DNA from: an uncultured Draconibacterium sp.
GTDB lineage: Bacteria; Bacteroidota; Bacteroidia; Bacteroidales; Prolixibacteraceae
Direction of reading: 5' to 3'
NCBI RefSeq assembly: GCF_963675585.1
Contig: NZ_OY776411.1
Span: 5,001-69,000 of the forward strand
DNA: 64,000 nt
The notes beneath the pieces are model-generated. The model had not been told where the DNA came from. It did no database searches and was given only the letters and a program-made list of their open reading frames with translations. The translations under genes were made by a program, and so were the position numbers. How positions within the stretch are numbered: the first letter of the stretch is position 1; each line of letters starts with the position of its first letter. Of this stretch, positions 1-64,000 are shown piece after piece.

Positions 1-60
1 GTCGAACCCTTGACCTCTAGAATGCAAATCTAGCGCTCTAGCCAACTGAGCTAATCCCCC
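1..60 (-). tRNA. tRNA-Ala (TGC), 3' end outside the window
   Basis: Read on the minus strand, the sequence begins GGGGGATTAGCTCAGTTGG and carries a D-loop, an anticodon loop with TGC, and a GGTTCGA T-loop. The 3' acceptor arm lies to the left of the window. It follows tRNA-Ile and 16S, which is the usual 16S-Ile-Ala-23S spacer order, so a 23S gene is expected further left. Confidence 0.93.
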
Positions 61-63
61 GAC

Positions 64-136
64 TTATCAGTTCGCAGTGTTCAGTTTCAGTGTTCAGTTT
101 TCACTGACTACTGCGACTGTATACTGTTGACTGGGC
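64..136. repeat. Degenerate heptanucleotide repeat between tRNA-Ala and tRNA-Ile
   Basis: The spacer between the two tRNAs reads as about ten degenerate units of 7 bp, such as CAGTTCG, CAGTGTT, CAGTTTT, CACTGAC, ACTGTAT and ACTGTTG, with one 6-bp unit. It belongs to the same class of period-7 simple repeats found in other gaps of this window. It would be transcribed as part of the rRNA precursor and removed on processing. Confidence 0.6.
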
Positions 137-138
137 TG

Positions 139-212
139 TAGTCCCGCCCAGACTTGAACTGGGGACCCCTACATTATCAGTGTAGTACTCTAACCAGCTG
201 AGCTACGGGACT
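139..212 (-). tRNA. tRNA-Ile (GAT)
   Basis: A complete 74-nt cloverleaf on the minus strand. The acceptor arm AGTCCCG pairs with CGGGACT, the D-arm is GTAGCTCAGCTGGTTAGAG, the anticodon loop CTGATAA gives GAT, and the T-loop is GTTCAAG. CCA is not encoded. Its place between 16S and tRNA-Ala is the standard position inside a bacterial rRNA operon. Confidence 0.95.
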
Positions 213-340
213 GTTTTGCGGCTGCAAGCTTCCGAGCTCTTAGCTTTTCGCGACAGCTCCCGCTTGTAACTCTTATATTTTATAAAAAAAGCAAGGGCCA
301 ATTTGTTAATTTCGTCTCCGAAATTGAAACCAAGGCTCCA

Positions 341-1862
<1,522 letters not shown>

Positions 1863-2109
1863 AATATAAAAAGTTTAAATATCCTTTGCTCTCAGTTTCA
1901 TCTCTCAGAAATCAACAAAGTTGGTACACCTTGCTTTTTTTTATTTCTAAATTTTTGTGCTTCAAAATGTGAAAGAACTTCCCATAAAAAATCAGCACCT
2001 CCGTTAATCCTTTAATGCTGATAAACTATGTTTCTTTATTTTCTCGTGACCTCTTCTCCTATTCTCATCCTCGCTTCGGCCACTATCGCTTTTCCCTCTT
2101 TCGGGGCGA

Positions 2110-2140
2110 CAAAGGTAATAACTCTTTTGATTCTGCCAAA
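2110..2140 (-). promoter_or_regulatory. rRNA promoter P1 (proximal)
   Basis: On the minus strand a TTTG box (2137-2140) is followed after 19 nt by TACCTTTG (2110-2117). This fits the Bacteroidota -33/-7 consensus TTTG-N19-TAnnTTTG exactly. Transcription would start near 2103, about 240 nt before the 16S 5' end. Confidence 0.7.
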
Positions 2141-2266
2141 ATTTTTAAACTAAATTTTAAAGTTTTTTTCAGCTCCCGGTATCTCGTTTTTGTCTCGCAA
2201 CTCAAACTCAATCCCTTCACTATTACCCCTCAATCTTTCGAATGAACTTCGCTGTTAAAGCGGCTG

Positions 2267-2297
2267 CAAAAGTAATAGCTTATTTTTATCTGCCAAA
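2267..2297 (-). promoter_or_regulatory. rRNA promoter P2 (middle)
   Basis: A TTTG box at 2294-2297 is followed by a 19-nt spacer and TACTTTTG (2267-2274) on the minus strand, a full match to the Bacteroidota consensus. The following GCAGCCGCT segment is shared with P3. Confidence 0.7.
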
Positions 2298-2425
2298 ACT
2301 TTTTTGAGGTTTTTTTAAATTTATTTTCTGACACGAAAATACATCCTTCAAAAACTCCCAAAAACCCCGCCAGATAACGGTTATCACATCATTTCTTAAA
2401 TGAACTTTGCTTCCTTAAGCGGCTG

Positions 2426-2455
2426 CAAATGTAAGCAAGTCTTTTAGAAATCAAA
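2426..2455 (-). promoter_or_regulatory. rRNA promoter P3 (distal)
   Basis: A TTTG box (2452-2455), an 18-nt spacer and TACATTTG (2426-2433) on the minus strand. The downstream GCAGCCGCT segment is the same as at P2. It lies just after the modC stop codon (2524) and faces the rRNA genes. Confidence 0.6.
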
Positions 2456-2523
2456 GCCCCAAATGCAATTATTTTTCAAATAAATCGAAGTAATTATTTC
2501 AATGCTCTGATAATCAAAACAAA

Positions 2524-3615
2524 CTATACTGAAAATATTTTTAAGGCTGCGGATTTAAACAGACAATACACTTGTTCTCCCGGCTGAAGATTCATATTCT
2601 TTTGCGATGCTTCGGTTACTTCAACAATAATATTCTCGCCTACATCGACTATACAAAAAGCCAAACCGTCTTTCAGAAAAACCTTTTGTATTGTGCCCTG
2701 TATCTGATTTCGCAAGGAAATATTGGATACGGGTTCTTTTGCCAATGCAATGTTCTCGGGCTTAATAAGTACTTTGAGTGGAGTATTAATTTCAACAGGA
2801 CTTGTAATAAACTGTGTTAGTACCTGAATTTGCAGGTCACTCTTGTCGCTTTTTAAAAGAACCATTTCTTTTGAAGGTAACGATGCAAACACAAACAGGT
2901 GCATAATATTAAACCAGCCCGATTCGTGCATTACATTTAAGTTATCCTGATTTAAAATGAGATCGTGGAATTTACCATGAGCCAGAATTTTTCCATTCTG
3001 CAACAAAAGCAGATTGTCGGTTAAACTCAAAAGATCGGGCAAATCGTGACTTACTATTATAATAGGTATGTTAAATTTTTGGTTTACGGCATTAAGAAAC
3101 GGAATAATCTCTTTGCGGAGTTTTACATCAACTGCAGAAAAAGGCTCGTCCATTAAAAGTATTTGCGAGCCACTGAGTATTGCACGCCCAATTGCAACCC
3201 GTTGTTTTTCGCCACCCGAACACTCTTCCGGCTTCTTATTTAAAAGGTGTTCTATTTTTAATGTATTAACTACCTCATCAAAAATTACACTTCTCCCCTT
3301 TTCCTTTCGGCCATAATTCAGGTTTTTACAAACTGAATAATGCGGAAACAACCTTACATCCTGGAACACATAACCCACTTTCCGATTCTTTACCGGCACA
3401 TTAAGTTTGTTTTCTGAATCAAAAACCTTTTCTCCCTTTATATATATATTACCTAAATCTGGCTTAACAATTCCTGCGATGGAGTTCAGGAGGCTGGTTT
3501 TTCCGTGCCCCGACGGTCCGAATATTCCGGTAATTCCATCCGGAATCTCAGCCTTCACGTCCAGCACAAAATCTTTACGCTGCAGTTTGATATGGAATTT
3601 AAGTACCGGTTTCAT
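2524..3615 (-). CDS. modC: Molybdate ABC transporter ATP-binding protein ModC
   Basis: A 363-residue ATPase that would power molybdate import through ModB at the inner membrane. Visible motifs are Walker A GPSGHGKTS (around residue 33), the ABC signature CSGGEKQRVAIGRA (around 133), Walker B ILLMDEP and the H-loop SHD. A C-terminal extension from about residue 285 resembles the MOP/TOBE molybdate-binding domain, containing NQIQGTIQKV and EVTEASQKNMNLQPGEQVYC; this domain separates ModC from other ABC ATPases. The ATG overlaps the modB stop by four bases, so the two are translationally coupled. Its place at the end of the nif block fits a role in feeding FeMo-cofactor synthesis. Confidence 0.93.
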   Translation of the reverse strand: MKPVLKFHIKLQRKDFVLDVKAEIPDGITGIFGPSGHGKTSLLNSIAGIVKPDLGNIYIKGEKVFDSENKLNVPVKNRKVGYVFQDVRLFPHYSVCKNLNYGRKEKGRSVIFDEVVNTLKIEHLLNKKPEECSGGEKQRVAIGRAILSGSQILLMDEPFSAVDVKLRKEIIPFLNAVNQKFNIPIIIVSHDLPDLLSLTDNLLLLQNGKILAHGKFHDLILNQDNLNVMHESGWFNIMHLFVFASLPSKEMVLLKSDKSDLQIQVLTQFITSPVEINTPLKVLIKPENIALAKEPVSNISLRNQIQGTIQKVFLKDGLAFCIVDVGENIIVEVTEASQKNMNLQPGEQVYCLFKSAALKIFSV

Positions 3616-4313
3616 GCTGTTTTTCGTTTTATAATACGTTTATTGAGAAACTCGGCAGCAATCATTGCCAGCAAGGAAAGGATAACCGAAACAAACACCA
3701 AACGCATTGTTGATGCTTCCTGCCCGGGCACTTGCATTTCAGAAAAAATTGCCAGGGGCAACGTTTGCGTTTTTCCTTCGATATTACCCGCAAATGAAAT
3801 AGTGGCACCAAACTCGCCCAAACTACGGGCAAACGAAAGAATAAATCCACTAATTACGCCAGGCAATGCAAGTGGTAATGTAATTGTAAAAAACACGCGC
3901 ATGTTAGAGGCTCCCAAAGTACGCGCTGCTTGCTCCAGTTTTTGATCGACAAGCTCGATTGATAAACGCACCGAACGGGTAACCAGCGGAAACGATACGA
4001 AAATGGCAGCAATTACCGCCGCATAAAACGAAAAGGCAATTTGGATACCCAGCTTTTCGTAAAAAAAGGAACCAATAAATCCTCTGTTTCCGAAAACAAG
4101 TAACAAAAGATAGCCGGTGGTAATGGGAGGTAAAACAAGTGGCAAATGTAAAATTCCCTCAACAATTGATTTGCCGTAAAATTTTTTGCGGGCTAAAAAC
4201 CAGCCAATACCAACTGCAAGCGGCAAGGTAATTACCGAACAGATAATGGCAACGCTCAACGAAAGCTGAATTGCCGACCATTCACTTGCCGTATATTGAA
4301 AGAGTTCACTCAA
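3612..4313 (-). CDS. modB: Molybdate ABC transporter permease ModB
   Basis: A 233-residue inner-membrane permease with five to six hydrophobic segments. The binding-protein-dependent transport signature (EAA loop) is visible as EQAARTLGASNMRVFFTITLP around residues 131-151, followed by GVISGFILSFARSLGEFGATI. It pairs with ModC for ATP-driven molybdate uptake. The reading frame starts with TTG at 4313, overlapping the end of modA by eight bases; no ATG lies close by in frame, so TTG is the likely start with translational coupling. It is the middle gene of modABC. Confidence 0.93.
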   Translation of the reverse strand: MSELFQYTASEWSAIQLSLSVAIICSVITLPLAVGIGWFLARKKFYGKSIVEGILHLPLVLPPITTGYLLLLVFGNRGFIGSFFYEKLGIQIAFSFYAAVIAAIFVSFPLVTRSVRLSIELVDQKLEQAARTLGASNMRVFFTITLPLALPGVISGFILSFARSLGEFGATISFAGNIEGKTQTLPLAIFSEMQVPGQEASTMRLVFVSVILSLLAMIAAEFLNKRIIKRKTA

Positions 4314-5067
4314 ATTTAAATCCGTGTTTTAACCAAATAACTTTAGCTTCCGGCGAACTAAGATATTCATAAAAACCAAGTGTTTGCTTATTGTTTTTTG
4401 TTTTTAGTACCGAAGCATAAAAACCGACCGGCGAATACAAACTATCCGGAACTTCTGAAACAATTTTTACTTTCTCCGATTTTAAAGCATCGGTTTTATA
4501 TACAATACCCATTTCAACTTCGCCCAATTCAACTACCATAAGTGCCGAACGCACATCTTTTGTGGGCAAAATGCGGGCTTTTAATTCATCTGCATAACCG
4601 GCATTATTAATTGCCTGTTGCGCATAATCGCCGGCAGGCACATGTTTTGGATCGCCCATTGCCAGTCTTCCGGAAAAAAGTTCAGGTAAGTTACTTTGAA
4701 AAGAAATAGAATCAATCGGACTATCGAGCGGTACCACCACCACCAGCGAATTTCCGGCAACCATTTGTTTTGTTTCGGGAACGAGCAAATCGAGCTGAAT
4801 TAAATAATCTACCCACTTTTCGTTTGCCGAAATATAAACTGCCGGTTGAGCGCCGTGTTCAATCTGGCGTGCCAAAGTACCCGACGAAGCAAAATTCAAC
4901 TGAATATCTACTGCATTTTCCTTTTCGTAATTTTCGGCCAGTTCGGAAATTACATTGGTTAAACTTGCCCCACAAAAAGCCAGTAATTCGTTTGATTCAG
5001 TTTTCGCTTTCCGACCACACGCAAAAACAAAAAACAGTACTATTATATATAGTGTGTATTTTTTCAT
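4306..5067 (-). CDS. modA: Molybdate-binding lipoprotein ModA
   Basis: A 253-residue substrate-binding protein that captures molybdate in the periplasm for ModBC. The N-terminus MKKYTLYIIVLFFVFACGRK has a lipobox-like FACG, so it is probably lipid-anchored. Family features include LLAFCGASLTNVISEL near the start, NFASSGTLARQIEHGA, the VAGNSLVVVVP strand and LMVVELGEVEMGIVYKTDA, which follow the ModA fold. It is first of modABC and 138 bp downstream of a small gene of unknown function (5206-5598). A possible promoter lies directly upstream. Confidence 0.92.
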   Translation of the reverse strand: MKKYTLYIIVLFFVFACGRKAKTESNELLAFCGASLTNVISELAENYEKENAVDIQLNFASSGTLARQIEHGAQPAVYISANEKWVDYLIQLDLLVPETKQMVAGNSLVVVVPLDSPIDSISFQSNLPELFSGRLAMGDPKHVPAGDYAQQAINNAGYADELKARILPTKDVRSALMVVELGEVEMGIVYKTDALKSEKVKIVSEVPDSLYSPVGFYASVLKTKNNKQTLGFYEYLSSPEAKVIWLKHGFKFE

Positions 5068-5080
5068 TTTTATACCTTGC

Positions 5081-5110
5081 CAAAATTATATTTCTTTTCA
5101 GAACATTCAA
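5081..5110 (-). promoter_or_regulatory. Possible modABC promoter
   Basis: TAATTTTG (5081-5088) on the minus strand matches TAnnTTTG, with TTG at 5108-5110 nineteen bases upstream. The predicted transcription start is within about ten bases of the modA ATG, leaving almost no leader, so this is only moderately convincing. No sigma-54 element or ModE-like site was seen here. Confidence 0.4.
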
Positions 5111-5205
5111 TAAATTGAGATAAATGAATTGCAGAACTGGAGATTAACGCATAAAAGTTTAGGCCAACAGAACTATTGGCAACTAAGCAGAGCGAATCAG
5201 CAGTA

Positions 5206-5598
5206 TTAAACAGTTTCTTCCTGCAGCAATTTTTCTTCGCAAAAACGTTTCAATTCATCGGTAAAACCAAGCATACGAACCAAATCGGAGCGCGATGGAT
5301 CTTTTGTTTCCAAAACTTCGAGCGAGCAGAAATTCATAAAACTGTTTATAAATCTGGCTTCCACATGAAATGAGTCAGGAATTTCCATCGATTTCTGAAC
5401 CTGCTTCAAAATGGCTGTAATTCCTGAATGTTCGGGCATCTGTCCGATTTTTGAGCACAAGGCAGTAAGGTAATTTTCAATGGCCATACTCAACAAATTA
5501 TATACAACCTGACTTCCAAACTTCGACTTGTTAAACGAGCCAAACGCTGTTTTAGAGTAGGCATTCGCTTCATCAAAATATTTTCTCCAACTTTCCAT
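5206..5598 (-). CDS. Small helical protein between nifV and modA, function unknown
   Basis: A 130-residue soluble protein that I do not recognise with certainty. It has no signal peptide or membrane segment, starts at a clear ATG, and appears almost wholly alpha-helical. The N-terminal part (MESWRKYFDEANAYSKTAFG, then VVYNLLSMAIENYLTALC) looks like a HEPN-type helical bundle, but the catalytic RxxxxH motif of HEPN RNases is not visible. It sits on the same strand as the nif and mod genes, 109 bp after nifV and 138 bp before modA, so a role in nitrogenase or molybdenum metabolism is plausible. That is inferred from context only. Confidence 0.75.
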   Translation of the reverse strand: MESWRKYFDEANAYSKTAFGSFNKSKFGSQVVYNLLSMAIENYLTALCSKIGQMPEHSGITAILKQVQKSMEIPDSFHVEARFINSFMNFCSLEVLETKDPSRSDLVRMLGFTDELKRFCEEKLLQEETV

Positions 5599-5707
5599 AA
5601 CTGTTTTTTTAGTGATTAATAATTATAAGCCCGATACCGATTTTTTTCTCGAACTTCTATCTGTTTTTATACTCCTGTTTTACCGGTTTCCCCGGCACCA
5701 TGCATAA

Positions 5708-6847
5708 TCATGCCGTAAAGTTCAATGGTGTGTTATGAATAAGGCTGTGTACTTCGCTAAATTTCAAATCGCGTTTAAGTTGCGTTGAAAGCGATTTAAT
5801 TTTAGAAACCAAAACATGCAATTCATTCTTCGAAAGAAAAATATTTCGCTTTTCCAGTATTTCGCTAACGGCACCTATTCCTGAATGTTTTCCGATTACC
5901 AGCTCAGTTTCGCGACCAATCTCTTTTGGATTAAAGGGTTGATACGAAAGTGGGTTTTCTTTTAAACTGCGGCAATGGATTCCTGACTCGTGCGAAAAAA
6001 CCAACTCGCCCGACACTGGTTTTGAAAGTGCCAGTTCCCTGTCAGAAGCCTTTTCAACCAATTTTGAAAGTTGCACCATCAAAGCGCCATCAAAATTATA
6101 ATCGTATCCACAGGAATACTTAAGTGCAAAAGCCACTTCTTCCAAACAGGCATTTCCGGCGCGTTCGCCCAGTCCGTTTACTGTTAAACTAACACTCGTG
6201 GCACCCGACTGCAATGCCACCACATGATTAGCGGTTGCCATGCCCAGATCGTTGTGTCCGTGAAATTCGAAATCAACATCGGGAGAAATAGCGAGTAAAC
6301 GCTGAAACAAACTTTGAACTGACAAAGGATTTAGGATGCCAACCGTATCCGCAATGCGGACACGTTTGGCTCCATATAGTGATGATAGATAGATATATTC
6401 ATTTAAAAAATCGAAATCTGCCCGCGAAGCATCTTGCGCTCCAACTGCAACAAAATCGAAGTGATTGGTAGCAAAGCGCATAATTTCGGGCAAATAGTTT
6501 CGTACCCAATTGCGATTTTTGCCAAGTGTTTCCAACTGAATATCGGAAACCGGGAATGAGAGATTAACACGTGTTGCACCACATTTTAATGCCGCTTCCA
6601 AATCGTTGTAGGTAGCACGACACCAGCAGGTAGCATCAAAAGCAAAACCCTGACTGGTTAAAATGCGAATGTCATTTTGCTCGTTTTCGCCCATGGCAGG
6701 CGTACCAATTTCTAACTCAGGAATACCAAGTTCATCCAAATGTCTGGCAATTTCCATCTTTTCTTCCAACGAAAAAACAACTCCGGGAGCCTGCTCACCA
6801 TCCCGAAGCGTTGTATCTATTAAGTGTGGAAACTTTTTAACTTCCAT
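5708..6847 (-). CDS. nifV: Homocitrate synthase NifV
   Basis: A 379-residue enzyme that would condense acetyl-CoA with 2-oxoglutarate to give homocitrate, the organic ligand of FeMo-cofactor. It shows the DRE-TIM metallolyase signatures [14 protein letters not shown] near residue 10, [16 protein letters not shown] and [10 protein letters not shown], the last holding the metal-binding histidines. The length is standard for NifV and shorter than LeuA, which has an extra regulatory domain. The ATG at 6847 is preferred over an in-frame TTG at 6856. Family members also include isopropylmalate and citramalate synthases; the surrounding nif genes decide the call. Confidence 0.9.
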
Positions 6848-6867
6848 GAGATTCAATTTAAAATTAA

Positions 6868-6921
6868 GGGCTAAAGCCCAGACTTAAAATGTGAGATAAA
6901 TCCCCAGACTAAAGTCTGGGG
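6868..6921. repeat. Double-hairpin intergenic element between the ferredoxin gene and nifV
   Basis: Two adjacent palindromes, GGGCTAAAGCCC (6868-6879) and CCCCAGACTAAAGTCTGGGG (6902-6921), share the core 'CCCAGACT' in related form. They occupy most of the gap upstream of nifV. They look like a small dispersed palindromic element and not a terminator, since no T-tract follows. Confidence 0.55.
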
Positions 6922-6988
6922 TGAAATATTCATCGAAGTTTGATTAGTTCTGGCAAAAAGAGGGGGTTATTCGTATTTACAGTTTAAC

Positions 6989-7294
6989 TTAATCACTGAT
7001 GAGATATTCTTCAACAGCCTCCCCCTCTTCTAGTGCATCTAAAATTTCGTCTATTTTTTCCTCATCAATTCCTCCATACCAAAAATTATTTGGATGAACG
7101 ACCATTACCGGCCCTTGCGAGCATACATTTAAACAAGCGGTGGAAGAGACCGCGGCGTCAAGACCACGGTCGTTACATTCTTCCATTATATATTGAATTA
7201 AATCGGCAGCACCGTTTTTGTTACAATAGCCTTTTGCATCTCCTGCAACCCGATACGAGTTGCAAACTAAAATGTGATAATCTGGTTTTTTCAT
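6989..7294 (-). CDS. Thioredoxin-like [2Fe-2S] ferredoxin, nif-associated
   Basis: A 101-residue electron carrier of the thioredoxin-fold [2Fe-2S] type, known from the nif regions of Clostridium pasteurianum and Azotobacter. The expected cysteines are visible: C11 and C24 near the N-terminus (HILVCNSYRV, GYCNKNGA), then ACLNVCSQGP around residues 54-58 with a C-x3-C pair. An acidic C-terminal tail (DEILDALEEGEAVEEYL) is typical. It lies in the nif transcription direction between the NifX-like gene and nifV. A role in cofactor assembly or electron supply is inferred from its position, and its partner is not known. Confidence 0.88.
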   Translation of the reverse strand: MKKPDYHILVCNSYRVAGDAKGYCNKNGAADLIQYIMEECNDRGLDAAVSSTACLNVCSQGPVMVVHPNNFWYGGIDEEKIDEILDALEEGEAVEEYLISD

Positions 7295-7308
7295 GATGTT
7301 AAAAATTG

Positions 7309-7338
7309 CCGGAAGTCCGAAGCCGGAAGTCCGAAGAT
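7309..7338. repeat. Short heptanucleotide array
   Basis: Four consecutive 7-bp units, GGAAGTC, CGAAGCC, GGAAGTC and CGAAGAT, lie in the gap between the NifX-like gene and the ferredoxin gene. Same class as the arrays near 9207, 12210, 46511 and 53070. Confidence 0.6.
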
Positions 7339-7374
7339 TTATTAATTTGAATTATTTATTATTTCAATACATGT

Positions 7375-7451
7375 TGTCATTTCGAAGGAAGTATAACTGA
7401 GAAATCAGCTATTTGGGAAAAGATTTCTCCTTCTTCGTCGTCGAAATGACA
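7375..7451. repeat. MITE-like palindromic element with 11-bp terminal inverted repeats
   Basis: A 77-bp element bounded by the perfect inverted repeat TGTCATTTCGA / TCGAAATGACA, with an inner inverted pair GAGAAATC / GATTTCTC. It fills the 168-bp gap between the NifX-like gene and the ferredoxin gene. It encodes nothing, and the structure suggests a small non-autonomous mobile or structural repeat. Confidence 0.6.
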
Positions 7452-7462
7452 GCTACATTCTG

Positions 7463-7810
7463 TTACTTACATTTCCCTGAACACCCCGGAATTTGTTCGA
7501 TATTGCATGAACAGGGCTGAACAATTATTCCTTTGGCTTTTAAAGCCTCTTCCGGTTTTTCGCCTATTTGAAGGGTGTACACTTTTTCGCAATCTTTTAT
7601 CCGGTTGTAAACCACCGACAGTCGATCGTCGGAGAACTTGTGATCCGGTTCCGATGCTCCTCCGGCATTTGATTGGCAATAAGAACTCACCATTCTGGTT
7701 TCGATAAGTTTTACTTCGTTGGCATTTATATCGTAAATGGAGAAACTGCTTGCTTTTCCAAAATGCTGGTCAACCTTTACACCGCTTGTTGTTGTTACTG
7801 CTATTCTCAT
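7463..7810 (-). CDS. NifX/NafY-type FeMo-cofactor-binding domain protein
   Basis: A 115-residue single-domain member of the dinitrogenase iron-molybdenum cofactor biosynthesis family (NifX, NafY and the C-terminus of NifB). The start MRIAVTTTSGVKVDQHFGKA carries the family 'DQHFGKA' segment, and the middle (RLSVVYNRIKDCEKVYTLQIG) matches the fold. An unusual cysteine-rich tail, PCSCNIEQIPGCSGKCK, has five cysteines in 16 residues, which could hold an Fe-S cluster or cofactor intermediate. It follows nifB in the transcription direction and probably shuttles NifB-co or FeMo-co precursors; this is inferred from the family. Confidence 0.85.
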   Translation of the reverse strand: MRIAVTTTSGVKVDQHFGKASSFSIYDINANEVKLIETRMVSSYCQSNAGGASEPDHKFSDDRLSVVYNRIKDCEKVYTLQIGEKPEEALKAKGIIVQPCSCNIEQIPGCSGKCK

Positions 7811-7814
7811 TTGG

Positions 7815-7846
7815 GCCTCTCCCTAACCCTCTCCAAAGGAGAGGGA
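7815..7846 (+). repeat. REP-like GC-rich hairpin module A
   Basis: The module consists of a left arm CTCTCCCT, then the stem CCCTCTCC (7827-7834), loop AAA, and GGAGAGGG (7838-7845). It has the same design as modules B to G in this operon. It lies four bases upstream of the NifX-like start codon. Confidence 0.65.
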
Positions 7847-7904
7847 ATTTTTGATTAATAATTATTTGTTCTTCAATCTAAATATGCTCAGGTTCTTGAT
7901 TTTT

Positions 7905-7932
7905 CCCTCCCCTTGGGGAGGTCAGGAGGGGC
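7905..7932 (-). repeat. REP-like GC-rich hairpin module B
   Basis: CTCCCC-TT-GGGGAG stem followed by the GGAGGGGC arm, in opposite orientation to module A. It ends one base before the nifB stop codon (7934). Modules A and B face each other across about 60 bp, as in BIME arrangements. Confidence 0.65.
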
Positions 7933-7933
7933 T

Positions 7934-9193
7934 TTAACCACAACCGGTTCCTTTACCCGAACAATCCGATCCGCAGGCAAAAACATCTGATTTTTTAAGT
8001 GTTCTCAATTCTTTGCCTTTGTAAACAGCGTCCAAACCTTCATCAATTAATCCGGTCATTTCAACAATTTTAATTCCTGCCCTACCAATAACCGACGATG
8101 GAGAAGGGCCAATTCCACCCACTAACATGGCACGACAATCGTTCAGCGACTCGGCCAGTTTCTCCCAACGATCTTTTCCTGCACCCGGTTTTGGAGTCGG
8201 GCGTTGTTCCACCATTCGGTATCCGTTTGGTGTTTCGCGGAAAATATAAACCTGTGCTGCTTCTCCAAGGTGTTGGTTTACCAATAATCCTTCGTGGCTG
8301 GTTACGGCAACGTATGGCCTTGTGGTATCCACGTTAACCGAAAGTTTTGAAACTTCAGAAAGTATTTGTTTGGCTTCCGGATCGTCTTTACCCAGTAGGC
8401 CAACCGCGTCGGCGCGACAACGAGAACAGTGCGTCATTGGAGGTAAATGTTCTTTAATCCCCTTGCGCAATTTTTTCATCATTGCTGGAGAAGGCTCTTC
8501 GAAATCTTCGAAAGGAGTTCCTTCAACCGGATAAAGCGGAATGGTATTCATAATATCGACACCAAGTTCTTTCATTTCAGCTGCCAAATCAACCACCGCG
8601 TTGTCGTTAATTCCGGGAACTACAATTGTATTTGCTTTTACTGTTATACCGGCTCGTTTGAGTGCACGAATGGCCTCCAACTGGTTTTTCAATAAAATAG
8701 AGGCAGCTTGTTCACCAAAATATCCACGCTTTTCGAAACGTACCCATTTGTATAATTTCGACAAGGTTTCCGTATCGGTCCCATTTATTGTGATGGTTAC
8801 GTGGCTAACTTCCAGCTCTTTTAGCTCATCGACGTAAGGCAATACATTTAAACCGTTTGAAGAAAGACAAAGCACCATGTCAGGAAATTCGTTACGAATT
8901 AAATGCAGCGTTTTCATGGTTTGAATTGGATTGGCAAACGGATCGCCCGGACCTGCAATTCCAACTACCGATAAATGCGGCATTTTCTCGCGTAACCTGA
9001 TTGTGTATGCAAGTGCCTGCTCAGGTGTTAAAACCTCGCTGGTTACACCCGGGCGACTTTCGTTTACACAATCGTAATCGCGTTTACAATAATTACAATG
9101 AATATTACATTGAGGAGCAACGGGAAGGTGAACCCTTGCATATTTACCTTTTGCGTCTTTATTGAAACAGGGATGTGTTTTTATATCTATCAT
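7934..9193 (-). CDS. nifB: Nitrogenase cofactor maturase NifB with C-terminal NifX-like domain
   Basis: A 419-residue radical SAM enzyme that would build NifB-co, the [8Fe-9S-C] precursor of FeMo-cofactor. The CX3CX2C motif is C29, C33 and C36 (CNIHCNYCKRDYDC), followed by the radical SAM barrel with VVGIAGPGDPFANP and VKANTIVVPGIND. From about residue 300 there is a NifX-like domain (VAVTSHEGLLVNQHLGEA), so this is the fused, long form of NifB. The C-terminus CGSDCSGKGTGCG is cysteine-rich. The ATG at 9193 (MIDIKTHPCFN) is preferred, because the longer frame to 9247 runs into heptanucleotide repeat DNA. Confidence 0.95.
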   Translation of the reverse strand: MIDIKTHPCFNKDAKGKYARVHLPVAPQCNIHCNYCKRDYDCVNESRPGVTSEVLTPEQALAYTIRLREKMPHLSVVGIAGPGDPFANPIQTMKTLHLIRNEFPDMVLCLSSNGLNVLPYVDELKELEVSHVTITINGTDTETLSKLYKWVRFEKRGYFGEQAASILLKNQLEAIRALKRAGITVKANTIVVPGINDNAVVDLAAEMKELGVDIMNTIPLYPVEGTPFEDFEEPSPAMMKKLRKGIKEHLPPMTHCSRCRADAVGLLGKDDPEAKQILSEVSKLSVNVDTTRPYVAVTSHEGLLVNQHLGEAAQVYIFRETPNGYRMVEQRPTPKPGAGKDRWEKLAESLNDCRAMLVGGIGPSPSSVIGRAGIKIVEMTGLIDEGLDAVYKGKELRTLKKSDVFACGSDCSGKGTGCG

Positions 9194-9206
9194 AACTGTA
9201 TATTTT

Positions 9207-9266
9207 GCTGGAAGCGCGAAGCACAAAGTTGGAAGTAAAGCCTGCAACCTGTAACCCGCAACCTCT
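9207..9266. repeat. Heptanucleotide array between nifN and nifB
   Basis: Degenerate 7-bp units such as GGAAGCG, CGAAGCA, CAAAGTT and GGAAGTA are followed by GCAACCT, GTAACCC and GCAACCT. They fill most of the gap between the nifN stop (9284) and the nifB start. Confidence 0.5.
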
Positions 9267-9283
9267 TTTGTTTATACTTTAAA

Positions 9284-10792
9284 CTACATGTATTTATAGC
9301 CTACCGGCGATGTTGTTTGCTTGTATTCAATGAGTGCATTTACCACCTTATCAAATAATTCCTGTGTTCCGGAGTAACCAAGGTGTTTAATGCGCTGTCC
9401 ACCTATTCTGTCGTGAACCGGAAATCCTACCCGAATAATTGGAATGCCCAACTCGCGGGCAATGTAGTAGCCTTTGCTGTGCCCGATTAAAATGTCAGGT
9501 TTATTTTCCAGGCTCCATTCTTTGATACTTTCAAAGTCGAATCCTTCTTTTACCACTACTTTATCTTTATTCTCGGGACAGTATTTTTTAACCTCTTCCT
9601 CCAACATTCCGCTTTCGCCGCCCGAAGCAACCAAAGCAAGCTCAATTCCAATTTCATCAAGAAATGCTGCCATTGCTACAACAAAATCTTCTTCGCCGTA
9701 AACAACTGCTCTTTTTCCAAAAGTGTATTTATGTGCATCAACATAAGAGTCGATTAAGCGTCCCCGTTGTTTTGTATATTTTTCCGGGATTTCATTTCCC
9801 GAAAGTTCTTTTAAGGTTTCAAAAAACGTATCGGTTTGTGTTATTCCAATTGGCATTGGCATTTCAATCGACGGAACATCCATTTCGTTTTGCAGATATT
9901 TACCGCCGGTGCGCGACAGTTTTTTATTCTTTACTCGTCCGGCTAAATTCCCTTGATTCAGGATGGTTCCAAATTCGATGGATGCTTTCGCCGATCCACT
10001 TCGTTCTACATCTGCAATTGAAGTTCCACCTTCAGGAATTCGGTGATACGTGTCCCAAACCGGGTTATCCAGACTTTCGGAATAATCGGGAAGCAGGATT
10101 GAATCCAATCCAAAATCGGCTGTAATTTCTTTAATCAGTCGAATATCTTCGGTTGAAACAAAATTCGTGAACAGGTTTATATGATCCTGGCTGGGTCCTG
10201 GTAAGGCAAATTTCTTTACAACTGCCGAAACCGCTTCGTGAAATCCGTCGATGTGCGATCCCTGGTAACTGGGAGTTGATGCAATTACAAAGTCGGTGTC
10301 AATATCTTTGTATTCCTCTAAAAAATGATGCAGAAAAAGACTTACATCGTCGCCAATTGTTTCGCTCAGGCAAGTTGATGCGATTCCCACAATTTGAGGT
10401 TTGTATGAATTTATAATATTTAATACTGCCGCTTTAAAATTTTCGTCGCCGCCAAAAATGGTGGAATCCTGTGTAAAATTCGACGAGGCAATATCAATGG
10501 GTTCTTTGTAATGAGAGATCAGGTATCGGCGAATATAAGTTGCGCAGCCCTGCGAACCGTGAATTAACGGAACACAACCTTCGAAACCTTTATACGCAAC
10601 ACTTGCTCCAAGCGGAGAACACAATTTACAGGCATTTTGTGTTGCCTTGTACGCCCCTCCCGGCCTCCCCGAGGGGGAGGAGTTGGAAGCCTCCCCTAAC
10701 CCCTCCGAAGGAGGGGAACTAAGAACAGCCTCTCCCTGACCCTCTCCAAAGGAGAGGGAATTAAGAACCGTATTTCCATTTGTATTTTTCAT
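9284..10792 (-). CDS. nifN: FeMo-cofactor scaffold subunit NifN with in-frame repeat insertion
   Basis: About 502 residues; with NifE it would form the scaffold on which NifB-co matures to FeMo-cofactor. The NifN/K family features are ACKLCSPLGASVAYKGFEGC, HGSQGCATYIRRY and ASTCLSETIGDDV. The N-terminus is odd: between the start and the conserved QNACKLC segment lie about 40 low-complexity residues rich in Gly, Ser, Glu and Pro, encoded by three GC-rich hairpin modules (10653-10759) that keep the frame open. Start choice is uncertain: ATG at 10792 or GTG at 10813, directly after the nifE stop. Either leaves the insertion inside the protein. Confidence 0.93.
   Translation of the reverse strand: MKNTNGNTVLNSLSFGEGQGEAVLSSPPSEGLGEASNSSPSGRPGGAYKATQNACKLCSPLGASVAYKGFEGCVPLIHGSQGCATYIRRYLISHYKEPIDIASSNFTQDSTIFGGDENFKAAVLNIINSYKPQIVGIASTCLSETIGDDVSLFLHHFLEEYKDIDTDFVIASTPSYQGSHIDGFHEAVSAVVKKFALPGPSQDHINLFTNFVSTEDIRLIKEITADFGLDSILLPDYSESLDNPVWDTYHRIPEGGTSIADVERSGSAKASIEFGTILNQGNLAGRVKNKKLSRTGGKYLQNEMDVPSIEMPMPIGITQTDTFFETLKELSGNEIPEKYTKQRGRLIDSYVDAHKYTFGKRAVVYGEEDFVVAMAAFLDEIGIELALVASGGESGMLEEEVKKYCPENKDKVVVKEGFDFESIKEWSLENKPDILIGHSKGYYIARELGIPIIRVGFPVHDRIGGQRIKHLGYSGTQELFDKVVNALIEYKQTTSPVGYKYM
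10653..10681 (+). repeat. REP-like module C, inside nifN
   Basis: Arm CCCCTCCC followed by stem CCTCCCC-GA-GGGGGAGG. It lies within the nifN reading frame and encodes part of the Ser/Gly-rich N-terminal insertion. Confidence 0.65.
10689..10717 (+). repeat. REP-like module D, inside nifN
   Basis: Arm CCTCCCCT followed by stem CCCCTCC-GAA-GGAGGGG. It is separated from modules C and E by 7 to 10 bp and lies in frame within nifN. Confidence 0.65.
10728..10759 (+). repeat. REP-like module E, inside nifN
   Basis: Arm CTCTCCCT followed by stem CCCTCTCC-AAA-GGAGAGGG. It is nearly identical to module A at 7815-7846 (one arm difference, TGA against TAA), which shows that it is a copy of a dispersed element and not native nifN sequence. 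Confidence 0.7.
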
Positions 10793-10814
10793 TTCGCTTT
10801 TTTCTGTTGTCACA

Positions 10815-12191
10815 CTAAATGTCTTTTCTCTTCTTGCTCCTCCCCTTGGGGAGGCTGGGAGGGGCTTTGGTGAATTTCCAAACCGGACTGGTTACCGATG
10901 CAAATACCTCTTTGGCAAAGTTCATCATACCAACATATCCCGCGAGTGCTTCCTTGCGCTCGTGGTTGTGATCGCAAAACCCGAGACCGAGTTTATGGGC
11001 AATGGGACGCTCTTTTACTCCTCCAATAAAAAGGTGAGCTCCGGTAAGCTTTACAAATTCAGAAAGTTCGTTGGGATTCGAATCGTCAACGATGATTGTT
11101 CCCTCATCGCATAATTCTTTTAGCAGTTTGTAATCTTCAGCGTTTCCGGTTTGCGAGCCAACAACAACTGTTTTCATTCCGAGTAAACGAAGTGCTTTTA
11201 CCAGAGAAATGGCTTTAAAAGCGCCCCCAACATAAATGGCTGCTTTTTTGCCTTCCAGTTTTTGGCGATAAGGTTGCAGCGCCGGTAATAATTTTGAAAT
11301 CTCGTTGGTAACCAACTCACGGGCTTTTTTCATCATCTCCTCATCATCAAAAAACTTAGCTACTTCGTAAAGTGCTTCCGACATGTCTTCAATTCCGAAA
11401 TACGAAACTTTCATAAACGGAATCTCATATTTTTCCTTCATATCTTTTGCCAGGTGCATAATAGAACCCGAGCACTGAACCACATTGAGAGAAGCATGAT
11501 GAGCGCGGCGAATTTCGTCAACACGACCATCACCGGTCATGCACGCAATAATTTCGACGCCTAATTTCTTATAATATTCAGCTAAAATCCAAAGCTCGCC
11601 TGCAAGGTTAAAATCGCCAAGAATATTAATTGAATATTTAGCAGGTTTAAAATCGTTGTTTGTTCCTACCAGTCTGGCAAGTGCTTCATTCGCGATTTTA
11701 TAACCGTCTTTTTTTGTTCCGTTAAATCCTTCCGACATAACGGGAATAACATCGATGCCTTTTTCGCGGGTTACCTGGCGGCAAACTGCTTCCACATCGT
11801 CGCCAATTACACCAATAATGCAGGTTGAGAAAACAAAAGCTGCCTTGGGTTGGTGTTTATCGATTAATTCGATTAGCGAATGATATAATTTTTTCTCACC
11901 ACCAAAAACCACATCTCTTTCTTTTAAGTCGGTGGTGAAACTCAAACGGTGTAATTGCGGGCCTGAAGAAAGAGAACCCCGAATATCCCAGGTGTACGAT
12001 GCGCAACCAACCGGGCCATGAATTACATGCAAGGCGTCGGCAATGGGATAAAGTACCACACGCGAGCCGCAAAAAACACAGGCTCGTTGCGATACTGAAC
12101 CGGCAAGACTCTTTTTCCCACAAGCTATTTCAGCAGAATCTGCGCCCTTGGTGAGGATTTGGTTTTCGCGTTCTTTTAGAAATTGAGTCAT
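10815..12191 (-). CDS. nifE: FeMo-cofactor scaffold subunit NifE
   Basis: A 458-residue NifD-related protein that pairs with NifN in cofactor assembly. Typical features are the SQRACVFCGSRVVLYP segment (C38, C41), HGPVGCASYTWDIRG, FSTCIIGVIGDDVEAVC and the conserved SEGFNGTKKDGYKIA. The gap to nifN is essentially zero. The last 15 or so residues (APPSLPKGRSKKRKDI) are encoded by GC-rich hairpin module F, so the original C-terminus appears to have been replaced or extended by repeat DNA. The body of the protein looks intact. Confidence 0.95.
   Translation of the reverse strand: MTQFLKERENQILTKGADSAEIACGKKSLAGSVSQRACVFCGSRVVLYPIADALHVIHGPVGCASYTWDIRGSLSSGPQLHRLSFTTDLKERDVVFGGEKKLYHSLIELIDKHQPKAAFVFSTCIIGVIGDDVEAVCRQVTREKGIDVIPVMSEGFNGTKKDGYKIANEALARLVGTNNDFKPAKYSINILGDFNLAGELWILAEYYKKLGVEIIACMTGDGRVDEIRRAHHASLNVVQCSGSIMHLAKDMKEKYEIPFMKVSYFGIEDMSEALYEVAKFFDDEEMMKKARELVTNEISKLLPALQPYRQKLEGKKAAIYVGGAFKAISLVKALRLLGMKTVVVGSQTGNAEDYKLLKELCDEGTIIVDDSNPNELSEFVKLTGAHLFIGGVKERPIAHKLGLGFCDHNHERKEALAGYVGMMNFAKEVFASVTSPVWKFTKAPPSLPKGRSKKRKDI
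10836..10865 (-). repeat. REP-like module F, at the 3' end of nifE
   Basis: Stem CCTCCCC-TT-GGGGAGG followed by the arm GGGAGGGGC, in opposite orientation to modules C to E. It forms part of the nifE coding sequence near its stop codon. With E it makes an inverted pair at the nifE-nifN junction. Confidence 0.65.
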
Positions 12192-12209
12192 ACCTGTTAT
12201 TATTAAGTT

Positions 12210-12240
12210 GGAAGACCGAAGTCAGATGTCTGAAGTTTTG
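12210..12240. repeat. Short heptanucleotide array upstream of nifE
   Basis: Units TTGGAAG, ACCGAAG, TCAGATG and TCTGAAG run at 7-bp spacing in the nifK-nifE gap. Confidence 0.5.
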
Positions 12241-12283
12241 CTTCAGGATTCAACCTGGTTTTCCTGATTTACATTCTCCTTTG

Positions 12284-12311
12284 CCCTCGCCCTCCCCACA
12301 ACGGGGAGGGA
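12284..12311 (+). repeat. REP-like module G, nifK-nifE gap
   Basis: Arm CCCTCG followed by stem CCCTCCCC-ACAA-CGGGGAGGG. It lies between the nifK stop (12370) and the nifE start (12191), and is the seventh module of this design in the operon. Confidence 0.55.
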
Positions 12312-12369
12312 CAGTAAGGCAACGGAATAATTGCTAGTTATAGAAATCGTTGTTTAGTAGTGACAAGGA

Positions 12370-13752
12370 CTACATCACAAGTTCGAATGATTCTTCAGGA
12401 GCAGTGGCATCAATTTTATCCATTAATGCGCCAAGTATTCTTTCAAGGATTCGGATACCACCGGTGTAACCCACGGTAGGGAAATAACTGTGTCCGATTC
12501 GGTCAACAATTGGGAAACCTGTTCTTACAAAAGGAATACCCTCGTCTCTTGAAATGTATTTACCGTAAGTGTTACCCAAAATCAAATCAACAGGTTCTTG
12601 TTTAATCCACTGATGAAGCAGGTACATGTCGGACTGTGGACCGTTTTGTACTTTTGCTTCCGGTACTTTTTCAGCTAAAATTTCAAGCGCTTTTTTGCTG
12701 AATGCTTTTCCAGGAGTTCCTGAAACAACATACACCGGTTTCATATCAATGTCAACAAGGAATTCGATTAAAGGAAGCAGGTTGTCGGGATCGCCATATA
12801 AAGCAACACGTTTTCCGTAGAAATACTGGTGCATATCGGTAATCACATCAACCAAACGACCACGTTCTTCGCTAATTACTTCCGGAACCGATACTTTACC
12901 TGCCAGTGCAAGTGCCTGTATAAAACGGTCGGTTGCTTTTAGTCCGATCGGAATGTCGGTCATTTTAAATGGAACCTTGCATTTGTTATCGAGCATAATT
13001 GCTGCTTTTCGGGTAGCAAAATCACCCATGGCAACGGTTGCTATACTGTCGCCCATGCTTGTAATTTCTTCAACAGTTGTTCCACCTTTCGGATACATGG
13101 TGTATTTTCCGGTCATTGGTGTATCCAACACATCAGAAGTATCGGGTAAAAGAACAGTTCTCAGGTTCATTAATCCGGCAATTCGTTTCAGCTCACGCAT
13201 ATCCGATGGTTCAACCCAACCGGAAAGCATGTTTACCTGGCGGATTTTTTCGTTGGTATTAAAAGCGAAGTACTTCACAAATGCCTCAAGCATGTTTGCA
13301 TAACCGGTTACGTGCGATCCCACATAACTTGGAGTAGCTGCCTGAACAACGTGTTTTCCTTCCGGTATTTTACCATCGTCTTTTGCTTTTGCAACAATCT
13401 GACCAAGGTCGTCACCAATTGTTTCAGAAAGACAAGTTGAGTGAACCGCGATAATTTCGGGTTCGTAAATGGTAAAAATATTATCAATAGCCTGCAGTAA
13501 GTTGGCCTGTCCTCCAAATACCGATGATCCCTCGGTAAATGAACTGGTTGCTGCCATTACCGGCTCTTTGTAATGCCTGGTTAAGGCACTTCGGTGATAC
13601 GAACAACACCCTTGCGAACCGTGGCTGTGTGGCAAACATCCGTGAACTCCGAGTGCAGCATACATTGCTCCAACCGGCTGGCACGTTTTAGCCGGGTTTA
13701 CCGTTAGTGCTTTTCTCTCTTTTATTTCTTTTGTTGTATGTCGTAATAACAT
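12370..13752 (-). CDS. nifK: Nitrogenase MoFe protein beta subunit NifK
   Basis: A 460-residue beta subunit of dinitrogenase, which with NifD forms the tetramer carrying the P-cluster at the alpha-beta interface. P-cluster cysteines C24, C49 and C107 are spaced as in Azotobacter NifK (C70, C95, C153), visible in PAKTCQPVGAM, HGSQGCCSYHRS and VHSTCLSETIGDD. The roughly 45-residue N-terminal extension of proteobacterial NifK is absent, as in clostridial and other anaerobe-type enzymes. A perfect AGGAGG ribosome site precedes the ATG by eight bases. The gap to nifD is only 19 bp. Confidence 0.97.
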   Translation of the reverse strand: MLLRHTTKEIKERKALTVNPAKTCQPVGAMYAALGVHGCLPHSHGSQGCCSYHRSALTRHYKEPVMAATSSFTEGSSVFGGQANLLQAIDNIFTIYEPEIIAVHSTCLSETIGDDLGQIVAKAKDDGKIPEGKHVVQAATPSYVGSHVTGYANMLEAFVKYFAFNTNEKIRQVNMLSGWVEPSDMRELKRIAGLMNLRTVLLPDTSDVLDTPMTGKYTMYPKGGTTVEEITSMGDSIATVAMGDFATRKAAIMLDNKCKVPFKMTDIPIGLKATDRFIQALALAGKVSVPEVISEERGRLVDVITDMHQYFYGKRVALYGDPDNLLPLIEFLVDIDMKPVYVVSGTPGKAFSKKALEILAEKVPEAKVQNGPQSDMYLLHQWIKQEPVDLILGNTYGKYISRDEGIPFVRTGFPIVDRIGHSYFPTVGYTGGIRILERILGALMDKIDATAPEESFELVM

Positions 13753-13760
13753 GATAATTT

Positions 13761-13766
13761 CCTCCT
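13761..13766 (-). promoter_or_regulatory. Strong ribosome binding site of nifK
   Basis: AGGAGG on the minus strand, eight bases before the nifK ATG. This is unusual in a genome where most genes shown here have no recognisable Shine-Dalgarno sequence, and suggests high, balanced NifK synthesis. Confidence 0.75.
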
Positions 13767-13771
13767 ATTAA

Positions 13772-15403
13772 TTAAGCGTCAACGGTTACACATCCAACTA
13801 TCTCTGGCTCGTGTTTCCATGGAGCATCAACCAGTTTCCAAACATTGGTAGCTAACATACGTTCCATCTCATTGTAGAAATTGATGGCACCGCCAAAGGC
13901 AGCATAAGGACCGCCGTAGTCGTAAGAGTGCAATTGTTTTAACGGAACTCCGTATTTTTGAACCACGTACTTTTCTTTAATACCGGCGCAGAAAATATCA
14001 GGTTTGTAAAACTCTATCAGCTTTTCAGTTTCCCAGTGGTTTACATCGTCGATAACCAGTGCATTTTTCTGCATGTCAGGCATCATACCTTTGTAGTCTT
14101 TAAACTCATAACCACCTTCTTCCAATTTGGCTTTTTTCTCAACCAGGTCGTCGCGGAAACGGGTATCGTCTTTGGTTACAATAAGATCTTCGATGTTACG
14201 GGTATCTGCATCAATTTTAATGCTTGGAATTACTTCGCGACCTTCGTAGTCATCGCGGTGAGCAAATTCGTAACCTGCAGAAACTGTTTTAACGCCTAAT
14301 TCGCTAAATAAATCCTGGTAATGGTGAGCACGGGAACCTCCCACAAACATCATTGCAAGTTTGCCTTCCACTTTTGGTTTAACGGCTTCGGCCACAGCTT
14401 TAACCTTCAGCATTTCGCGGGCTATAACTTCTTCCACTTTTGCAATCATTTCGGCATCGCCAAAGTATTCGGCCATTTTGCGTAATGATTTAGCAGTTGA
14501 TTCAGCTCCGATAAAGTTTACTTTAAACCATGGAATGCCGTATTTCTCTTCCATCATTTCGGCAATGTAGTTGATGGAACGGTGACACATTACCATGTTT
14601 AAGTCGGCAGTGTGTGAGTAGGCAAAACTTTCAACGGTTGAGTTACCACTATAAGTCGAAATAAGTGTTACACCAATTTCTTCGAAAAGTGCCTCAATTT
14701 CGAAAGCATCACCACCGATGTTGTACTCACCCAATAAATTCACCTGGTATTTACCGGTACGTTCGCGATCATCGTTACCAACTACGTGTTTAAAAATACC
14801 GTTGTTGGCAATGTGGTGACCGGCTGACTGTGATACACCGCGGTATCCTTCGCAGCTAAAACCAAAGATGTTAATTCCAAGTTCAGCTTTCATATCGCGG
14901 GCAACAGAGTGAACATCATCCCCGATCAATCCAACCGGACAGGTTGAGAAAATACCGATTGATGTAGGATGAAAGTTTTCGAAAGCTTCGCGAATGGCTT
15001 CTTTCAGTTTTTTCTCTCCACCAAAAACGATGTTTTCGTCCTGCATATCGGTAGAAAATGCATAGGTGATAAAGTTTGGATCGCCGTCGAGGGCTCGGGT
15101 TTGGTTACGACGGGTTAACCAGGCATAAAAGCTGCATCCGATTGGTCCGTGTACCAGGTTGATAATATCGCGGGTTGGTCCAAGAACCACTCCTTTACAT
15201 CCTGCGTAAGTACATCCCCTTTGAGTTATAATTCCGGGAACGGTTCTTACGTTGGCAAGAATCTCCTTTTTCTCTTCCGGAGAATTAATAACCATGGAGT
15301 TGGCTCTTTTCTTGGCCACCTTCCTTGGGTACTTTTTTAGTAACTCCGCTTTCAATTCCGATGGATCCGGAAGTCCGTTTGTATAATCTTTCTTATCTGG
15401 CAT
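13772..15403 (-). CDS. nifD: Nitrogenase MoFe protein alpha subunit NifD
   Basis: A 543-residue alpha subunit holding FeMo-cofactor. P-cluster cysteines are C64, C90 and C155 (QRGCTYAGC, HGPIGCSFYAW, FSTCPVGLIGDD). FeMo-co ligands are C273 (VMCHRSINYI) and H492 (KQLHSYDYGGPY), and the catalytic-site histidine in GVSQSAGHHIAN is present. A stretch at about residues 385-435, between REVIPSIKID and MQKNALVIDD, corresponds to the roughly 50-residue insertion known from Clostridium-type NifD. Together with the short NifK and the nifI genes this places it in the anaerobe (Group II-like) Mo-nitrogenases. No vnf/anf G subunit gene is nearby, which argues against a V- or Fe-only enzyme. Confidence 0.97.
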   Translation of the reverse strand: MPDKKDYTNGLPDPSELKAELLKKYPRKVAKKRANSMVINSPEEKKEILANVRTVPGIITQRGCTYAGCKGVVLGPTRDIINLVHGPIGCSFYAWLTRRNQTRALDGDPNFITYAFSTDMQDENIVFGGEKKLKEAIREAFENFHPTSIGIFSTCPVGLIGDDVHSVARDMKAELGINIFGFSCEGYRGVSQSAGHHIANNGIFKHVVGNDDRERTGKYQVNLLGEYNIGGDAFEIEALFEEIGVTLISTYSGNSTVESFAYSHTADLNMVMCHRSINYIAEMMEEKYGIPWFKVNFIGAESTAKSLRKMAEYFGDAEMIAKVEEVIAREMLKVKAVAEAVKPKVEGKLAMMFVGGSRAHHYQDLFSELGVKTVSAGYEFAHRDDYEGREVIPSIKIDADTRNIEDLIVTKDDTRFRDDLVEKKAKLEEGGYEFKDYKGMMPDMQKNALVIDDVNHWETEKLIEFYKPDIFCAGIKEKYVVQKYGVPLKQLHSYDYGGPYAAFGGAINFYNEMERMLATNVWKLVDAPWKHEPEIVGCVTVDA

Positions 15404-15419
15404 AATTTTGTCTTTTTAA

Positions 15420-15794
15420 TTAAAGAATTGTCGTGCCCGCATCACCAGTTCGAACCTGAAATGCATCATCCAACGGTAGGACAAAGATTTTTCCGTCTCC
15501 TGGTGCAGGCGTCTGGTTTACTTCAATAATCGTATCAATTGTTAATTGAACGTTGTGGTCAGAAACAGCGATATTTAGTACACGCTGGGGTCTAAGTCTG
15601 GGTTCTTTTCCCAGATGAGTAAGTGCTTCGGGCATATCCATTTTGGCTCCTTCCATTACTTTGGCATCCCATAAACCTTTACCTCTGCCAAACACTTTTC
15701 CGGTTGCAGTCATCGATGTGATGCCGGCTTCGGTTAAAGCACGTTTGGTTTCATTCATCTTATCAATTTTGATTATGGCCATTATTATCTTCAT
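15420..15794 (-). CDS. nifI2: PII-like nitrogenase regulator NifI2
   Basis: A 124-residue PII-family protein. In methanogens, NifI1 and NifI2 form a complex that binds dinitrogenase and switches it off when ammonium is available, with 2-oxoglutarate and ATP relieving the inhibition. The family features are MAIIKIDKMNETKRALTEAG, the TATGKVFGRGKG segment and the extended T-loop region RLRPQRVLNIAV, then APGDGKIFVLPLDDAFQVRTG. Length and T-loop separate it from NifI1. Start is ATG at 15794 or 15782. It lies 17 bp before nifD. Confidence 0.93.
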   Translation of the reverse strand: MKIIMAIIKIDKMNETKRALTEAGITSMTATGKVFGRGKGLWDAKVMEGAKMDMPEALTHLGKEPRLRPQRVLNIAVSDHNVQLTIDTIIEVNQTPAPGDGKIFVLPLDDAFQVRTGDAGTTIL

Positions 15795-15813
15795 GGTTCA
15801 AAATTTTTAGGGT

Positions 15814-16140
15814 TTATAATTCTTTTGAACCTCGACTGATTGTATAGGCCTCTTCAACCGGAGAGACAAAGATTTTTCCGTCTCCAAATGCTCCTTTAGG
15901 TTCGGTACGTGCAGCCTCCATAATGGTATTTACTGCAAAATCTTTATCCTCGTCTTTAACAACCATTATCAACATTTCTTTTGGCAGCTCATCGTAAGTA
16001 ACGTCGCCAATTTTAATACCTCGTTGTTTTCCTCGTCCAACCACCGGAATTTTTGTTACTGCAATGTAACCGGCTTCAAACAATGCTTTTAAAACTTTAC
16101 TTGACTTCTCTGGACGTATGATCGCTCTTATCATTAACAT
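15814..16140 (-). CDS. nifI1: PII-like nitrogenase regulator NifI1
   Basis: A 108-residue PII-family protein, partner of NifI2 in post-translational control of nitrogenase. Visible features are MIRAIIRPEKSSKVLKALFEAG, the T-loop VVGRGKQRGIKIGDVTYDELPKEM, which is shorter than in NifI2, and GDGKIFVSPVEEAYTISRG. AGGAGA lies seven bases before the first ATG, which supports the start at 16140. The order nifH-I1-I2-D-K matches methanogens, clostridia and Chlorobi. Confidence 0.94.
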   Translation of the reverse strand: MLMIRAIIRPEKSSKVLKALFEAGYIAVTKIPVVGRGKQRGIKIGDVTYDELPKEMLIMVVKDEDKDFAVNTIMEAARTEPKGAFGDGKIFVSPVEEAYTISRGSKEL

Positions 16141-16147
16141 ATTATGG

Positions 16148-16153
16148 TCTCCT
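16148..16153 (-). promoter_or_regulatory. Ribosome binding site of nifI1
   Basis: AGGAGA on the minus strand with a 7-base spacer to the ATG at 16140. It decides between the ATG at 16140 and the in-frame ATG at 16134 in favour of the former. Confidence 0.6.
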
Positions 16154-16190
16154 ATAATTTTTGGTTATAATTTTTGGTTTTTAGATTGAC

Positions 16191-17054
<864 letters not shown>

Positions 17055-17056
17055 TT

Positions 17057-17073
17057 ATGCCATACTTGTGCCA
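17057..17073 (-). promoter_or_regulatory. Sigma-54 promoter of the nif operon
   Basis: On the minus strand TGGCAC-AAGTA-TGGCA places GG and GC exactly ten bases apart, as the -24/-12 consensus TGGCAC-N5-TTGCA requires; the only departure is TGGC in place of TTGC. Transcription would start near 17045, about 30 bases before the nifH ATG. The presence of a NifA-type activator in the window supports it. Confidence 0.75.
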
Positions 17074-17184
17074 AAAAACATGCTGGACAGCATAATTCCA
17101 CATTCCAGACCACTATAAAAACCTGATTATATGCACATTAAAATTTCAATAAATTCTTTTTGGAAGTAACAACGAATCTAAAAA

Positions 17185-17202
17185 TCCTACATTTTTGTAG
17201 GA
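17185..17202. promoter_or_regulatory. Palindromic operator 1 upstream of nifH
   Basis: TCCTACA-TTTT-TGTAGGA is a perfect 18-bp palindrome centred about 147 bp upstream of the predicted nifH transcription start. That position suits an enhancer for a sigma-54 activator. It is not the classical NifA site TGT-N10-ACA. It could also serve the divergent marR promoter. Confidence 0.6.
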
Positions 17203-17240
17203 TGTATTTGTTTGGTGCACAATATGGTGGTAAAGTTTAA

Positions 17241-17264
17241 GAAGCCCCGTTGCAAAGGGGTTTC
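17241..17264. other. Hairpin between the two operators
   Basis: GAAGCCCC (17241-17248) pairs with GGGGTTTC (17257-17264, one G-T pair) around an 8-nt loop. It lies midway between the two operators. There is no T-tract, so it is not a normal terminator. Function unknown. Confidence 0.35.
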
Positions 17265-17284
17265 GGGCAATTAACATTGAGGTA

Positions 17285-17302
17285 ACCTACATTTTTGTAG
17301 GA
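17285..17302. promoter_or_regulatory. Palindromic operator 2 upstream of nifH
   Basis: ACCTACA-TTTT-TGTAGGA differs from operator 1 at a single outer base and starts exactly 100 bp further upstream. The 100-bp separation is about 9.5 helical turns. I found no third copy in the window. Confidence 0.6.
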
Positions 17303-17496
17303 ATTCATAAAATACAGGCGTATGTGGTTCAGAAATGCACATCCGGTGACTTATTTCATATAAAATACAATTTCGTCTTCTTTAGTTAATATTTAGGACA
17401 CATTCTATCTTGCGCCGTATCAGCCATTTAATTTCATCTTAGGAATATATTTCGGCCAAACTCAAACTTAGTTGACTTTTGCAACCAATTTCAATT

Positions 17497-17504
17497 TATA
17501 TTTG
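17497..17504 (+). promoter_or_regulatory. -7 element of the marR/RND promoter
   Basis: TATATTTG matches TAnnTTTG. TTTG boxes upstream (17478-17481) or TTG (17472-17474) have non-ideal spacing of 15 or 22 bases. Its position inside the longer possible reading frame supports translation of marR from 17527. Confidence 0.45.
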
Positions 17505-17526
17505 CAGCCGAAATAAAACAGAAACA

Positions 17527-18009
17527 ATGGATACAAAAAAGCCACTTACTCATTTGCTGGGACAAACTTCGAAGCTGATAAAGCTAAAACTAAAGGAAAG
17601 TTTTATGGAGCACAACCTGGATTTAACAGTGGAACAATACATTTTTTTACGACTGATTGCAAATCGTGATAATTTGATTCAACAAGAGTTGGCCAATCAT
17701 TTCCAGAAAGACAAATCGCTTATTTTGCGCCAAATTGAGACTTTACTGGATAAAAAACTGGTAGCCAGAAAAACGGATGAAATTGATAAACGGAAGAAAA
17801 ATCTCATTCTTACAGAAAAAGGAAAAGAAACGGTTGCCACCCTTAGTTCGATTTCAAAAAAGGTTTCCAACGATTTGCTGACCGGAATCACAGAAAGCGA
17901 ACAGAAAGTATTTATATCCGTAATTGAGAAAATACAGCAGAACACAGGGCACAGCGACCTGTTTGAGGAGGCCGATACAAACAGCAACCAAAAAACAACA
18001 TTTAAATAG
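17527..18009 (+). CDS. MarR-family transcriptional regulator
   Basis: A 160-residue winged-helix repressor type. The DNA-binding part is LIQQELANHFQKDKSLILRQIETLLDKKLVARKTDEIDKR, with the MarR wing 'RKTDEIDKRKKNLILTEKGKE'. The frame stays open to 17479, but a promoter -7 box lies in that part, so the ATG at 17527 (MDTKKPLTHLLG) is chosen. It lies 9 bp before the RND operon and so probably senses a toxic compound and controls the pump. It is divergent from nifH across a 511-bp regulatory region, with no evident link to nitrogen fixation. Confidence 0.9.
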   Translation: MDTKKPLTHLLGQTSKLIKLKLKESFMEHNLDLTVEQYIFLRLIANRDNLIQQELANHFQKDKSLILRQIETLLDKKLVARKTDEIDKRKKNLILTEKGKETVATLSSISKKVSNDLLTGITESEQKVFISVIEKIQQNTGHSDLFEEADTNSNQKTTFK

Positions 18010-18017
18010 TAGATACC

Positions 18018-19193
18018 ATGAAAACAATTAAGACAATTAAAAATTTAAGTAGTTTGTTCGTACTACTTACCATTTTCTCGTGCTCGAATTCGCAACAGGG
18101 GCAGGTAAAAATGGCGGGACAGGTGCGTGAATACCTGGTTCAGGAAGTTTCGCCAAGCGATATTACCATTTCACAGGATTTTCCTACACTGTTGCAAGGA
18201 GAACAAACTGTTGAAATTCGTCCGCGCGTTGCAGGTTATATTGAAGACATTTTAGTAGATGAAGGTGACTTTGTAAAAAAGGGCCAAATCCTTTTTAAAA
18301 TAAATGCCGACGATATTCAGGCTCAGGTTCGTTCTGCCGAAGCACAGGTTAAAGTTGCCGCATCACAAGTATCGACGGCAAAAATCAATGTTAACAAAAC
18401 ACAACCACTGGTTGAAAAGAACATTGTTAGCGATTTCGAACTTGAATCGGCAAAAGCGAATCTGCTTGCTGCCGAAGCACAACTGGCACAAGCCAATGCC
18501 AATTTGGCCAATGCCAAAGCCAATCTGAAGTACACCATAATTAGCAGCCCCACCAACGGAATAATCGGAACTTTTCCTTATCGTGTGGGAAGCCTGGTAA
18601 GCAGTTCAATCACAAATCCGTTAACAACTGTTTCCAACACCACCCGAATGCAGGCCTACTTTTCGATGAATGAAAAAGATTTTCTGCAAATGACCAAAGA
18701 TCTGGAGGGTACCACAACACGCGAGAAACTGGAAAAACTACCTGAAATAGAACTTGTATTATCAGACAACTCTGTATACCCTTACAAAGGAAAAGTTGAA
18801 ATTGCAAGCGGAATTGTTGATACGCAAACCGGTGCCATAAACATTCGTGCTTCGTTCCCGAATCCAGAGGGTAACCTGCGCTCAGGAAGCAGCGGCCGTG
18901 TTCGTTTGCCCGAGGTGCATCATTCAGCATTAACCGTGCCTCAAAGTGTTACTTTCGAAATACAAGGCAACCGTTTTGTGTATGTAGTAAACGCCGAAAA
19001 CAAAGTGGTTAACACACCAATTTCAACTGTAACCGGCAACCTGAAACAAGTATATGTAGTTACTTCCGGCCTTAAAGCAGGCGACAAAATAGTTACAGAA
19101 GGAATTGCAACACTTCGCGATGGTATGGAAATTAAACCCCGCCTGGCTGAAAACTCAAATTCAGTTACAGAGAACCAGCTTTCAGGAAAATAA
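18018..19193 (+). CDS. RND efflux periplasmic adaptor (HlyD/AcrA type) lipoprotein
   Basis: A 391-residue membrane fusion protein. The N-terminus has a hydrophobic stretch and the lipobox-like FSCSNSQQ, so it should be anchored in the inner membrane. The lipoyl half-motifs are VEIRPRVAGYIEDILVDEGDFVKKGQ and ANLKYTIISSPTNGIIG. Between them lies an Ala/Gln-rich coiled-coil hairpin (SAEAQVKVAASQVSTAKINV, AEAQLAQANANLANAKAN). The beta-barrel and C-terminal parts follow. It is the first structural gene of a marR-adaptor-pump-channel operon. Confidence 0.94.
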   Translation: MKTIKTIKNLSSLFVLLTIFSCSNSQQGQVKMAGQVREYLVQEVSPSDITISQDFPTLLQGEQTVEIRPRVAGYIEDILVDEGDFVKKGQILFKINADDIQAQVRSAEAQVKVAASQVSTAKINVNKTQPLVEKNIVSDFELESAKANLLAAEAQLAQANANLANAKANLKYTIISSPTNGIIGTFPYRVGSLVSSSITNPLTTVSNTTRMQAYFSMNEKDFLQMTKDLEGTTTREKLEKLPEIELVLSDNSVYPYKGKVEIASGIVDTQTGAINIRASFPNPEGNLRSGSSGRVRLPEVHHSALTVPQSVTFEIQGNRFVYVVNAENKVVNTPISTVTGNLKQVYVVTSGLKAGDKIVTEGIATLRDGMEIKPRLAENSNSVTENQLSGK

Positions 19194-19211
19194 TTTAATG
19201 CAGATTTTACC

Positions 19212-22200
19212 ATGTTAAAAACATTTATAGAACGGCCGGTTTTATCAACGGTCATCTCAACCATATTGGTAATTCTGGGGATACTCGGAATTACTACGCT
19301 CCCCATTGAACAATATCCGGATATTGCACCACCAACCATTCGCGTTACGGCGAATTATACCGGTGCCGACGCTCAAACCGTGCTTAATAGTGTTGTAATT
19401 CCGCTGGAGGAACAAATTAACGGTGTTGAAGACATGATTTACATGAACTCAACAGCCAGTAATTCGGGAATGGCAACCATTGAAGTTTATTTTAAACAAG
19501 GTACCGATCCCGACATGGCTGCGGTAAACGTTCAGAATCGTGTTGCCCGGGCAAATGCCTTGTTGCCAACCGAAGTTACCCGCGCAGGTGTAATTACCGG
19601 CAAACGCCAGAACAACATGTTAATGGTATTTTCGGTGTACAGTACCAATGGCAATTACGACGAAACTTTCCTTCAAAACTATACTAAAATCAACCTTTTA
19701 CCACAGGTTCAACGTGTGAACGGAGTTGGTGAGGCAATGGTTTTCGGAGCGCGTGATTATTCCATGCGAATCTGGCTGAAACCGGATATTCTGGCAAGCC
19801 ATAATTTAATACCTTCGGATATTACTGCGGCTTTAAATGCTCAAAACCTTGAAGCGGCCCCCGGACGATTTGGAGAACAAAACAACCAAAGCTTTGAATA
19901 TGTAATCAGATACAAGGGAAAACTTACCGAACCCGAAGAATTTGAGAACATTGTAATTAAAGCTGATAACAACGGAAATGTTTTACGTTTGGGCGATGTG
20001 GCCCGTGTTGAAATGGGTTCGTTAAGTTACAACCGAATTACACAAACCCAGGGACAGCCGGGTATTGCCATGGCTATTTTCCAGTCGGCCGGATCGAATG
20101 CCCGGAACGTAATCATGGAAATTGAAGATGTAATTGAAGAAGCGTCACACTCATTTCCTCCGGGAGTAGAATACGTGACTCTGATGAATACCAACGAATT
20201 TCTGGATGCCTCAATTTTAAAGGTGCTAAGTACACTCCTTGAGGCATTTATTCTGGTTTTTATCGTTGTATTTATCTTTCTTCAGGATTTCCGTGCTACG
20301 TTAATTCCGGCCATTGCAGTGCCTGTGTCGATAATCGGAACCTTCTTTTTCCTGAATATTTTTGGGTTCAGCATCAACCTTTTAACACTTTTTGCATTGG
20401 TTCTGGCCATTGGTATTGTTGTAGATGATGCCATTGTGGTGGTAGAAGCTGTTCACGCCAAACTCGACAAAGGAAAGATGAAACCAAAAGCTGCAGCAAT
20501 TTCAGCCATGAATGAAATTGCAATGGCAATTGTTTCAATTACGCTGGTAATGGGTGCAGTGTTCGTGCCGGTGACCTTTATTACCGGAACCACCGGGGTA
20601 TTTTTCAAACAATTTGGTATTACGCTTACCGTTGCAATTATATTATCGGCTATTAATGCACTTACACTTAGCCCGGCGCTTTGTGCTATTTTCTTAAAAC
20701 CACACAAAGAAGAACTGCAGGGAAGAAAAGGTTTAATGAAACGTTTCTCAACTGCCTTTGATACTTCGTTTGAAATTACAACCCGGAAATACCAGAAAAT
20801 TACCAGCTTCTTTATTCGTAAAAAATGGCTGGCAGGCGGAATGATTGTAGCTTTTATTGTCGTTCTGGTTTTTCTGATGAAAACCACTCCAAGCGGATTT
20901 GTTCCGTCGGAAGATACAGGTCGTATGTTTGTAGATATTTCGATGCCTCCTGCAACTTCTGCTGAAAAAACCATTGAGATAGCCAAACAACTTGACGAAA
21001 TTATTCAATCGGTTCCGGAAATACGATCACGGACGATTATTTCAGGATTCTCATTTTTAGGCGGAACGGGTAGTTCGTATGCAATGATTATTGCCAACCT
21101 GCAGCCCTTCGACCAAAGAAAGGAAGATGGACAGGATCAAAACAGCATCGTTCAAAAACTATACGGCTTGACCTCACAAATAAAAGATGCGCGTATTATT
21201 ATCTTTTCGCCTCCAATGGTTCCCGGTTTTAGTGTTACCGGTGGTTTTGAGTTGAAACTGGAAGATAAAACAGGCGGAGACATTCATCGTTTTGAGAATG
21301 TGGCCAACGAATTTCTTGGAGCACTTAATCAACGTCCCGAAATTCAGTATGCGCGTACTGCATTTAACACAGGATTTCCACAATACCGAATTGATGTTGA
21401 TGCAGCCCGTTGTATGCGTTCAGGTCTTCAGGTTAGTTCGGTACTTTCGGCCATGCAAGGTTATATTGGCGGGTACTACGCATCCGATTTTAATCGTTTC
21501 GGAAAACAGTACCGCGTAATGGTGCAATCGGAAGCGCAGTATCGGGGAAATCCGGAAGATTTGAACAATATAAAAGTTAGAACGGCCACCGGCGAGATGG
21601 CTCCAATTACGGAGTTCATTACACTCACAAAAGTATACGGACCGGAAAGTATCAATCGATTTAATATGTACACTGCCATTTCGGTGAACGGTGCCCCGGG
21701 AATGGGTTTTAGCTCGGGTGATGCCATTGATGCCATTCGTGAAGTTGCTGCCGAAAAATTGCCTACCGGATTTGATTATGAATTTTCGGGAATTACACGT
21801 GAAGAAATTAGTGCAGGAAACCAAACCATTCTCATCTTTATTTTGAGTTTAATATTTGTGTACTTTTTCCTTGCGGCACAGTACGAAAGTTACATTATGC
21901 CTTTGTCGATTATTACTTCGTTGCCCATTGGTATTTCGGGTGCATTTATATTTGCCCGGATAATGGGAGTAGAAAATAATATCTACCTGCAAATTTCGCT
22001 AATCATGTTAATCGGACTGCTGGCCAAAAACGCCATTCTTATTGTGGAGTTTGCACGACAGCGAAGAGAAGCCGGAATGAGTATTGTGGAAGCCGCAGTA
22101 GAGGGAGCTACTGCCCGCTTGCGACCTATTTTAATGACTTCGTTTGCTTTTATTGTGGGATTAATTCCGCTGGTAATTGCCGCAGGAGTTGGTGCAAATG

Positions 22201-22361
22201 GGAACCGCTCGATAGGAACCGGTGCCGTTGGAGGTATGCTGATTGGAACCTTAATCGGAATTTTGGTGATTCCTGCCATGTTTGTTGTTTTCCAAACACT
22301 TCAGGAAAAAGTTACAAAACCAAAAGAAAAAGAAATCTCAGAAATGAATAGTCTGGCATAA
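19212..22361 (+). CDS. RND multidrug efflux transporter, HAE1 (AcrB) family
   Basis: A 1,049-residue proton-driven inner-membrane pump. It begins MLKTFIERPVLSTVISTILV, has the 12-helix RND layout, and carries the proton-relay aspartate pair in helix 4 (LAIGIVVDDAIVVVEAVH, around residue 405-406). The two large periplasmic loops include NVQNRVARANALLP and the FxxxGxGxxxGxxxxxG-like ends. Length is standard. It lies 18 bp after the adaptor gene and 23 bp before the channel gene. HAE1 pumps export drugs, dyes or bile salts; the substrate cannot be told from the sequence. Confidence 0.96.
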   Translation: MLKTFIERPVLSTVISTILVILGILGITTLPIEQYPDIAPPTIRVTANYTGADAQTVLNSVVIPLEEQINGVEDMIYMNSTASNSGMATIEVYFKQGTDPDMAAVNVQNRVARANALLPTEVTRAGVITGKRQNNMLMVFSVYSTNGNYDETFLQNYTKINLLPQVQRVNGVGEAMVFGARDYSMRIWLKPDILASHNLIPSDITAALNAQNLEAAPGRFGEQNNQSFEYVIRYKGKLTEPEEFENIVIKADNNGNVLRLGDVARVEMGSLSYNRITQTQGQPGIAMAIFQSAGSNARNVIMEIEDVIEEASHSFPPGVEYVTLMNTNEFLDASILKVLSTLLEAFILVFIVVFIFLQDFRATLIPAIAVPVSIIGTFFFLNIFGFSINLLTLFALVLAIGIVVDDAIVVVEAVHAKLDKGKMKPKAAAISAMNEIAMAIVSITLVMGAVFVPVTFITGTTGVFFKQFGITLTVAIILSAINALTLSPALCAIFLKPHKEELQGRKGLMKRFSTAFDTSFEITTRKYQKITSFFIRKKWLAGGMIVAFIVVLVFLMKTTPSGFVPSEDTGRMFVDISMPPATSAEKTIEIAKQLDEIIQSVPEIRSRTIISGFSFLGGTGSSYAMIIANLQPFDQRKEDGQDQNSIVQKLYGLTSQIKDARIIIFSPPMVPGFSVTGGFELKLEDKTGGDIHRFENVANEFLGALNQRPEIQYARTAFNTGFPQYRIDVDAARCMRSGLQVSSVLSAMQGYIGGYYASDFNRFGKQYRVMVQSEAQYRGNPEDLNNIKVRTATGEMAPITEFITLTKVYGPESINRFNMYTAISVNGAPGMGFSSGDAIDAIREVAAEKLPTGFDYEFSGITREEISAGNQTILIFILSLIFVYFFLAAQYESYIMPLSIITSLPIGISGAFIFARIMGVENNIYLQISLIMLIGLLAKNAILIVEFARQRREAGMSIVEAAVEGATARLRPILMTSFAFIVGLIPLVIAAGVGANGNRSIGTGAVGGMLIGTLIGILVIPAMFVVFQTLQEKVTKPKEKEISEMNSLA

Positions 22362-22384
22362 TTCAGGCTTAAGATTTAAAAATT

Positions 22385-23773
22385 ATGAATATGAATTCAT
22401 TTAAAAATATAGTGCTTGCTTTTTTAACTGCATCAGTAATGTTCTCGTGCAGTTCGAGCAGCCACTACCAAAGAAGTCAGACCAATACTGATGGTATTTT
22501 TGGTATTGAAGAAACTGACACCACAAACATGGCCAATGAAAGCTGGCAGAATTTGTTTAACGATGATCTGCTTGACAGTTTAATTGCCGAAGGATTAAGA
22601 AACAATCTTGATTTGCAGGCTGCAACACAAAGAGTAGTAGCTGCCGAAGCGTATTTTAAACAAAGCCGTGCGGCGCTGGTTCCATCGGTATCGGCCCAGG
22701 CCGGCCATACCTATGTACACAGGTCAGAGTCAACTTATCCCAACGGACCGAGCAACTACAATGCTTCGCAAATTACTGTACAAAGTAGCTGGGAAATTGA
22801 TTTTTGGGGAAAACTAAGCAGTGCAAAAAAAGCATCGTATGCCAGTTACATGGCAACCGATGCGGCACAAAAGGCTGTTCAAACCAGTCTGATCGCGTCC
22901 ATCTCTTCTGCTTATTATAATTTACTGGCTTTAGACAGCAAACTGGCTATCACTAAAAAAACGGTGCAAAATAGTGCTGAGCTGGTAGAAACAATGAAAA
23001 TTTTGAAAGAAAGTGGAAAAGTTACAGGTGCGGCGGTGGTGCAGAGCGAGGCTGCTCGTTATGCCGCAGAAGTAACCATTCCGGATATTGAGCAACAAAT
23101 TAAAGCAAGCGAAAATACAATTTGCCTGTTGTTGGGAAGAACGCCCGGAACAATAAAAAGAGGCAGATTTGAAGACCAGGAAACAAACACCCTTCTAACA
23201 ACAGGTGTTCCTTCTGAACTTTTGGAAAACCGACCAGATGTAATGCAGGCCGAATTTGAATTAATAAATGCTTTTGAACTAACAAATAGTGCCAAAGCCT
23301 ATTTTTACCCGTCGGTTACTTTAACTGCCAGTTCGGGTTTTGAGGCACTGAAATTCGAGGATCTTTTTGATCCGACATCGTTCGCTGCCAATTTGGTTGG
23401 TGGCCTGGTACAACCCATATTTAATAAACGGCAAAATAAAACACGGCTCGAAGTGGCCAAAGCAACTCAGGCACAAATGTTGGCGAATTTTAGCAGTACA
23501 CTGTTAAATGCAGGTAAAGAAGTGAATGATGCTTTGAATTTGTACGATTCGTCGGTGCAAAAAACTGAACTTCGAAAAATGCAGCTCGAAGCACTGGAAA
23601 AATCAGTTGATTACACCAAGGAACTTCTGATTTATGGCTCGGCAACTTACACCGAAGTTTTAAATGCACAACAAAGTTTATTAAACGCTGAACTAAACAA
23701 TGTTAACGATCGGGTGCAACAACTCAACGCAGTTGTTTCGTTGTACCGGGCATTGGGTGGTGGCTGGCAATAA
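22385..23773 (+). CDS. RND outer membrane efflux lipoprotein (TolC/OprM/NodT type)
   Basis: A 462-residue outer membrane channel. The signal ends in the lipobox SVMFSCSSSS, typical of NodT-type acylated channels. It contains two OEP repeats with long helical segments, and conserved points such as WEIDFWGKLSSAKKASYASY, LLENRPDVMQAEFELINA and GGLVQPIFNKRQNKTRLEVAKA. It completes the tripartite pump encoded just upstream. A bidirectional terminator follows at 23791. Confidence 0.95.
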   Translation: MNMNSFKNIVLAFLTASVMFSCSSSSHYQRSQTNTDGIFGIEETDTTNMANESWQNLFNDDLLDSLIAEGLRNNLDLQAATQRVVAAEAYFKQSRAALVPSVSAQAGHTYVHRSESTYPNGPSNYNASQITVQSSWEIDFWGKLSSAKKASYASYMATDAAQKAVQTSLIASISSAYYNLLALDSKLAITKKTVQNSAELVETMKILKESGKVTGAAVVQSEAARYAAEVTIPDIEQQIKASENTICLLLGRTPGTIKRGRFEDQETNTLLTTGVPSELLENRPDVMQAEFELINAFELTNSAKAYFYPSVTLTASSGFEALKFEDLFDPTSFAANLVGGLVQPIFNKRQNKTRLEVAKATQAQMLANFSSTLLNAGKEVNDALNLYDSSVQKTELRKMQLEALEKSVDYTKELLIYGSATYTEVLNAQQSLLNAELNNVNDRVQQLNAVVSLYRALGGGWQ

Positions 23774-23790
23774 ACCAGGTAGCGGAGTAT

Positions 23791-23830
23791 AAAAAAAGGA
23801 GCTGTTTCATTTGAAGCAGTTCCTTTTTCA
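23791..23830. terminator. Bidirectional terminator between the RND operon and the GNAT gene
   Basis: An A-tract, then stem GGAGCTGTTTC / GAAGCAGTTCC (with G-T pairs) around ATTT, then TTTTT. It serves the convergent genes ending at 23773 and 23865. Confidence 0.75.
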
Positions 23831-23864
23831 ATTTTTCTCGTGTTCTGTTGCCTTGTTTGGTAAC

Positions 23865-24335
23865 CTAAATTGGTTTTTGCCAAAAATACATTGGTGGCTG
23901 GCAATCGGCAAATCCCACTTTTTGGTAAAGCTTTTGGGCTTTATAATTATCGTTTCTAACTTCAAGATTGACTTTGCAATACTCGTTTTCTTTGGCGTAA
24001 TTTTCAATCCCATTTAAAAGAAATTCGCCAACACCTTGTTTACGAAATGCAGGAGCTACAATAAAATCGTGAATATTGATCAGGAATTTAGCTGCCCAGG
24101 TTGAATAGTTAAGGTTACAGTTGGCCAAAGCTGCAAACTCATTTCCAACACAAACAAAAAAACCAAGGTATGCTGCATGTTTTTTTAATCCTTCAATTAT
24201 TTTGGGGCCAAGATCTTCGGGCATCGAATCGCTTATTCCCATTTCATCTTCCATGTAATCGTTTAAAAGATGAAGTACCTGTTCGCAATGTACCGGATTA
24301 TTCAGATCTACTTTTATTAATTTCTTCTTAGTCAT
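23865..24335 (-). CDS. GNAT-family N-acetyltransferase
   Basis: A 156-residue acetyl-CoA-dependent acyltransferase. Motif A is IVAPAFRKQGVGEFLLNGIENYAKEN, with the pyrophosphate-binding R/QxxGxG/A pattern as RKQGVG, followed by the C-terminal ARNDNYKAQKLYQKVGF-like strand and turn. The substrate cannot be deduced. It stands alone, convergent with the efflux operon and in the same direction as nifA, which lies upstream. Confidence 0.87.
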   Translation of the reverse strand: MTKKKLIKVDLNNPVHCEQVLHLLNDYMEDEMGISDSMPEDLGPKIIEGLKKHAAYLGFFVCVGNEFAALANCNLNYSTWAAKFLINIHDFIVAPAFRKQGVGEFLLNGIENYAKENEYCKVNLEVRNDNYKAQKLYQKVGFADCQPPMYFWQKPI

Positions 24336-24464
24336 AACACCACAAAATACACAGATTCACACAGATTTTCGGAATAAAATTAGTGATAATTTTCGTTTGC
24401 TTCGTTCCATTCATTCTAATTTACAATGATTGAATTCTGCTTGTAAATCAAAAATACTAAGAGA

Positions 24465-26021
24465 TTATACTTTATATCGCCAGGCATCAATCTTGTATTT
24501 TTTCAAACGGGTTCCCAGCATTCGTTCGGTCACTTTCAAATCTTCGGCAGCTTTTGTAATGTTCCCTTTGGTAGTGGTTAGTGCCTCGCGAATAAGTTGT
24601 TTTTCCACTTGCTCCACGGTATAAACCATGCCACCTTTTGCCAAAGTATTGGTTGAATCGGCAGTTTGCAGCGAAGGAGGCAAATTGTAACTGTGAATCA
24701 CGTTATCAGTACTTAAAATACAAGCCCTTTCAATGCAGTTTTCCAACTCGCGAATGTTACCCGGCCATCCGTAAACCATTAACATATCGAGAGCCGAAGT
24801 GGTAATACGTTTAATTTTGGTGCTGTTTTCCTTGTTAAATTTGCCTATAAAATGATCGACCAAAAGTGGTATATCATCGCGTCGCTCGCGCAACGAAGGA
24901 ATGTAAATTGGAAACACATTGATCCGGTAATATAAATCTTCCCTGAAATCTTCCGATTTTATCATCTCCTCCAGGTTGCGATTGGTGGCTGCCACAATCC
25001 GTACATCCGATTTTATGGTTTGTGTACCGCCAACGCGTTCAAACTCGCGCTGCTGGATCATTCGCAAAAGTTTTACCTGGGTTGAAAGCGGAATATCGCC
25101 CAATTCATCTAAAAATATAGTACCACCGTGTGCCATTTCAAAACGCCCCTTTCGTTGCGTATCGGCACCGGTAAAAGCACCTTTTTCGTGGCCAAACAGT
25201 TCGCTTTCGATTAAGGATTCGGGCAAAGCAGAACAATTCACTTTAATAAAACTTTTACCCTTTCGGGTGCTGGCTTCGTGTATTGCATCGGCAACCAGCT
25301 CTTTACCTACCCCGCTTTCTCCGCGAATTAAAACAGTAGAATTGGTTTTCCCAACCATTTGAACCAATGAATATACATCGCGCATTTTGCCCGAATTACC
25401 GATCATATTCAAACTTTTATTGCTCGAAAGTTGGGTTTCCAGTTCCAGGTTTTTTTGCTTCAGCGTTTCCATTTCTTCCAAACGTTCCTGGCGCTGACGT
25501 GCCGTTCGCACAATCATCGATCCGATGATTGAAAGCAAACGTGTATCTTCTTCAAATGTAATGTGTGGATTATAAATACGGGTTACACTTAATGTTCCGG
25601 TTACCCGTCCGTCGTCAATAATCGGAACGCAGGTAAAACTAAGCTCCTTGCCGTCTTTGTATAGTTCCTGGTTGGTTTTATTCAGAAATAGCGACGATTT
25701 GGAAATTTTTTCAATCACAACCGGGCGCGACATCTCAACCACTTTCCCAATAATTCCTTCACCTAATTTGTATTTACCTTTTGCTTGCTGCGAGGTACTT
25801 AATCCGTAGGCTGCCTCGATGTATATTTGCGAATTTTCGCGATTAAAGATGGTGAGAAAACAACGTTCGGCATCCAAATATTCAGCAACCATCCGAATAA
25901 TTGTATTCAAATCGTTTTTCAATTGTTTGCTTTGAATTAAACGCTGACTTATATCAAAAAGCAAAGTCATCTCGCTTAACCCATAACACTCTTCCCCGCC
26001 TTTTCTGCATTTAATTTCCAT
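24465..26021 (-). CDS. nifA: Sigma-54-dependent activator NifA (GAF-AAA+-HTH)
   Basis: A 518-residue enhancer-binding protein. A GAF domain covers about residues 20-170 and is followed by a short coiled coil. The AAA+ domain has Walker A GESGVGKE (234-241), the sigma-54 contact loop GAFTGA (281-286) and Walker B TIFLDE (around 301-306). A C-terminal Fis-type helix-turn-helix is NITKAAEDLKVTERMLGTRLKK. The architecture is that of NifA. The Cys-x11-Cys-x19-Cys-x4-Cys motif of oxygen-sensitive NifA is not complete; only C429 and C434 are seen near its expected start. No nifL-like gene is present. It could in principle regulate other sigma-54 genes, but a sigma-54 promoter before nifH supports the call. 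Confidence 0.85.
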   Translation of the reverse strand: MEIKCRKGGEECYGLSEMTLLFDISQRLIQSKQLKNDLNTIIRMVAEYLDAERCFLTIFNRENSQIYIEAAYGLSTSQQAKGKYKLGEGIIGKVVEMSRPVVIEKISKSSLFLNKTNQELYKDGKELSFTCVPIIDDGRVTGTLSVTRIYNPHITFEEDTRLLSIIGSMIVRTARQRQERLEEMETLKQKNLELETQLSSNKSLNMIGNSGKMRDVYSLVQMVGKTNSTVLIRGESGVGKELVADAIHEASTRKGKSFIKVNCSALPESLIESELFGHEKGAFTGADTQRKGRFEMAHGGTIFLDELGDIPLSTQVKLLRMIQQREFERVGGTQTIKSDVRIVAATNRNLEEMIKSEDFREDLYYRINVFPIYIPSLRERRDDIPLLVDHFIGKFNKENSTKIKRITTSALDMLMVYGWPGNIRELENCIERACILSTDNVIHSYNLPPSLQTADSTNTLAKGGMVYTVEQVEKQLIREALTTTKGNITKAAEDLKVTERMLGTRLKKYKIDAWRYKV

Positions 26022-26265
26022 CTGCCTTGTCCTTGTTTTGCTTCACGCTGACACAAAAATGCTCATTATTAAAGACATTTGTAAATTCAGACCGTTATAT
26101 AACATCTTTTTAACACAGTATTAATCTTTCTACTAATTTTTCGTCAAAATAGCCAATCCCCTTAGAAATTCTAAATTGCATCCTTTTACACCCTTTTATT
26201 GCTACTAAAGACCAACAATTTATTCTAAAAAGTGTATTTTCGTTTTTCATTCAAAATTATAGATC

Positions 26266-27000
26266 GTGTCGAAAAATCTGGTTATCATACCCACATACAA
26301 CGAAAAGGAAAACGTTGAAAAAATGATTCGTAAAGTCTTTTCTCTCGAAAAACCTTTTCATCTATTAATCGTTGAAGACAATTCTCCGGATGGAACTGCA
26401 GATATTGTACAAAAACTTCAAAAAGAATTTCCAGACTCACTTCACATTCACGAAAGAAAAGGAAAACTTGGATTGGGGACAGCGTACATTGCCGGCTTTA
26501 AGTGGGCACTGGAAAGAGATTACGAAGCTGTTTGTGAAATGGACTGCGATTTTTCGCATAATCCCGACGATTTGCTCAAACTTTTTGCCGCCATTGAAAA
26601 CGGTGCTGATGTAGCTGTTGGCTCGCGTTATATTACAGGAATTAACGTGGTAAACTGGCCACTTGGCAGGGTGTTGATGTCGTATTTTGCATCGATGTAT
26701 GTACGTATTGTTACCGGCATGAATGTTCGCGATACCACGGCCGGATTTGTTTGCTGGAAGCGAAAAGTGCTCGAAACAATCGACCTTGACAATATTAAAC
26801 TGATCGGCTACGGGTTTCAGGTGGAAATGAAATTTACAGCTTACAAATTCGGATTCAACATAAAAGAAGTATCGATTGTATTTACCGACCGACAGGAAGG
26901 AACTTCGAAAATGAGCGGAGGTATTTTTAACGAAGCACTTTGGGGAGTGCTGAAAATTAAAATGCGAAGCTGGTTTAAGAAATACGAAATACCTGCTTAA
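26266..27000 (+). CDS. Polyprenol monophosphomannose synthase-like GT2 glycosyltransferase
   Basis: A 244-residue family-2 glycosyltransferase resembling dolichol/polyprenol-phosphate mannosyltransferases, which move mannose from GDP-mannose to a lipid carrier on the cytoplasmic face. Conserved points are LVIIPTYNEKENVEKMI, VEDNSPDGTADIV (nucleotide binding), the DxD-like MDCDFSHNPDD and the GSRYI segment. There is no C-terminal membrane domain, as in the short soluble class. Translation begins at GTG (26266). The sugar donor is not certain. A terminator follows. Confidence 0.88.
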   Translation: MSKNLVIIPTYNEKENVEKMIRKVFSLEKPFHLLIVEDNSPDGTADIVQKLQKEFPDSLHIHERKGKLGLGTAYIAGFKWALERDYEAVCEMDCDFSHNPDDLLKLFAAIENGADVAVGSRYITGINVVNWPLGRVLMSYFASMYVRIVTGMNVRDTTAGFVCWKRKVLETIDLDNIKLIGYGFQVEMKFTAYKFGFNIKEVSIVFTDRQEGTSKMSGGIFNEALWGVLKIKMRSWFKKYEIPA

Positions 27001-27030
27001 GGATACAATAAAAAATAGAATACAAAACAG

Positions 27031-27056
27031 AAGGTTGCAAATTGCAGCCTTTTTTG
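27031..27056 (+). terminator. Terminator after the glycosyltransferase gene
   Basis: Stem AGGTTGCA / TGCAGCCT (one G-T pair) around AAT, followed by TTTTTT. Confidence 0.7.
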
Positions 27057-27088
27057 TTTATAGTGAACAAATCGAGTTCGGAATTGCT

Positions 27089-27096
27089 TAACTTTG
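27089..27096 (+). promoter_or_regulatory. -7 element of the pyrC promoter
   Basis: TAACTTTG matches TAnnTTTG 17 bases before the ATG at 27113. No convincing -33 box was found at the right distance. Confidence 0.4.
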
Positions 27097-27112
27097 TTAA
27101 AAATACGGGATT

Positions 27113-28456
27113 ATGAAAACTTTGATAAAAGACGCAACGATTGTTAACGAGGGATTGAAATTTAAAGGAAGTGTATTAATCAATGACGAAAAAATCGAAA
27201 AGATTTTCCCACATGTAATCCCGTCCGATCTTGACTTAACAAATGTTGAAACAATAGATGCCACCGGGCTTTTACTCATTCCCGGAGCAATTGACGATCA
27301 GGTTCATTTTCGTGAGCCGGGTTTAACGCACAAAGCCGAAATTGCCACCGAAAGCCGGGCCGCAGTAGCCGGTGGAGTTACCACCTACATGGAAATGCCC
27401 AATACCAATCCGCAAACTACAACACAGGAAGCTTTGCAGGCAAAATTCGACCGGGCAGCCCAGGTGTCGGCAGCCAACTACTCGTTTTATATGGGTGCCA
27501 CAAACAATAATCTTGCTGAGGTATTAAAAACCGATCCGACTCAGGTTTGCGGAATCAAAGTTTTTATGGGTTCATCAACCGGAAATATGTTGGTTGACGA
27601 CGAGAAAACACTCTCCGAAATATTTAAAAATGCACCTACTTTGGTAGCAACACACTGCGAAGACGAAGCAACCATTAAAAAAAATACAGAGATTGCCCGT
27701 GCCCGTTATGGCGAGAATGTGCCAATTTCGCGGCACTGCCACATACGCAGTGACGAAGCTTGTTACATTTCATCGTCGAAAGCGGTTGAACTGGCTTCAA
27801 AATTCGACACTCGTCTACACGTTTTGCACCTGTCGTCGGCAAAAGAAATGAGTTTGTTTGCTCCGGGCAAAGTGGCCGACAAAAAAATTACGGCCGAAGT
27901 GTGTGTGCACCATCTTTGGTTCGACGAACGTGATTATATCGATTACGGAACGCGTATTAAATGGAATCCTTCGGTTAAATGTGTGGCAGACAAGGAGGCA
28001 CTTTGGGAGGCACTTCTTGCAGATAAGATTGACGTAATTGCAACTGATCATGCTCCACATACTTTGGAAGAAAAAAACAACACCTACTTTAAAGCTCCAT
28101 CGGGTGGACCACTGGTTCAGCACTCGCTTGTTGCCATGCTTGAGCTCAGCAAAAAAGGATTTATTTCGCTTGAAAAAGTGATCGGAAAAATGTGCCATGC
28201 ACCGGCCGACTTGTATCGTGTAAATAAACGCGGCTACATTCGTGAAGGTTATTTTGCCGACTTGGTTTTGGTCGATCCAAACAAAAGCTGGATGGTAGCT
28301 CCCGAGAATATTTTATACAAATGTGGCTGGGCTCCGTTTGAAAGAACATTATTCTCGAATAAAGTGCATACTACTTTTGTTAACGGAAATAAAGTATACG
28401 CCAACAACAAAGTGGTAGATGGAGTTCGCGGACAAAAGGTGACTTTTAATGTTTAA
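27113..28456 (+). CDS. pyrC: Dihydroorotase
   Basis: A 447-residue zinc amidohydrolase for the third step of pyrimidine synthesis, cyclising carbamoyl aspartate to dihydroorotate. The metal motif is DDQVHFREPG (HxxR form), followed by GGVTTYMEMPNTNP, the HCED and HVLHLSS histidines and the catalytic aspartate in IATDHAPH. Length and motifs fit the type I (PyrC/AllB-related) class. The class also contains allantoinases and hydantoinases; the NTNP and ATDHAPH motifs favour dihydroorotase. It is a single gene between two terminators. Confidence 0.92.
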   Translation: MKTLIKDATIVNEGLKFKGSVLINDEKIEKIFPHVIPSDLDLTNVETIDATGLLLIPGAIDDQVHFREPGLTHKAEIATESRAAVAGGVTTYMEMPNTNPQTTTQEALQAKFDRAAQVSAANYSFYMGATNNNLAEVLKTDPTQVCGIKVFMGSSTGNMLVDDEKTLSEIFKNAPTLVATHCEDEATIKKNTEIARARYGENVPISRHCHIRSDEACYISSSKAVELASKFDTRLHVLHLSSAKEMSLFAPGKVADKKITAEVCVHHLWFDERDYIDYGTRIKWNPSVKCVADKEALWEALLADKIDVIATDHAPHTLEEKNNTYFKAPSGGPLVQHSLVAMLELSKKGFISLEKVIGKMCHAPADLYRVNKRGYIREGYFADLVLVDPNKSWMVAPENILYKCGWAPFERTLFSNKVHTTFVNGNKVYANNKVVDGVRGQKVTFNV

Positions 28457-28494
28457 CAAAAAATCCGGAAGTAAATACTACCGGATTTTTTGTT
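28456..28494. terminator. Bidirectional terminator between pyrC and the convergent operon
   Basis: AAAAAATCCGG-AAGTAAATACTA-CCGGATTTTTT: a stem of about ten pairs with A- and T-tracts on either side, between genes ending at 28456 and 28513. Confidence 0.8.
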
Positions 28495-28512
28495 GTTATA
28501 TGGATAACTTAA

Positions 28513-29478
28513 TTACCTGAATACCCACATAATGTCGTTATACGTTGGTTGTTGATTTTCACCAAAAGCAACTCCCACATCACGAAACGCTTTTATCCGC
28601 AGCGATTCCAGCATCACCTGGTTTTCGAAAACCTCTTTCATAAAACTCCAGTCTCGCTTTTCATCCTGCAAAACTTTAGTCTGCATTTTACTGATCAAGG
28701 CCTGAGAATTGCTGTAACATTTCGAATCAGGATCGATTTGCGACAAAACAGAACCGGCCATCATTGCTCCCTGCGAATTTGGTTGCGAAGCCCACACCGT
28801 ATTGGCGACATTTACCATCATCTGACAATCGTGATCGATCATATCCTGGTAAATCGGACCAACCTCATCCAGCGCTTTCATGTAACAATCTTTACAAACT
28901 TCGGGTACCGATGTTAAAGTATTCATGGCTGCAGCAAACTGATTTTGAGCCGCCAGTGTTTTTGCCCTTGCAAGAACAAAGTCGCATCTCGAGTTGTAGT
29001 ATTCAATTATTTTTTGTTTGCCTTCATCCAAAAAACGATCGACATTTTGATTGCGCAAATTGATGGTGCGCAAAGCATTTACATAGGCTTTGTTTTGATT
29101 CGAACCCGCCCCTTTTGCTGTGAATGTTGTAGACGAAACAATGTTTTGATCCACAAAATCAACAATGTAAAGGTAAATGTCGAAAGTATAGGTTTCAACA
29201 GGCGGCACTGTTGGTGATATGTCTTTGGTAAGCGGCTCCATGTTGGCGGTAACCAAAAACCGGGGACTTACACCTGCACCTCCCATTCCTTTTTGCGTAA
29301 TTACTTGCGTAAGCCGGTTTGTTAACAGGCTTTTGGCATGATCTGGTATTGTTTCTACCTGATCGGGAATAAACACATTTAAATTTAACCGGCCGTAATC
29401 GTCGGTCGATCCCAAATCATTTTGAGCCAGTCCAAACAATGGTAAAATTCCGATCAATAATACAATTAGTTTTTTCAT
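28513..29478 (-). CDS. Secreted protein of unknown function (last gene of a five-gene envelope operon)
   Basis: A 321-residue exported protein I cannot assign. The signal peptide is MKKLIVLLIGILPLFGLAQ, with cleavage expected after GLAQ. The middle part reads like a surface or periplasmic domain (LTNRLTQVITQKGMGGAGVS, then SPTVPPVETYTFDIYLYIVD, SSTTFTAKGAGSNQNKAYVN), resembling the secreted CsgG/TolB-like nucleotide-independent folds in pattern only. Four cysteines lie near VCKDCYM and the DHDCQMM region. ATG at 29478 is preferred over an in-frame TTG at 29502, which would overlap the preceding gene. The gap to that gene is ten bases. Confidence 0.8.
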   Translation of the reverse strand: MKKLIVLLIGILPLFGLAQNDLGSTDDYGRLNLNVFIPDQVETIPDHAKSLLTNRLTQVITQKGMGGAGVSPRFLVTANMEPLTKDISPTVPPVETYTFDIYLYIVDFVDQNIVSSTTFTAKGAGSNQNKAYVNALRTINLRNQNVDRFLDEGKQKIIEYYNSRCDFVLARAKTLAAQNQFAAAMNTLTSVPEVCKDCYMKALDEVGPIYQDMIDHDCQMMVNVANTVWASQPNSQGAMMAGSVLSQIDPDSKCYSNSQALISKMQTKVLQDEKRDWSFMKEVFENQVMLESLRIKAFRDVGVAFGENQQPTYNDIMWVFR

Positions 29479-29488
29479 TTTCCCGTTT

Positions 29489-30448
29489 TTATTTTTCGCC
29501 AACTATTAACCACACTTCGCCCAAACCGCGAGTATAAATTTTACACTCCTGGTTAAACGGTGCTTTTCCCATCATCGAGCGTAAATCCCGCATCCAGCGT
29601 CTTGTGTCGTTGGCTCTTCCACGGTCGTCGTATAAAGGAATACGAACCTGATCGAACCGAATCACATTTTCGGTATAAGTGCTTGTACTGTATCGTCCTT
29701 CAACTGTATTTTCATACACCCAGTCTTCAATTATTTCGCCCAACTCAAGGGTTTCACCGTTGTAATCAAATTCCTCTTCAAAATCCAGCATTGAAGTATC
29801 CCAAATACGGGTTTGAAAGGCAACCTCGCGGCCGTTTTCAAACAAATCATTAAAATGATCCTGCAACCTCGAATTAAAATTATCGATGTGCGACAAAACA
29901 GCTTCTTCAAGCAAAACAGGTGTTTCGGTGGCCAGCGAAGGTTCGCCTGTACCCTGCGCACCTGCAATTTGTTTGTTTGTGTATGCATCTAAACCTTGCA
30001 ACATAAAAGTAATTGAACGTTGCGGCCCCACCTGGTTAATCACATACGTTAATTGCATAATGATATCGGCATTGGCAGTTCGTTGCAAAATATCAATTGG
30101 ACTTTCGGAAATACCTCCGCCCGACTTGCTTGTCAGCATGGCAATTTCGGCACTTTCCTGTTCCATATTTCGCAAAACACTTTCAAGGTTTACCAAAGGA
30201 AATCCCCGGTCGGCCATCATTGTATTTATTTTACTGATGGTCATTAATAAATCGGTTTCGTTTTGCAGTGCCAGTTTATAATCGGGTAATGTTTTTAGGG
30301 TGCCCATTTCGTCGAACATTTGGGTGTACCCGTTTTTAATGCACCAATTATCGCTGGGAACCACCATAATGGTTGGTTTTTTGGCTTGCGAAAAAGCCGA
30401 AATACTGAGAACTAAAACAGCAATTGTATAAAATATTTTTCTAATCAT
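29489..30448 (-). CDS. Secreted DUF6175-like protein
   Basis: A 319-residue exported protein with signal peptide MIRKIFYTIAVLVLSISAFSQ. The start of the mature part, KKPTIMVVPSDNWCIKNGY, and the region ISESPIDILQRTANADIIMQL are like Bacteroidota proteins annotated as DUF6175; I recall that family without being able to check it. Its role is unknown. It shares the 'ancestral TolB/CsgG-like' pattern of a strand with VVPSD, followed by helices and ADIIMQLTY. The C-terminal part is rich in Asp, Glu and Tyr. It sits 12 bp after the 170-residue protein gene and 10 bp before the next one. Confidence 0.82.
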   Translation of the reverse strand: MIRKIFYTIAVLVLSISAFSQAKKPTIMVVPSDNWCIKNGYTQMFDEMGTLKTLPDYKLALQNETDLLMTISKINTMMADRGFPLVNLESVLRNMEQESAEIAMLTSKSGGGISESPIDILQRTANADIIMQLTYVINQVGPQRSITFMLQGLDAYTNKQIAGAQGTGEPSLATETPVLLEEAVLSHIDNFNSRLQDHFNDLFENGREVAFQTRIWDTSMLDFEEEFDYNGETLELGEIIEDWVYENTVEGRYSTSTYTENVIRFDQVRIPLYDDRGRANDTRRWMRDLRSMMGKAPFNQECKIYTRGLGEVWLIVGEK

Positions 30449-30460
30449 TTTTTATCCGTA

Positions 30461-30973
30461 TTAAAATCCACCACCTAATTTTTTGATTATTCCTGCAGTT
30501 TCCAATTCACTGCGCAATGCCGAATGTTTTACCGACACAATTACTCCAACCTTGTATTGTTTGTTCGAAACTTTAATTCGGTCGAGTGTACCATCACCAC
30601 TTTGCGAAACAAAATTCAGGTAATGGCCGCCATCGGTAAAAAATGTTTCGAAATAAGCACTGTGTTGCACTTCGGCTCCGGGTTTCGTAACCAAAGGACG
30701 CATCATACAACCGGGTTTTCCGCCTGTAATTCCTTTAAATATTACAGCATGCACAGCATTCTTTTTTGCCTGGTAAACAGCTTTGTCAGGTTTTTTACCG
30801 TAACCCCACACTTTTATTAACTGGGTTCCATCCATGCCTGTTCCCATGCATTCAACTTCGTAATTGCTGATGGTATAACCTGCCATTTTTTTCTGCTTTT
30901 TGGTTTGAGCCGAAACAGTTACAGCCATAAGCAACACAAACAAAACTCCTATAAAGCCAATTCTTTTTTTCAT
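30461..30973 (-). CDS. Small secreted protein of the same operon, function unknown
   Basis: A 170-residue exported protein with signal peptide MKKRIGFIGVLFVLLMAVTVSAQ and a lysine-rich junction (TKKQKKM). The segment GTQLIKVWGYGKKPDKAVYQAKKNAVHAVIF has the helix-strand pattern seen in LPP20/FlgT-like secreted domains, where a 'G.g....a...A...A' repeat occurs, but this is only a resemblance. It lies between the 570-residue barrel-like protein and the DUF6175-like protein with gaps of about 11 bp, so the group is co-transcribed. Confidence 0.8.
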   Translation of the reverse strand: MKKRIGFIGVLFVLLMAVTVSAQTKKQKKMAGYTISNYEVECMGTGMDGTQLIKVWGYGKKPDKAVYQAKKNAVHAVIFKGITGGKPGCMMRPLVTKPGAEVQHSAYFETFFTDGGHYLNFVSQSGDGTLDRIKVSNKQYKVGVIVSVKHSALRSELETAGIIKKLGGGF

Positions 30974-30984
30974 GATATCGTGTG

Positions 30985-32697
30985 TTAAAACATTATTCTT
31001 AAACCAATATTAATTCCCAAACCCATTCGGTCTTCAAAAAAATCTTCGTACTGAAAATCTTCTTCAGTAACTACACCATCTTCTTCAATTTCAGAACTTA
31101 TTAGCGAGTGATAGCTTGCTGTTCCCAGCAACTGAACATTACTTGCAAGGTTAACACCAACACGGACACCGGCTTCAATAAAGTCAGAATTAATTTGTTC
31201 TTCAGTTACATCCCAGGTTCCGGTTTCAATTCCATATCCAACAAAAGGTCCCCAATGTAAAAATGGCAGTGGATGAAAATCTTTTGCAATACCACCACTT
31301 ATCCGAACAAAATCGAAGTTTTCATCTACTGTTTCAGCCGATGGTGCTTCAGCTCCAAAACCTCCTTCAACATATATTTTCCATGCGGTTAAGGCTTTCC
31401 CCGATTTCCCTTTACCAACCAGGTCTCCAAAAACCTTCGAGATATAATATTCTGCTCTTACCGTTGCACCTGCTGCACCCACGGCATTGTAACCCACGCA
31501 AATATTCAGACCAACATCATTGTGCTGCTCTAAAAACATTCCGTAGTTATCTACTTTACCTCCGGCAATCTGATAAAACTCTGATGATTCTGATTCCCCG
31601 GAAGTGACTTTTCGGTTATCCGCAATTTTCATCGATTTTACAACAGCCACTTTTTTCGAGTAAGTTGAACCGTTGTTACGCATACGGTTTTCATACACAA
31701 AATAACGGTTATCGAATTTTAAACCTTCCTTTTTACCAATTTTTGCGGCAATTGGATGAACATCACTTACCATCGCTTTTACTTTAAAAGCATCCTGCTG
31801 ATTTTCGATGATAGTTGTTACCGAAGTAAGTCCGCTCAAACACAATGCATCAAACAATTCTGCTTCGCTTTTTTGAAATTTTGGTGCCAGTGTCTGGCCT
31901 TCGTTGTATTGTGTTGCCGTAGGACTGGTTCGTTGTTTCGACATAAACTGAAACGAAAAATCGGCGTTGTTAAAGGCATCAATTTTTGCTTGTTTATCGG
32001 CATCACCTTCCGAAACCCAATATTTTTGAAAAAATTCGGCGGCCACCAGTTCACTAAAATCAAGTTTAAACAAATAACTGTTTAACGACGATTTAAATCC
32101 ATTCATCGTACGTTTGTCAGTAGCAATCTCTTCTTTGGTGTAATACTGGTTCATCGACAATACATTGTAATAATCGAAAACCAGCACGTATGATTTATCA
32201 ACCAGCTGAAGTCCCATATCCATCAACGATGCTTCGCCGCGTTTTGATGCCGATGCTACTTTAAAATCGTTATCGTTGGCATTAAACATACCGCGTTCTT
32301 TTAACATGTCAACATTAAAAGTTCCATCGGCCTGACGGTTAAACCACTTTGCCAGAATTTGCTGCCCCACTTTATTTTCTTTGAGCCACTCTGCGATCTT
32401 TTCCGGCTCAATTTGCTGAAGGTATTCATCGGTAGCCGGACGAGCAATACCCGGTTTTAGTATTTTTGTTTCAACATTGTTGTCGTAATACTTGTCCGGA
32501 ACCTGCAAGGCTGCAAACTGAGTATACAGTTTTGAGCTGAGGTTTTCATTAAAATCGAGGCCAATAAAAGTAACAGAAGATCGATCGTATTCTGACGAAA
32601 CGACACTTTTCACTTTTTTACCCGATTCTACAGTGTTCTGGGCAAAGCTTAAAAATGGTAGTGCCCCAACCATAAGTAACAGTAAAAGGTTTCTCAT
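30985..32697 (-). CDS. Large secreted protein with C-terminal outer-membrane-barrel-like region
   Basis: A 570-residue protein with signal peptide MRNLLLLLMVGALPFLSFAQ. The N-terminal 350 residues are mixed helix and strand with no recognised domain. From about residue 390 on, alternating hydrophobic strands and glycine (NICVGYNAVGAAGATVRAEYYI, FVGYGIETGTWDV, IEAGVRVGVNLASNVQLLGT) end with MGLGINIGLRIMF, whose terminal phenylalanine is typical of outer membrane barrels. It is the likely membrane anchor of the five-gene operon. Function unknown. Confidence 0.82.
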   Translation of the reverse strand: MRNLLLLLMVGALPFLSFAQNTVESGKKVKSVVSSEYDRSSVTFIGLDFNENLSSKLYTQFAALQVPDKYYDNNVETKILKPGIARPATDEYLQQIEPEKIAEWLKENKVGQQILAKWFNRQADGTFNVDMLKERGMFNANDNDFKVASASKRGEASLMDMGLQLVDKSYVLVFDYYNVLSMNQYYTKEEIATDKRTMNGFKSSLNSYLFKLDFSELVAAEFFQKYWVSEGDADKQAKIDAFNNADFSFQFMSKQRTSPTATQYNEGQTLAPKFQKSEAELFDALCLSGLTSVTTIIENQQDAFKVKAMVSDVHPIAAKIGKKEGLKFDNRYFVYENRMRNNGSTYSKKVAVVKSMKIADNRKVTSGESESSEFYQIAGGKVDNYGMFLEQHNDVGLNICVGYNAVGAAGATVRAEYYISKVFGDLVGKGKSGKALTAWKIYVEGGFGAEAPSAETVDENFDFVRISGGIAKDFHPLPFLHWGPFVGYGIETGTWDVTEEQINSDFIEAGVRVGVNLASNVQLLGTASYHSLISSEIEEDGVVTEEDFQYEDFFEDRMGLGINIGLRIMF

Positions 32698-32750
32698 ATT
32701 ATTTTGATTTTTAAGTTGATGTTTTATAGTAATTTGGGTTGAATTTTTTA

Positions 32751-33389
32751 CTAAAACTTTTCGGCAGCTTCAGTAATATCTTTGTTTTTTAATTTATTTA
32801 GGCGTTCTTTTTCAGCGGCAGACATATTCGAATCGAAAATATCGCATACAACTGCATAACTATTCAGGTTGTTTTCCACCAGCGAAATTGCAATAATCTT
32901 TGTTCCCTGTTCCCATTTGCTCATTACATATTTTTTACTTTCCTGAACATCAAAAACAGAGGGGAATTTTTTTTGCATAAGCGGGGCTCCGTATCGTATT
33001 TCAATTATTTTAAACAAGTTGGTATAATTGCCTGATAAATCGCTTTCAAATTTTATGGCTTTTACTCCGGACGATGTGAGCGTTAATTGATATAACTCAT
33101 CCTGATTGGTAAAACGGGGAGATAAAGAATAGTTGTATTTACCTAATTTTTCGCTTTCAATATTTAATTCGGCTACCTGAGTTTTATTCATTCCAAACAC
33201 AAAGTCGCCAAATGCAGTTTTTTGCATTTTGTCATAAACAAGATTATCAATACTGTCTTGTTTAGCCTTTTCTTCTTTCCAAAGTTCTTCAGGAGTTCTT
33301 TCCTGTACTGCGTTTTCTCTAGTTTTATCTGAAAAATTACAATATGTAAACAATAATGCCACAAGTAGCAGGACTGCACTGGTTTTCAT
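32751..33389 (-). CDS. Hypothetical lipoprotein, first gene of the envelope operon
   Basis: A 212-residue exported protein with hydrophobic N-terminus MKTSAVLLLVALLFTYCNF; the cysteine after LLFTY could be a lipidation site, although the lipobox is weak. A charged, lysine- and glutamate-rich segment follows (RTPEELWKEEKAKQDSIDNL). The rest, for example FGDFVFGMNKTQVAELN and LYQLTLTSSGVKAIKF, suggests a small beta domain. No function is recognised. It lies 53 bp before the 570-residue gene and is probably co-transcribed with it. Confidence 0.72.
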   Translation of the reverse strand: MKTSAVLLLVALLFTYCNFSDKTRENAVQERTPEELWKEEKAKQDSIDNLVYDKMQKTAFGDFVFGMNKTQVAELNIESEKLGKYNYSLSPRFTNQDELYQLTLTSSGVKAIKFESDLSGNYTNLFKIIEIRYGAPLMQKKFPSVFDVQESKKYVMSKWEQGTKIIAISLVENNLNSYAVVCDIFDSNMSAAEKERLNKLKNKDITEAAEKF

Positions 33390-33502
33390 AATATATTGGT
33401 GTCGAAATGGTTTTTATCGGCTAAATTTAAGCATTCTTGTTCAGAATTGTTAATTTTAACACCATAATTTAATTTCCAAAAAGATAATAAAAACCAAATG
33501 CT

Positions 33503-34069
33503 ATGAAATACGCCTTTTCTGTTTTATTGCTGTGTATTACGCTCTGCTCTTATTCTCAGTTTAAAAACGATCCATACCGCGATTCTGACGATGGTAATTT
33601 TCACATTCGAAATGGTAAAGTATTTTTTCAAAAAACCTTTAATTCGCCTGTAAATTTTGAGGCACTGAAAGAAAAACTACAATCGTACAACACACCGGGT
33701 GCAGGTTTTCAAATAAAAAGTACTGAAAATGATGTAATGAATGGAGTTTTAATCAATTACCATTTAAACTGGAATTATACCGATGCCAAAACCAGGAAAA
33801 TAGCTGATTTTCTGAAAAACCCGGTGAATGCTACAATTGAGGTAAAAAAAGATGGCAGTGGCTACCAGGTGACCGTAAATAATATTTGGTTTATGGATGT
33901 GCAAAAACCAAGCAATAAAAAACACAATACACTTGAAAGTTATGTGACCGACAAAAGCGGATTGTTGTTTACAAAAAACAAAAAGAACCTGGAAGCGCTC
34001 GATATGATAGACGAGAATTTTCAGTGGATTTTTAAAATGCAGGGAAGTACCAAAGACACGCGATTCTAA
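33503..34069 (+). CDS. Secreted protein of unknown function, possibly DUF4468-like
   Basis: A 188-residue exported protein with signal MKYAFSVLLLCITLCSYSQ. The mature part has the pattern VFFQKTFNSPVNFEALKEKL, then FQIKSTENDVMNGVLINYHL, then NATIEVKKDGSGYQVTVNNI. This is the order of a conserved region, a long variable strand, and a final beta pair known from DUF4468-type Bacteroidota proteins; the match is from memory and uncertain. It is divergent from the lipoprotein gene at 32751-33389 and followed by a strong terminator. Confidence 0.75.
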   Translation: MKYAFSVLLLCITLCSYSQFKNDPYRDSDDGNFHIRNGKVFFQKTFNSPVNFEALKEKLQSYNTPGAGFQIKSTENDVMNGVLINYHLNWNYTDAKTRKIADFLKNPVNATIEVKKDGSGYQVTVNNIWFMDVQKPSNKKHNTLESYVTDKSGLLFTKNKKNLEALDMIDENFQWIFKMQGSTKDTRF

Positions 34070-34100
34070 GCAATCGGGAATAGATAAAAAACGAATATAA

Positions 34101-34142
34101 AACGAAGCCGGATGATTTAAAAATCATCCGGCTTCGTTTTAT
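34101..34142. terminator. Strong bidirectional terminator
   Basis: AACGAAGCCGGATGATTT pairs perfectly with AAATCATCCGGCTTCGTT around a 2-3 base loop, with A- and T-tracts at the ends. It lies between the genes ending at 34069 and 34139, and reaches the last codons of rmuC. Confidence 0.88.
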
Positions 34143-35488
34143 TCATCCAACAACTCGCGAGGTAATTCCTTGGTCGTTTTTGCTCCTAATTTTTTAATGT
34201 TCTCGGCACGCCGCACCAGATTACCACTACCCACGTGAAGTTTATTCAGCGCCGAATCGTATGTTTTTCGTGTGGTATCGAGATTTTTACCCAGGTTTTC
34301 CATGTCGGTAATAAAGCCAACAAATTTATCGTAAAGGGCTCCGCTTTGTTTGGCAATTTCAATGGCATTGCGGGTTTGGTTTTCCTGTTGCCAAATGGAC
34401 GAAATGGTGCGTAAAGTAGCCAGTAAAGTCGATGGACTAACAATCACAACTTTCTGGTCCCAGGCATACGAAAACAGCTCCTGGTCTTCTTGCACAGCCA
34501 CGCTAAACGACGCTTCAATGGGTATAAACAACAACACAAAATCGGGCGAATTTAATTTACTCGCCGTTTGATAGTGTTTATCGCTTAAACCTTTTATGTG
34601 GGTTTTTAAACTTAACAGATGCTCTTTAATGTGTTTGTCGCGGTCACTTTCCGATTCGGCATTTACAGCCCGTTCGTAGGCAATCATCGACACTTTCGAA
34701 TCGACTATAATGTGTTTGTTATCGGGCAAATTAATTACAATATCGGGTTGAATCCGTTTGCCATCTTCAGAAGTATCGCTAAACTGTTTTTCAAATCCCT
34801 GTTTTCCTTCGTTTAATCCCGAGCGTTCGAGTATGCGTTCTAAAACTACTTCGCCCCAGTTGCCTTGTTTTTTCACATCGCCTTTTAAAGCTTTTGTCAG
34901 GTTGCTGGCTTCCTCACTAATTTTTGAATTCAGATCGTGCAGTTTTTTTAGTTCGGCCCGCAAATCGGTTTGGTCTTTTAATCCCTGTTTGTAGGTATCT
35001 TCCACTTTCTTTTCAAAAAGCTGTATTTTTTCTTTTAGCGGATTTAAAACATCTCCAATGTTTTTTTGATTGGCAGCTGTAAATTTTTCGCTGTTTCTCT
35101 CCAGAATTTTGGTGGCTACGTTTTCAAATTCGGTGGTAAATTTTTTCTGCATCTGGTCCAGCTCAGCCTTTTGGGTTTCCAGCTTTTCTTTCAGGTTCTG
35201 ATATTCAACCTTGGCTTTTTCGAGCTGGCCAAACAAATCGGTATTTTCGCCACGTGTATGTTCCAGTTCCTGCTTCCATTCAGCCGATTCAGCTTTTAAC
35301 AACTGATATCGTTCCTCCCAAATCAGACTTTGTTTTTCAATTTCAACTTTTTGTTGCTGAAATAACCTTTCATTCTCCAGAACCAGCTTTTCAGCAGCCA
35401 ACTTTGTTTTCTCATTTTTTGTTCTGAAATAGAAAAATGCGGCAACAAAGCCAATAAGTACACCAACAAGCAGATATATAAATTCCAT
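34139..35488 (-). CDS. rmuC: DNA recombination protein RmuC
   Basis: A 449-residue RmuC-family protein, thought to limit inverted-repeat recombination; it has a PD-(D/E)XK-like nuclease domain. The N-terminus MEFIYLLVGVLIGFVAAFFYF is a membrane anchor, and a coiled coil covers about residues 25-190. The conserved domain begins near KGDVKKQGNWGEVVLERILE, with the family segment QPDIVINLPDNKHIIVDSKVSMIAYE holding the putative catalytic D and DSK residues. Single gene. Confidence 0.92.
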   Translation of the reverse strand: MEFIYLLVGVLIGFVAAFFYFRTKNEKTKLAAEKLVLENERLFQQQKVEIEKQSLIWEERYQLLKAESAEWKQELEHTRGENTDLFGQLEKAKVEYQNLKEKLETQKAELDQMQKKFTTEFENVATKILERNSEKFTAANQKNIGDVLNPLKEKIQLFEKKVEDTYKQGLKDQTDLRAELKKLHDLNSKISEEASNLTKALKGDVKKQGNWGEVVLERILERSGLNEGKQGFEKQFSDTSEDGKRIQPDIVINLPDNKHIIVDSKVSMIAYERAVNAESESDRDKHIKEHLLSLKTHIKGLSDKHYQTASKLNSPDFVLLFIPIEASFSVAVQEDQELFSYAWDQKVVIVSPSTLLATLRTISSIWQQENQTRNAIEIAKQSGALYDKFVGFITDMENLGKNLDTTRKTYDSALNKLHVGSGNLVRRAENIKKLGAKTTKELPRELLDE

Positions 35489-35625
35489 TCTTTGTAATTT
35501 GAACCTAAAAATACAAAATAGAAAACAGCCCGATGATAAAGATCGGAGGTTTATACATAATTTTCTTATTTTAGTTTTTTGTAAAATAAATCGAATATCC
35601 GAACTGTGTCATATCACTGTTTGTA

Positions 35626-35695
35626 CGTCATGCTGAAACTTGATTCAGCATCTTGTTTCTTTATCAAAGAGACCCTGAAATAAATTCAGGGTGAC
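35626..35695. repeat. Palindromic element with CGTCA/TGACG ends
   Basis: Two hairpins, TGCTGAA-ACTTGA-TTCAGCA (35631-35650) and CCCTGAA-ATAAA-TTCAGGG (about 35673-35691), are enclosed by CGTCA and TGACG. It lies in the 249-bp gap upstream of ung. It looks like a dispersed palindromic repeat and not a terminator. Confidence 0.55.
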
Positions 35696-35737
35696 GATGT
35701 TGATGATTCATACTGGAGGTTAATTAAACAAAAATAC

Positions 35738-36400
35738 ATGGATGTTAAAATAGAGCCGGGCTGGAAAGAGCAGTTAAGCGATGAATTTGAAAAAGATTAC
35801 TTTATAAAATTAAGTGAGTTTGTGCGAAAGGAGTACCAAACACAACAGATTTTTCCTCCGGGTAAACTTATTTTTAATGCTTTCAACCAATGTGCTTTCG
35901 ACAATTTGAAAGTAGTTATTTTAGGACAAGATCCTTATCATGGCCCGGGGCAGGCACATGGTTTGTGTTTTTCGGTAAACGATGGAATTAAGTTTCCACC
36001 TAGCTTACGCAATATTTTTAAAGAGTTAAACCAGGATGTGGGCAAAGCTATTCCGGAGACAGGAAATCTGATTGAATGGGCAAAACAAGGCGTACTGCTG
36101 ATTAATGCAACCTTAACGGTACGCGCCCATTTGGCTGGTTCGCACCAGAAAAAAGGATGGGAACAATTTACCGATGCAGTTATTCAAAAGATAAGTGCAG
36201 AAAAAGAAAATGTTGTTTTTCTGTTGTGGGGAAATTATGCGATAAGCAAAAGCAAATTTATAGACCAGAACAAACACCTTGTTTTATCGTCGGTGCACCC
36301 ATCGCCACTTTCGGCCAGCCGCGGTTTTTTTGGCAACAAACATTTTAGCCGATGCAACGAATTTTTAAAATCAAAAGGGTTAGAACCAATAAACTGGTAG
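35738..36400 (+). CDS. ung: Uracil-DNA glycosylase
   Basis: A 220-residue family-1 UDG that removes uracil from DNA to start base excision repair. The catalytic water-activating motif is [18 protein letters not shown] and the minor-groove loop is [30 protein letters not shown] carries the uracil-contact asparagine strand. Full length. GTG or ATG at 35738 was read; the ATG there is clear. A REP hairpin lies just after the stop and may double as its terminator. Confidence 0.97.
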
Positions 36401-36406
36401 GTGAAA

Positions 36407-36441
36407 AAAGGATCCGATCCCTCGAAGGGATCGGATCCTTT
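36407..36441. repeat. REP hairpin R1, upstream of the RAYT gene
   Basis: Core stem GGATCCGATC / GATCGGATCC with inner pairs CCT / AGG (loop CGA). It lies 36 bp before the RAYT start and 7 bp after the ung stop. Confidence 0.85.
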
Positions 36442-36476
36442 CTAATTTTTAAGAATATATTTACTAGTTTCGTAAT

Positions 36477-37097
36477 ATGCCTTCAACAAAAACCATAACA
36501 CCCATTATTGGCGGCAATTACTATCACATTTTTAACCGCGGTAGTAATCATCAACTTGTCTTTTTTCAAGAAAGAAACTATTTCTATTTTCTGAATTTAA
36601 TGCGAAAATACCTTACCGAATGTATTGATATTCTTGCGTACTGTTTGCTGCCAAATCATTTTCACCTTGTTATTCGTGCAAAAGAAGAAATAAAAATTAA
36701 GGATCCGATCGCTTTGAGCGATCGGATCCTTAATGAAGAAGAAATCGGCAAATTGATCTCTGATCAGTTTCGAAAACTTTTTATTAGTTATACTCAAGCC
36801 ATTAACAAACAAGAAAACAGGACTGGTTCCTTATTTAATTCCAAATTTAAGCGGCTTGAAATAACACAACAAGAATACCTGGAATATGTTATATTTTACG
36901 TACACTATAATCCTGAAAAACATGCTGTACTTGAAAATTTCAGAGAATATAATTTTAGCTCATACAACTCGATTTTATCAAATGCCAAAACAAATTTAAA
37001 CAGGCAGCTTACATTGGATGTATTTGAAGGGAAAGCGAATTTTGAAACTTTTCACGATGGATGGCACACTGAAAAAGAAAACTTTATTCTTGAATAA
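36477..37097 (+). CDS. REP-associated tyrosine transposase (RAYT, Y1/IS200-like)
   Basis: A 206-residue single-strand transposase of the TnpA-REP family. The HUH metal motif is NHFHLVI (H61, H63). The likely catalytic tyrosine is Y141 within FYVHYNPEKHA, the position equal to YIHxNP in other RAYTs. TGSLFNSKFKR is the usual conserved centre. A perfect 17-bp hairpin copy of the flanking REP sequence is embedded in the gene (36697-36733) and encodes residues about 74-86 (KDPIALSDRI), in a variable region after the HUH motif. RAYTs are single-copy, domesticated enzymes that act on their own REP hairpins; this one is flanked by them on both sides. Confidence 0.93.
   Translation: MPSTKTITPIIGGNYYHIFNRGSNHQLVFFQERNYFYFLNLMRKYLTECIDILAYCLLPNHFHLVIRAKEEIKIKDPIALSDRILNEEEIGKLISDQFRKLFISYTQAINKQENRTGSLFNSKFKRLEITQQEYLEYVIFYVHYNPEKHAVLENFREYNFSSYNSILSNAKTNLNRQLTLDVFEGKANFETFHDGWHTEKENFILE
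36697..36733. repeat. REP hairpin R2, inside the RAYT coding sequence
   Basis: Perfect 17-bp stem with core GGATCCGATC / GATCGGATCC, inner pairs GCT / AGC and loop TTG, flanked by TTAA on both sides. In frame within the RAYT gene. Confidence 0.85.
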
Positions 37098-37101
37098 ACA
37101 A

Positions 37102-37134
37102 AAGGATCCGATCCCTTCGAGGGATCGGATCCTT
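37102..37134. repeat. REP hairpin R3, downstream of the RAYT gene
   Basis: Core GGATCCGATC / GATCGGATCC with inner pairs CCT / AGG and loop TCG. It lies between the RAYT stop (37097) and the convergent KAS III-like gene end (37142), so it may also act in transcription termination. Confidence 0.85.
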
Positions 37135-37141
37135 CAATATT

Positions 37142-38224
37142 TTACCACTTATATACAATTGAGTTGATGTTCATTCCGGCGCCCACCGAACAAAGAATGG
37201 TATAATCGCCTTTATTCACTTCATGTCCTTCCATTTTGCCTTTCATTACCAAATCCAGCAAAGTTGGAACGGTTGCTGTTGACGAGTTACCCAATTTACG
37301 AATACTCATTGGCATAATTCCATCGGGTATTTCTTTTTCGCCGTACAATTTAAATACTCCTGATAAAATGGCTTCATCCATTTTTTCGTTGGCCTGATGA
37401 ATAAAAATCTTCTTAATGTCACTCAATTCCAACCCAGCCTTTTCAATGCTGTCTTTTACTACACCCGGAACGGTTGTAATTGCATAAACATACAATTTAT
37501 GACCTGACATTTTCACCCACAACTCATCGCCTTCGTAATCGGGATTACTCGATTCGCCCAAAGTTAAAAGGTTGGCATATTTCACAGAGTCAGAACGACT
37601 CGAATGCGCCAAAATACCGATGGGTTCTTCACTTTCAACGGCTTCAACTATTGTTGCTCCGGCACCGTCGGCGTAAATCATCGAGTCGCGATCGTGCGGG
37701 TCGGAAATGCGCGAAAGCACATCGGCACCAACCACAACACCTCGTTTTTTATAGCCGCTTTTAATGTAAGCATCGGCAACTATCATCGACTGTGTCCAAC
37801 CCGGGCAACCCGAAACAACATCGTGACAAATACATTCCGGATTTTTAATGTTTAGCTTCATTTTAACTTTGTTGGCTAAACTCGGCAATACATCGGTACG
37901 CACATTCCCCTCGGCAATATCGCCAAAGTTGTGCCCCACAATAATAAATTCAAGACTTTCCTTGTCAATACCGGCGTCTTTACAGGCATCTTTAATTGCG
38001 GTTGTTGCAAGGTCAGAAGTTATCTGGTCTTCATCAACATACCTACGTTCTTCAATATTAGTAATCTCCTGAAATTTCTGAATGATTTCCTCATTCGATT
38101 TATCCTCTATCTTTTTCTTCGATGGAGTATAAAACTCGTAATCCAAAAAATGACTGTTTTTTATTATTTGAGGAGGAGTACAACTCCCGGTTCCAATAAT
38201 TCTTGTGTATGTATTCTTTGTCAT
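37142..38224 (-). CDS. 3-oxoacyl-ACP synthase III-like protein
   Basis: A 360-residue thiolase-fold enzyme of the FabH type. The triad is visible: Cys in VVSGCPGWTQSM, His in KIFIHQANEKM and Asn in RKLGNSSTATVPTLL. Family landmarks also include EERRYVDEDQITSDLATTAIKDAC and YADGAGATIVEAV. It could start fatty acid chains, but the long, divergent N-terminus (FYTPSKKKIEDKSNEEIIQKF) and Bacteroidota paralogues of FabH suggest a role in a special lipid or polyketide-like product. No acyl carrier protein or ketoreductase is nearby, so the substrate is not known. Confidence 0.88.
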   Translation of the reverse strand: MTKNTYTRIIGTGSCTPPQIIKNSHFLDYEFYTPSKKKIEDKSNEEIIQKFQEITNIEERRYVDEDQITSDLATTAIKDACKDAGIDKESLEFIIVGHNFGDIAEGNVRTDVLPSLANKVKMKLNIKNPECICHDVVSGCPGWTQSMIVADAYIKSGYKKRGVVVGADVLSRISDPHDRDSMIYADGAGATIVEAVESEEPIGILAHSSRSDSVKYANLLTLGESSNPDYEGDELWVKMSGHKLYVYAITTVPGVVKDSIEKAGLELSDIKKIFIHQANEKMDEAILSGVFKLYGEKEIPDGIMPMSIRKLGNSSTATVPTLLDLVMKGKMEGHEVNKGDYTILCSVGAGMNINSIVYKW

Positions 38225-38236
38225 AAATCCCTACTT

Positions 38237-38998
38237 CTAAGCCGAAGCTTTATCCTTATATTTCTTTAACTCAAATTTTTCGCCGTCGAAAACACCATAC
38301 GAGAAACTGCGAATCCAGTCGCCCAATAAAATAAAGCTGGTTTTTTCATTCATTTTTTCATTTGCCATGCGGTGACGATGCCCCATAACAAAATAATCCA
38401 CCGGATTTGTTTCCAGAAAATCCGCGGCAAATTTATACATTCCATCCTGATTAACCATAAAATCGTCATGATAATCTGATTTTGATAATCTACTGGAAGC
38501 AGACCATTTATGCGCAAGAGTAAAAGCGAAGTTCGGATGCAGTCGCGAGAACAACCATTGCAGGGGTTTGTTTGTAAATATTTTTTTCAAAAAGATGTAT
38601 CCTTTGTCATCAGCATCCAGTCCATCGCCGTGAGCCAGAAAGAATTTTTTTCCTTTAATGGTTTGAATAATTTGCTTGCGGTGCACTTTTACCCCAAGTT
38701 CCTCTTCCAAATAGTCAAACATCCAAAGATCGTGGTTCCCGGTGAAAAAATGAACAGGAATCCCACTGTCGGCCAGGGCTGCAATTCGCCCCAATATTCT
38801 GGTAAATCCACGGGGAGCCACCTTTTTATAGTCGTACCAAAAGTCGAAAATATCGCCCATTAAATACAACTCAGCCACATCTGTTTTAATCTCATCGAGC
38901 CAGCTGGCAAATAATAATTCGCGTTCGCGATTGTTTGTTAGAGCCGGCGCTCCAAGATGCACATCGGAAACAAAATATATTAGCCCTTTTTCTGACAA
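38237..38998 (-). CDS. lpxH: UDP-2,3-diacylglucosamine hydrolase
   Basis: A 253-residue metallophosphoesterase for the fourth step of lipid A synthesis, producing lipid X at the membrane. Metal motifs are DVHLGA, GDIFDFWYDY, GNHDLW and the later HGDGLDADD and MGHRHRMAN. Translation seems to begin at a TTG (38998), since no ATG or GTG is found in frame near the conserved GLIYFVSDVHLG. It lies 12 bp from the KAS III-like gene on the same strand and may be co-transcribed with it. Confidence 0.9.
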   Translation of the reverse strand: MSEKGLIYFVSDVHLGAPALTNNRERELLFASWLDEIKTDVAELYLMGDIFDFWYDYKKVAPRGFTRILGRIAALADSGIPVHFFTGNHDLWMFDYLEEELGVKVHRKQIIQTIKGKKFFLAHGDGLDADDKGYIFLKKIFTNKPLQWLFSRLHPNFAFTLAHKWSASSRLSKSDYHDDFMVNQDGMYKFAADFLETNPVDYFVMGHRHRMANEKMNEKTSFILLGDWIRSFSYGVFDGEKFELKKYKDKASA

Positions 38999-39017
38999 AA
39001 CGAATGGGTTTAAAGTT

Positions 39018-40175
39018 TTATTTTAACAGTTGTGCAAGTGCTTTATCAAGTGCAGGGCCTGTAAGATTTTTAGCTACAATGGCCCCTTCTTTATCTAATA
39101 AATAATTAAATGGAATCGATTGAATATTGTATATTCTTGTTGCCATTACGCTACCTTCCATGTCGCCAACATTTGTCCAGGTTAGTTTATCGCTATCAAT
39201 GGCATCTACCCATTCGCTGCGGTTTTCATCCACACTCACCTGGTAGATTTCGAAACCTTTGCTGTGGTATTTTTTATAGGCATCAACCAAAACCGGGTTT
39301 TGAATTCGTGAGCCACGATCTACAGCGGCCCAAAATTGCAACAATACCACTTTTCCTCTTAACGACGATAAAGCAATCTCTTTTCCATCGGCATCGGGCA
39401 AAATAATTTCAGGACTGTTTTCGCCCTGCTCTTGTATAAACTGTTGCATTTTAGCAGCTTGTTGCTGACGTACAAACTGTAAAGTATTGTTGTAAAGTGC
39501 TTTTACTTGTTCCGATTGAGGATAAATAGAATTTAAAGCCGAAGCAGCTGTTCGCATCACCTGCAAATCACGAACGATGTAATGTTGATCGTCGTTGTTA
39601 AATTTTTGATAGAGTGCCAAAACACTGGCCATGGCAAATGGGTTTTGCTGAACAAAGTTGGTAGAGAATTCGATTTGTTCTTTTACAATTGTATCGTATT
39701 CGGCAGCCCATTTCGGACGGATTTCATCGTATTCAGGATTACCATCGTACAAATCGTTCAACGACTGCAAGGAATCGAGTTTATGACGCGTTTGTTTTAA
39801 TTTTACATCCAGCTCTTTTACCTGCGAAGAGCCTAAAGATCCCGACACATTGTATTCGCGATACAAATTCGCTGCATCTGCCTCAACAACAACAGTTTCA
39901 GCCGAATCAACCAAAAGAGTAATGAAGTTGTGGTCGGTTAATTTCAACAAATAAAATGTTGGTATTCCGGTAACACCTTCAAACTTAAATTCACCTTTCG
40001 AATTAATTTTGGCTTCGCCTATTTTTTTCCTCGATGAAGTCAGCAACTCCTCAAGATAAATGGTTTCACCTTCTGCATGGGTAATTGTCCCACGAATTGT
40101 AAACTGATTGTCTTGCTTACAACTGCCAAGAATTAAAACAGTTGCGATTAGGATAAATAATACTCTGTATGTCAT
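39018..40175 (-). CDS. TlpA-like thioredoxin-fold lipoprotein without redox cysteines
   Basis: A 385-residue envelope lipoprotein. The lipobox LILGSCKQDN gives Cys19 as the lipidated residue. Residues about 25-110 resemble the DUF4369 beta domain that precedes TlpA domains in Bacteroidota (FTIRGTITHAEGETIYLEEL). The C-terminal thioredoxin-like domain (LRGKVVLLQFWAAVDRGSR, then FEIYQVSVDENRSEWVDAI and IPFNYLLDKEGAIVAKNL) lacks the CxxC: residues 281-290 read FWAAVDRGSR where FWATWCGPCR is normal. No other cysteine is present. It therefore cannot be a classical thiol oxidoreductase and may act as a binding or structural protein. Confidence 0.88.
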   Translation of the reverse strand: MTYRVLFILIATVLILGSCKQDNQFTIRGTITHAEGETIYLEELLTSSRKKIGEAKINSKGEFKFEGVTGIPTFYLLKLTDHNFITLLVDSAETVVVEADAANLYREYNVSGSLGSSQVKELDVKLKQTRHKLDSLQSLNDLYDGNPEYDEIRPKWAAEYDTIVKEQIEFSTNFVQQNPFAMASVLALYQKFNNDDQHYIVRDLQVMRTAASALNSIYPQSEQVKALYNNTLQFVRQQQAAKMQQFIQEQGENSPEIILPDADGKEIALSSLRGKVVLLQFWAAVDRGSRIQNPVLVDAYKKYHSKGFEIYQVSVDENRSEWVDAIDSDKLTWTNVGDMEGSVMATRIYNIQSIPFNYLLDKEGAIVAKNLTGPALDKALAQLLK

Positions 40176-40218
40176 TCTCTTTAATTAAAGGCCGTAAAAT
40201 TAACATTTTTGGGTACAT

Positions 40219-40246
40219 CAAAAATAGCAAAGTCCGAAAATAACAA
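40219..40246 (-). promoter_or_regulatory. Possible promoter of the TlpA-like gene
   Basis: TATTTTTG (40219-40226, minus) matches TAnnTTTG, and a TTG (40244-40246) lies about 17 bases upstream, slightly short of the ideal spacing. Confidence 0.4.
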
Positions 40247-40391
40247 TTTTTAAAGTACTTACCAATCTTTGCCCCATGCAACCCGCTACCAAACAACGAT
40301 TTATACCTCCTGTCTTTTTCCAATCATTTTATTCTTTTATTATTTTTACGCCAATAAAATCCATCTCGTTTTATTTGCGTAAAATTTTCAA

Positions 40392-40399
40392 TACGTTTG
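40392..40399 (+). promoter_or_regulatory. -7 element of the ribF promoter
   Basis: TACGTTTG matches TAnnTTTG, 28 bases before the GTG start. TTTG at 40374-40377 is too close (14 bases) for a good -33 box. No FMN riboswitch-like structure was seen. Confidence 0.35.
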
Positions 40400-40427
40400 T
40401 AGCTCAAACTATTGTTGGTATTTAAGC

Positions 40428-41357
40428 GTGAAAATACATTATAACCTTGATAATTTTGAAGCTAAAACTCCTGTTGTAACCATTGGTACTTTCGATGGGC
40501 TGCACAAGGGGCACCAGTTGGTAGTTAGCCAGTTAAAAGAGCTGGCCGGTAAAATGGGAGGCGAATCGGTTATTTTTACGTTTTACCCACATCCACGGGT
40601 GGTTACTTCGCCAAACGAAACCAATTTACGACTGCTGACCACCAAAGAAGAAAAGATTGGTTTATTCGAGAAAATGGGAATCGATCACCTGATTATTTAT
40701 CCTTTTAACAAAGAATTTGCAGAGTTAAGTTACTCCGATTTTGTTCGCACCATTTTAGTTGAAAAAATGGGAACAAAATGTTTGGTTGTGGGTTACGATC
40801 ACCGTTTTGGAAAAAACAGGGAAGGCGGATACGATTACCTGAAAAACTGCGCTGTAAAATACAATTTCGAAGTAATTCGCACCGATGCGCTTTCGGTAAA
40901 AGCCGATAAAATAAGCTCCACTAAAATTCGTGAAGCACTGGAGAGCGGCGATATTCCAAAGGCAAATCATTATTTAGGATACAACTTCACCTTGCACGGC
41001 ACCGTGGTTAGTGGCAAACAATTGGGCCGGAAACTGGGTTTTCCGACCGCAAACATCGAAGCTTCTGATAAATACAAAATAATACCGGGTTATGGTGTGT
41101 ATGCCGTTTATGCCGAATTTGAAGGTAAAACCTACAAAGGAATGTTAAACATTGGGATGCGCCCAACTTTTAATAAAAATGCCGATAACCGCAGTATTGA
41201 AGTCCATATTTTTGATTTTGAAGAAGATATTTATGGCCGCGAAATTACCTTGAACTTTATGGCAAAAATACGTGAAGAACAAAAATTTGCCGGCATTGAA
41301 AGTTTGGTAAACCAGCTCAACGACGATAAAATTACGGCACTGAAACTTTTGAGTTAA
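40428..41357 (+). CDS. ribF: Bifunctional riboflavin kinase / FAD synthetase RibF
   Basis: A 309-residue enzyme that makes FMN and then FAD. The N-terminal nucleotidyltransferase part has VTIGTFDGLHKGHQ, and later KISSTKIREALESGDIPKANHYLG (the S/T motif). The C-terminal kinase part shows GRKLGFPTANIE and IGMRPTFNKNADNRSIEVHIFDF. Starts with GTG at 40428. It is a single gene at this locus; the other flavin gene, ribD, is 2 kb away. Confidence 0.95.
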   Translation: MKIHYNLDNFEAKTPVVTIGTFDGLHKGHQLVVSQLKELAGKMGGESVIFTFYPHPRVVTSPNETNLRLLTTKEEKIGLFEKMGIDHLIIYPFNKEFAELSYSDFVRTILVEKMGTKCLVVGYDHRFGKNREGGYDYLKNCAVKYNFEVIRTDALSVKADKISSTKIREALESGDIPKANHYLGYNFTLHGTVVSGKQLGRKLGFPTANIEASDKYKIIPGYGVYAVYAEFEGKTYKGMLNIGMRPTFNKNADNRSIEVHIFDFEEDIYGREITLNFMAKIREEQKFAGIESLVNQLNDDKITALKLLS

Positions 41358-41390
41358 TCTGCTCTCACCGGAAACCGGAAAAAAAAATTG

Positions 41391-42452
41391 CTAGTTCTTT
41401 TGCAAATCGCAGGCAATTGGCAAATGGTCGGAGTACCTGAAATCCATGGTTTTAAAGTTGAATGACGAAAAACCATCTCCATGAAAAATATAATCGATGC
41501 GAAAAGAAGGTAGTTTTCCAATGTAAGTTCGTCCGATTCCTTTCCCCGATTGTACAAAAGCATCCTGCAAACCGTTGCTTAAACAACTGTAGGCATACGA
41601 AGCCGGAGTGTCGTTAAAATCGCCACAAACAATAACGTTATACGGCGATTCATCAATGTATTTTCGAATTTCGCGCACCTGCAAAGCTCTTTGCTGAAAA
41701 GCCGTTTTAAATTTTGCGCCCATTTCTTTCATCTCTTTTATATCTTCTTCCTGTGTAATTCCCGGCGACTCAATAATTGCATATTCGTTCGGATCGATTT
41801 TATACGACTGCAAATGCACATTAAAAATGCGAACGGTATCCGAATCTATCAATACATCGGTATAAATGGTCATGTTGCGCGAATCGTCGAAACGTATTTC
41901 CTGCATATTCAGAATGGGATAACGGGTCATTGTAACCATTCCAAAGGTATTACTCGACCGCGCGTATTGATAGTGTTGAATCGACTTAATTTGTTTGATG
42001 GTTTCCGGCAGATCGAAAATATTTTTTTGTCTTAAACGAGTTTCCTGAAGACAAATAATATCGGGATTTTGTTCCACTAAAAAAGAAACAATTGAGGTTG
42101 CATTCTCCTCTCTTTTTTGATTTCCGTCGCCATAAAAATGCCCCACATTGTACGACAGAACCCGAATGTCCGCATCTTCATTTGAGTCTGCTTTTAACTG
42201 AAAATACCGCCCGATAAAATTCCAGCCAAGCAAAACAAAAATCAACGACAGCAATAAATTACGTGGTTTAACCAGCACCCAAAACACCATAAATAAAAGG
42301 TTTGCCCCTAACAAAAAAGGGTAAGCCAAACCAAACATTGCCGGTAACCAATACTTGTCGGGCGGAATAAAAACCGAGAGATACGATACAAGCAATGCCA
42401 GCACAACAAGTAAGTTGAAAAAAAATAGTATTTTAATAAAGGCTTTCTTCAC
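41391..42452 (-). CDS. Membrane-anchored endonuclease/exonuclease/phosphatase-family protein
   Basis: A 353-residue protein. The first 100 residues hold three hydrophobic segments (ILFFFNLLVVLALLVSYLSVF, LPAMFGLAYPFLLGANLLFM, LLSLIFVLLGWNFIG), so it is inner-membrane anchored with an outside catalytic domain. The EEP fold shows DIRVLSYNVGHF, PDIICLQET, NVIVCGDFNDTPASYAY and RYSDHLPIACDL with the DHLP catalytic histidine. Such proteins may hydrolyse nucleic acids or phospholipid headgroups; the substrate is unknown. It appears to start with GTG at 42452. Confidence 0.87.
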   Translation of the reverse strand: MKKAFIKILFFFNLLVVLALLVSYLSVFIPPDKYWLPAMFGLAYPFLLGANLLFMVFWVLVKPRNLLLSLIFVLLGWNFIGRYFQLKADSNEDADIRVLSYNVGHFYGDGNQKREENATSIVSFLVEQNPDIICLQETRLRQKNIFDLPETIKQIKSIQHYQYARSSNTFGMVTMTRYPILNMQEIRFDDSRNMTIYTDVLIDSDTVRIFNVHLQSYKIDPNEYAIIESPGITQEEDIKEMKEMGAKFKTAFQQRALQVREIRKYIDESPYNVIVCGDFNDTPASYAYSCLSNGLQDAFVQSGKGIGRTYIGKLPSFRIDYIFHGDGFSSFNFKTMDFRYSDHLPIACDLQKN

Positions 42453-42534
42453 AATTTTAGATTCTCATGGTAAAGCAAGATAAAAAAAAGTAGTGGTGTT
42501 AGAACGAAGAAAAATCAATTTCCTTACAATTTAT

Positions 42535-43377
42535 TTACTTTTTTTTGCACGAAATCATTCTGTTTTTACCGTTTATATCTGACCTTAAATCAATTGCAAC
42601 AAAGCCGAGTTCCTGAAGCAAGTCTTTCATTTCAGGCCCCAGGTATTCATTGATTTCAAAAAACAGTGATCCACTCTGATTCAGATTAGCGAGAGCAAAC
42701 CCGGCGATTCGCCGGTAAAAAAGCAGGGGGTCATCATCGCTTACAAAAAGTGCTCCTTCAGGTTCGTAGTCCAACACATTCGAATTCATTAATTTCTTCT
42801 CACTCTCGCGCACGTATGGCGGATTACTAATAATAATATCAAATGCTGGCCACTCGTAGTTCTCCCATTGTAAAATATCAGCCTGCACAAATTCAAGGTC
42901 GAGTTTATTCAAACGTGCATTTTCTTTTGCGGTTTCAAGGGCTTTTGCCGAAACATCAACCGCCCACACCTTTGCTGTGCTTAGTTCCTTTTTTAAAGCC
43001 AATGCAATACATCCGCTGCCTGTGCCAATATCAATTACTTTTGCTCCCGGCTGAACACCCGTTTTACTTATCCAGTGCACCAATTCTTCCGTTTCGGGGC
43101 GGGGTATTAAAACTCCGGGATTCACCTTTAATTTAAGATCGTAAAACTCGGTTTCGCCTAAAACATATTGAATAGGCCGGTACGTTTTTAAGGCACTTAC
43201 AATTTTAGCGATCGCTTCAAAATCACTGTCATCAATCCTCTTTTCCTTTTCCAGAATAATCTGGGTATAGGTCATCGATAGCACCGATTCGAAAATTATC
43301 CTTATAAATCCTTCGATCTCCGTTTCGGGATAATAAGCAACCAATTCTGTTTTTATATGTTGAATAGTTCTTTGCAT
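42535..43377 (-). CDS. prmC: Peptide chain release factor N5-glutamine methyltransferase PrmC
   Basis: A 280-residue SAM-dependent methyltransferase that methylates the GGQ glutamine of release factors. The catalytic NPPY is in DIIISNPPYVRESEK, the SAM-binding motif I is VIDIGTGSGCIALALKKEL, and the N-terminal helical substrate domain ends with RPIQYVLGETEFYDLKLKV. Family-length protein. It is divergent from ribD, with start codons 39 bp apart. Confidence 0.95.
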   Translation of the reverse strand: MQRTIQHIKTELVAYYPETEIEGFIRIIFESVLSMTYTQIILEKEKRIDDSDFEAIAKIVSALKTYRPIQYVLGETEFYDLKLKVNPGVLIPRPETEELVHWISKTGVQPGAKVIDIGTGSGCIALALKKELSTAKVWAVDVSAKALETAKENARLNKLDLEFVQADILQWENYEWPAFDIIISNPPYVRESEKKLMNSNVLDYEPEGALFVSDDDPLLFYRRIAGFALANLNQSGSLFFEINEYLGPEMKDLLQELGFVAIDLRSDINGKNRMISCKKK

Positions 43378-43389
43378 TGTTTACTTTTG
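43360..43389 (+). promoter_or_regulatory. ribD promoter
   Basis: TTG (43360-43362), a 19-base spacer and TACTTTTG (43382-43389) match the Bacteroidota consensus. The box lies upstream of the ATG at 43417 and inside the longer possible frame beginning at 43357, which favours the shorter protein. Confidence 0.6.
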
Positions 43390-43416
43390 TTTTGCAAATT
43401 TAGCTTTTCCTTTAAA

Positions 43417-44463
43417 ATGACCGCATCAGAAAAATATATGGCCCGCTGCATTGAGCTGGCAAAAATGGGAGCAGGTAATGTTTCGCCAAACCCGATGGTG
43501 GGTTGTGTAATCGTTTTGGAGGATCAAATTATTGGCGAAGGCTACCATCAAAAATACGGAGAGGCACACGCCGAAGTAAACGCCATTAACTCGGTTGCCA
43601 ACCCGGCCGATTTGAAAAAAAGTACCATTTACGTTTCGCTTGAACCATGCGCACACTATGGATTAACACCGCCTTGTGCCGACTTAATTGTTGCAAATAA
43701 AATTCCACGGGTGGTCATTGGCAGCGTTGATCCGTTTGCAAAAGTAGCCGGCAAAGGAATTCAGCGACTTATAAACGCCGGCATCGATGTTAAAGTTGGT
43801 ATTCTGGAAAATGAATGCAAAGAGTTAAACAAACGCTTTTTTAATTTTCACGAAAAAAAACGCCCCTACATTATTTTAAAATGGGCACAAACACTCGATG
43901 GTTATATAGACATCGACCGAAGCAAAAACGAGTACGGCGAACCTACCTGGATTACCGGCAACGATGCATTGGTAAAAGTGCATAAAATGCGGGCCGAAGA
44001 AGATGCCATTCTGGTTGGAACCAATACTGCACAAAAAGACAATCCCTCGCTTACAGTTCGCCATTGCGAAGGGAAAAATCCTTTGCGGATTGTAATTGAT
44101 AAAAACCTGCGTTTGGCTAGAACCTTGCACCTTTTTGATAACTCAACTCCCACCCTGGTACTCAATTCAATACAGAACGAGACGCAGGACAATACCGAAT
44201 TTGTGCAACTAAACTTCGAGAAAAACATACTCCCACAGCTTTTAAAAGTGCTGCACTCAAAAAATTGTTTGTCGTTAATTGTTGAAGGAGGCAAAAAAGT
44301 GCTTGAATCGTTAATTGCGAAAGACCTTTGGGATGAAGCTCACGTTTTTACAGGAAACAAATATTTTAAAAGTGGAATTGAAGCGCCTAAATTACAAGGC
44401 AAAATAGTGTTGACTGAACAAATTGAAAACGACCGGCTTATTGTATACAAAAACCGACACTAA
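43417..44463 (+). CDS. ribD: Bifunctional riboflavin biosynthesis deaminase/reductase RibD
   Basis: A 348-residue enzyme for the second and third steps of riboflavin synthesis. The zinc deaminase motif is HAEVNAI (around residue 50) with PCAHYGLTPPCADLI, and the reductase part has RPYIILKWAQTLDGYI and LSLIVEGGKKVLESLI. The frame is open to 43357, but the promoter element at 43382 and the MTASEKYMARCIELA start support ATG 43417. Divergent from prmC. Confidence 0.93.
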   Translation: MTASEKYMARCIELAKMGAGNVSPNPMVGCVIVLEDQIIGEGYHQKYGEAHAEVNAINSVANPADLKKSTIYVSLEPCAHYGLTPPCADLIVANKIPRVVIGSVDPFAKVAGKGIQRLINAGIDVKVGILENECKELNKRFFNFHEKKRPYIILKWAQTLDGYIDIDRSKNEYGEPTWITGNDALVKVHKMRAEEDAILVGTNTAQKDNPSLTVRHCEGKNPLRIVIDKNLRLARTLHLFDNSTPTLVLNSIQNETQDNTEFVQLNFEKNILPQLLKVLHSKNCLSLIVEGGKKVLESLIAKDLWDEAHVFTGNKYFKSGIEAPKLQGKIVLTEQIENDRLIVYKNRH

Positions 44464-44870
44464 GGGTGCTTAACAGTTGGACCTCCTTGTATAATCTCAA
44501 TGTTTAACACGTTTTCTACGTACATAAAATAATAGAACAATTCGTGGTTTAACTCAAAACCATAGTCTTCGTTTGTTTTGTAGCCCACCACCGGATCGAA
44601 ATGCCAGCCTACAGGTGGATTGGCACATTTGGCATTCCAGGCAGGAACGTACTGGCGGTTCCAGTTTTCGTAATAGGCCTGCGACCGGTTTTTTGCAGGG
44701 TTTTTAAAATACTCATACCAATTTTTAAATTTGGCATCAAAGGTTTCAACGCCATATTCCATTTGTTCCTGCTCCGTATTCGAATTGTTACTTTCCTTAA
44801 CGGCACTCTTTTGAGTTGAACAGGAAAAAAGCAAAATGCCAAAACCAAATACAATTAAAAATCGTTTCAT
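44460..44870 (-). CDS. Lipoprotein, DUF6146-like
   Basis: A 136-residue lipoprotein with lipobox GILLFSCSTQ. The mature part has the conserved run YGVETFDAKFKNWYEYFKNP, a SQAYYENWNRQYVPAWNAK segment and a final YFMYVENVLNIEIIQGGP, as I remember from Bacteroidota DUF6146 proteins. Function unknown. The preferred start is the ATG at 44870 (MKRFLIVFGF); a longer frame to 44912 exists but lacks a signal at its N-terminus. Its stop overlaps the ribD stop by a few bases. Confidence 0.82.
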   Translation of the reverse strand: MKRFLIVFGFGILLFSCSTQKSAVKESNNSNTEQEQMEYGVETFDAKFKNWYEYFKNPAKNRSQAYYENWNRQYVPAWNAKCANPPVGWHFDPVVGYKTNEDYGFELNHELFYYFMYVENVLNIEIIQGGPTVKHP

Positions 44871-45060
44871 TCTCCTAAGATTGAATATTTTATGTTTTCT
44901 CGCGGCATTCATCGTTTCTTTTCCTTTTTCAAAGAAGCAAAATTCCTTCAGTCAATTTTATACTAAGAACTCAAATTGCATACAAGAATACGAATGTTGC
45001 ATAAAAATTGTTTTTATTCAACAAAATTCTGAATTTTATATCACAACAAAATTACAATTC

Positions 45061-46512
45061 ATGTTTGATTTAAGTCATTTCTGGGGTTGGATTTATATGT
45101 TATTTCTGATAACTGCAATTCCTGTTGCTTTAATGATCATACTAGAGAAACGCTCACCCTTTAAAACGGCGGCCTGGCTAATGGTTTTAATTTTGGTTCC
45201 CATATTCGGAATTCTGTTTTTTGTTGTTTTTGGGCAGGAGTACCGCAAAACAAAAAAATTCTCGCGGAAAGGACTTAAAGGATTAAATAAATTACGAACG
45301 TTGGCATCGGAGCAATTGCGCGAAATTGGCAAAACGCATCCTGAACCTGATCATGAAATTCTCGCAAACGAAAACATAATTAAATTACTTTTAAACAACT
45401 CAAACACGCTTTTAACTACCGGCAATCAGGTTGAGCTTTTAAAAGACGGCGAAAAAACGTTTGAAGCTATTTTTACCGAAATTGAAGCAGCCCGTCATCA
45501 CATTCATCTGGAATATTACATATTTTCGGACGATAAAATTGGTAGCCGCTTAAAAGAAATACTTGTCAGAAAACGAGCCCAGGGCGTGGAAGTTCGTATA
45601 ATAGTTGACGATGTTGGAAGCTGGGATTTGCGAAAAAAATATTTTGCGGATTTACGGGTAAAAGGAATAGAAATCTTTCCTTTTATGGAAGTTCGTTTTC
45701 CTCGTTTAACTTCGCGTGTAAACTACCGGAACCACCGTAAAATTGTAATTATTGATGGCAAAATTGGTTTTATTGGAGGAATAAACATTGCCGACCGTTA
45801 TGTGGAAGGAATGCCAAAACTGGGGCACTGGCGCGATACACATTTGCAACTAAAAGGCGATGCAGCAGCCTGTTTACAAGTAATTTTTGCTGCCGACTGG
45901 TATTTTGTTTCACATAAAAACATATACGGGTACAGGTATTTTCCAAAGTTTACCGAGGCGGCGGGAACACCTATTCAGATATCGGCCAGCGGACCGGATT
46001 ACAACTGGGAAGCCATTGCACAGGCTTTTTTTGTGGCCATTAGCAATGCGCAGAAAAAAATATACCTGGTTACTCCTTATTTAATGCCTCCGCAGGCATT
46101 GCTCACCGCTTTGCAAACGGCAGCACTTAGCAACGTAGATGTGCGAATTATTATCCCCGAAAAATCGGATGCACGTTTGTCAAAATGGTGTTCGTTTTCG
46201 TATGTCGAGCAATTGCTCGAAGCGGGAGTCCGAATCTACTTTTATCAGAATGGTTTTATACACAGCAAATACCTGTTGGTTGACGATTCTTTTTCCAGTG
46301 TAGGCACCAGTAACTTTGATTTTAGAAGTTTTGAAACCAATTTTGAAGCCAATGCATTTATATACAACCGTGCGTTTTCGAAAAAACTGCAAGCGCATTT
46401 TATGGATGATTTACAAAATTCGCGCGAAATAGAATTGCCTCAGTGGCAGCAACGCTCCACATTGTTTAAAGTGCGCGAATCGCTGGCACATATTGTTAGT
46501 CCAATGTTTTAG
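45061..46512 (+). CDS. cls: Cardiolipin synthase (phospholipase D family)
   Basis: A 483-residue membrane enzyme that joins two phosphatidylglycerols into cardiolipin. Two transmembrane segments near the start (WIYMLFLITAIPVALMIIL, TAAWLMVLILVPIFGILFF) precede two HKD motifs, NHRKIVIIDGKIGFIGG and HSKYLLVDDSFSSVGTSNFD. The frame is open upstream to 44836, but that region overlaps the opposite-strand lipoprotein gene and lacks a likely start, so ATG at 45061 is used. Full length for the Cls family. Confidence 0.92.
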   Translation: MFDLSHFWGWIYMLFLITAIPVALMIILEKRSPFKTAAWLMVLILVPIFGILFFVVFGQEYRKTKKFSRKGLKGLNKLRTLASEQLREIGKTHPEPDHEILANENIIKLLLNNSNTLLTTGNQVELLKDGEKTFEAIFTEIEAARHHIHLEYYIFSDDKIGSRLKEILVRKRAQGVEVRIIVDDVGSWDLRKKYFADLRVKGIEIFPFMEVRFPRLTSRVNYRNHRKIVIIDGKIGFIGGINIADRYVEGMPKLGHWRDTHLQLKGDAAACLQVIFAADWYFVSHKNIYGYRYFPKFTEAAGTPIQISASGPDYNWEAIAQAFFVAISNAQKKIYLVTPYLMPPQALLTALQTAALSNVDVRIIIPEKSDARLSKWCSFSYVEQLLEAGVRIYFYQNGFIHSKYLLVDDSFSSVGTSNFDFRSFETNFEANAFIYNRAFSKKLQAHFMDDLQNSREIELPQWQQRSTLFKVRESLAHIVSPMF

Positions 46513-46550
46513 AAGAAGACAGAAGTTGGAAGACAGAAGTTAGAAGTCCG
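46511..46550. repeat. Heptanucleotide array downstream of cls
   Basis: Units AGAAGAC, AGAAGTT, GGAAGAC, AGAAGTT and AGAAGTC run at exact 7-bp spacing after the cls stop codon, directly before the 21-bp array. Confidence 0.65.
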
Positions 46551-46552
46551 TG

Positions 46553-46833
46553 CCTCGTTTTTTTGTTATATCCCCCAAGGGGATTATTATGTGCCCCAAC
46601 ATTTTTGCATCGTGCCCCCTGGGGATAGCTTTATGCCCCAATATTTTTGCGTTGTGCCCCAAGGGGATCGCTCTTCGAAAACAGGGGCAGATAAGATGCC
46701 CCAAGGGGATGGCTTTGTGCCTCATCTTTTTTGCGTTGTGCCCCGAGGGGATCGTTTCGTGCCCCTTGGGGACGGCTTTGTGAAAACAGGGGATAATCTT
46801 TCGCCCCCGGGGGATAATCCTGAACCCCTAATC
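46553..46833. repeat. 21-bp-period array of CCCC-NN-GGGG dyads
   Basis: Thirteen units start at 46573, 46594, 46615, 46636, 46657, 46678, 46699, 46720, 46741, 46762, 46783, 46804 and 46825, each exactly 21 bp apart, with one more at 46553 offset by one base in a T-run. Seven units hold a full dyad CCCC-NN-GGGG; others keep only the CCCC half with an ATTTTTGC tail, or only the GGGG half after GAAAACA. Types largely alternate, giving a 42-bp super-period. Because 21 is divisible by three, short open frames with heptapeptide repeats appear on both strands. I see no start signal and do not call a gene. The rest of the 370-bp gap to 46883 is empty. Confidence 0.85.
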
Positions 46834-46882
46834 AAAAGTTCAGCTAAAAATGTACTGATTGTTGTGCACTTAGGGGCTCAGT

Positions 46883-47830
46883 TTAAAACGGCAGTTTCCC
46901 CAAATCCAGGTTTCCACCAGATAGAATAATACCCACTTTTTTATTCCGAACATCCACTTTCCCTTCGAGAATTGCTGCCAAAGGAACTGCCGATGAAGGC
47001 TCAATAATAATTTTCATCCGTTCCCAAATCATACGCATGGCAGCCACAATACTTTCTTCTGAAACCGTCACCACGTCATCCACTTTGTCTAAAACAATTG
47101 AAAAGTTACGTTCACCCAGCGAGGTTAAAAGTCCGTCGGCTATCGTTTTTGGATTTTCAGATGGCACCCACTTTTTGGTATGAAATGAACGAAAAGCATC
47201 GTCAGCACCTGCAGGTTCGGCTGCAATTACTTTGCAGTTGGGCAATAATTGTTTTGTCGAAATGGCAGTACCGCTTAATAAACCGCCCCCTCCCACCGGG
47301 GCCATAATCACATCAAATTCACCTTTGTCTTCAATTAATTCCTTTGCTGCTGTTCCTTGTCCGGCAATCACATTAAAATTATTGTAGGGATGAATTTCGG
47401 TGGCACCAGTTGCTTCAATTACATTTGCCAAAGTACTTTCGCGAGCCTGTAAAGTAGGTTTGCAAAAGGTAATTTTTGCTCCGTAACCGGCCACTGCCTT
47501 CTTTTTAATTTCAGGCGAATTTTCGGGCATTACAATGTGCGCTGCAATTCCCCGCATTCGTGCAGCCAGTGCCAAAGCAGCCGCGTGATTTCCGGAAGAG
47601 TGTGTGGCTACTCCTTTTTGTGCCTCTTCTTCCGATAAGGAAAATACAGCATTACAAGCCCCACGGAATTTAAACGCACCTACTTTCTGCAGGTTTTCGC
47701 ACTTAAAATACAAGTCTGCACCCACAATATCATTAATGCTTGCAGAAGTTAAAACAGGAGTACAATGTGCGTATTTTGCTACAATAAGGTGTGCTTTTTC
47801 AACATCGGAATAAGCAGGAATGTCTATCAT
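46883..47830 (-). CDS. Threonine/serine dehydratase-like PLP enzyme
   Basis: A 315-residue fold-type II PLP enzyme. The lysine Schiff-base motif is VGAFKFRGACNAV, the phosphate-binding glycine loop is PVGGGGLLSG, and SSGNHAAALALAARM holds the SxGN substrate loop. It lacks the C-terminal ACT-like regulatory domain of biosynthetic IlvA, so it is of the short catabolic threonine dehydratase or serine racemase type. It is 1 bp from the PrsW-like gene upstream. Either dehydratase or racemase activity is possible. Confidence 0.88.
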   Translation of the reverse strand: MIDIPAYSDVEKAHLIVAKYAHCTPVLTSASINDIVGADLYFKCENLQKVGAFKFRGACNAVFSLSEEEAQKGVATHSSGNHAAALALAARMRGIAAHIVMPENSPEIKKKAVAGYGAKITFCKPTLQARESTLANVIEATGATEIHPYNNFNVIAGQGTAAKELIEDKGEFDVIMAPVGGGGLLSGTAISTKQLLPNCKVIAAEPAGADDAFRSFHTKKWVPSENPKTIADGLLTSLGERNFSIVLDKVDDVVTVSEESIVAAMRMIWERMKIIIEPSSAVPLAAILEGKVDVRNKKVGIILSGGNLDLGKLPF

Positions 47831-47831
47831 C

Positions 47832-48530
47832 TTATTTTGACAATTTTTCGTTTAACAAATCGTAGTCGGTATTATAAATCGATTGTTTCGACAACACTTT
47901 CATTCTTTTCAATCCCGAAACATACAGGTAAATCACAAATGCAATAAAAGCAATGGTCAGCCAATCGATTCCTGTAAACAGGATAAAATCATAAATTCCG
48001 TGCAGCAAAATAGGGAAAGCTAGTGCCTTCAATTTTAAGCTGGCCTGTTCTTTTTGATAAAACTTTGCGAGGCCAAAATAAAACCCCATTGTTATACCAA
48101 ATATTGCATGGGCCGGAACCGCAGTGATCGCCCGTGCAATGCCGGTACTCAGCCCGCCATCCATTACATACATTACATTTTCAACCGCTGCAAAACCCAA
48201 GGATACATACACCGCATACACAATACCATCAAATTTTTCGTTGAATTCGGGACTGCGCCATATTAAAACGTAAAGCGCTATAAACTTCCAAAGCTCCTCT
48301 GAAAAAGCTGCCACCACAAAAGCTTTCCAGGCTGCAGCCGTTAATCCATAAAACAGCCCGGTAAACGAACTTAAAAATGTTTCGAGAAACAAAACCGGGA
48401 TTACAGTTAATCCGCCTGCCAGCAAAGCAAACAGCAAAAGCCGGATGGGTTCCTTTTCGTATTTATCGCGGATATAAATGTAGGCAGCAATTATTACCAC
48501 CGGAGCTAGAGCAAGAATGAGTAGGTTCAT
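47832..48530 (-). CDS. PrsW-family intramembrane metalloprotease
   Basis: A 232-residue membrane protein with about seven hydrophobic segments. PrsW motifs are present: the glutamate pair in AAFSEELWKFIALY, the histidine in VPAHAIFGITMGFYFG, and HGIYDF in the last helices. PrsW cleaves anti-sigma factors in Bacillus; here the substrate is not known, although an ECF sigma factor with a membrane partner is encoded 3 kb away. It lies 8 bp from the SMP-30 gene and 1 bp from the dehydratase, so the three genes form one operon. Confidence 0.88.
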   Translation of the reverse strand: MNLLILALAPVVIIAAYIYIRDKYEKEPIRLLLFALLAGGLTVIPVLFLETFLSSFTGLFYGLTAAAWKAFVVAAFSEELWKFIALYVLIWRSPEFNEKFDGIVYAVYVSLGFAAVENVMYVMDGGLSTGIARAITAVPAHAIFGITMGFYFGLAKFYQKEQASLKLKALAFPILLHGIYDFILFTGIDWLTIAFIAFVIYLYVSGLKRMKVLSKQSIYNTDYDLLNEKLSK

Positions 48531-48538
48531 ATACGAAA

Positions 48539-49483
48539 TTAATTAGTATCGTTGAAAAAGAAAGCTTCCACACCTTTTACACCCAGCCGGGTCTTAAAAA
48601 CTCCACCTGCACTTGGAAATTTGGCAAGCTCTTCTTCGCTTGTTGATTCGCGGGCTGTTGTTATATAAAGTGTTCCCAAATCGTCGTCGCCAAAGGCACA
48701 CGAAGTTACATTTTTAGCTGGCACATCAATTGTACGAATCAATACCCCGGTTTCAGGATTCCAGCAGGCAACTGCTGAGCCTCCCCAAAGAGCCACCCAG
48801 ATATTTCCATCGTCATCAATGGTCATTCCATCGGGCGAGCCCATTTCTTCGGGAACTTCAACAGCAGTTTTCGGATTGCCGATTTCGCCGGTTTCATTGT
48901 TGTAATCGTAAGCCACCACTTTTTGCGTAGGTGTATCAATGTAGTACATTTTTGTTTTATCGCGCGACCATACAATCCCGTTTGAGATGCTTACGTTTTC
49001 AATCATTTTATGAATGGTTGTATCCCGGTCGAGCCGGTAAAGTGCCGCCACACCTTTTTCGCCGGTGGTACTTAAAGTACCTGCCCAGAATCTTCCTGCC
49101 GGATCACATTTTCCATCGTTAAAGCGGTTGTCTGGCAAATCGGCCTCCGGATCGACAAGTAATTTCTTAGAGCCGGTTTTTGTATCGAAAGCATAAATGC
49201 CATTTTGTAAAGCCACCAACACATAGCCCGTTTCCGTGGGAACTACAGTGCCTATCATTTGTCCGGTTAACATTTCTCGATTGCTTCCGGTAAGTGGATT
49301 GTAAAAATTCAGGATTTTCCCTTTAATGTTAATCCACATCAACTCACCGGTTTTATAATTCCAGATTGCCCCCTCGCCCAAAGTCGATTTTGAATCAATC
49401 ACCAATTCCACTTCAGCCGTATTTTGTCTTAAACAAGCGACTAAATTCAATAGTACAATTCCAATTAGAAGGATTTTTTTCAT
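48539..49483 (-). CDS. SMP-30/gluconolactonase-family lipoprotein
   Basis: A 314-residue six-bladed propeller, probably exported: the start MKKILLIGIVLLNLVACLRQ has the lipobox-like LVAC. Family signatures are LGEGAIWNYKTGELMWINI, RFNDGKCDPAGRFWAGTLS, SNGIVWSRDKTKMYYIDTP and GSPDGMTIDDDGNIWVALWGG, including the metal-binding Glu, Asn and Asp positions. Likely a calcium- or zinc-dependent sugar lactonase. It starts the three-gene operon with the PrsW-like and dehydratase genes. Confidence 0.9.
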   Translation of the reverse strand: MKKILLIGIVLLNLVACLRQNTAEVELVIDSKSTLGEGAIWNYKTGELMWINIKGKILNFYNPLTGSNREMLTGQMIGTVVPTETGYVLVALQNGIYAFDTKTGSKKLLVDPEADLPDNRFNDGKCDPAGRFWAGTLSTTGEKGVAALYRLDRDTTIHKMIENVSISNGIVWSRDKTKMYYIDTPTQKVVAYDYNNETGEIGNPKTAVEVPEEMGSPDGMTIDDDGNIWVALWGGSAVACWNPETGVLIRTIDVPAKNVTSCAFGDDDLGTLYITTARESTSEEELAKFPSAGGVFKTRLGVKGVEAFFFNDTN

Positions 49484-49487
49484 GCTA

Positions 49488-49620
49488 TTTGATTCTGGAT
49501 GCTGGATACTTGATTCTGGATTCTGGATTCTTGATTCTGGATATTTGATACTTGATGCTGGATGATGGATGCTGGATACTGGATATTTGATACTGGATGC
49601 TGGATGTTGGATGCTGTAGC
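49488..49620. repeat. Heptanucleotide array I, consensus CTGGATN
   Basis: Nineteen consecutive 7-bp units without a phase break, such as CTGGATG, CTGGATA, CTTGATT, CTGGATT, TTTGATA and CTGGATG. It begins at the start region of the SMP-30 gene (49483) and fills the gap upstream of it. Confidence 0.85.
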
Positions 49621-49622
49621 TT

Positions 49623-49734
49623 TCTGAACTCTGAACTCTGAACTCTAAACTCTGAACTCTAAACTCTAAACTCTGAACCCTGAACTTTGAACTCTAAACC
49701 CTGAACTTTGAACTCTAAACCCTGAACTCTAAAC
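49623..49734. repeat. Heptanucleotide array II, consensus TCTGAAC
   Basis: Sixteen consecutive 7-bp units, mixing TCTGAAC, TCTAAAC, CCTGAAC and TTTGAAC, follow array I directly and run to within three bases of the punA stop (49737). Two different consensus units with the same period lie back to back. The 253-bp gap holds nothing else that I can see. Confidence 0.85.
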
Positions 49735-49736
49735 TT

Positions 49737-50549
49737 CTACAAACTCTGAATCAGCTCTTTCATAATCAGTGTCATTTTAGGCTCAGCTTTCATGGCCACT
49801 TCCTGCACTTCTTCATGCGATATTTCCACAATTTCGCCGGGCACACCACTGTCGGTAACTATTGAAATACCAAACACTTTAATGTCCATATGAACGGCAA
49901 CAATCACCTCAGGCACTGTCGACATTCCCACCACATCGGCACCTAAAATCCTGAACATTTTATATTCGGCAGGAGTTTCAAAAGTTGGCCCCGAAACACC
50001 CACATAAACACCTTCTTTCACATCGATATTATGTTGCAGTGCAATTAATTTGGCTTTGTTTCGCAAACGCTGGTCGTAACATTTACTCATGTCGGGGAAA
50101 CGTGGCCCCAGATCCTTGTTGTTTTTTCCACGCAGCGGATGATCGGGAAAAAAGTTGATGTGATCGTTAATAACCACAATCTCACCCACTTTCCAATCCG
50201 GATTTAAACCACCGCTCGCATTCGATACAAACAAGTGTGTAATTCCCACATATTTTAGCACACGCACCGGGAAAGTTACTTCTTTCATATCGTAACCTTC
50301 GTAATAATGGAAACGGCCCTGCATTGCCAATACTTCCTTATCTCCCAGCTTACCATAAATTAAACGACCTGCATGACCATCAACGGTTGAAACAGGAAAA
50401 TTAGGTATTTCGTTGTATGGAATCGAATCAATAATTTCAATTTCGTTCACCAAACCACCCAGCCCGGTTCCTAAGATAATACCTACCTCAGGACTTGCCT
50501 GAATTCTTTCTTTTATGAAGCTCGCGGTTGCTTTTATTTTCTCCAACAT
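49737..50549 (-). CDS. punA: Purine nucleoside phosphorylase
   Basis: A 270-residue trimeric-type PNP that splits inosine and guanosine for purine salvage. The N-terminal phosphate site is VGIILGTGLGGLV, followed by FHYYEGYDM, SNASGGLNPDW and the catalytic GPTFETPAEYKMFRILGADVVGMST. The conserved start (MLEKIKATASFIKERI) lies within the last 62 bases of lpxK in a different frame, so the two genes overlap. Downstream are the heptanucleotide arrays. Confidence 0.93.
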   Translation of the reverse strand: MLEKIKATASFIKERIQASPEVGIILGTGLGGLVNEIEIIDSIPYNEIPNFPVSTVDGHAGRLIYGKLGDKEVLAMQGRFHYYEGYDMKEVTFPVRVLKYVGITHLFVSNASGGLNPDWKVGEIVVINDHINFFPDHPLRGKNNKDLGPRFPDMSKCYDQRLRNKAKLIALQHNIDVKEGVYVGVSGPTFETPAEYKMFRILGADVVGMSTVPEVIVAVHMDIKVFGISIVTDSGVPGEIVEISHEEVQEVAMKAEPKMTLIMKELIQSL

Positions 50550-51591
50550 AATTTAAAATCTTTTTATTAAACGATTTTTTTTCCTCATCGAGGAATTTTA
50601 CCTGAACCGGTAAATAATACAAAACGCTTTTAAATTCATCCGTTAGTCCTGAATTATTTTTTAAACGCATTGAATCCTTTTCGGTTGTAATAATTATCTT
50701 TTTTTCTGCTTTGAGGGCAGCAAATTTATTTAGTATGGTTTGAATATCCTGTGCCGAATAATTGTAATGATCGGGGAAAGTCAGTGTTTCAATCCTTTTT
50801 GAAAAGTGGCGTAAATATTTTTCGATCAATTTTGGCGATGCAATTCCGGTAAGCAGCAAAACAGCATGTTTCTTTTCCTTATAAAAGCCGGCATCCAGCG
50901 ATTCAGCATCAAAAACAGGCAGCAGTTTATCGTATTCCAGTTTTGTAAAATACAATTTCTGATAAGGAAACAATCCAACATCGTTGCTTAAAATCCGACG
51001 CATTATTGGTGTAACCTCGTCGGGGCATTTTGTAAAAATAATAATGTTGGCCCGCCTCATCTGGTGAACACTTTCTCGCAGGCGCCCCATGGGCAAAAGA
51101 TGATCTTCTTTTATCTGGCGGTTGTAATCAATCAACAGGATATTAAGCCCCGGCGATATTCGACGGTGTTGAAAGGCATCGTCGAGTAAAACTACATCGG
51201 GTGCTTTTGCTTCTGAAGCCAGCAATTTTTCAACTCCCACAACCCGGTTTTCGCACACCGAAACGGTTACATCTTTGTATTTATTTTTAATCTGCAAGGG
51301 TTCGTCGCCCACTTCAATGGCGGTAGAATTGGACTCAACATACCTAAATCCTTTGGTTTTTCGTTTGTAACCGCGACTTAAAGTAGCCACTTCGTATTTT
51401 TCTTTCAGCAATTTTACCAGATATTCTACGTGCGGCGTTTTCCCGGTTCCCCCAACTGTAATGTTACCAATCGAAATGACAGGCACATCAAATTCGGTCG
51501 ATTTCAGGATGTTTAGATCGTAGGCACGGTTTCGCAAATACATAACAAAACCATACAATAAAGAAAGAGGATACAGGAATATTTTGACCAT
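50488..51591 (-). CDS. lpxK: Tetraacyldisaccharide 4'-kinase LpxK
   Basis: A 367-residue membrane-associated kinase that phosphorylates the lipid A disaccharide at position 4'. The P-loop is ITVGGTGKTPHVEYL, DEPLQIKNKYKDVTVSV is the usual GDEP segment, and the DDAFQHRRI motif is present. The lysine-rich C-terminus (RELHKRKNSGKS) overlaps the start of punA by 62 nt. The N-terminal hydrophobic stretch MVKIFLYPLSLLYGFVMYLRN is the membrane contact. Confidence 0.93.
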   Translation of the reverse strand: MVKIFLYPLSLLYGFVMYLRNRAYDLNILKSTEFDVPVISIGNITVGGTGKTPHVEYLVKLLKEKYEVATLSRGYKRKTKGFRYVESNSTAIEVGDEPLQIKNKYKDVTVSVCENRVVGVEKLLASEAKAPDVVLLDDAFQHRRISPGLNILLIDYNRQIKEDHLLPMGRLRESVHQMRRANIIIFTKCPDEVTPIMRRILSNDVGLFPYQKLYFTKLEYDKLLPVFDAESLDAGFYKEKKHAVLLLTGIASPKLIEKYLRHFSKRIETLTFPDHYNYSAQDIQTILNKFAALKAEKKIIITTEKDSMRLKNNSGLTDEFKSVLYYLPVQVKFLDEEKKSFNKKILNYVGENKSNRELHKRKNSGKS

Positions 51592-51786
51592 TTATGCAGT
51601 TATTCAAATAGAAAACGAAGATAAGAAACAAGCAGGTAAATAAAAACAATCTCCGGGAAAGAATTGCTCCAGAGGGAAAATGGCGGTGACGGAAATTTAA
51701 AATTCATATTAACTATATAATTATTATCTTTTGTTGTGATTTTTCATCCTTTTTTTACGACTAATGGGTCAAAGAGCAAATCAAAA

Positions 51787-52278
51787 ATGATTGATAAAAA
51801 TTTAACGAATAACTTTCTGGAATTAGTCGAAGAAAACAAAAAACTGATTTACAAGGTCAGCCACATGTACTGTAATTCCCCAACGGAGCGAAACGACCTC
51901 TTTCAGGAAATAGTAACTAATCTGTGGAAGGGATTTCCTCAGTTTAAAGGTCTTTCAAAATTCAGCACATGGGCGTATAGGATCTCAATCAACACAGCCA
52001 TTTCATGGTTTCGTGATTATTCGAATCACCGAAATTATATTGAATACACAGATTTTGTACCGAACATGACTGACGACTGTGAATTGGACGAACTGACGGA
52101 TACCTTATTTAATGCCATTGAACATTTAGGGAAAATTGATAAAGCAATCATCTTACTTCAGCTCGACGGATATTCGTACGATGATATTGCCGAGATTATC
52201 GGAATTTCCAAAACCAATGTGGCTACCAAAATCAATCGTTTAAAGCTCAAATTAAAAAGTCATTTGTCAAACAATTAA
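51787..52278 (+). CDS. ECF-type RNA polymerase sigma factor
   Basis: A 163-residue sigma-70-family factor with region 2 (EENKKLIYKVSHMYC, then DLFQEIVTNLWKGFPQF, FSTWAYRISINTAISWFRD) and region 4 (HLGKIDKAIILLQLDGYSYDDIAEIIGISKTNVATKINRLKLKL). The ATG at 51787 (MIDKNLTNNF) is used; the frame extends upstream to 51736 without a better start. It lies 10 bp before a small membrane protein gene that may act as its partner or regulator. Its target promoters are unknown. Confidence 0.9.
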   Translation: MIDKNLTNNFLELVEENKKLIYKVSHMYCNSPTERNDLFQEIVTNLWKGFPQFKGLSKFSTWAYRISINTAISWFRDYSNHRNYIEYTDFVPNMTDDCELDELTDTLFNAIEHLGKIDKAIILLQLDGYSYDDIAEIIGISKTNVATKINRLKLKLKSHLSNN

Positions 52279-52288
52279 ACAATTTATC

Positions 52289-52885
52289 ATGGAATACGCA
52301 GAACTGGAACAACTCTGGAAAACATACGACAGCAAACTGAACCATTTAGAAAGACTAAATAAAAGACTAATGGTTGAAACCTTATCAAGAAAGCCACAAA
52401 AGAGAATTAACTGGCTGCAATACAAAAATTACTACGGACTTATTATGGCACCCATCATTCTTATTTTTGCTTTGCATCCACAAATACAAGCAGGCAGTTT
52501 GGATGATGCAAAATTTGTTGCCGGAATAGTACTTCTACTCGTATTGATTGGGTATAACACATGGCATTTTATAACAATGATTAATAAACTGAAAAAAGTG
52601 GATTTAATAAATGACTCGGTTATTAAATCAGCCGATCGCTTAAACGATTATAAAAGTAGGTTTATAGCGAGATTTAAATCGGTGTATGTATCCATGCCAG
52701 TAACACTGGCAGGTGTACTTTTAATTGCTTGGGAAGATTTACACTTTGGGCAGAACCTGTATATTTTGATTATATTCTTAAGCCTGTTCACTGTTATTTG
52801 GGGAAACAAACAACTTCAGGTATTCAAAAAAAGAATGAATAAACTGGTACACGACATTAACGAATTAAACGAATACAAAGAATAA
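52289..52885 (+). CDS. Small membrane protein downstream of the ECF sigma factor
   Basis: A 198-residue protein with two pairs of hydrophobic segments (YYGLIMAPIILIFALHP, FVAGIVLLLVLIGYNTWHF; then SMPVTLAGVLLIAW, LYILIIFLSLFTVIW) and charged ends. No signal peptide. The N-terminal cytoplasmic part (LEQLWKTYDSKLNHLERLNKRL) is helical and could contact the sigma factor. Its co-translation with the sigma gene suggests an anti-sigma role, but no known anti-sigma domain (zinc or FecR type) is seen. Confidence 0.8.
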   Translation: MEYAELEQLWKTYDSKLNHLERLNKRLMVETLSRKPQKRINWLQYKNYYGLIMAPIILIFALHPQIQAGSLDDAKFVAGIVLLLVLIGYNTWHFITMINKLKKVDLINDSVIKSADRLNDYKSRFIARFKSVYVSMPVTLAGVLLIAWEDLHFGQNLYILIIFLSLFTVIWGNKQLQVFKKRMNKLVHDINELNEYKE

Positions 52886-53001
52886 TTCGGCCAATTTCAA
52901 AAGCTTATAGATTTTCTTTTCTTGTAAAAACTTGCTCTACTCCCGCAAGATTCTAACGTTTGTTTATAAATAGGAAGGCAATAAGATAGCGCGTTAGCAG
53001 A

Positions 53002-53042
53002 AAAAAAGGATCCGATCTTTTTGAAAGATCGGATCCTTTTTT
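53002..53042. repeat. REP hairpin R4, distant copy
   Basis: Core GGATCCGATC / GATCGGATCC with inner pairs TTT / AAA, loop TTG, and A- and T-tracts outside. It lies 16 kb from the RAYT gene, in the gap between the membrane protein gene and sppA, and could act as a terminator for both. Confidence 0.8.
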
Positions 53043-53069
53043 CCCTGGTAGCGCAGTCAACAGAATTCT

Positions 53070-53103
53070 TCTTGCTTCCAACTTCTGCCTTCTAACTTCT
53101 GCC
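53070..53103. repeat. Short heptanucleotide array at the 3' end of sppA
   Basis: Units CTTCCAA, CTTCTGC, CTTCTAA and CTTCTGC at 7-bp spacing abut the sppA stop codon. On the other strand they read as the GGAAG/AGAAG type seen near 46511. Confidence 0.6.
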
Positions 53104-54888
53104 TTAATTCACATTAATATCATACGGCATCCGCGCGAAGATACCATTCATTCCACTCGCTTTTTTCAGGTATTCGTAGTAGCGGTAGTTTTCGCCCAAT
53201 TCGTTTTTTAATAGTTTAGCGCGAACATTATCGGCACCCATTTTAAACAGCTCTTCAAACGGATTTGGCAAAGCCGGTAAATCAACCGTTCTGTAGTCTT
53301 CCAATCCTTCCATTTCGGCAGCCAGTTTTATAGCATCCTGTAATCCGCCAAATTCATCCACCAATCCAATTTCTTTGGCATTTTCGCCACTCCAAACACG
53401 TCCCTGTCCAATTTCGTCCACCTGTTCCTTACTCATTCCACGTCCTTCGGCCACATGCGAAATAAAAGTATCGTAACCTTCTTCAATGTTTAATTGCATC
53501 ATTGCCCGCTCATGCTCTGTCATTGGACGTGTTAAGGTCAGCAAATCGGAATTTTTATTGGTTTTTACCACATCGGTAGTAATTCCCAGCTTATCGTTTA
53601 ACAGCTCCCCAAAGTTTGGAATTTGCCCAAAAATACCGATTGATCCGGTTATTGTATTTGGGCTGGCAACAATTTTGTCGGCCGGGCAGGCAATGTAGTA
53701 ACCACCCGATGCAGCCACATCGCCAAACGATACCACCAGTGTTTTTTCTTCGGCCGCCAGTTTTACTTCGCGCCACATGGTTTCCGAATCAAACACAGCT
53801 CCTCCCGGAGAATTAATCCGGAATACAATGGCTTTGTATGAACTATCCTGACGCACTTTACGAATTTCCCTGCCAAATTTATCGCCGTCGATCATTTCGC
53901 CACTTCCCAACGACATACCAATATCGCCGCTGGCGTATATTACTGCAATTTTATTGCGGCTGTATTTTTTGCCTTTGCCTTTTACTGCAGCCGATGCATA
54001 ATCTTTTGCTCCAATAATTGGCACTCCTTCAGTTCCTTCAATTCCGGTAATTTCGCGAAGATCGGCTAACACTTCATCTTTGTATTCTACTGCATCAACC
54101 AAACCCGATTCAACCGCATATTTTCCTTTTTTAAAGGTTTGAACCTCATCGGCAAGTTCATTTAGTTTTTCAATCGAAATGCCTCTTTCTTCCGAAATTC
54201 CTTTTAACATGTGATTCCACAAACTTCCCATGTAAGTAAGTGTTTGTTCACGGTTCTCGGCACTCATTTTATCGAGCAAGAATGGTTCAACCGCCGCCTT
54301 AAATTTTCCATGACGAACGATCTGCATTTCCACACCAATCTTTTTCAAGGCATTTTTGTAAAACATCATTTCGCCGCCTAAACCCCGAAAATCAACACCC
54401 ACTTCAGGATGTACCACAATTTTATCGGCTACGGTGGCCAGGTAATATGCTTTTTGTCCGAGCATCATCTTATCGGCACAGGCATACACCGGTTTATCGC
54501 TTTTTTCTTTAAACTCAATCAAGGCATTTCTAATTTCTTCAACCGTTGCCATTCCTGCGTTTATTGACGAAACATCAAGGTAAACTCCTTTAATCCGGTC
54601 GTCATCCACTGCTTTCTCAAGCGATTCCATAATATTGTCGAGCCCCAGCGTTTTTACACTTGCAAACATCCCCGGAAGTTCCATTCCTTCGAAAGGATCG
54701 TTTGGTGCACGGTCAACAATTGTACGATCCATGTTTAAAACCAACATGCTGTTTTCCTGCACAATTACTTCTTTTTCGGTTGACGAAACGATTGCACCAA
54801 TTATCATAAACATTAAAACTATTCCAATAAACGAAACAGCAAAAACCCCAACAATGGTTGCAAATACGTATTTAAAAAATTCTTTCAT
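53104..54888 (-). CDS. sppA: Signal peptide peptidase SppA (67K type)
   Basis: A 594-residue membrane serine protease of the long, two-domain form. One N-terminal transmembrane segment (FVSFIGIVLMFMIIGAIVS) is followed by two SppA repeats. The catalytic serine lies in VAASGGYYIACPADKIVAS, and the lysine partner should be in the N-terminal domain near VEPFLLDKMSAENREQ, or at ACADKMMLGQKAYYLA. SppA digests leftover signal peptides. Single gene. Confidence 0.93.
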   Translation of the reverse strand: MKEFFKYVFATIVGVFAVSFIGIVLMFMIIGAIVSSTEKEVIVQENSMLVLNMDRTIVDRAPNDPFEGMELPGMFASVKTLGLDNIMESLEKAVDDDRIKGVYLDVSSINAGMATVEEIRNALIEFKEKSDKPVYACADKMMLGQKAYYLATVADKIVVHPEVGVDFRGLGGEMMFYKNALKKIGVEMQIVRHGKFKAAVEPFLLDKMSAENREQTLTYMGSLWNHMLKGISEERGISIEKLNELADEVQTFKKGKYAVESGLVDAVEYKDEVLADLREITGIEGTEGVPIIGAKDYASAAVKGKGKKYSRNKIAVIYASGDIGMSLGSGEMIDGDKFGREIRKVRQDSSYKAIVFRINSPGGAVFDSETMWREVKLAAEEKTLVVSFGDVAASGGYYIACPADKIVASPNTITGSIGIFGQIPNFGELLNDKLGITTDVVKTNKNSDLLTLTRPMTEHERAMMQLNIEEGYDTFISHVAEGRGMSKEQVDEIGQGRVWSGENAKEIGLVDEFGGLQDAIKLAAEMEGLEDYRTVDLPALPNPFEELFKMGADNVRAKLLKNELGENYRYYEYLKKASGMNGIFARMPYDINVN

Positions 54889-55033
54889 ATGATTATAATT
54901 GTTTGTTTACGAATGTTTGACATAAAATCAGATAAAAATCCAGTCCTTCAGAATGGTATCTGATGACAAAAATTATTTATCCTTGCCTCTTGTTTTTTCT
55001 TTCTCAAATCCTTACTACTTTTATCGATTGGTA

Positions 55034-55041
55034 TAAATTTG
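55034..55041 (+). promoter_or_regulatory. -7 element of the folK promoter
   Basis: TAAATTTG matches TAnnTTTG. Transcription would start about 55048, after the first possible ATG (55039), so the ATG at 55069 is likely the true start. No clear -33 box. Confidence 0.4.
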
Positions 55042-55068
55042 TTCAAGGAATTACAAATATATAAATCA

Positions 55069-55560
55069 ATGCACAAGGTTTATCTAGGAATTGGTGGAAA
55101 TATCGGAAATAAGGAGCAGAATTTTAAAAAGGTTCTGGATTTGATTGATAAGGAATTAGGTAAAATTCTTATCGCGTCGTCGATTTACGAAGCACCGCCA
55201 TGGGGATTTCATTCCGAAGATGCATTCTGGAACCAGGTAATTTATATCGAAACAATTCTGGAAGCAGAGGAATTGCTTTGGAGAATTCATGGTGTAGAAG
55301 AAAAATTTGGCCGGGTAAGGGAAAAAGAGCGTTATTCTTCGCGCGAAATGGACATTGACATTCTGTATTTTAACGAAGAATATTTTGAAACCAAAACGCT
55401 CATCATTCCACATCCTCGAATTCATGAACGAAAATTTGTTTTGGTCCCGCTTGCAGAAATTGCACCAAACTTTAAACACCCGCTACGCAGATTAACCAGC
55501 ATAGAAATGCTGGAAGCCTGCCGCGATGATTCGATCATTAAAAAGGTGGTTATTGACTAA
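55069..55560 (+). CDS. folK: 2-amino-4-hydroxy-6-hydroxymethyldihydropteridine diphosphokinase FolK
   Basis: A 163-residue HPPK for folate synthesis. It has the start MHKVYLGIGGNIGNKEQNF, the middle YEAPPWGFHSEDAFWNQVIYIET and the metal-binding FGRVREKERYSSREMDIDILYF with the DIDIL aspartates, ending IIPHPRIHERKFVLVPLAEIAP. Standard length. Ends 15 bp before the convergent hflX. Confidence 0.94.
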   Translation: MHKVYLGIGGNIGNKEQNFKKVLDLIDKELGKILIASSIYEAPPWGFHSEDAFWNQVIYIETILEAEELLWRIHGVEEKFGRVREKERYSSREMDIDILYFNEEYFETKTLIIPHPRIHERKFVLVPLAEIAPNFKHPLRRLTSIEMLEACRDDSIIKKVVID

Positions 55561-55575
55561 CCACCCGAATAATAT

Positions 55576-56790
55576 TTATTCTTGAATTCCTTCTGTCCAC
55601 TCCGAGTTGTACAAATAATCGTTGTAAGGAAAACGTTGCGAATGAATGGCTTTTACGTGTTCGTACAATTCCTCTTTAAAATCTTCGACATTTGATTTCT
55701 CTTTTGCCGAAATAAAAAGTGCCGGTGTATTGCTTTTTGCCATCCACGAGTTTTTCCATTCGTCTAAAGTAAAATTGTCTTTTGTACGTGGCGACAAGTC
55801 ATCCTCGTCCTTTGCCTCGTAAGTAAACGCATCAATTTTATTAAAAATGTACAAAGTTGGTTTATCGCCCGCTTCAATTTCCTGCAGCGTAGTGTCAACG
55901 GTTTCAATCTGCTCCTCAAATCCGGGATGTGAGATATCTACAATGTGCAGCAACACATCCGCTTCACGCACTTCGTCGAGTGTTGATTTAAACGACTCGA
56001 CCAATCCATGAGGCAGTTTCCGGATAAATCCTACGGTATCGGCCAATAAAAACGGCAGGTTTCCGATTACCACTTTACGAACCGTTGTGTCGAGCGTTGC
56101 AAAAAGTTTGTTTTCGGCAAACACTTCCGACTTGGCCAACATATTTAATATGGTAGATTTTCCTACGTTGGTATAACCAACCAGGGCAACACGCACCAGT
56201 TTTCCACGATTTTTACGCTGGGTAGCCTTCTGCTTGTCGATTTTAACCAACTGCTTTTTTAACAACGAAATTTTATCCAGAATAATCCGGCGGTCGGTTT
56301 CAATCTGAGTTTCACCCGGACCACGCATTCCAATCCCCCCTTTTTGCCGCTCAAGGTGAGTCCACATTCGCGTAAGTCGGGGAAGTAAATACTGGTATTG
56401 AGCCAGTTCAACCTGTGTTTTTGCGTGTGCCGTTTGGGCGCGTTTGGCAAAAATATCGAGAATCAGGTTGGTTCTGTCCAATACTTTGCACTCCAATATG
56501 GTTTCGATATTTCGCAACTGAGTTGGAGAAAGTTCATCGTCGAAAATTACGGTATCGGCTTCAACCACTTTAATGTAGTTGCCAATTTCTTCGAGTTTAC
56601 CCGGCCCAACAAATGTTGCTTTGTTTGGTACATCGAGCTTTTGCGTAAATTTTTTCAATACCACAGCGCCAGCCGTATCGGCCAAAAACTCCAATTCATC
56701 CAGGTATTCTTTAACCTGTCTTTCGTCTTGCGCGTGGTTTATTAAACCTACTATTACTGCCTTTTCTGTTTCCGGTGCTGTTTCTATCAT
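55576..56790 (-). CDS. hflX: GTPase HflX
   Basis: A 404-residue ribosome-associated GTPase that splits stalled or damaged ribosomes. The N-terminal HflX domain includes VDFDELSPTQLRNIE-like FDDELSPTQLRNIETIL and GPGETQIETDRR, then the G1 loop ALVGYTNVGKSTILNML, G3 LADTVGFIRKLP and G4 YIFNKIDA. Full length. It follows tonB on the same strand after a terminator. Confidence 0.95.
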   Translation of the reverse strand: MIETAPETEKAVIVGLINHAQDERQVKEYLDELEFLADTAGAVVLKKFTQKLDVPNKATFVGPGKLEEIGNYIKVVEADTVIFDDELSPTQLRNIETILECKVLDRTNLILDIFAKRAQTAHAKTQVELAQYQYLLPRLTRMWTHLERQKGGIGMRGPGETQIETDRRIILDKISLLKKQLVKIDKQKATQRKNRGKLVRVALVGYTNVGKSTILNMLAKSEVFAENKLFATLDTTVRKVVIGNLPFLLADTVGFIRKLPHGLVESFKSTLDEVREADVLLHIVDISHPGFEEQIETVDTTLQEIEAGDKPTLYIFNKIDAFTYEAKDEDDLSPRTKDNFTLDEWKNSWMAKSNTPALFISAKEKSNVEDFKEELYEHVKAIHSQRFPYNDYLYNSEWTEGIQE

Positions 56791-56805
56791 GCTCTAATCT
56801 GTTGT

Positions 56806-56839
56806 AAAAAAAAACTCCTGCTTCATTAGAAACAGGAGT
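56806..56839 (-). terminator. Terminator after the first tonB gene
   Basis: On the minus strand ACTCCTG, a 12-base loop and CAGGAGT are followed by nine T's. It separates the TonB gene from hflX. Confidence 0.75.
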
Positions 56840-56862
56840 GCAAAAATATTGTTTTTTATTTG

Positions 56863-57552
56863 TTACTGCAACACGAAGTTAATTGGTACCGTGTACGATA
56901 CATTAACTGGTTTTCCACGCTGTTTTCCGGGCTTCCATGGTGGAAGAGCATTTACAACGCGAAGTGCTTCCTTGTCCAAAGATGGATCGACACCCCTTGC
57001 GATAGATGCATTTGTAACCTGACCTGTTTTACCAACAACAAAAGTTACATATACTTTACCTTGAATACCGTTTTCCTGAGCAATTACAGGATATTTAATG
57101 GCGTTAGCAATGTACTTACGTAAAGCTAAATCACCACCAGGGAATTCCGGCATATCCTCAACGATAAAAAATACCTGAGCTTCTTCTTCTTCTTCCTCTT
57201 CTGCAGTTTCAATTACCGGAGCAACATCAATTACAGTTTCGTCATCAGCTTCAGTATCTTCAATCTCCAATTCGTCTTCAATCTCAACATCATCGTCAAC
57301 AATGTTTAACACCTCGATTACTTTTGGTGGTGGAGGTGGTGGAGGTGGTTTTACCTCTTGCTCACGAGTAATTGGGATAATCTCTTCTTCAACTTGTGCG
57401 GTTTGGATAGTACCCAACGATTCAGCTTTACTTGGTTTTGTAGTCCATTCAAAAGCCAAAAGCGTGACGCCTAACGCGACAACCAACCCGATAAGTAAAA
57501 AGGTATTTCTTTTACTCTCAAGATCAGCTTTTTTAGATTTTTTAAGTTCCAT
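56863..57552 (-). CDS. TonB-family energy transducer (paralogue 1)
   Basis: A 229-residue protein anchored by one N-terminal transmembrane helix (TFLLIGLVVALGVTLLAFEW). A run of eight prolines follows (EVKPPPPPPPPKVIEV), then an acidic linker with seven glutamates, and the TonB C-terminal domain FPGGDLALRKYIANAIKYP ... KVYVTFVVGKTGQVTNASIARG ... PPWKPGKQRGKPVNVSYTVPI. It would transmit proton-motive force to outer membrane receptors. No ExbB/ExbD genes are present here. A second TonB-like gene lies 109 bp upstream. Confidence 0.93.
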   Translation of the reverse strand: MELKKSKKADLESKRNTFLLIGLVVALGVTLLAFEWTTKPSKAESLGTIQTAQVEEEIIPITREQEVKPPPPPPPPKVIEVLNIVDDDVEIEDELEIEDTEADDETVIDVAPVIETAEEEEEEEAQVFFIVEDMPEFPGGDLALRKYIANAIKYPVIAQENGIQGKVYVTFVVGKTGQVTNASIARGVDPSLDKEALRVVNALPPWKPGKQRGKPVNVSYTVPINFVLQ

Positions 57553-57661
57553 ACTACTTATTAATTATTTGTTTTATTCGATTTTTGCCCCCTAAAAAGC
57601 GGGGCTTAAAGATAAAAAATAATATTTACATGCAAGATAAAAATCAATTGATTTATAAATT

Positions 57662-58351
57662 CTATCTCAACTCGAAATATATAGGCACAGTGTACCTGAC
57701 TTTAACAGCCTTTCCAGCCTGTTTTCCCGGTTTCCATTTTGGCATTCCGCGAACGACTCTTAATGCCTCATTGTCCAGTGCAGAATCCACGCCGCGCAAC
57801 AGGTCTACATCATTAATGTTACCCAACTCATCAATTACAAAGCTCACATAAACTTTTCCTTTTATTCCATTTTCCTGTGCAATTAACGGGTACTTAACAT
57901 TGTTTGCCAAATAGCTAAGCAAGGCTTGTTTTCCGCCCGGAAATTCGGGCATAATTTCAACATGAATAAAAATATCGTCTGGCTTATCAAGAGGATTTTC
58001 ACTTGGTTTAAATACTGGGTTACTAAAATCAATTTCCAACCCGTCATCCGGTTCAGAGCTAAAATCAGCAAAAATATCGTCAACCTGTTGATCATTTTCA
58101 ACCAACTTAATAATCTCAACTTGCACCATTGGCTTTGGAATCTCTTTCTTTTCGGCTGGTGTGCGAGGGATAAAAATATATTCTTCAGGTGTATAATCAT
58201 GCGTATCAAATTCCATTACAGCATCTGATGTACTTGTTTTCCACTCGAAGGCATATAAAACAGAACTCAACGCAATTACCAAACCAATTAAAAAGAAGAT
58301 GCTTTTTTTGTTTTCGAGATTGGCTTTTTCGCTTTTTTTATTTTCAATCAT
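57662..58351 (-). CDS. TonB-family energy transducer (paralogue 2)
   Basis: Another 229-residue TonB-like protein, with the same plan: TM helix SIFFLIGLVIALSSVLYAFEW, a short charged linker without the proline run, and a C-terminal domain FPGGKQALLSYLANNVKYPL ... KVYVSFVIDELGNINDVDLLRG ... PKWKPGKQAGKAVKVRYTVPIYF. The high similarity of the two C-termini suggests local duplication. The differing linker length and charge may match different receptors. Separate or joint transcription cannot be decided from sequence. Confidence 0.92.
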   Translation of the reverse strand: MIENKKSEKANLENKKSIFFLIGLVIALSSVLYAFEWKTSTSDAVMEFDTHDYTPEEYIFIPRTPAEKKEIPKPMVQVEIIKLVENDQQVDDIFADFSSEPDDGLEIDFSNPVFKPSENPLDKPDDIFIHVEIMPEFPGGKQALLSYLANNVKYPLIAQENGIKGKVYVSFVIDELGNINDVDLLRGVDSALDNEALRVVRGMPKWKPGKQAGKAVKVRYTVPIYFELR

Positions 58352-58517
58352 GGCTTATTGTTTAAATGAGTGAATCAATAAATAAAGAACGCCGGCTCGT
58401 TTTCTGCAGAACAATATTTGTTTAACAAAAACTTTACCAAAATTGAAATATGGGATACTCTTCTTGAATTATTATTTTATGTGTGGGATTTTGAAGTCGT
58501 TTATAGCTAAAACCACA

Positions 58518-60455
58518 TTAAAAATACTTATTAATCGTACTGTGTAAAATATCCTTACTGATTGGTTTTGAGACATAATCGTTACAACCTGCTTCCAGTG
58601 CTTTTTCTCTGTCGCCCTCTAATGCAAAAGCAGTTTGAGCAATTATTGTAACTTTCTTATTAAAGGTCCGTATTTTTCGTGTTGCTGCGAAACCATCCAT
58701 AACCGGCATTTTTATATCCATCAGGATTAAATTGGTGTCAGGATTTTGGTTGCAAAATTCAACCGCCTCTTTTCCGGTACTGGCAAAACTTATTTTCGTT
58801 GCAGTTTTTTTCAATAAAATAGACAAATGGAGTTTACTTATTTCGTCATCTTCAGTAATTAAAACATTTATGTTTTTTACTTTCTTTTCACTCTCATTCT
58901 GTATTCCTTCAGAGTTGAATTTTGCAACTGAAAAATTTTCGGCAACACTCGGTATCGTAAAATAAAATGTGGAACCTTCATTGATTGCTGATTCCACCCA
59001 TATTTTCCCTCCGAGCAATTCAACGTACGATTTTGCAATAGCAAGTCCCAATCCGGAACCTTCAAATGCCCTTACGTCATCGATATCTGCTTGTTCAAAT
59101 CTGTTAAAAATTGCATCGATCCGCTTCTTTGGTATTCCAATTCCGGTATCCTTTACATAAAATTCAAAATACTGTTGTTTCTTAATGCCACCAATCTCAA
59201 TAAATCCTTTGTCGGTAAATTTAATGGCGTTTTTAATGAGGTTGGACAATATGGAACTAAACTTATTTTTATCAGTTATTATTTGGTTATCGTCATCAGG
59301 TATTTGGTTTCCAAGTTTCAACTGAAGCCCCTTCTGATTTGCTTCAAACTCAAAGAATTGAAACAAAGTATTCAAATGCAAACTTGCATTTAACTTTCTG
59401 TTTACTACTTTAATCTGTCCTGTTTCTAATTTTGAAATCTCAATAATGTCATCAACGGTGTTTAACATCCGATCGCCACTTTTTTTGATAATTTCAATAA
59501 ATCGGTTTTGATCTTCACCTGTCAAACCAGGTTCCTGTAATAGCGTTGTAAACCCCAGAATACCGTTCATTGGCGTTCTGATTTCGTGGCTCATATTTGC
59601 TAAAAAAGCTGTTTTTAACCGATCACTTTCCTGGGCTTTTTCTTTTGCAGTGATTAATTCGTTTTCAAAAATTTTACGCTCGGTTGTTTCCACAAAAATT
59701 TCCATCACGGCTTCCTCACCATTAAAAATCATACTTCTGTGCGTAATCTCAAATGTTCTTCCTCCGAACAGTCCCTCTGTTTCTGTTTTTATTATTTTGC
59801 CATTCAGTTTCTTTTCCGAAAGCGGACAATCTTTGCATTGCTGCTTATCGTCTTTGTACAATTCCCAACAAAACGAACCTATTTTATTCTTCCCCACAAG
59901 TTTTTCCAACACGGGGTTCATAAATAATATTTCACCTCTTTTATTAACTATTTCTATTGGAAACGGGATTGTATCGAGCAATGATTTGTTAAACAGATTT
60001 GCTTCTTCAAGAACAATGGTTCTTTCTTTAACCAATCGATCCAAATGCTCCTTTTCTCCCCGAAGTTTGTCTTCCGCCTTTTTTGTTCGTAAAATAACTT
60101 TAAGTTGCGCTGCCAATTCAACTGGTTCAAACGGTTTCGATACAAATGCGTCGGCACCCAAATCCAACGCTCTCACTTTGCTGTTCGAATCTGTTCGCAA
60201 AGCAGTTACCATTACAACAGGAATATGTTTTGTTAACTCATCCTCTTTTAACAACTTACAAACTTCGTAACCATCCATGCCCGGCATAATTATATCAAGC
60301 AAAATAACATCAGGCTGATGTTCCCTGGCCTGTTCAATTCCTTGCGTTCCCGACATAGCGGTTACAACCTCATAATCAGGCAGCAACATTTTCACCACTG
60401 CTTTTATGGTAATTAAGTTGTCTGGCTGGTCGTCAATTGCAAGAATTTTCTCCAT
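58518..60455 (-). CDS. Hybrid histidine kinase, REC-PAS-HisKA-HATPase-REC
   Basis: A 645-residue soluble signalling protein with no membrane segments. Receiver 1 is at about residues 1-120 (VILLDIIMPGMDGYEV with the phospho-accepting D54). A PAS domain at about 150-265 has a four-cysteine segment FCWELYKDDKQQCKDCPLS, which might bind a metal or sense redox. HisKA carries H in ANMSHEIRTPMNGIL (around 290), followed by the HATPase N- and G-boxes (NLIKNAIKFTD, DTGIGIPKK, GSGLGLAI) and a final receiver at 528-645 (LILMDIKMPVMDGFAAT). It lies 27 bp downstream of the larger kinase gene and is co-transcribed with it. Confidence 0.93.
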   Translation of the reverse strand: MEKILAIDDQPDNLITIKAVVKMLLPDYEVVTAMSGTQGIEQAREHQPDVILLDIIMPGMDGYEVCKLLKEDELTKHIPVVMVTALRTDSNSKVRALDLGADAFVSKPFEPVELAAQLKVILRTKKAEDKLRGEKEHLDRLVKERTIVLEEANLFNKSLLDTIPFPIEIVNKRGEILFMNPVLEKLVGKNKIGSFCWELYKDDKQQCKDCPLSEKKLNGKIIKTETEGLFGGRTFEITHRSMIFNGEEAVMEIFVETTERKIFENELITAKEKAQESDRLKTAFLANMSHEIRTPMNGILGFTTLLQEPGLTGEDQNRFIEIIKKSGDRMLNTVDDIIEISKLETGQIKVVNRKLNASLHLNTLFQFFEFEANQKGLQLKLGNQIPDDDNQIITDKNKFSSILSNLIKNAIKFTDKGFIEIGGIKKQQYFEFYVKDTGIGIPKKRIDAIFNRFEQADIDDVRAFEGSGLGLAIAKSYVELLGGKIWVESAINEGSTFYFTIPSVAENFSVAKFNSEGIQNESEKKVKNINVLITEDDEISKLHLSILLKKTATKISFASTGKEAVEFCNQNPDTNLILMDIKMPVMDGFAATRKIRTFNKKVTIIAQTAFALEGDREKALEAGCNDYVSKPISKDILHSTINKYF

Positions 60456-60482
60456 TTCTGAAAGTTTTTGGCTTGGATAATT

Positions 60483-63400
60483 TTATTTGAGAAGCAACAG
60501 ATTTATTTTTTGTAATAATTCTACAGCATCGATTGGTTTCGAAATATATTCGTCGCATCCGGCTTCTGTTATTTTTTCCCTGTCACCTTTCATTGCTTTT
60601 GCAGTTAAAGCAATAACAGGTATATTTTTGGTTTTTTGGTTTTCTTTTAATGCTGCGATAACATCAAAACCATCCTTTTTCGGCAGCGAAATATCAAGCA
60701 ATATCAAATCAGGAAGTTCAGTTAACGACTTTTGTATACCAAGTTCCCCATCTTCGGCTTCAATGGTTTCGTATTTATTCCCAATAATGGCACGAACAGT
60801 AATCCTGTTATCCGGATTATCTTCCACAATCAGAATTTTTGCTTTCTTTCTTTCCTCAATTATTCTTTCGTCAGAAGTTTTTAAACTTGCGGTTTCTGCT
60901 TTTTTGATTGACGGATTGCCAACTCCAAGCATCTGGTTGACTTTACTTAAAAGCTCGATAACGTTAATATCTCCTTTTTGAATAAGTTGCTGGATATTAT
61001 TTGCAGACAATTTATCAAGGTCGGCTTTTGTCAGGTTTTTAGCAGTTAAAATAATAACCGGAATTTCCCGGGTTGATTCTGCACTACGAATATTTTCGAG
61101 AACTTCAAAACCATCCATTTCCGGCATCATTAAATCAAGTATTATACCATCAGGAACAGTGTGTTTAACAAACTCTAGTGCCTCTTTGCCTCCACTTGCA
61201 TGATGAACATTTAGCCCAGCCTTTTGCAAAACCTTGCGAATTTGAATAACTGCCGACTCATTGTCTTCGATAATTAAAATAGTACCGGTATTCTTGTTCG
61301 GTTTTTCTGTCTCGTTTTGTGTTTCAGATTCCATCTGACTAACAATCCGGTAAATTTCATTCACCACTTCGGCTTTTGTTGTATCTCCTTTTGCTAAAAT
61401 AGCAGTAGCGCGGCCTCTCAGAAAATCCTTTTCTGTTTGGCTCAAATCTTTTGCGGTAACAACTATAACCGGAAGCCTGCTTGTAGAATGCGTGTTCCGG
61501 ATCTCTTTTAATACCTGAAATCCATCCATTTCAGGCATCATTAAATCAAGCACCAGTACATCAGGAAGTTCTGTTTTTAAATAGTTCAGACAATCCCTGC
61601 CATTTTCGAACATAATATGATCAAGGTTTTCATTTACGAGTGTCCGTCGTATTTGCATCCGATCTATTTCTGAATCATCAACAATGGCAATTTTCCTTGC
61701 ATTAGTATTGATTTTACGAATCTTTTGAATCAGCAAATTTTTGTCGACTGGTTTTTGTATGTAACCCACAGCCCCCAATGCCAGACTTGTTTCCAGATCA
61801 TCCGATTTCGAAATAATAATTACAGGAATATCTCTTGTAGCAGAATTCCGTTGCAGTTTTTGCAAAACTTCCCAGCCATCTATTTCCGGCATTAGAATAT
61901 CCAGAGTTATGGCATACGGCTTGTGTAAAACAGCCAATTCTAATGCTTCAGTTCCCGAATGCGCCTTGATGGTAGTGTAGCCCTCATTTTCAAGTTTTTT
62001 CGAAATTTCAGCAACAAGTTTTTTGTCGTCATCCACTACAAGAATTGCTTTCGAATTTCCCATTGCCGGATTCTCCGCTATTTGAGTTACAGCTTCAAGC
62101 ACTTTCGACTGACTCACTTCGCTTGGAATTTCGATACTAAATGTTGAACCTACTCCTTTTACACTTTCAACCTTAATCGTTCCATTCAAAGCCTCAATTA
62201 TTTTACTGGCAATTGCCAATCCCAGTCCGGTGCCTTCATAAGCTCTCGATGTGGTACCATCTGCTTGCCTGAACTCTTGAAAAATTAAAGGCAAAACATC
62301 AGCATCAATTCCAATACCAGTATCCTTTATCACTATACAAACATTTTCATTTCTTTGCTCGCATAAAACGTTAACCGAACCTTTTTCGGTAAATTTTATT
62401 GCATTCCCCAGCACATTTGTAATTACCTGATTCAAGCGGTTTTCATCACTGTCAATTTGTATTTCACCAATAATATCCAGTTTCAATTCTATCCCCTTGT
62501 CTGCTGCCAAAGCCTGAAGACTCTCAACAGTATAAGTCAGAGCAGAATTTAAGGAAAAAGTCCGTATATCCATTTCCATTTTACCAGCTTCAACTTTCGA
62601 CAGATCCAGAATATCATTTATCAGCGATAATAATCTTTTCCCGTTACGCTCAATTATTTTCAGATAATTGGTTTCATCGTCATCCAATTTACCAGCCAAC
62701 TGCATTCTTAACACATTCGAAAGTGCATTTATCGAATTTAACGGTGTTCTAAGTTCATGACTCATATTGGATAAGAACTCGCTTTTTAAACGGTTGGCTT
62801 CTTCTACCTGTCTTCGTTGCATTTCCAACTCCACATTCTGTTCAAGTAAACTGTCACTTGATACTTTCAGCTCATCCGACTGCTGTTTTAATTCTTCAGT
62901 TTGTTCCTGCAACTCTTCCGATTGCGCCTCTAACTCTTGATTTACCAGAACAAGTTGTTCCGAGAATTTTCGTGTTTTCCGATTGGCTAACAAGGTATTA
63001 AACGAAGCATTGATTATTGGCTGAGCCTGCTCGATTATGGTAAGACTCTCGTTTGTAAAAGCAAGAATACTGACACATGAAATAAGAGCAATAACCTTCT
63101 GGTCTTGAACAACAGGTATAGTTATTACTTCTTTAGGGATGAGTTCGCCTGCTACTGAGTTATAAAGAAAGATTGTATCGTTGGAGATATTGCGTAAATG
63201 ATATAACTTTTGAGATCGGATGACATTTCCGAGGTCTCCGGGAGAATTAGCAATATCGAATGATTTAAGCTGAGTAGCATTCGTTCCAATGGAAGCCAGA
63301 GGAATAAAGTTGTCTGCACCTTCTTCCCTGATGTAAAATGTTGCCATTTGAGAATCAGTCAGATCTGCCAGTTTTAAAAGCAGTGACTCGGCAAAATCGA

Positions 63401-64000
63401 TTAATTTTATTTTACCCAGCATTGCTCCGGAAATCCCGGACAAACCCTCTAAAACACTATTCCGCAACTCAATAGAATCGGCCATTTTATTAAAAGAAAT
63501 AGCCAACTGACTAATTTCATCTTTTGCCTTCACATCATGTCGAACACTTAAATCTCCTGATCCTATTTTGCCGGCAATTACATTCAATTTTCGAATTGGA
63601 CTAACCAAACTTCGCGTAAAAACAAAAATTATAACAGAGCTGAAAATAAAAATTACAGACAAAAGAAGAATCATAAACCTGAAGGAACGTTTTTCATCTG
63701 CTTTTGTAAGAGCATAAAAACTATCTGCCTTAGCATTTGCAAAATCAACCATCACATCCACATCGGTCAAAACCTTATTAACATGTTTGGCTCCCTTCCC
63801 TTTTGTTATGGCAATGGCCTCATCTTTTTTCCCTTGCTGCCACAAATAAATTACTTCTTCTCGAATAGGCTTCCAATCTAAAAAACTTTCATGTGCCTTT
63901 TTAACATCATCCATATTGCCAAGAAACTGACTGTACACAACGTCAAACTTCTTATTAACAACATCTTCCAATCGATCAACCTCTTGCTCAGCTATAAAAA
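60483..64000 (-). CDS. Hybrid histidine kinase with four receiver domains, 5' end outside the window
   Basis: At least 1,171 residues. The frame stays open to the right edge, so the start is missing; TTG at 63971 is inside the gene. The visible order is a helical periplasmic sensor region (about 1-95), TM helix FMILLLSVIFIFSSVIIFVF, HAMP (about 118-170), GAF (190-335), coiled coil rich in Glu and Gln (340-395), HisKA with H405 (SNMSHELRTPLNSI), HATPase (490-615, NVLGNAIKFTEK, DTGIGIDA, GTGLGLAIA) and four consecutive receivers at about 642-755, 757-870, 893-1010 and 1045-1162. Each keeps its phospho-acceptor aspartate (LDILMP, LDLMMP, LDLMMP, LDISLP). Such kinases relay signals between several acceptors. 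The stimulus is not known. Confidence 0.92.
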   Translation of the reverse strand, partial: FIAEQEVDRLEDVVNKKFDVVYSQFLGNMDDVKKAHESFLDWKPIREEVIYLWQQGKKDEAIAITKGKGAKHVNKVLTDVDVMVDFANAKADSFYALTKADEKRSFRFMILLLSVIFIFSSVIIFVFTRSLVSPIRKLNVIAGKIGSGDLSVRHDVKAKDEISQLAISFNKMADSIELRNSVLEGLSGISGAMLGKIKLIDFAESLLLKLADLTDSQMATFYIREEGADNFIPLASIGTNATQLKSFDIANSPGDLGNVIRSQKLYHLRNISNDTIFLYNSVAGELIPKEVITIPVVQDQKVIALISCVSILAFTNESLTIIEQAQPIINASFNTLLANRKTRKFSEQLVLVNQELEAQSEELQEQTEELKQQSDELKVSSDSLLEQNVELEMQRRQVEEANRLKSEFLSNMSHELRTPLNSINALSNVLRMQLAGKLDDDETNYLKIIERNGKRLLSLINDILDLSKVEAGKMEMDIRTFSLNSALTYTVESLQALAADKGIELKLDIIGEIQIDSDENRLNQVITNVLGNAIKFTEKGSVNVLCEQRNENVCIVIKDTGIGIDADVLPLIFQEFRQADGTTSRAYEGTGLGLAIASKIIEALNGTIKVESVKGVGSTFSIEIPSEVSQSKVLEAVTQIAENPAMGNSKAILVVDDDKKLVAEISKKLENEGYTTIKAHSGTEALELAVLHKPYAITLDILMPEIDGWEVLQKLQRNSATRDIPVIIISKSDDLETSLALGAVGYIQKPVDKNLLIQKIRKINTNARKIAIVDDSEIDRMQIRRTLVNENLDHIMFENGRDCLNYLKTELPDVLVLDLMMPEMDGFQVLKEIRNTHSTSRLPVIVVTAKDLSQTEKDFLRGRATAILAKGDTTKAEVVNEIYRIVSQMESETQNETEKPNKNTGTILIIEDNESAVIQIRKVLQKAGLNVHHASGGKEALEFVKHTVPDGIILDLMMPEMDGFEVLENIRSAESTREIPVIILTAKNLTKADLDKLSANNIQQLIQKGDINVIELLSKVNQMLGVGNPSIKKAETASLKTSDERIIEERKKAKILIVEDNPDNRITVRAIIGNKYETIEAEDGELGIQKSLTELPDLILLDISLPKKDGFDVIAALKENQKTKNIPVIALTAKAMKGDREKITEAGCDEYISKPIDAVELLQKINLLLLK

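Follow-up and report, generated by a model that had tools for sequence, protein, structure and literature searches.

Palindromic modules in frame at the NifN start of a Draconibacterium genome and their proposed link to DUF559 nuclease elements

Modules at the nifE-nifN junction

The window, i.e., the whole stretch of 64,000 nt that was analysed, belongs to a Draconibacterium genome of 6.03 Mb in four contigs (G000) and carries nifE, then nifN, on the minus strand. The nifE gene (10815–12191) matched NCBIfam TIGR01283 at 626 bits. The ORF that follows (9284–10792 from its ATG, with an alternative GTG at 10813) matched Pfam PF00148; its product scored 295 bits against NifN, where the cut-off is 326.8, and 299 bits against NifK, so that the name NifN rests on gene order after nifE. 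This ORF opens with a leader, MKNTNGNTVLN(S), that includes the start codon (10761–10792), and then passes through three forward modules on the same strand: E (10729–10760), D (10688–10719) and C (10652–10683), reading SLSFGEGQGEA, SPPSEGLGEA and SSPSGRPGGA respectively. The native YKATQ follows module C directly. An earlier note on this DNA had claimed three hairpin modules in frame at the NifN N-terminus, and this was confirmed. In each module, a pyrimidine arm of 7–8 nt and its complementary purine arm enclose a short loop, and a third arm, again of purines, follows after a spacer of 3 nt. A reverse module on the plus strand (10836–10866) belongs to the nifE-nifN pair, while a second inverted pair comprises a reverse module abutting the nifB stop (7902–7933, plus strand) and module A (7816–7847, minus strand), which is unfused and lies 5 nt before the ATG of a nifX-like gene. 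At Rfam gathering thresholds, only 16S rRNA and two tRNAs were matched.

The NifN N-terminus translates as MKNTNGNTVLNSLSFGEGQGEAVLSSPPSEGLGEASNSSPSGRPGGAYKATQNACKLC, and modules E, D and C, in reading order, make up most of the extension; the module-encoded segment includes SLSFGEGQGEAVLSS. In place of the 47 residues ahead of YKATQ, the closest relative, the 96%-identical Draconibacterium aestuarii (L039), carries 13 (MFELNSVQKQKST), and NifN measures 502 aa in the window against 468 aa in that relative. There was therefore a net gain of 34 residues, with the native start segment replaced and not merely interrupted. The NifN leader recurs near-verbatim in Maribellus maritimus (MKNTNGNTILNS). 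An AlphaFold model of NifN, made with nine sequences, had a mean pLDDT of 46.1, too low for use.

On the other side of the junction, the reverse module encodes a C-terminal extension and reads as the end of NifE (WKFTKAPPSLPKGRSKKRKDI followed by the stop codon); the nifE of Maribellus sediminis stops directly past WKFIK. The NifE of D. aestuarii (L039/L004) also runs past WKF, through another repeat-like sequence, and a GTCCCCCTTAAATAAGGGGGAC hairpin lies nearby. Given this other extension, the nifE-nifN junction looks insertion-prone. A different repeat-like stretch (GTAACCCGCAACC...), outside the module family, occupies the nifN-nifB junction (9200–9283).

An open frame across the modules is weak evidence of translation when taken alone, since 19.7% of 2000 dinucleotide shuffles were also open in a given frame. 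Both other frames across the region held stops. From the modules to the conserved QNACK segment of the window's NifN there was no ATG, GTG or TTG; the first such codon in frame past the leader ATG was a TTG at codon 57, within the CKLC of a QNACKLC motif that was invariant in nine aligned NifNs. This agrees with the earlier note, which had seen no start with a conserved N-terminus near 10640. Its description of E as a near copy of A also held (97% identity over 35 nt, 7815–7849), as did its statement that the modules are free of stops in the NifN frame. The single difference between the two copies is a CAG in E where A has TAG, such that A in the register of E would read NSLSFGEG*GE; module A itself lies untranslated ahead of the nifX-like gene. 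With the next start at codon 57, the other frames stopped and TAG changed to CAG in E, the sequence strongly implies that NifN is translated through all three modules. Insertion and readthrough at nifN are strongly supported.

Empty and filled sites and the wider module family

NifN was present in 18 of 61 searched genomes (this one included). Fifteen had a short, module-free N-terminus, beginning MFELN in 13 cases and MFETN in two, and the nearest relative was among them. Modules were carried by the NifN of this genome, of G010 (locus of M. maritimus, L038) and of G029, the last being frameshifted near residue 411. Phylum-wide, NifN matches occurred in 84 of 395 genomes, again including this one, and 30 loci were retrieved; the 29 from other genomes had short starts without modules, with three chance-level model matches in 121 kb. 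A low-complexity start is not, therefore, a general property of NifN. A weak module match was found at the same NifN position in a Chlorobiota MAG (L041; 22.7 bits, E 0.0055), where the NifN frame is broken after 61 codons.

The existence of both empty (15/18) and filled (3/18) sites among relatives bears out the earlier suggestion of repeat insertion into nifN, with the amendments that the native N-terminus was replaced, together with its start codon, by that of the element, and that NifE was extended too. In a tree of the NifN core, the three module-bearing proteins stood apart, being grouped in 0 of 200 bootstrap trees, and supported branches forced three gains or losses, so that inheritance of the modules from one ancestor is disfavoured. 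Transfer of the nifE-nifN junction between lineages is possible, as G000 and G010 both have the leader MKNTNGNT.

The family was searched with a covariance model for which nifN loci supplied all 19 training copies; modules C, D and E are among these copies, so that their own scores follow by construction. The model marked 100 modules in 62 sources. This genome held at least eight strong copies, six of them in the nif locus (150 of 628 candidates scored), and 22 relatives held 0–29 modules each, which are lower bounds from 150 candidates scored per genome. Neighbouring modules in opposite orientation faced outward in 20 of 20 instances (-+), and inward (+-) in none, at gaps of 48–105 nt, although some of these pairs are orthologous. 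At operon junctions, the reverse module often lay 0–4 nt beyond the upstream stop, and an ATG with approximately 10–12 codons preceded a forward module fused to the next gene.

Such N-terminal fusions were observed in 17 genes from seven genomes (NifN 3, NifB 3, NifX-like 1, TrpG 6, dehydrogenase-like 2, ABC ATPase 2), in a scan that took ORFs by a longest-ORF rule and so included spurious small ones; ten of the fusion proteins were checked by Pfam. Four of 15 fusions examined retain an in-frame ATG, GTG or TTG inside or just past the module (G010 NifN, G029 NifB, G010 NifX and G017 ABC), and those common to G010 and G031 may represent one event inherited by both. The trpE-trpG junction was filled at 6 of 30 loci, the other 24 having the native M(K/N)I start. 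In the junction DNA of valyl-tRNA synthetase (ValRS), TrpG and NifN, host bases were replaced and no clear target-site duplication was resolved.

Several other repeats were noted in the window. A different perfect palindrome, AAGGATCCGATC-N9-GATCGGATCCTT, has six copies in the genome at no more than one mismatch, four of them in the window (36408–36440, 36699–36731, 37102–37134 and 53006–53038). At 46570–46807, just past an ORF ending at 46512, lies a degenerate repeat, about 42 nt long, with hairpins of the GTGCCCCAAGGGGAT type. Two arrays built from 7-nt units, the first CTGGATT-like and the second CTGAACT-like, lie around the end and start of adjacent ORFs at 49459–49755.

Modules beside DUF559 nucleases

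In this genome, a DUF559 domain (PF04480; E 1.1e-32) bounded by modules lies inside ValRS and keeps the reading frame on either side; where the site is empty, the sequence is KLYYLKYKIEGEDEFVTIATTRPET. Among 30 ValRS loci, five had the full insert, three had module remnants without the nuclease and 22 were empty, counts in which shared descent and homing are pooled. Loss of the nuclease is thereby seen at one site. The isoleucyl-tRNA synthetase (IleRS) of G010 and G031 was split by the same arrangement of modules and DUF559. Besides its DUF559 insert, the ValRS of G029 has, at another site (L097:1515–1546), an extra module in frame that reads KHPSLGGEGGG, and the second DUF559 gene of this genome lies in a 122-aa frame at G000:C1:858868–859173.

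The start of NifN (NTVLNSLSFGEGQGEA) and the tail of IleRS-DUF559 (TTVLNSLPLGEGLGGA) are alike and in the same register, and the ValRS-DUF559 tail (DVLNSPPSGEQEGA) resembles both. The 14 nt upstream of module E matched the ValRS-DUF559 tail at 10 of 14 positions, and in one copy from M. maritimus the figure was 13 of 14. The nif cluster contained no annotated DUF559 gene, and the link is therefore by end sequence; the first eight codons of the NifN leader had no match among the nuclease sequences examined. Judged from the ends, there are good grounds to regard the NifN modules as kin to DUF559 elements, themselves known from genes that lie outside the window, and the nif copy would then derive from such an element through nuclease loss.

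A module lay within 170 nt of DUF559 at 22 of 30 loci in the genus and 22 of 30 in the phylum, a limit picked after seeing the data (100 nt gives 22 and 19 of 30; 300 nt gives 22 and 23 of 30). Both sides were occupied at 13 of 30 loci in each set, and 8 of 30 in each had no module within 170 nt. Modules scoring at least 22 bits accompanied only 12 of 30 genus and 10 of 30 phylum loci. These loci were the best-scoring 30 of each search and not a random draw, and the model that scored them had been trained solely on copies from the nif locus.

DUF559 was carried by 84 of 198 genomes across the phylum, and 32 of the 150 matches listed sat in open frames of at least 250 aa by hand count. Pfam-checked proteins showed it interrupting LeuRS, MetH, RecG, HsdM, an Eco57I-type methylase and an M23 peptidase, and joined to the front of RNase HI and QueG through module-like linkers; one other consisted of DUF559-type domains only. 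In the RNase HI and QueG fusions, the full element thus acts as the remnant does at NifN. No protein-splicing Pfam domain occurred in the ValRS, IleRS, LeuRS, MetH or RecG hosts. A search of the open-access literature, mostly titles and abstracts, found no description of the origin of in-frame DUF559 in tRNA synthetases, MetH and RecG.

Compared with PDB, DUF559 matched 3hrl (1e-18) and, weakly, 3r3p (0.0016), a 'Mobile intron protein' that we take to be I-Bth0305I. A DUF559 protein has been assigned to the PD-(D/E)XK superfamily together with Vsr (2026; PMC12907096). From these likenesses and this placement, cutting followed by repair is proposed as a reasonable means of moving the modules.

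Origin of the modules and known systems

The NifN extension is probably a nuclease-less derivative of a DUF559 element, consisting of module ends and bringing its own start codon. The modules would be the palindromic termini, in inverted orientation, of a small mobile element, the full form of which has a gene for the DUF559 nuclease (Vsr-fold, PD-(D/E)XK-type), and the nifE-nifN junction would hold a derivative of about 0.2 kb without that gene. This derivative would start with a reversed module, followed by about 75 nt, an ATG of its own with a short leader, and one or more forward modules. On insertion, it would have replaced the original nifN start, such that nifN would be translated from the element's ATG via one forward module and its tandem copies, three in all, while nifE would read into the reversed module. 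The NifN extension would, in other words, be the 3' end of a DUF559 element, tandem-multiplied and with the nuclease lost. The nuclease may move the module ends by cutting and repair, in the fashion of a homing endonuclease; deletion or repair around the break would fit the replaced host bases at the junctions. It is suggested more tentatively that these elements form a class that is coding throughout, in its Vsr-fold nuclease gene as well as in its palindromic ends, and that resides, in frame and unspliced, in essential genes, while nuclease-less offspring seize the start of the next gene at operon junctions (NifN, NifB, TrpG and others).

It is unlikely that the modules are an intergenic REP or hairpin family moved by a RAYT transposase, whose N-terminal reading is incidental. 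Outward palindrome pairs at operon junctions resemble REP dimers, intragenic REPs are described (PMC3733652) and G000 has 11 Y1_Tnp matches; however, 31 Y1_Tnp (PF01797) loci, amounting to 101 kb, contained no module match at E≤1, on which finding mobilisation by RAYT was dropped, while the module consensus has no GTAG or CGTC tag by eye and the modules adjoin DUF559 instead. A role as conserved regulatory hairpins of the nif and trp operons (i.e., in mRNA stability or translational coupling), coding by chance, seems quite improbable. Their patchy occurrence is at odds with it, given their absence from 15 of 18 NifN and 24 of 30 TrpG starts and a range of 0–29 per genome among the 22 relatives (lower bounds), as is their presence within ValRS and IleRS, despite their position at stop-start junctions and the concentration of six of at least eight strong modules of this genome in the nif locus.

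The supposition that the start is misannotated, with NifN beginning downstream and the modules forming an untranslated leader, is very improbable indeed. Apparent intragenic REPs at N-termini often stem from annotation errors (PMC3733652), but a start at the TTG would fall inside the CKLC of the invariant QNACKLC, and a downstream start was dropped for the window's NifN, although an unusual start codon is conceivable.

In-frame coding palindromes are already known from Rickettsia palindromic elements (RPEs), intragenic REPs and RU elements. As far as the open-access literature shows, partnership with a DUF559 nuclease, persistence inside essential genes in frame and without splicing, and the takeover of start codons in operons are new. 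If correct, the derivation of the NifN extension from a DUF559 element would supply a candidate mover for coding palindromes, long a Rickettsia curiosity with no known mover, would point to a testable way for selfish DNA to reshape start codons and the ends of proteins within conserved operons, and would account for the in-frame DUF559 domains of tRNA synthetases, MetH and RecG.

REPs and REPINs with RAYT (PMC3733652) are likewise short palindromes and inverted dimers, some inside ORFs, but differ in their GTAG/CGTC tag, which the modules lack, and no module lay beside a Y1 transposase in the 31 loci. MITEs with reading frames, such as the enterobacterial RU elements (PMC2759123), are similar in size (about 0.1–0.2 kb), inverted ends and ORFs fused to host genes; here, a DUF559 nuclease and not an IS transposase would be the autonomous partner. 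Inverted ends with 48–105 nt between them fit the terminal-repeat definition of MITEs (70–300 bp, no coding capacity), although the derivative carries a short frame. PARCELs (PMC2996958) are also coding palindromic repeats in tandem that are thought to spread horizontally, but comprise another, amphipathic motif of 25 residues, mostly in ORFs of unknown function. Homing endonucleases of the EDxHD family (I-Bth0305I; PMC3943268) share a Vsr-type nuclease, conserved genes and recurrent sites, as in the ValRS site that is occupied or empty among relatives, whereas no intron or intein is involved here and the nuclease remains part of the protein it has entered.

The RPEs are palindromic repeats in frame inside genes of working proteins (PMC10969869, PMC3733652), and the nifN modules are also palindromic and in frame, open through all three copies with no other start. 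Set beside RPEs by description, the modules differ in their occurrence in Bacteroidota, their length of about 32 nt, their outward pairing, their position at operon junctions, to which they bring a start codon, and the ends held in common with a nuclease element. The earlier note had considered RPEs the only good precedent; the in-frame likeness stands, but intragenic REPs and RU elements are precedents too, and DUF559 elements are nearer kin.
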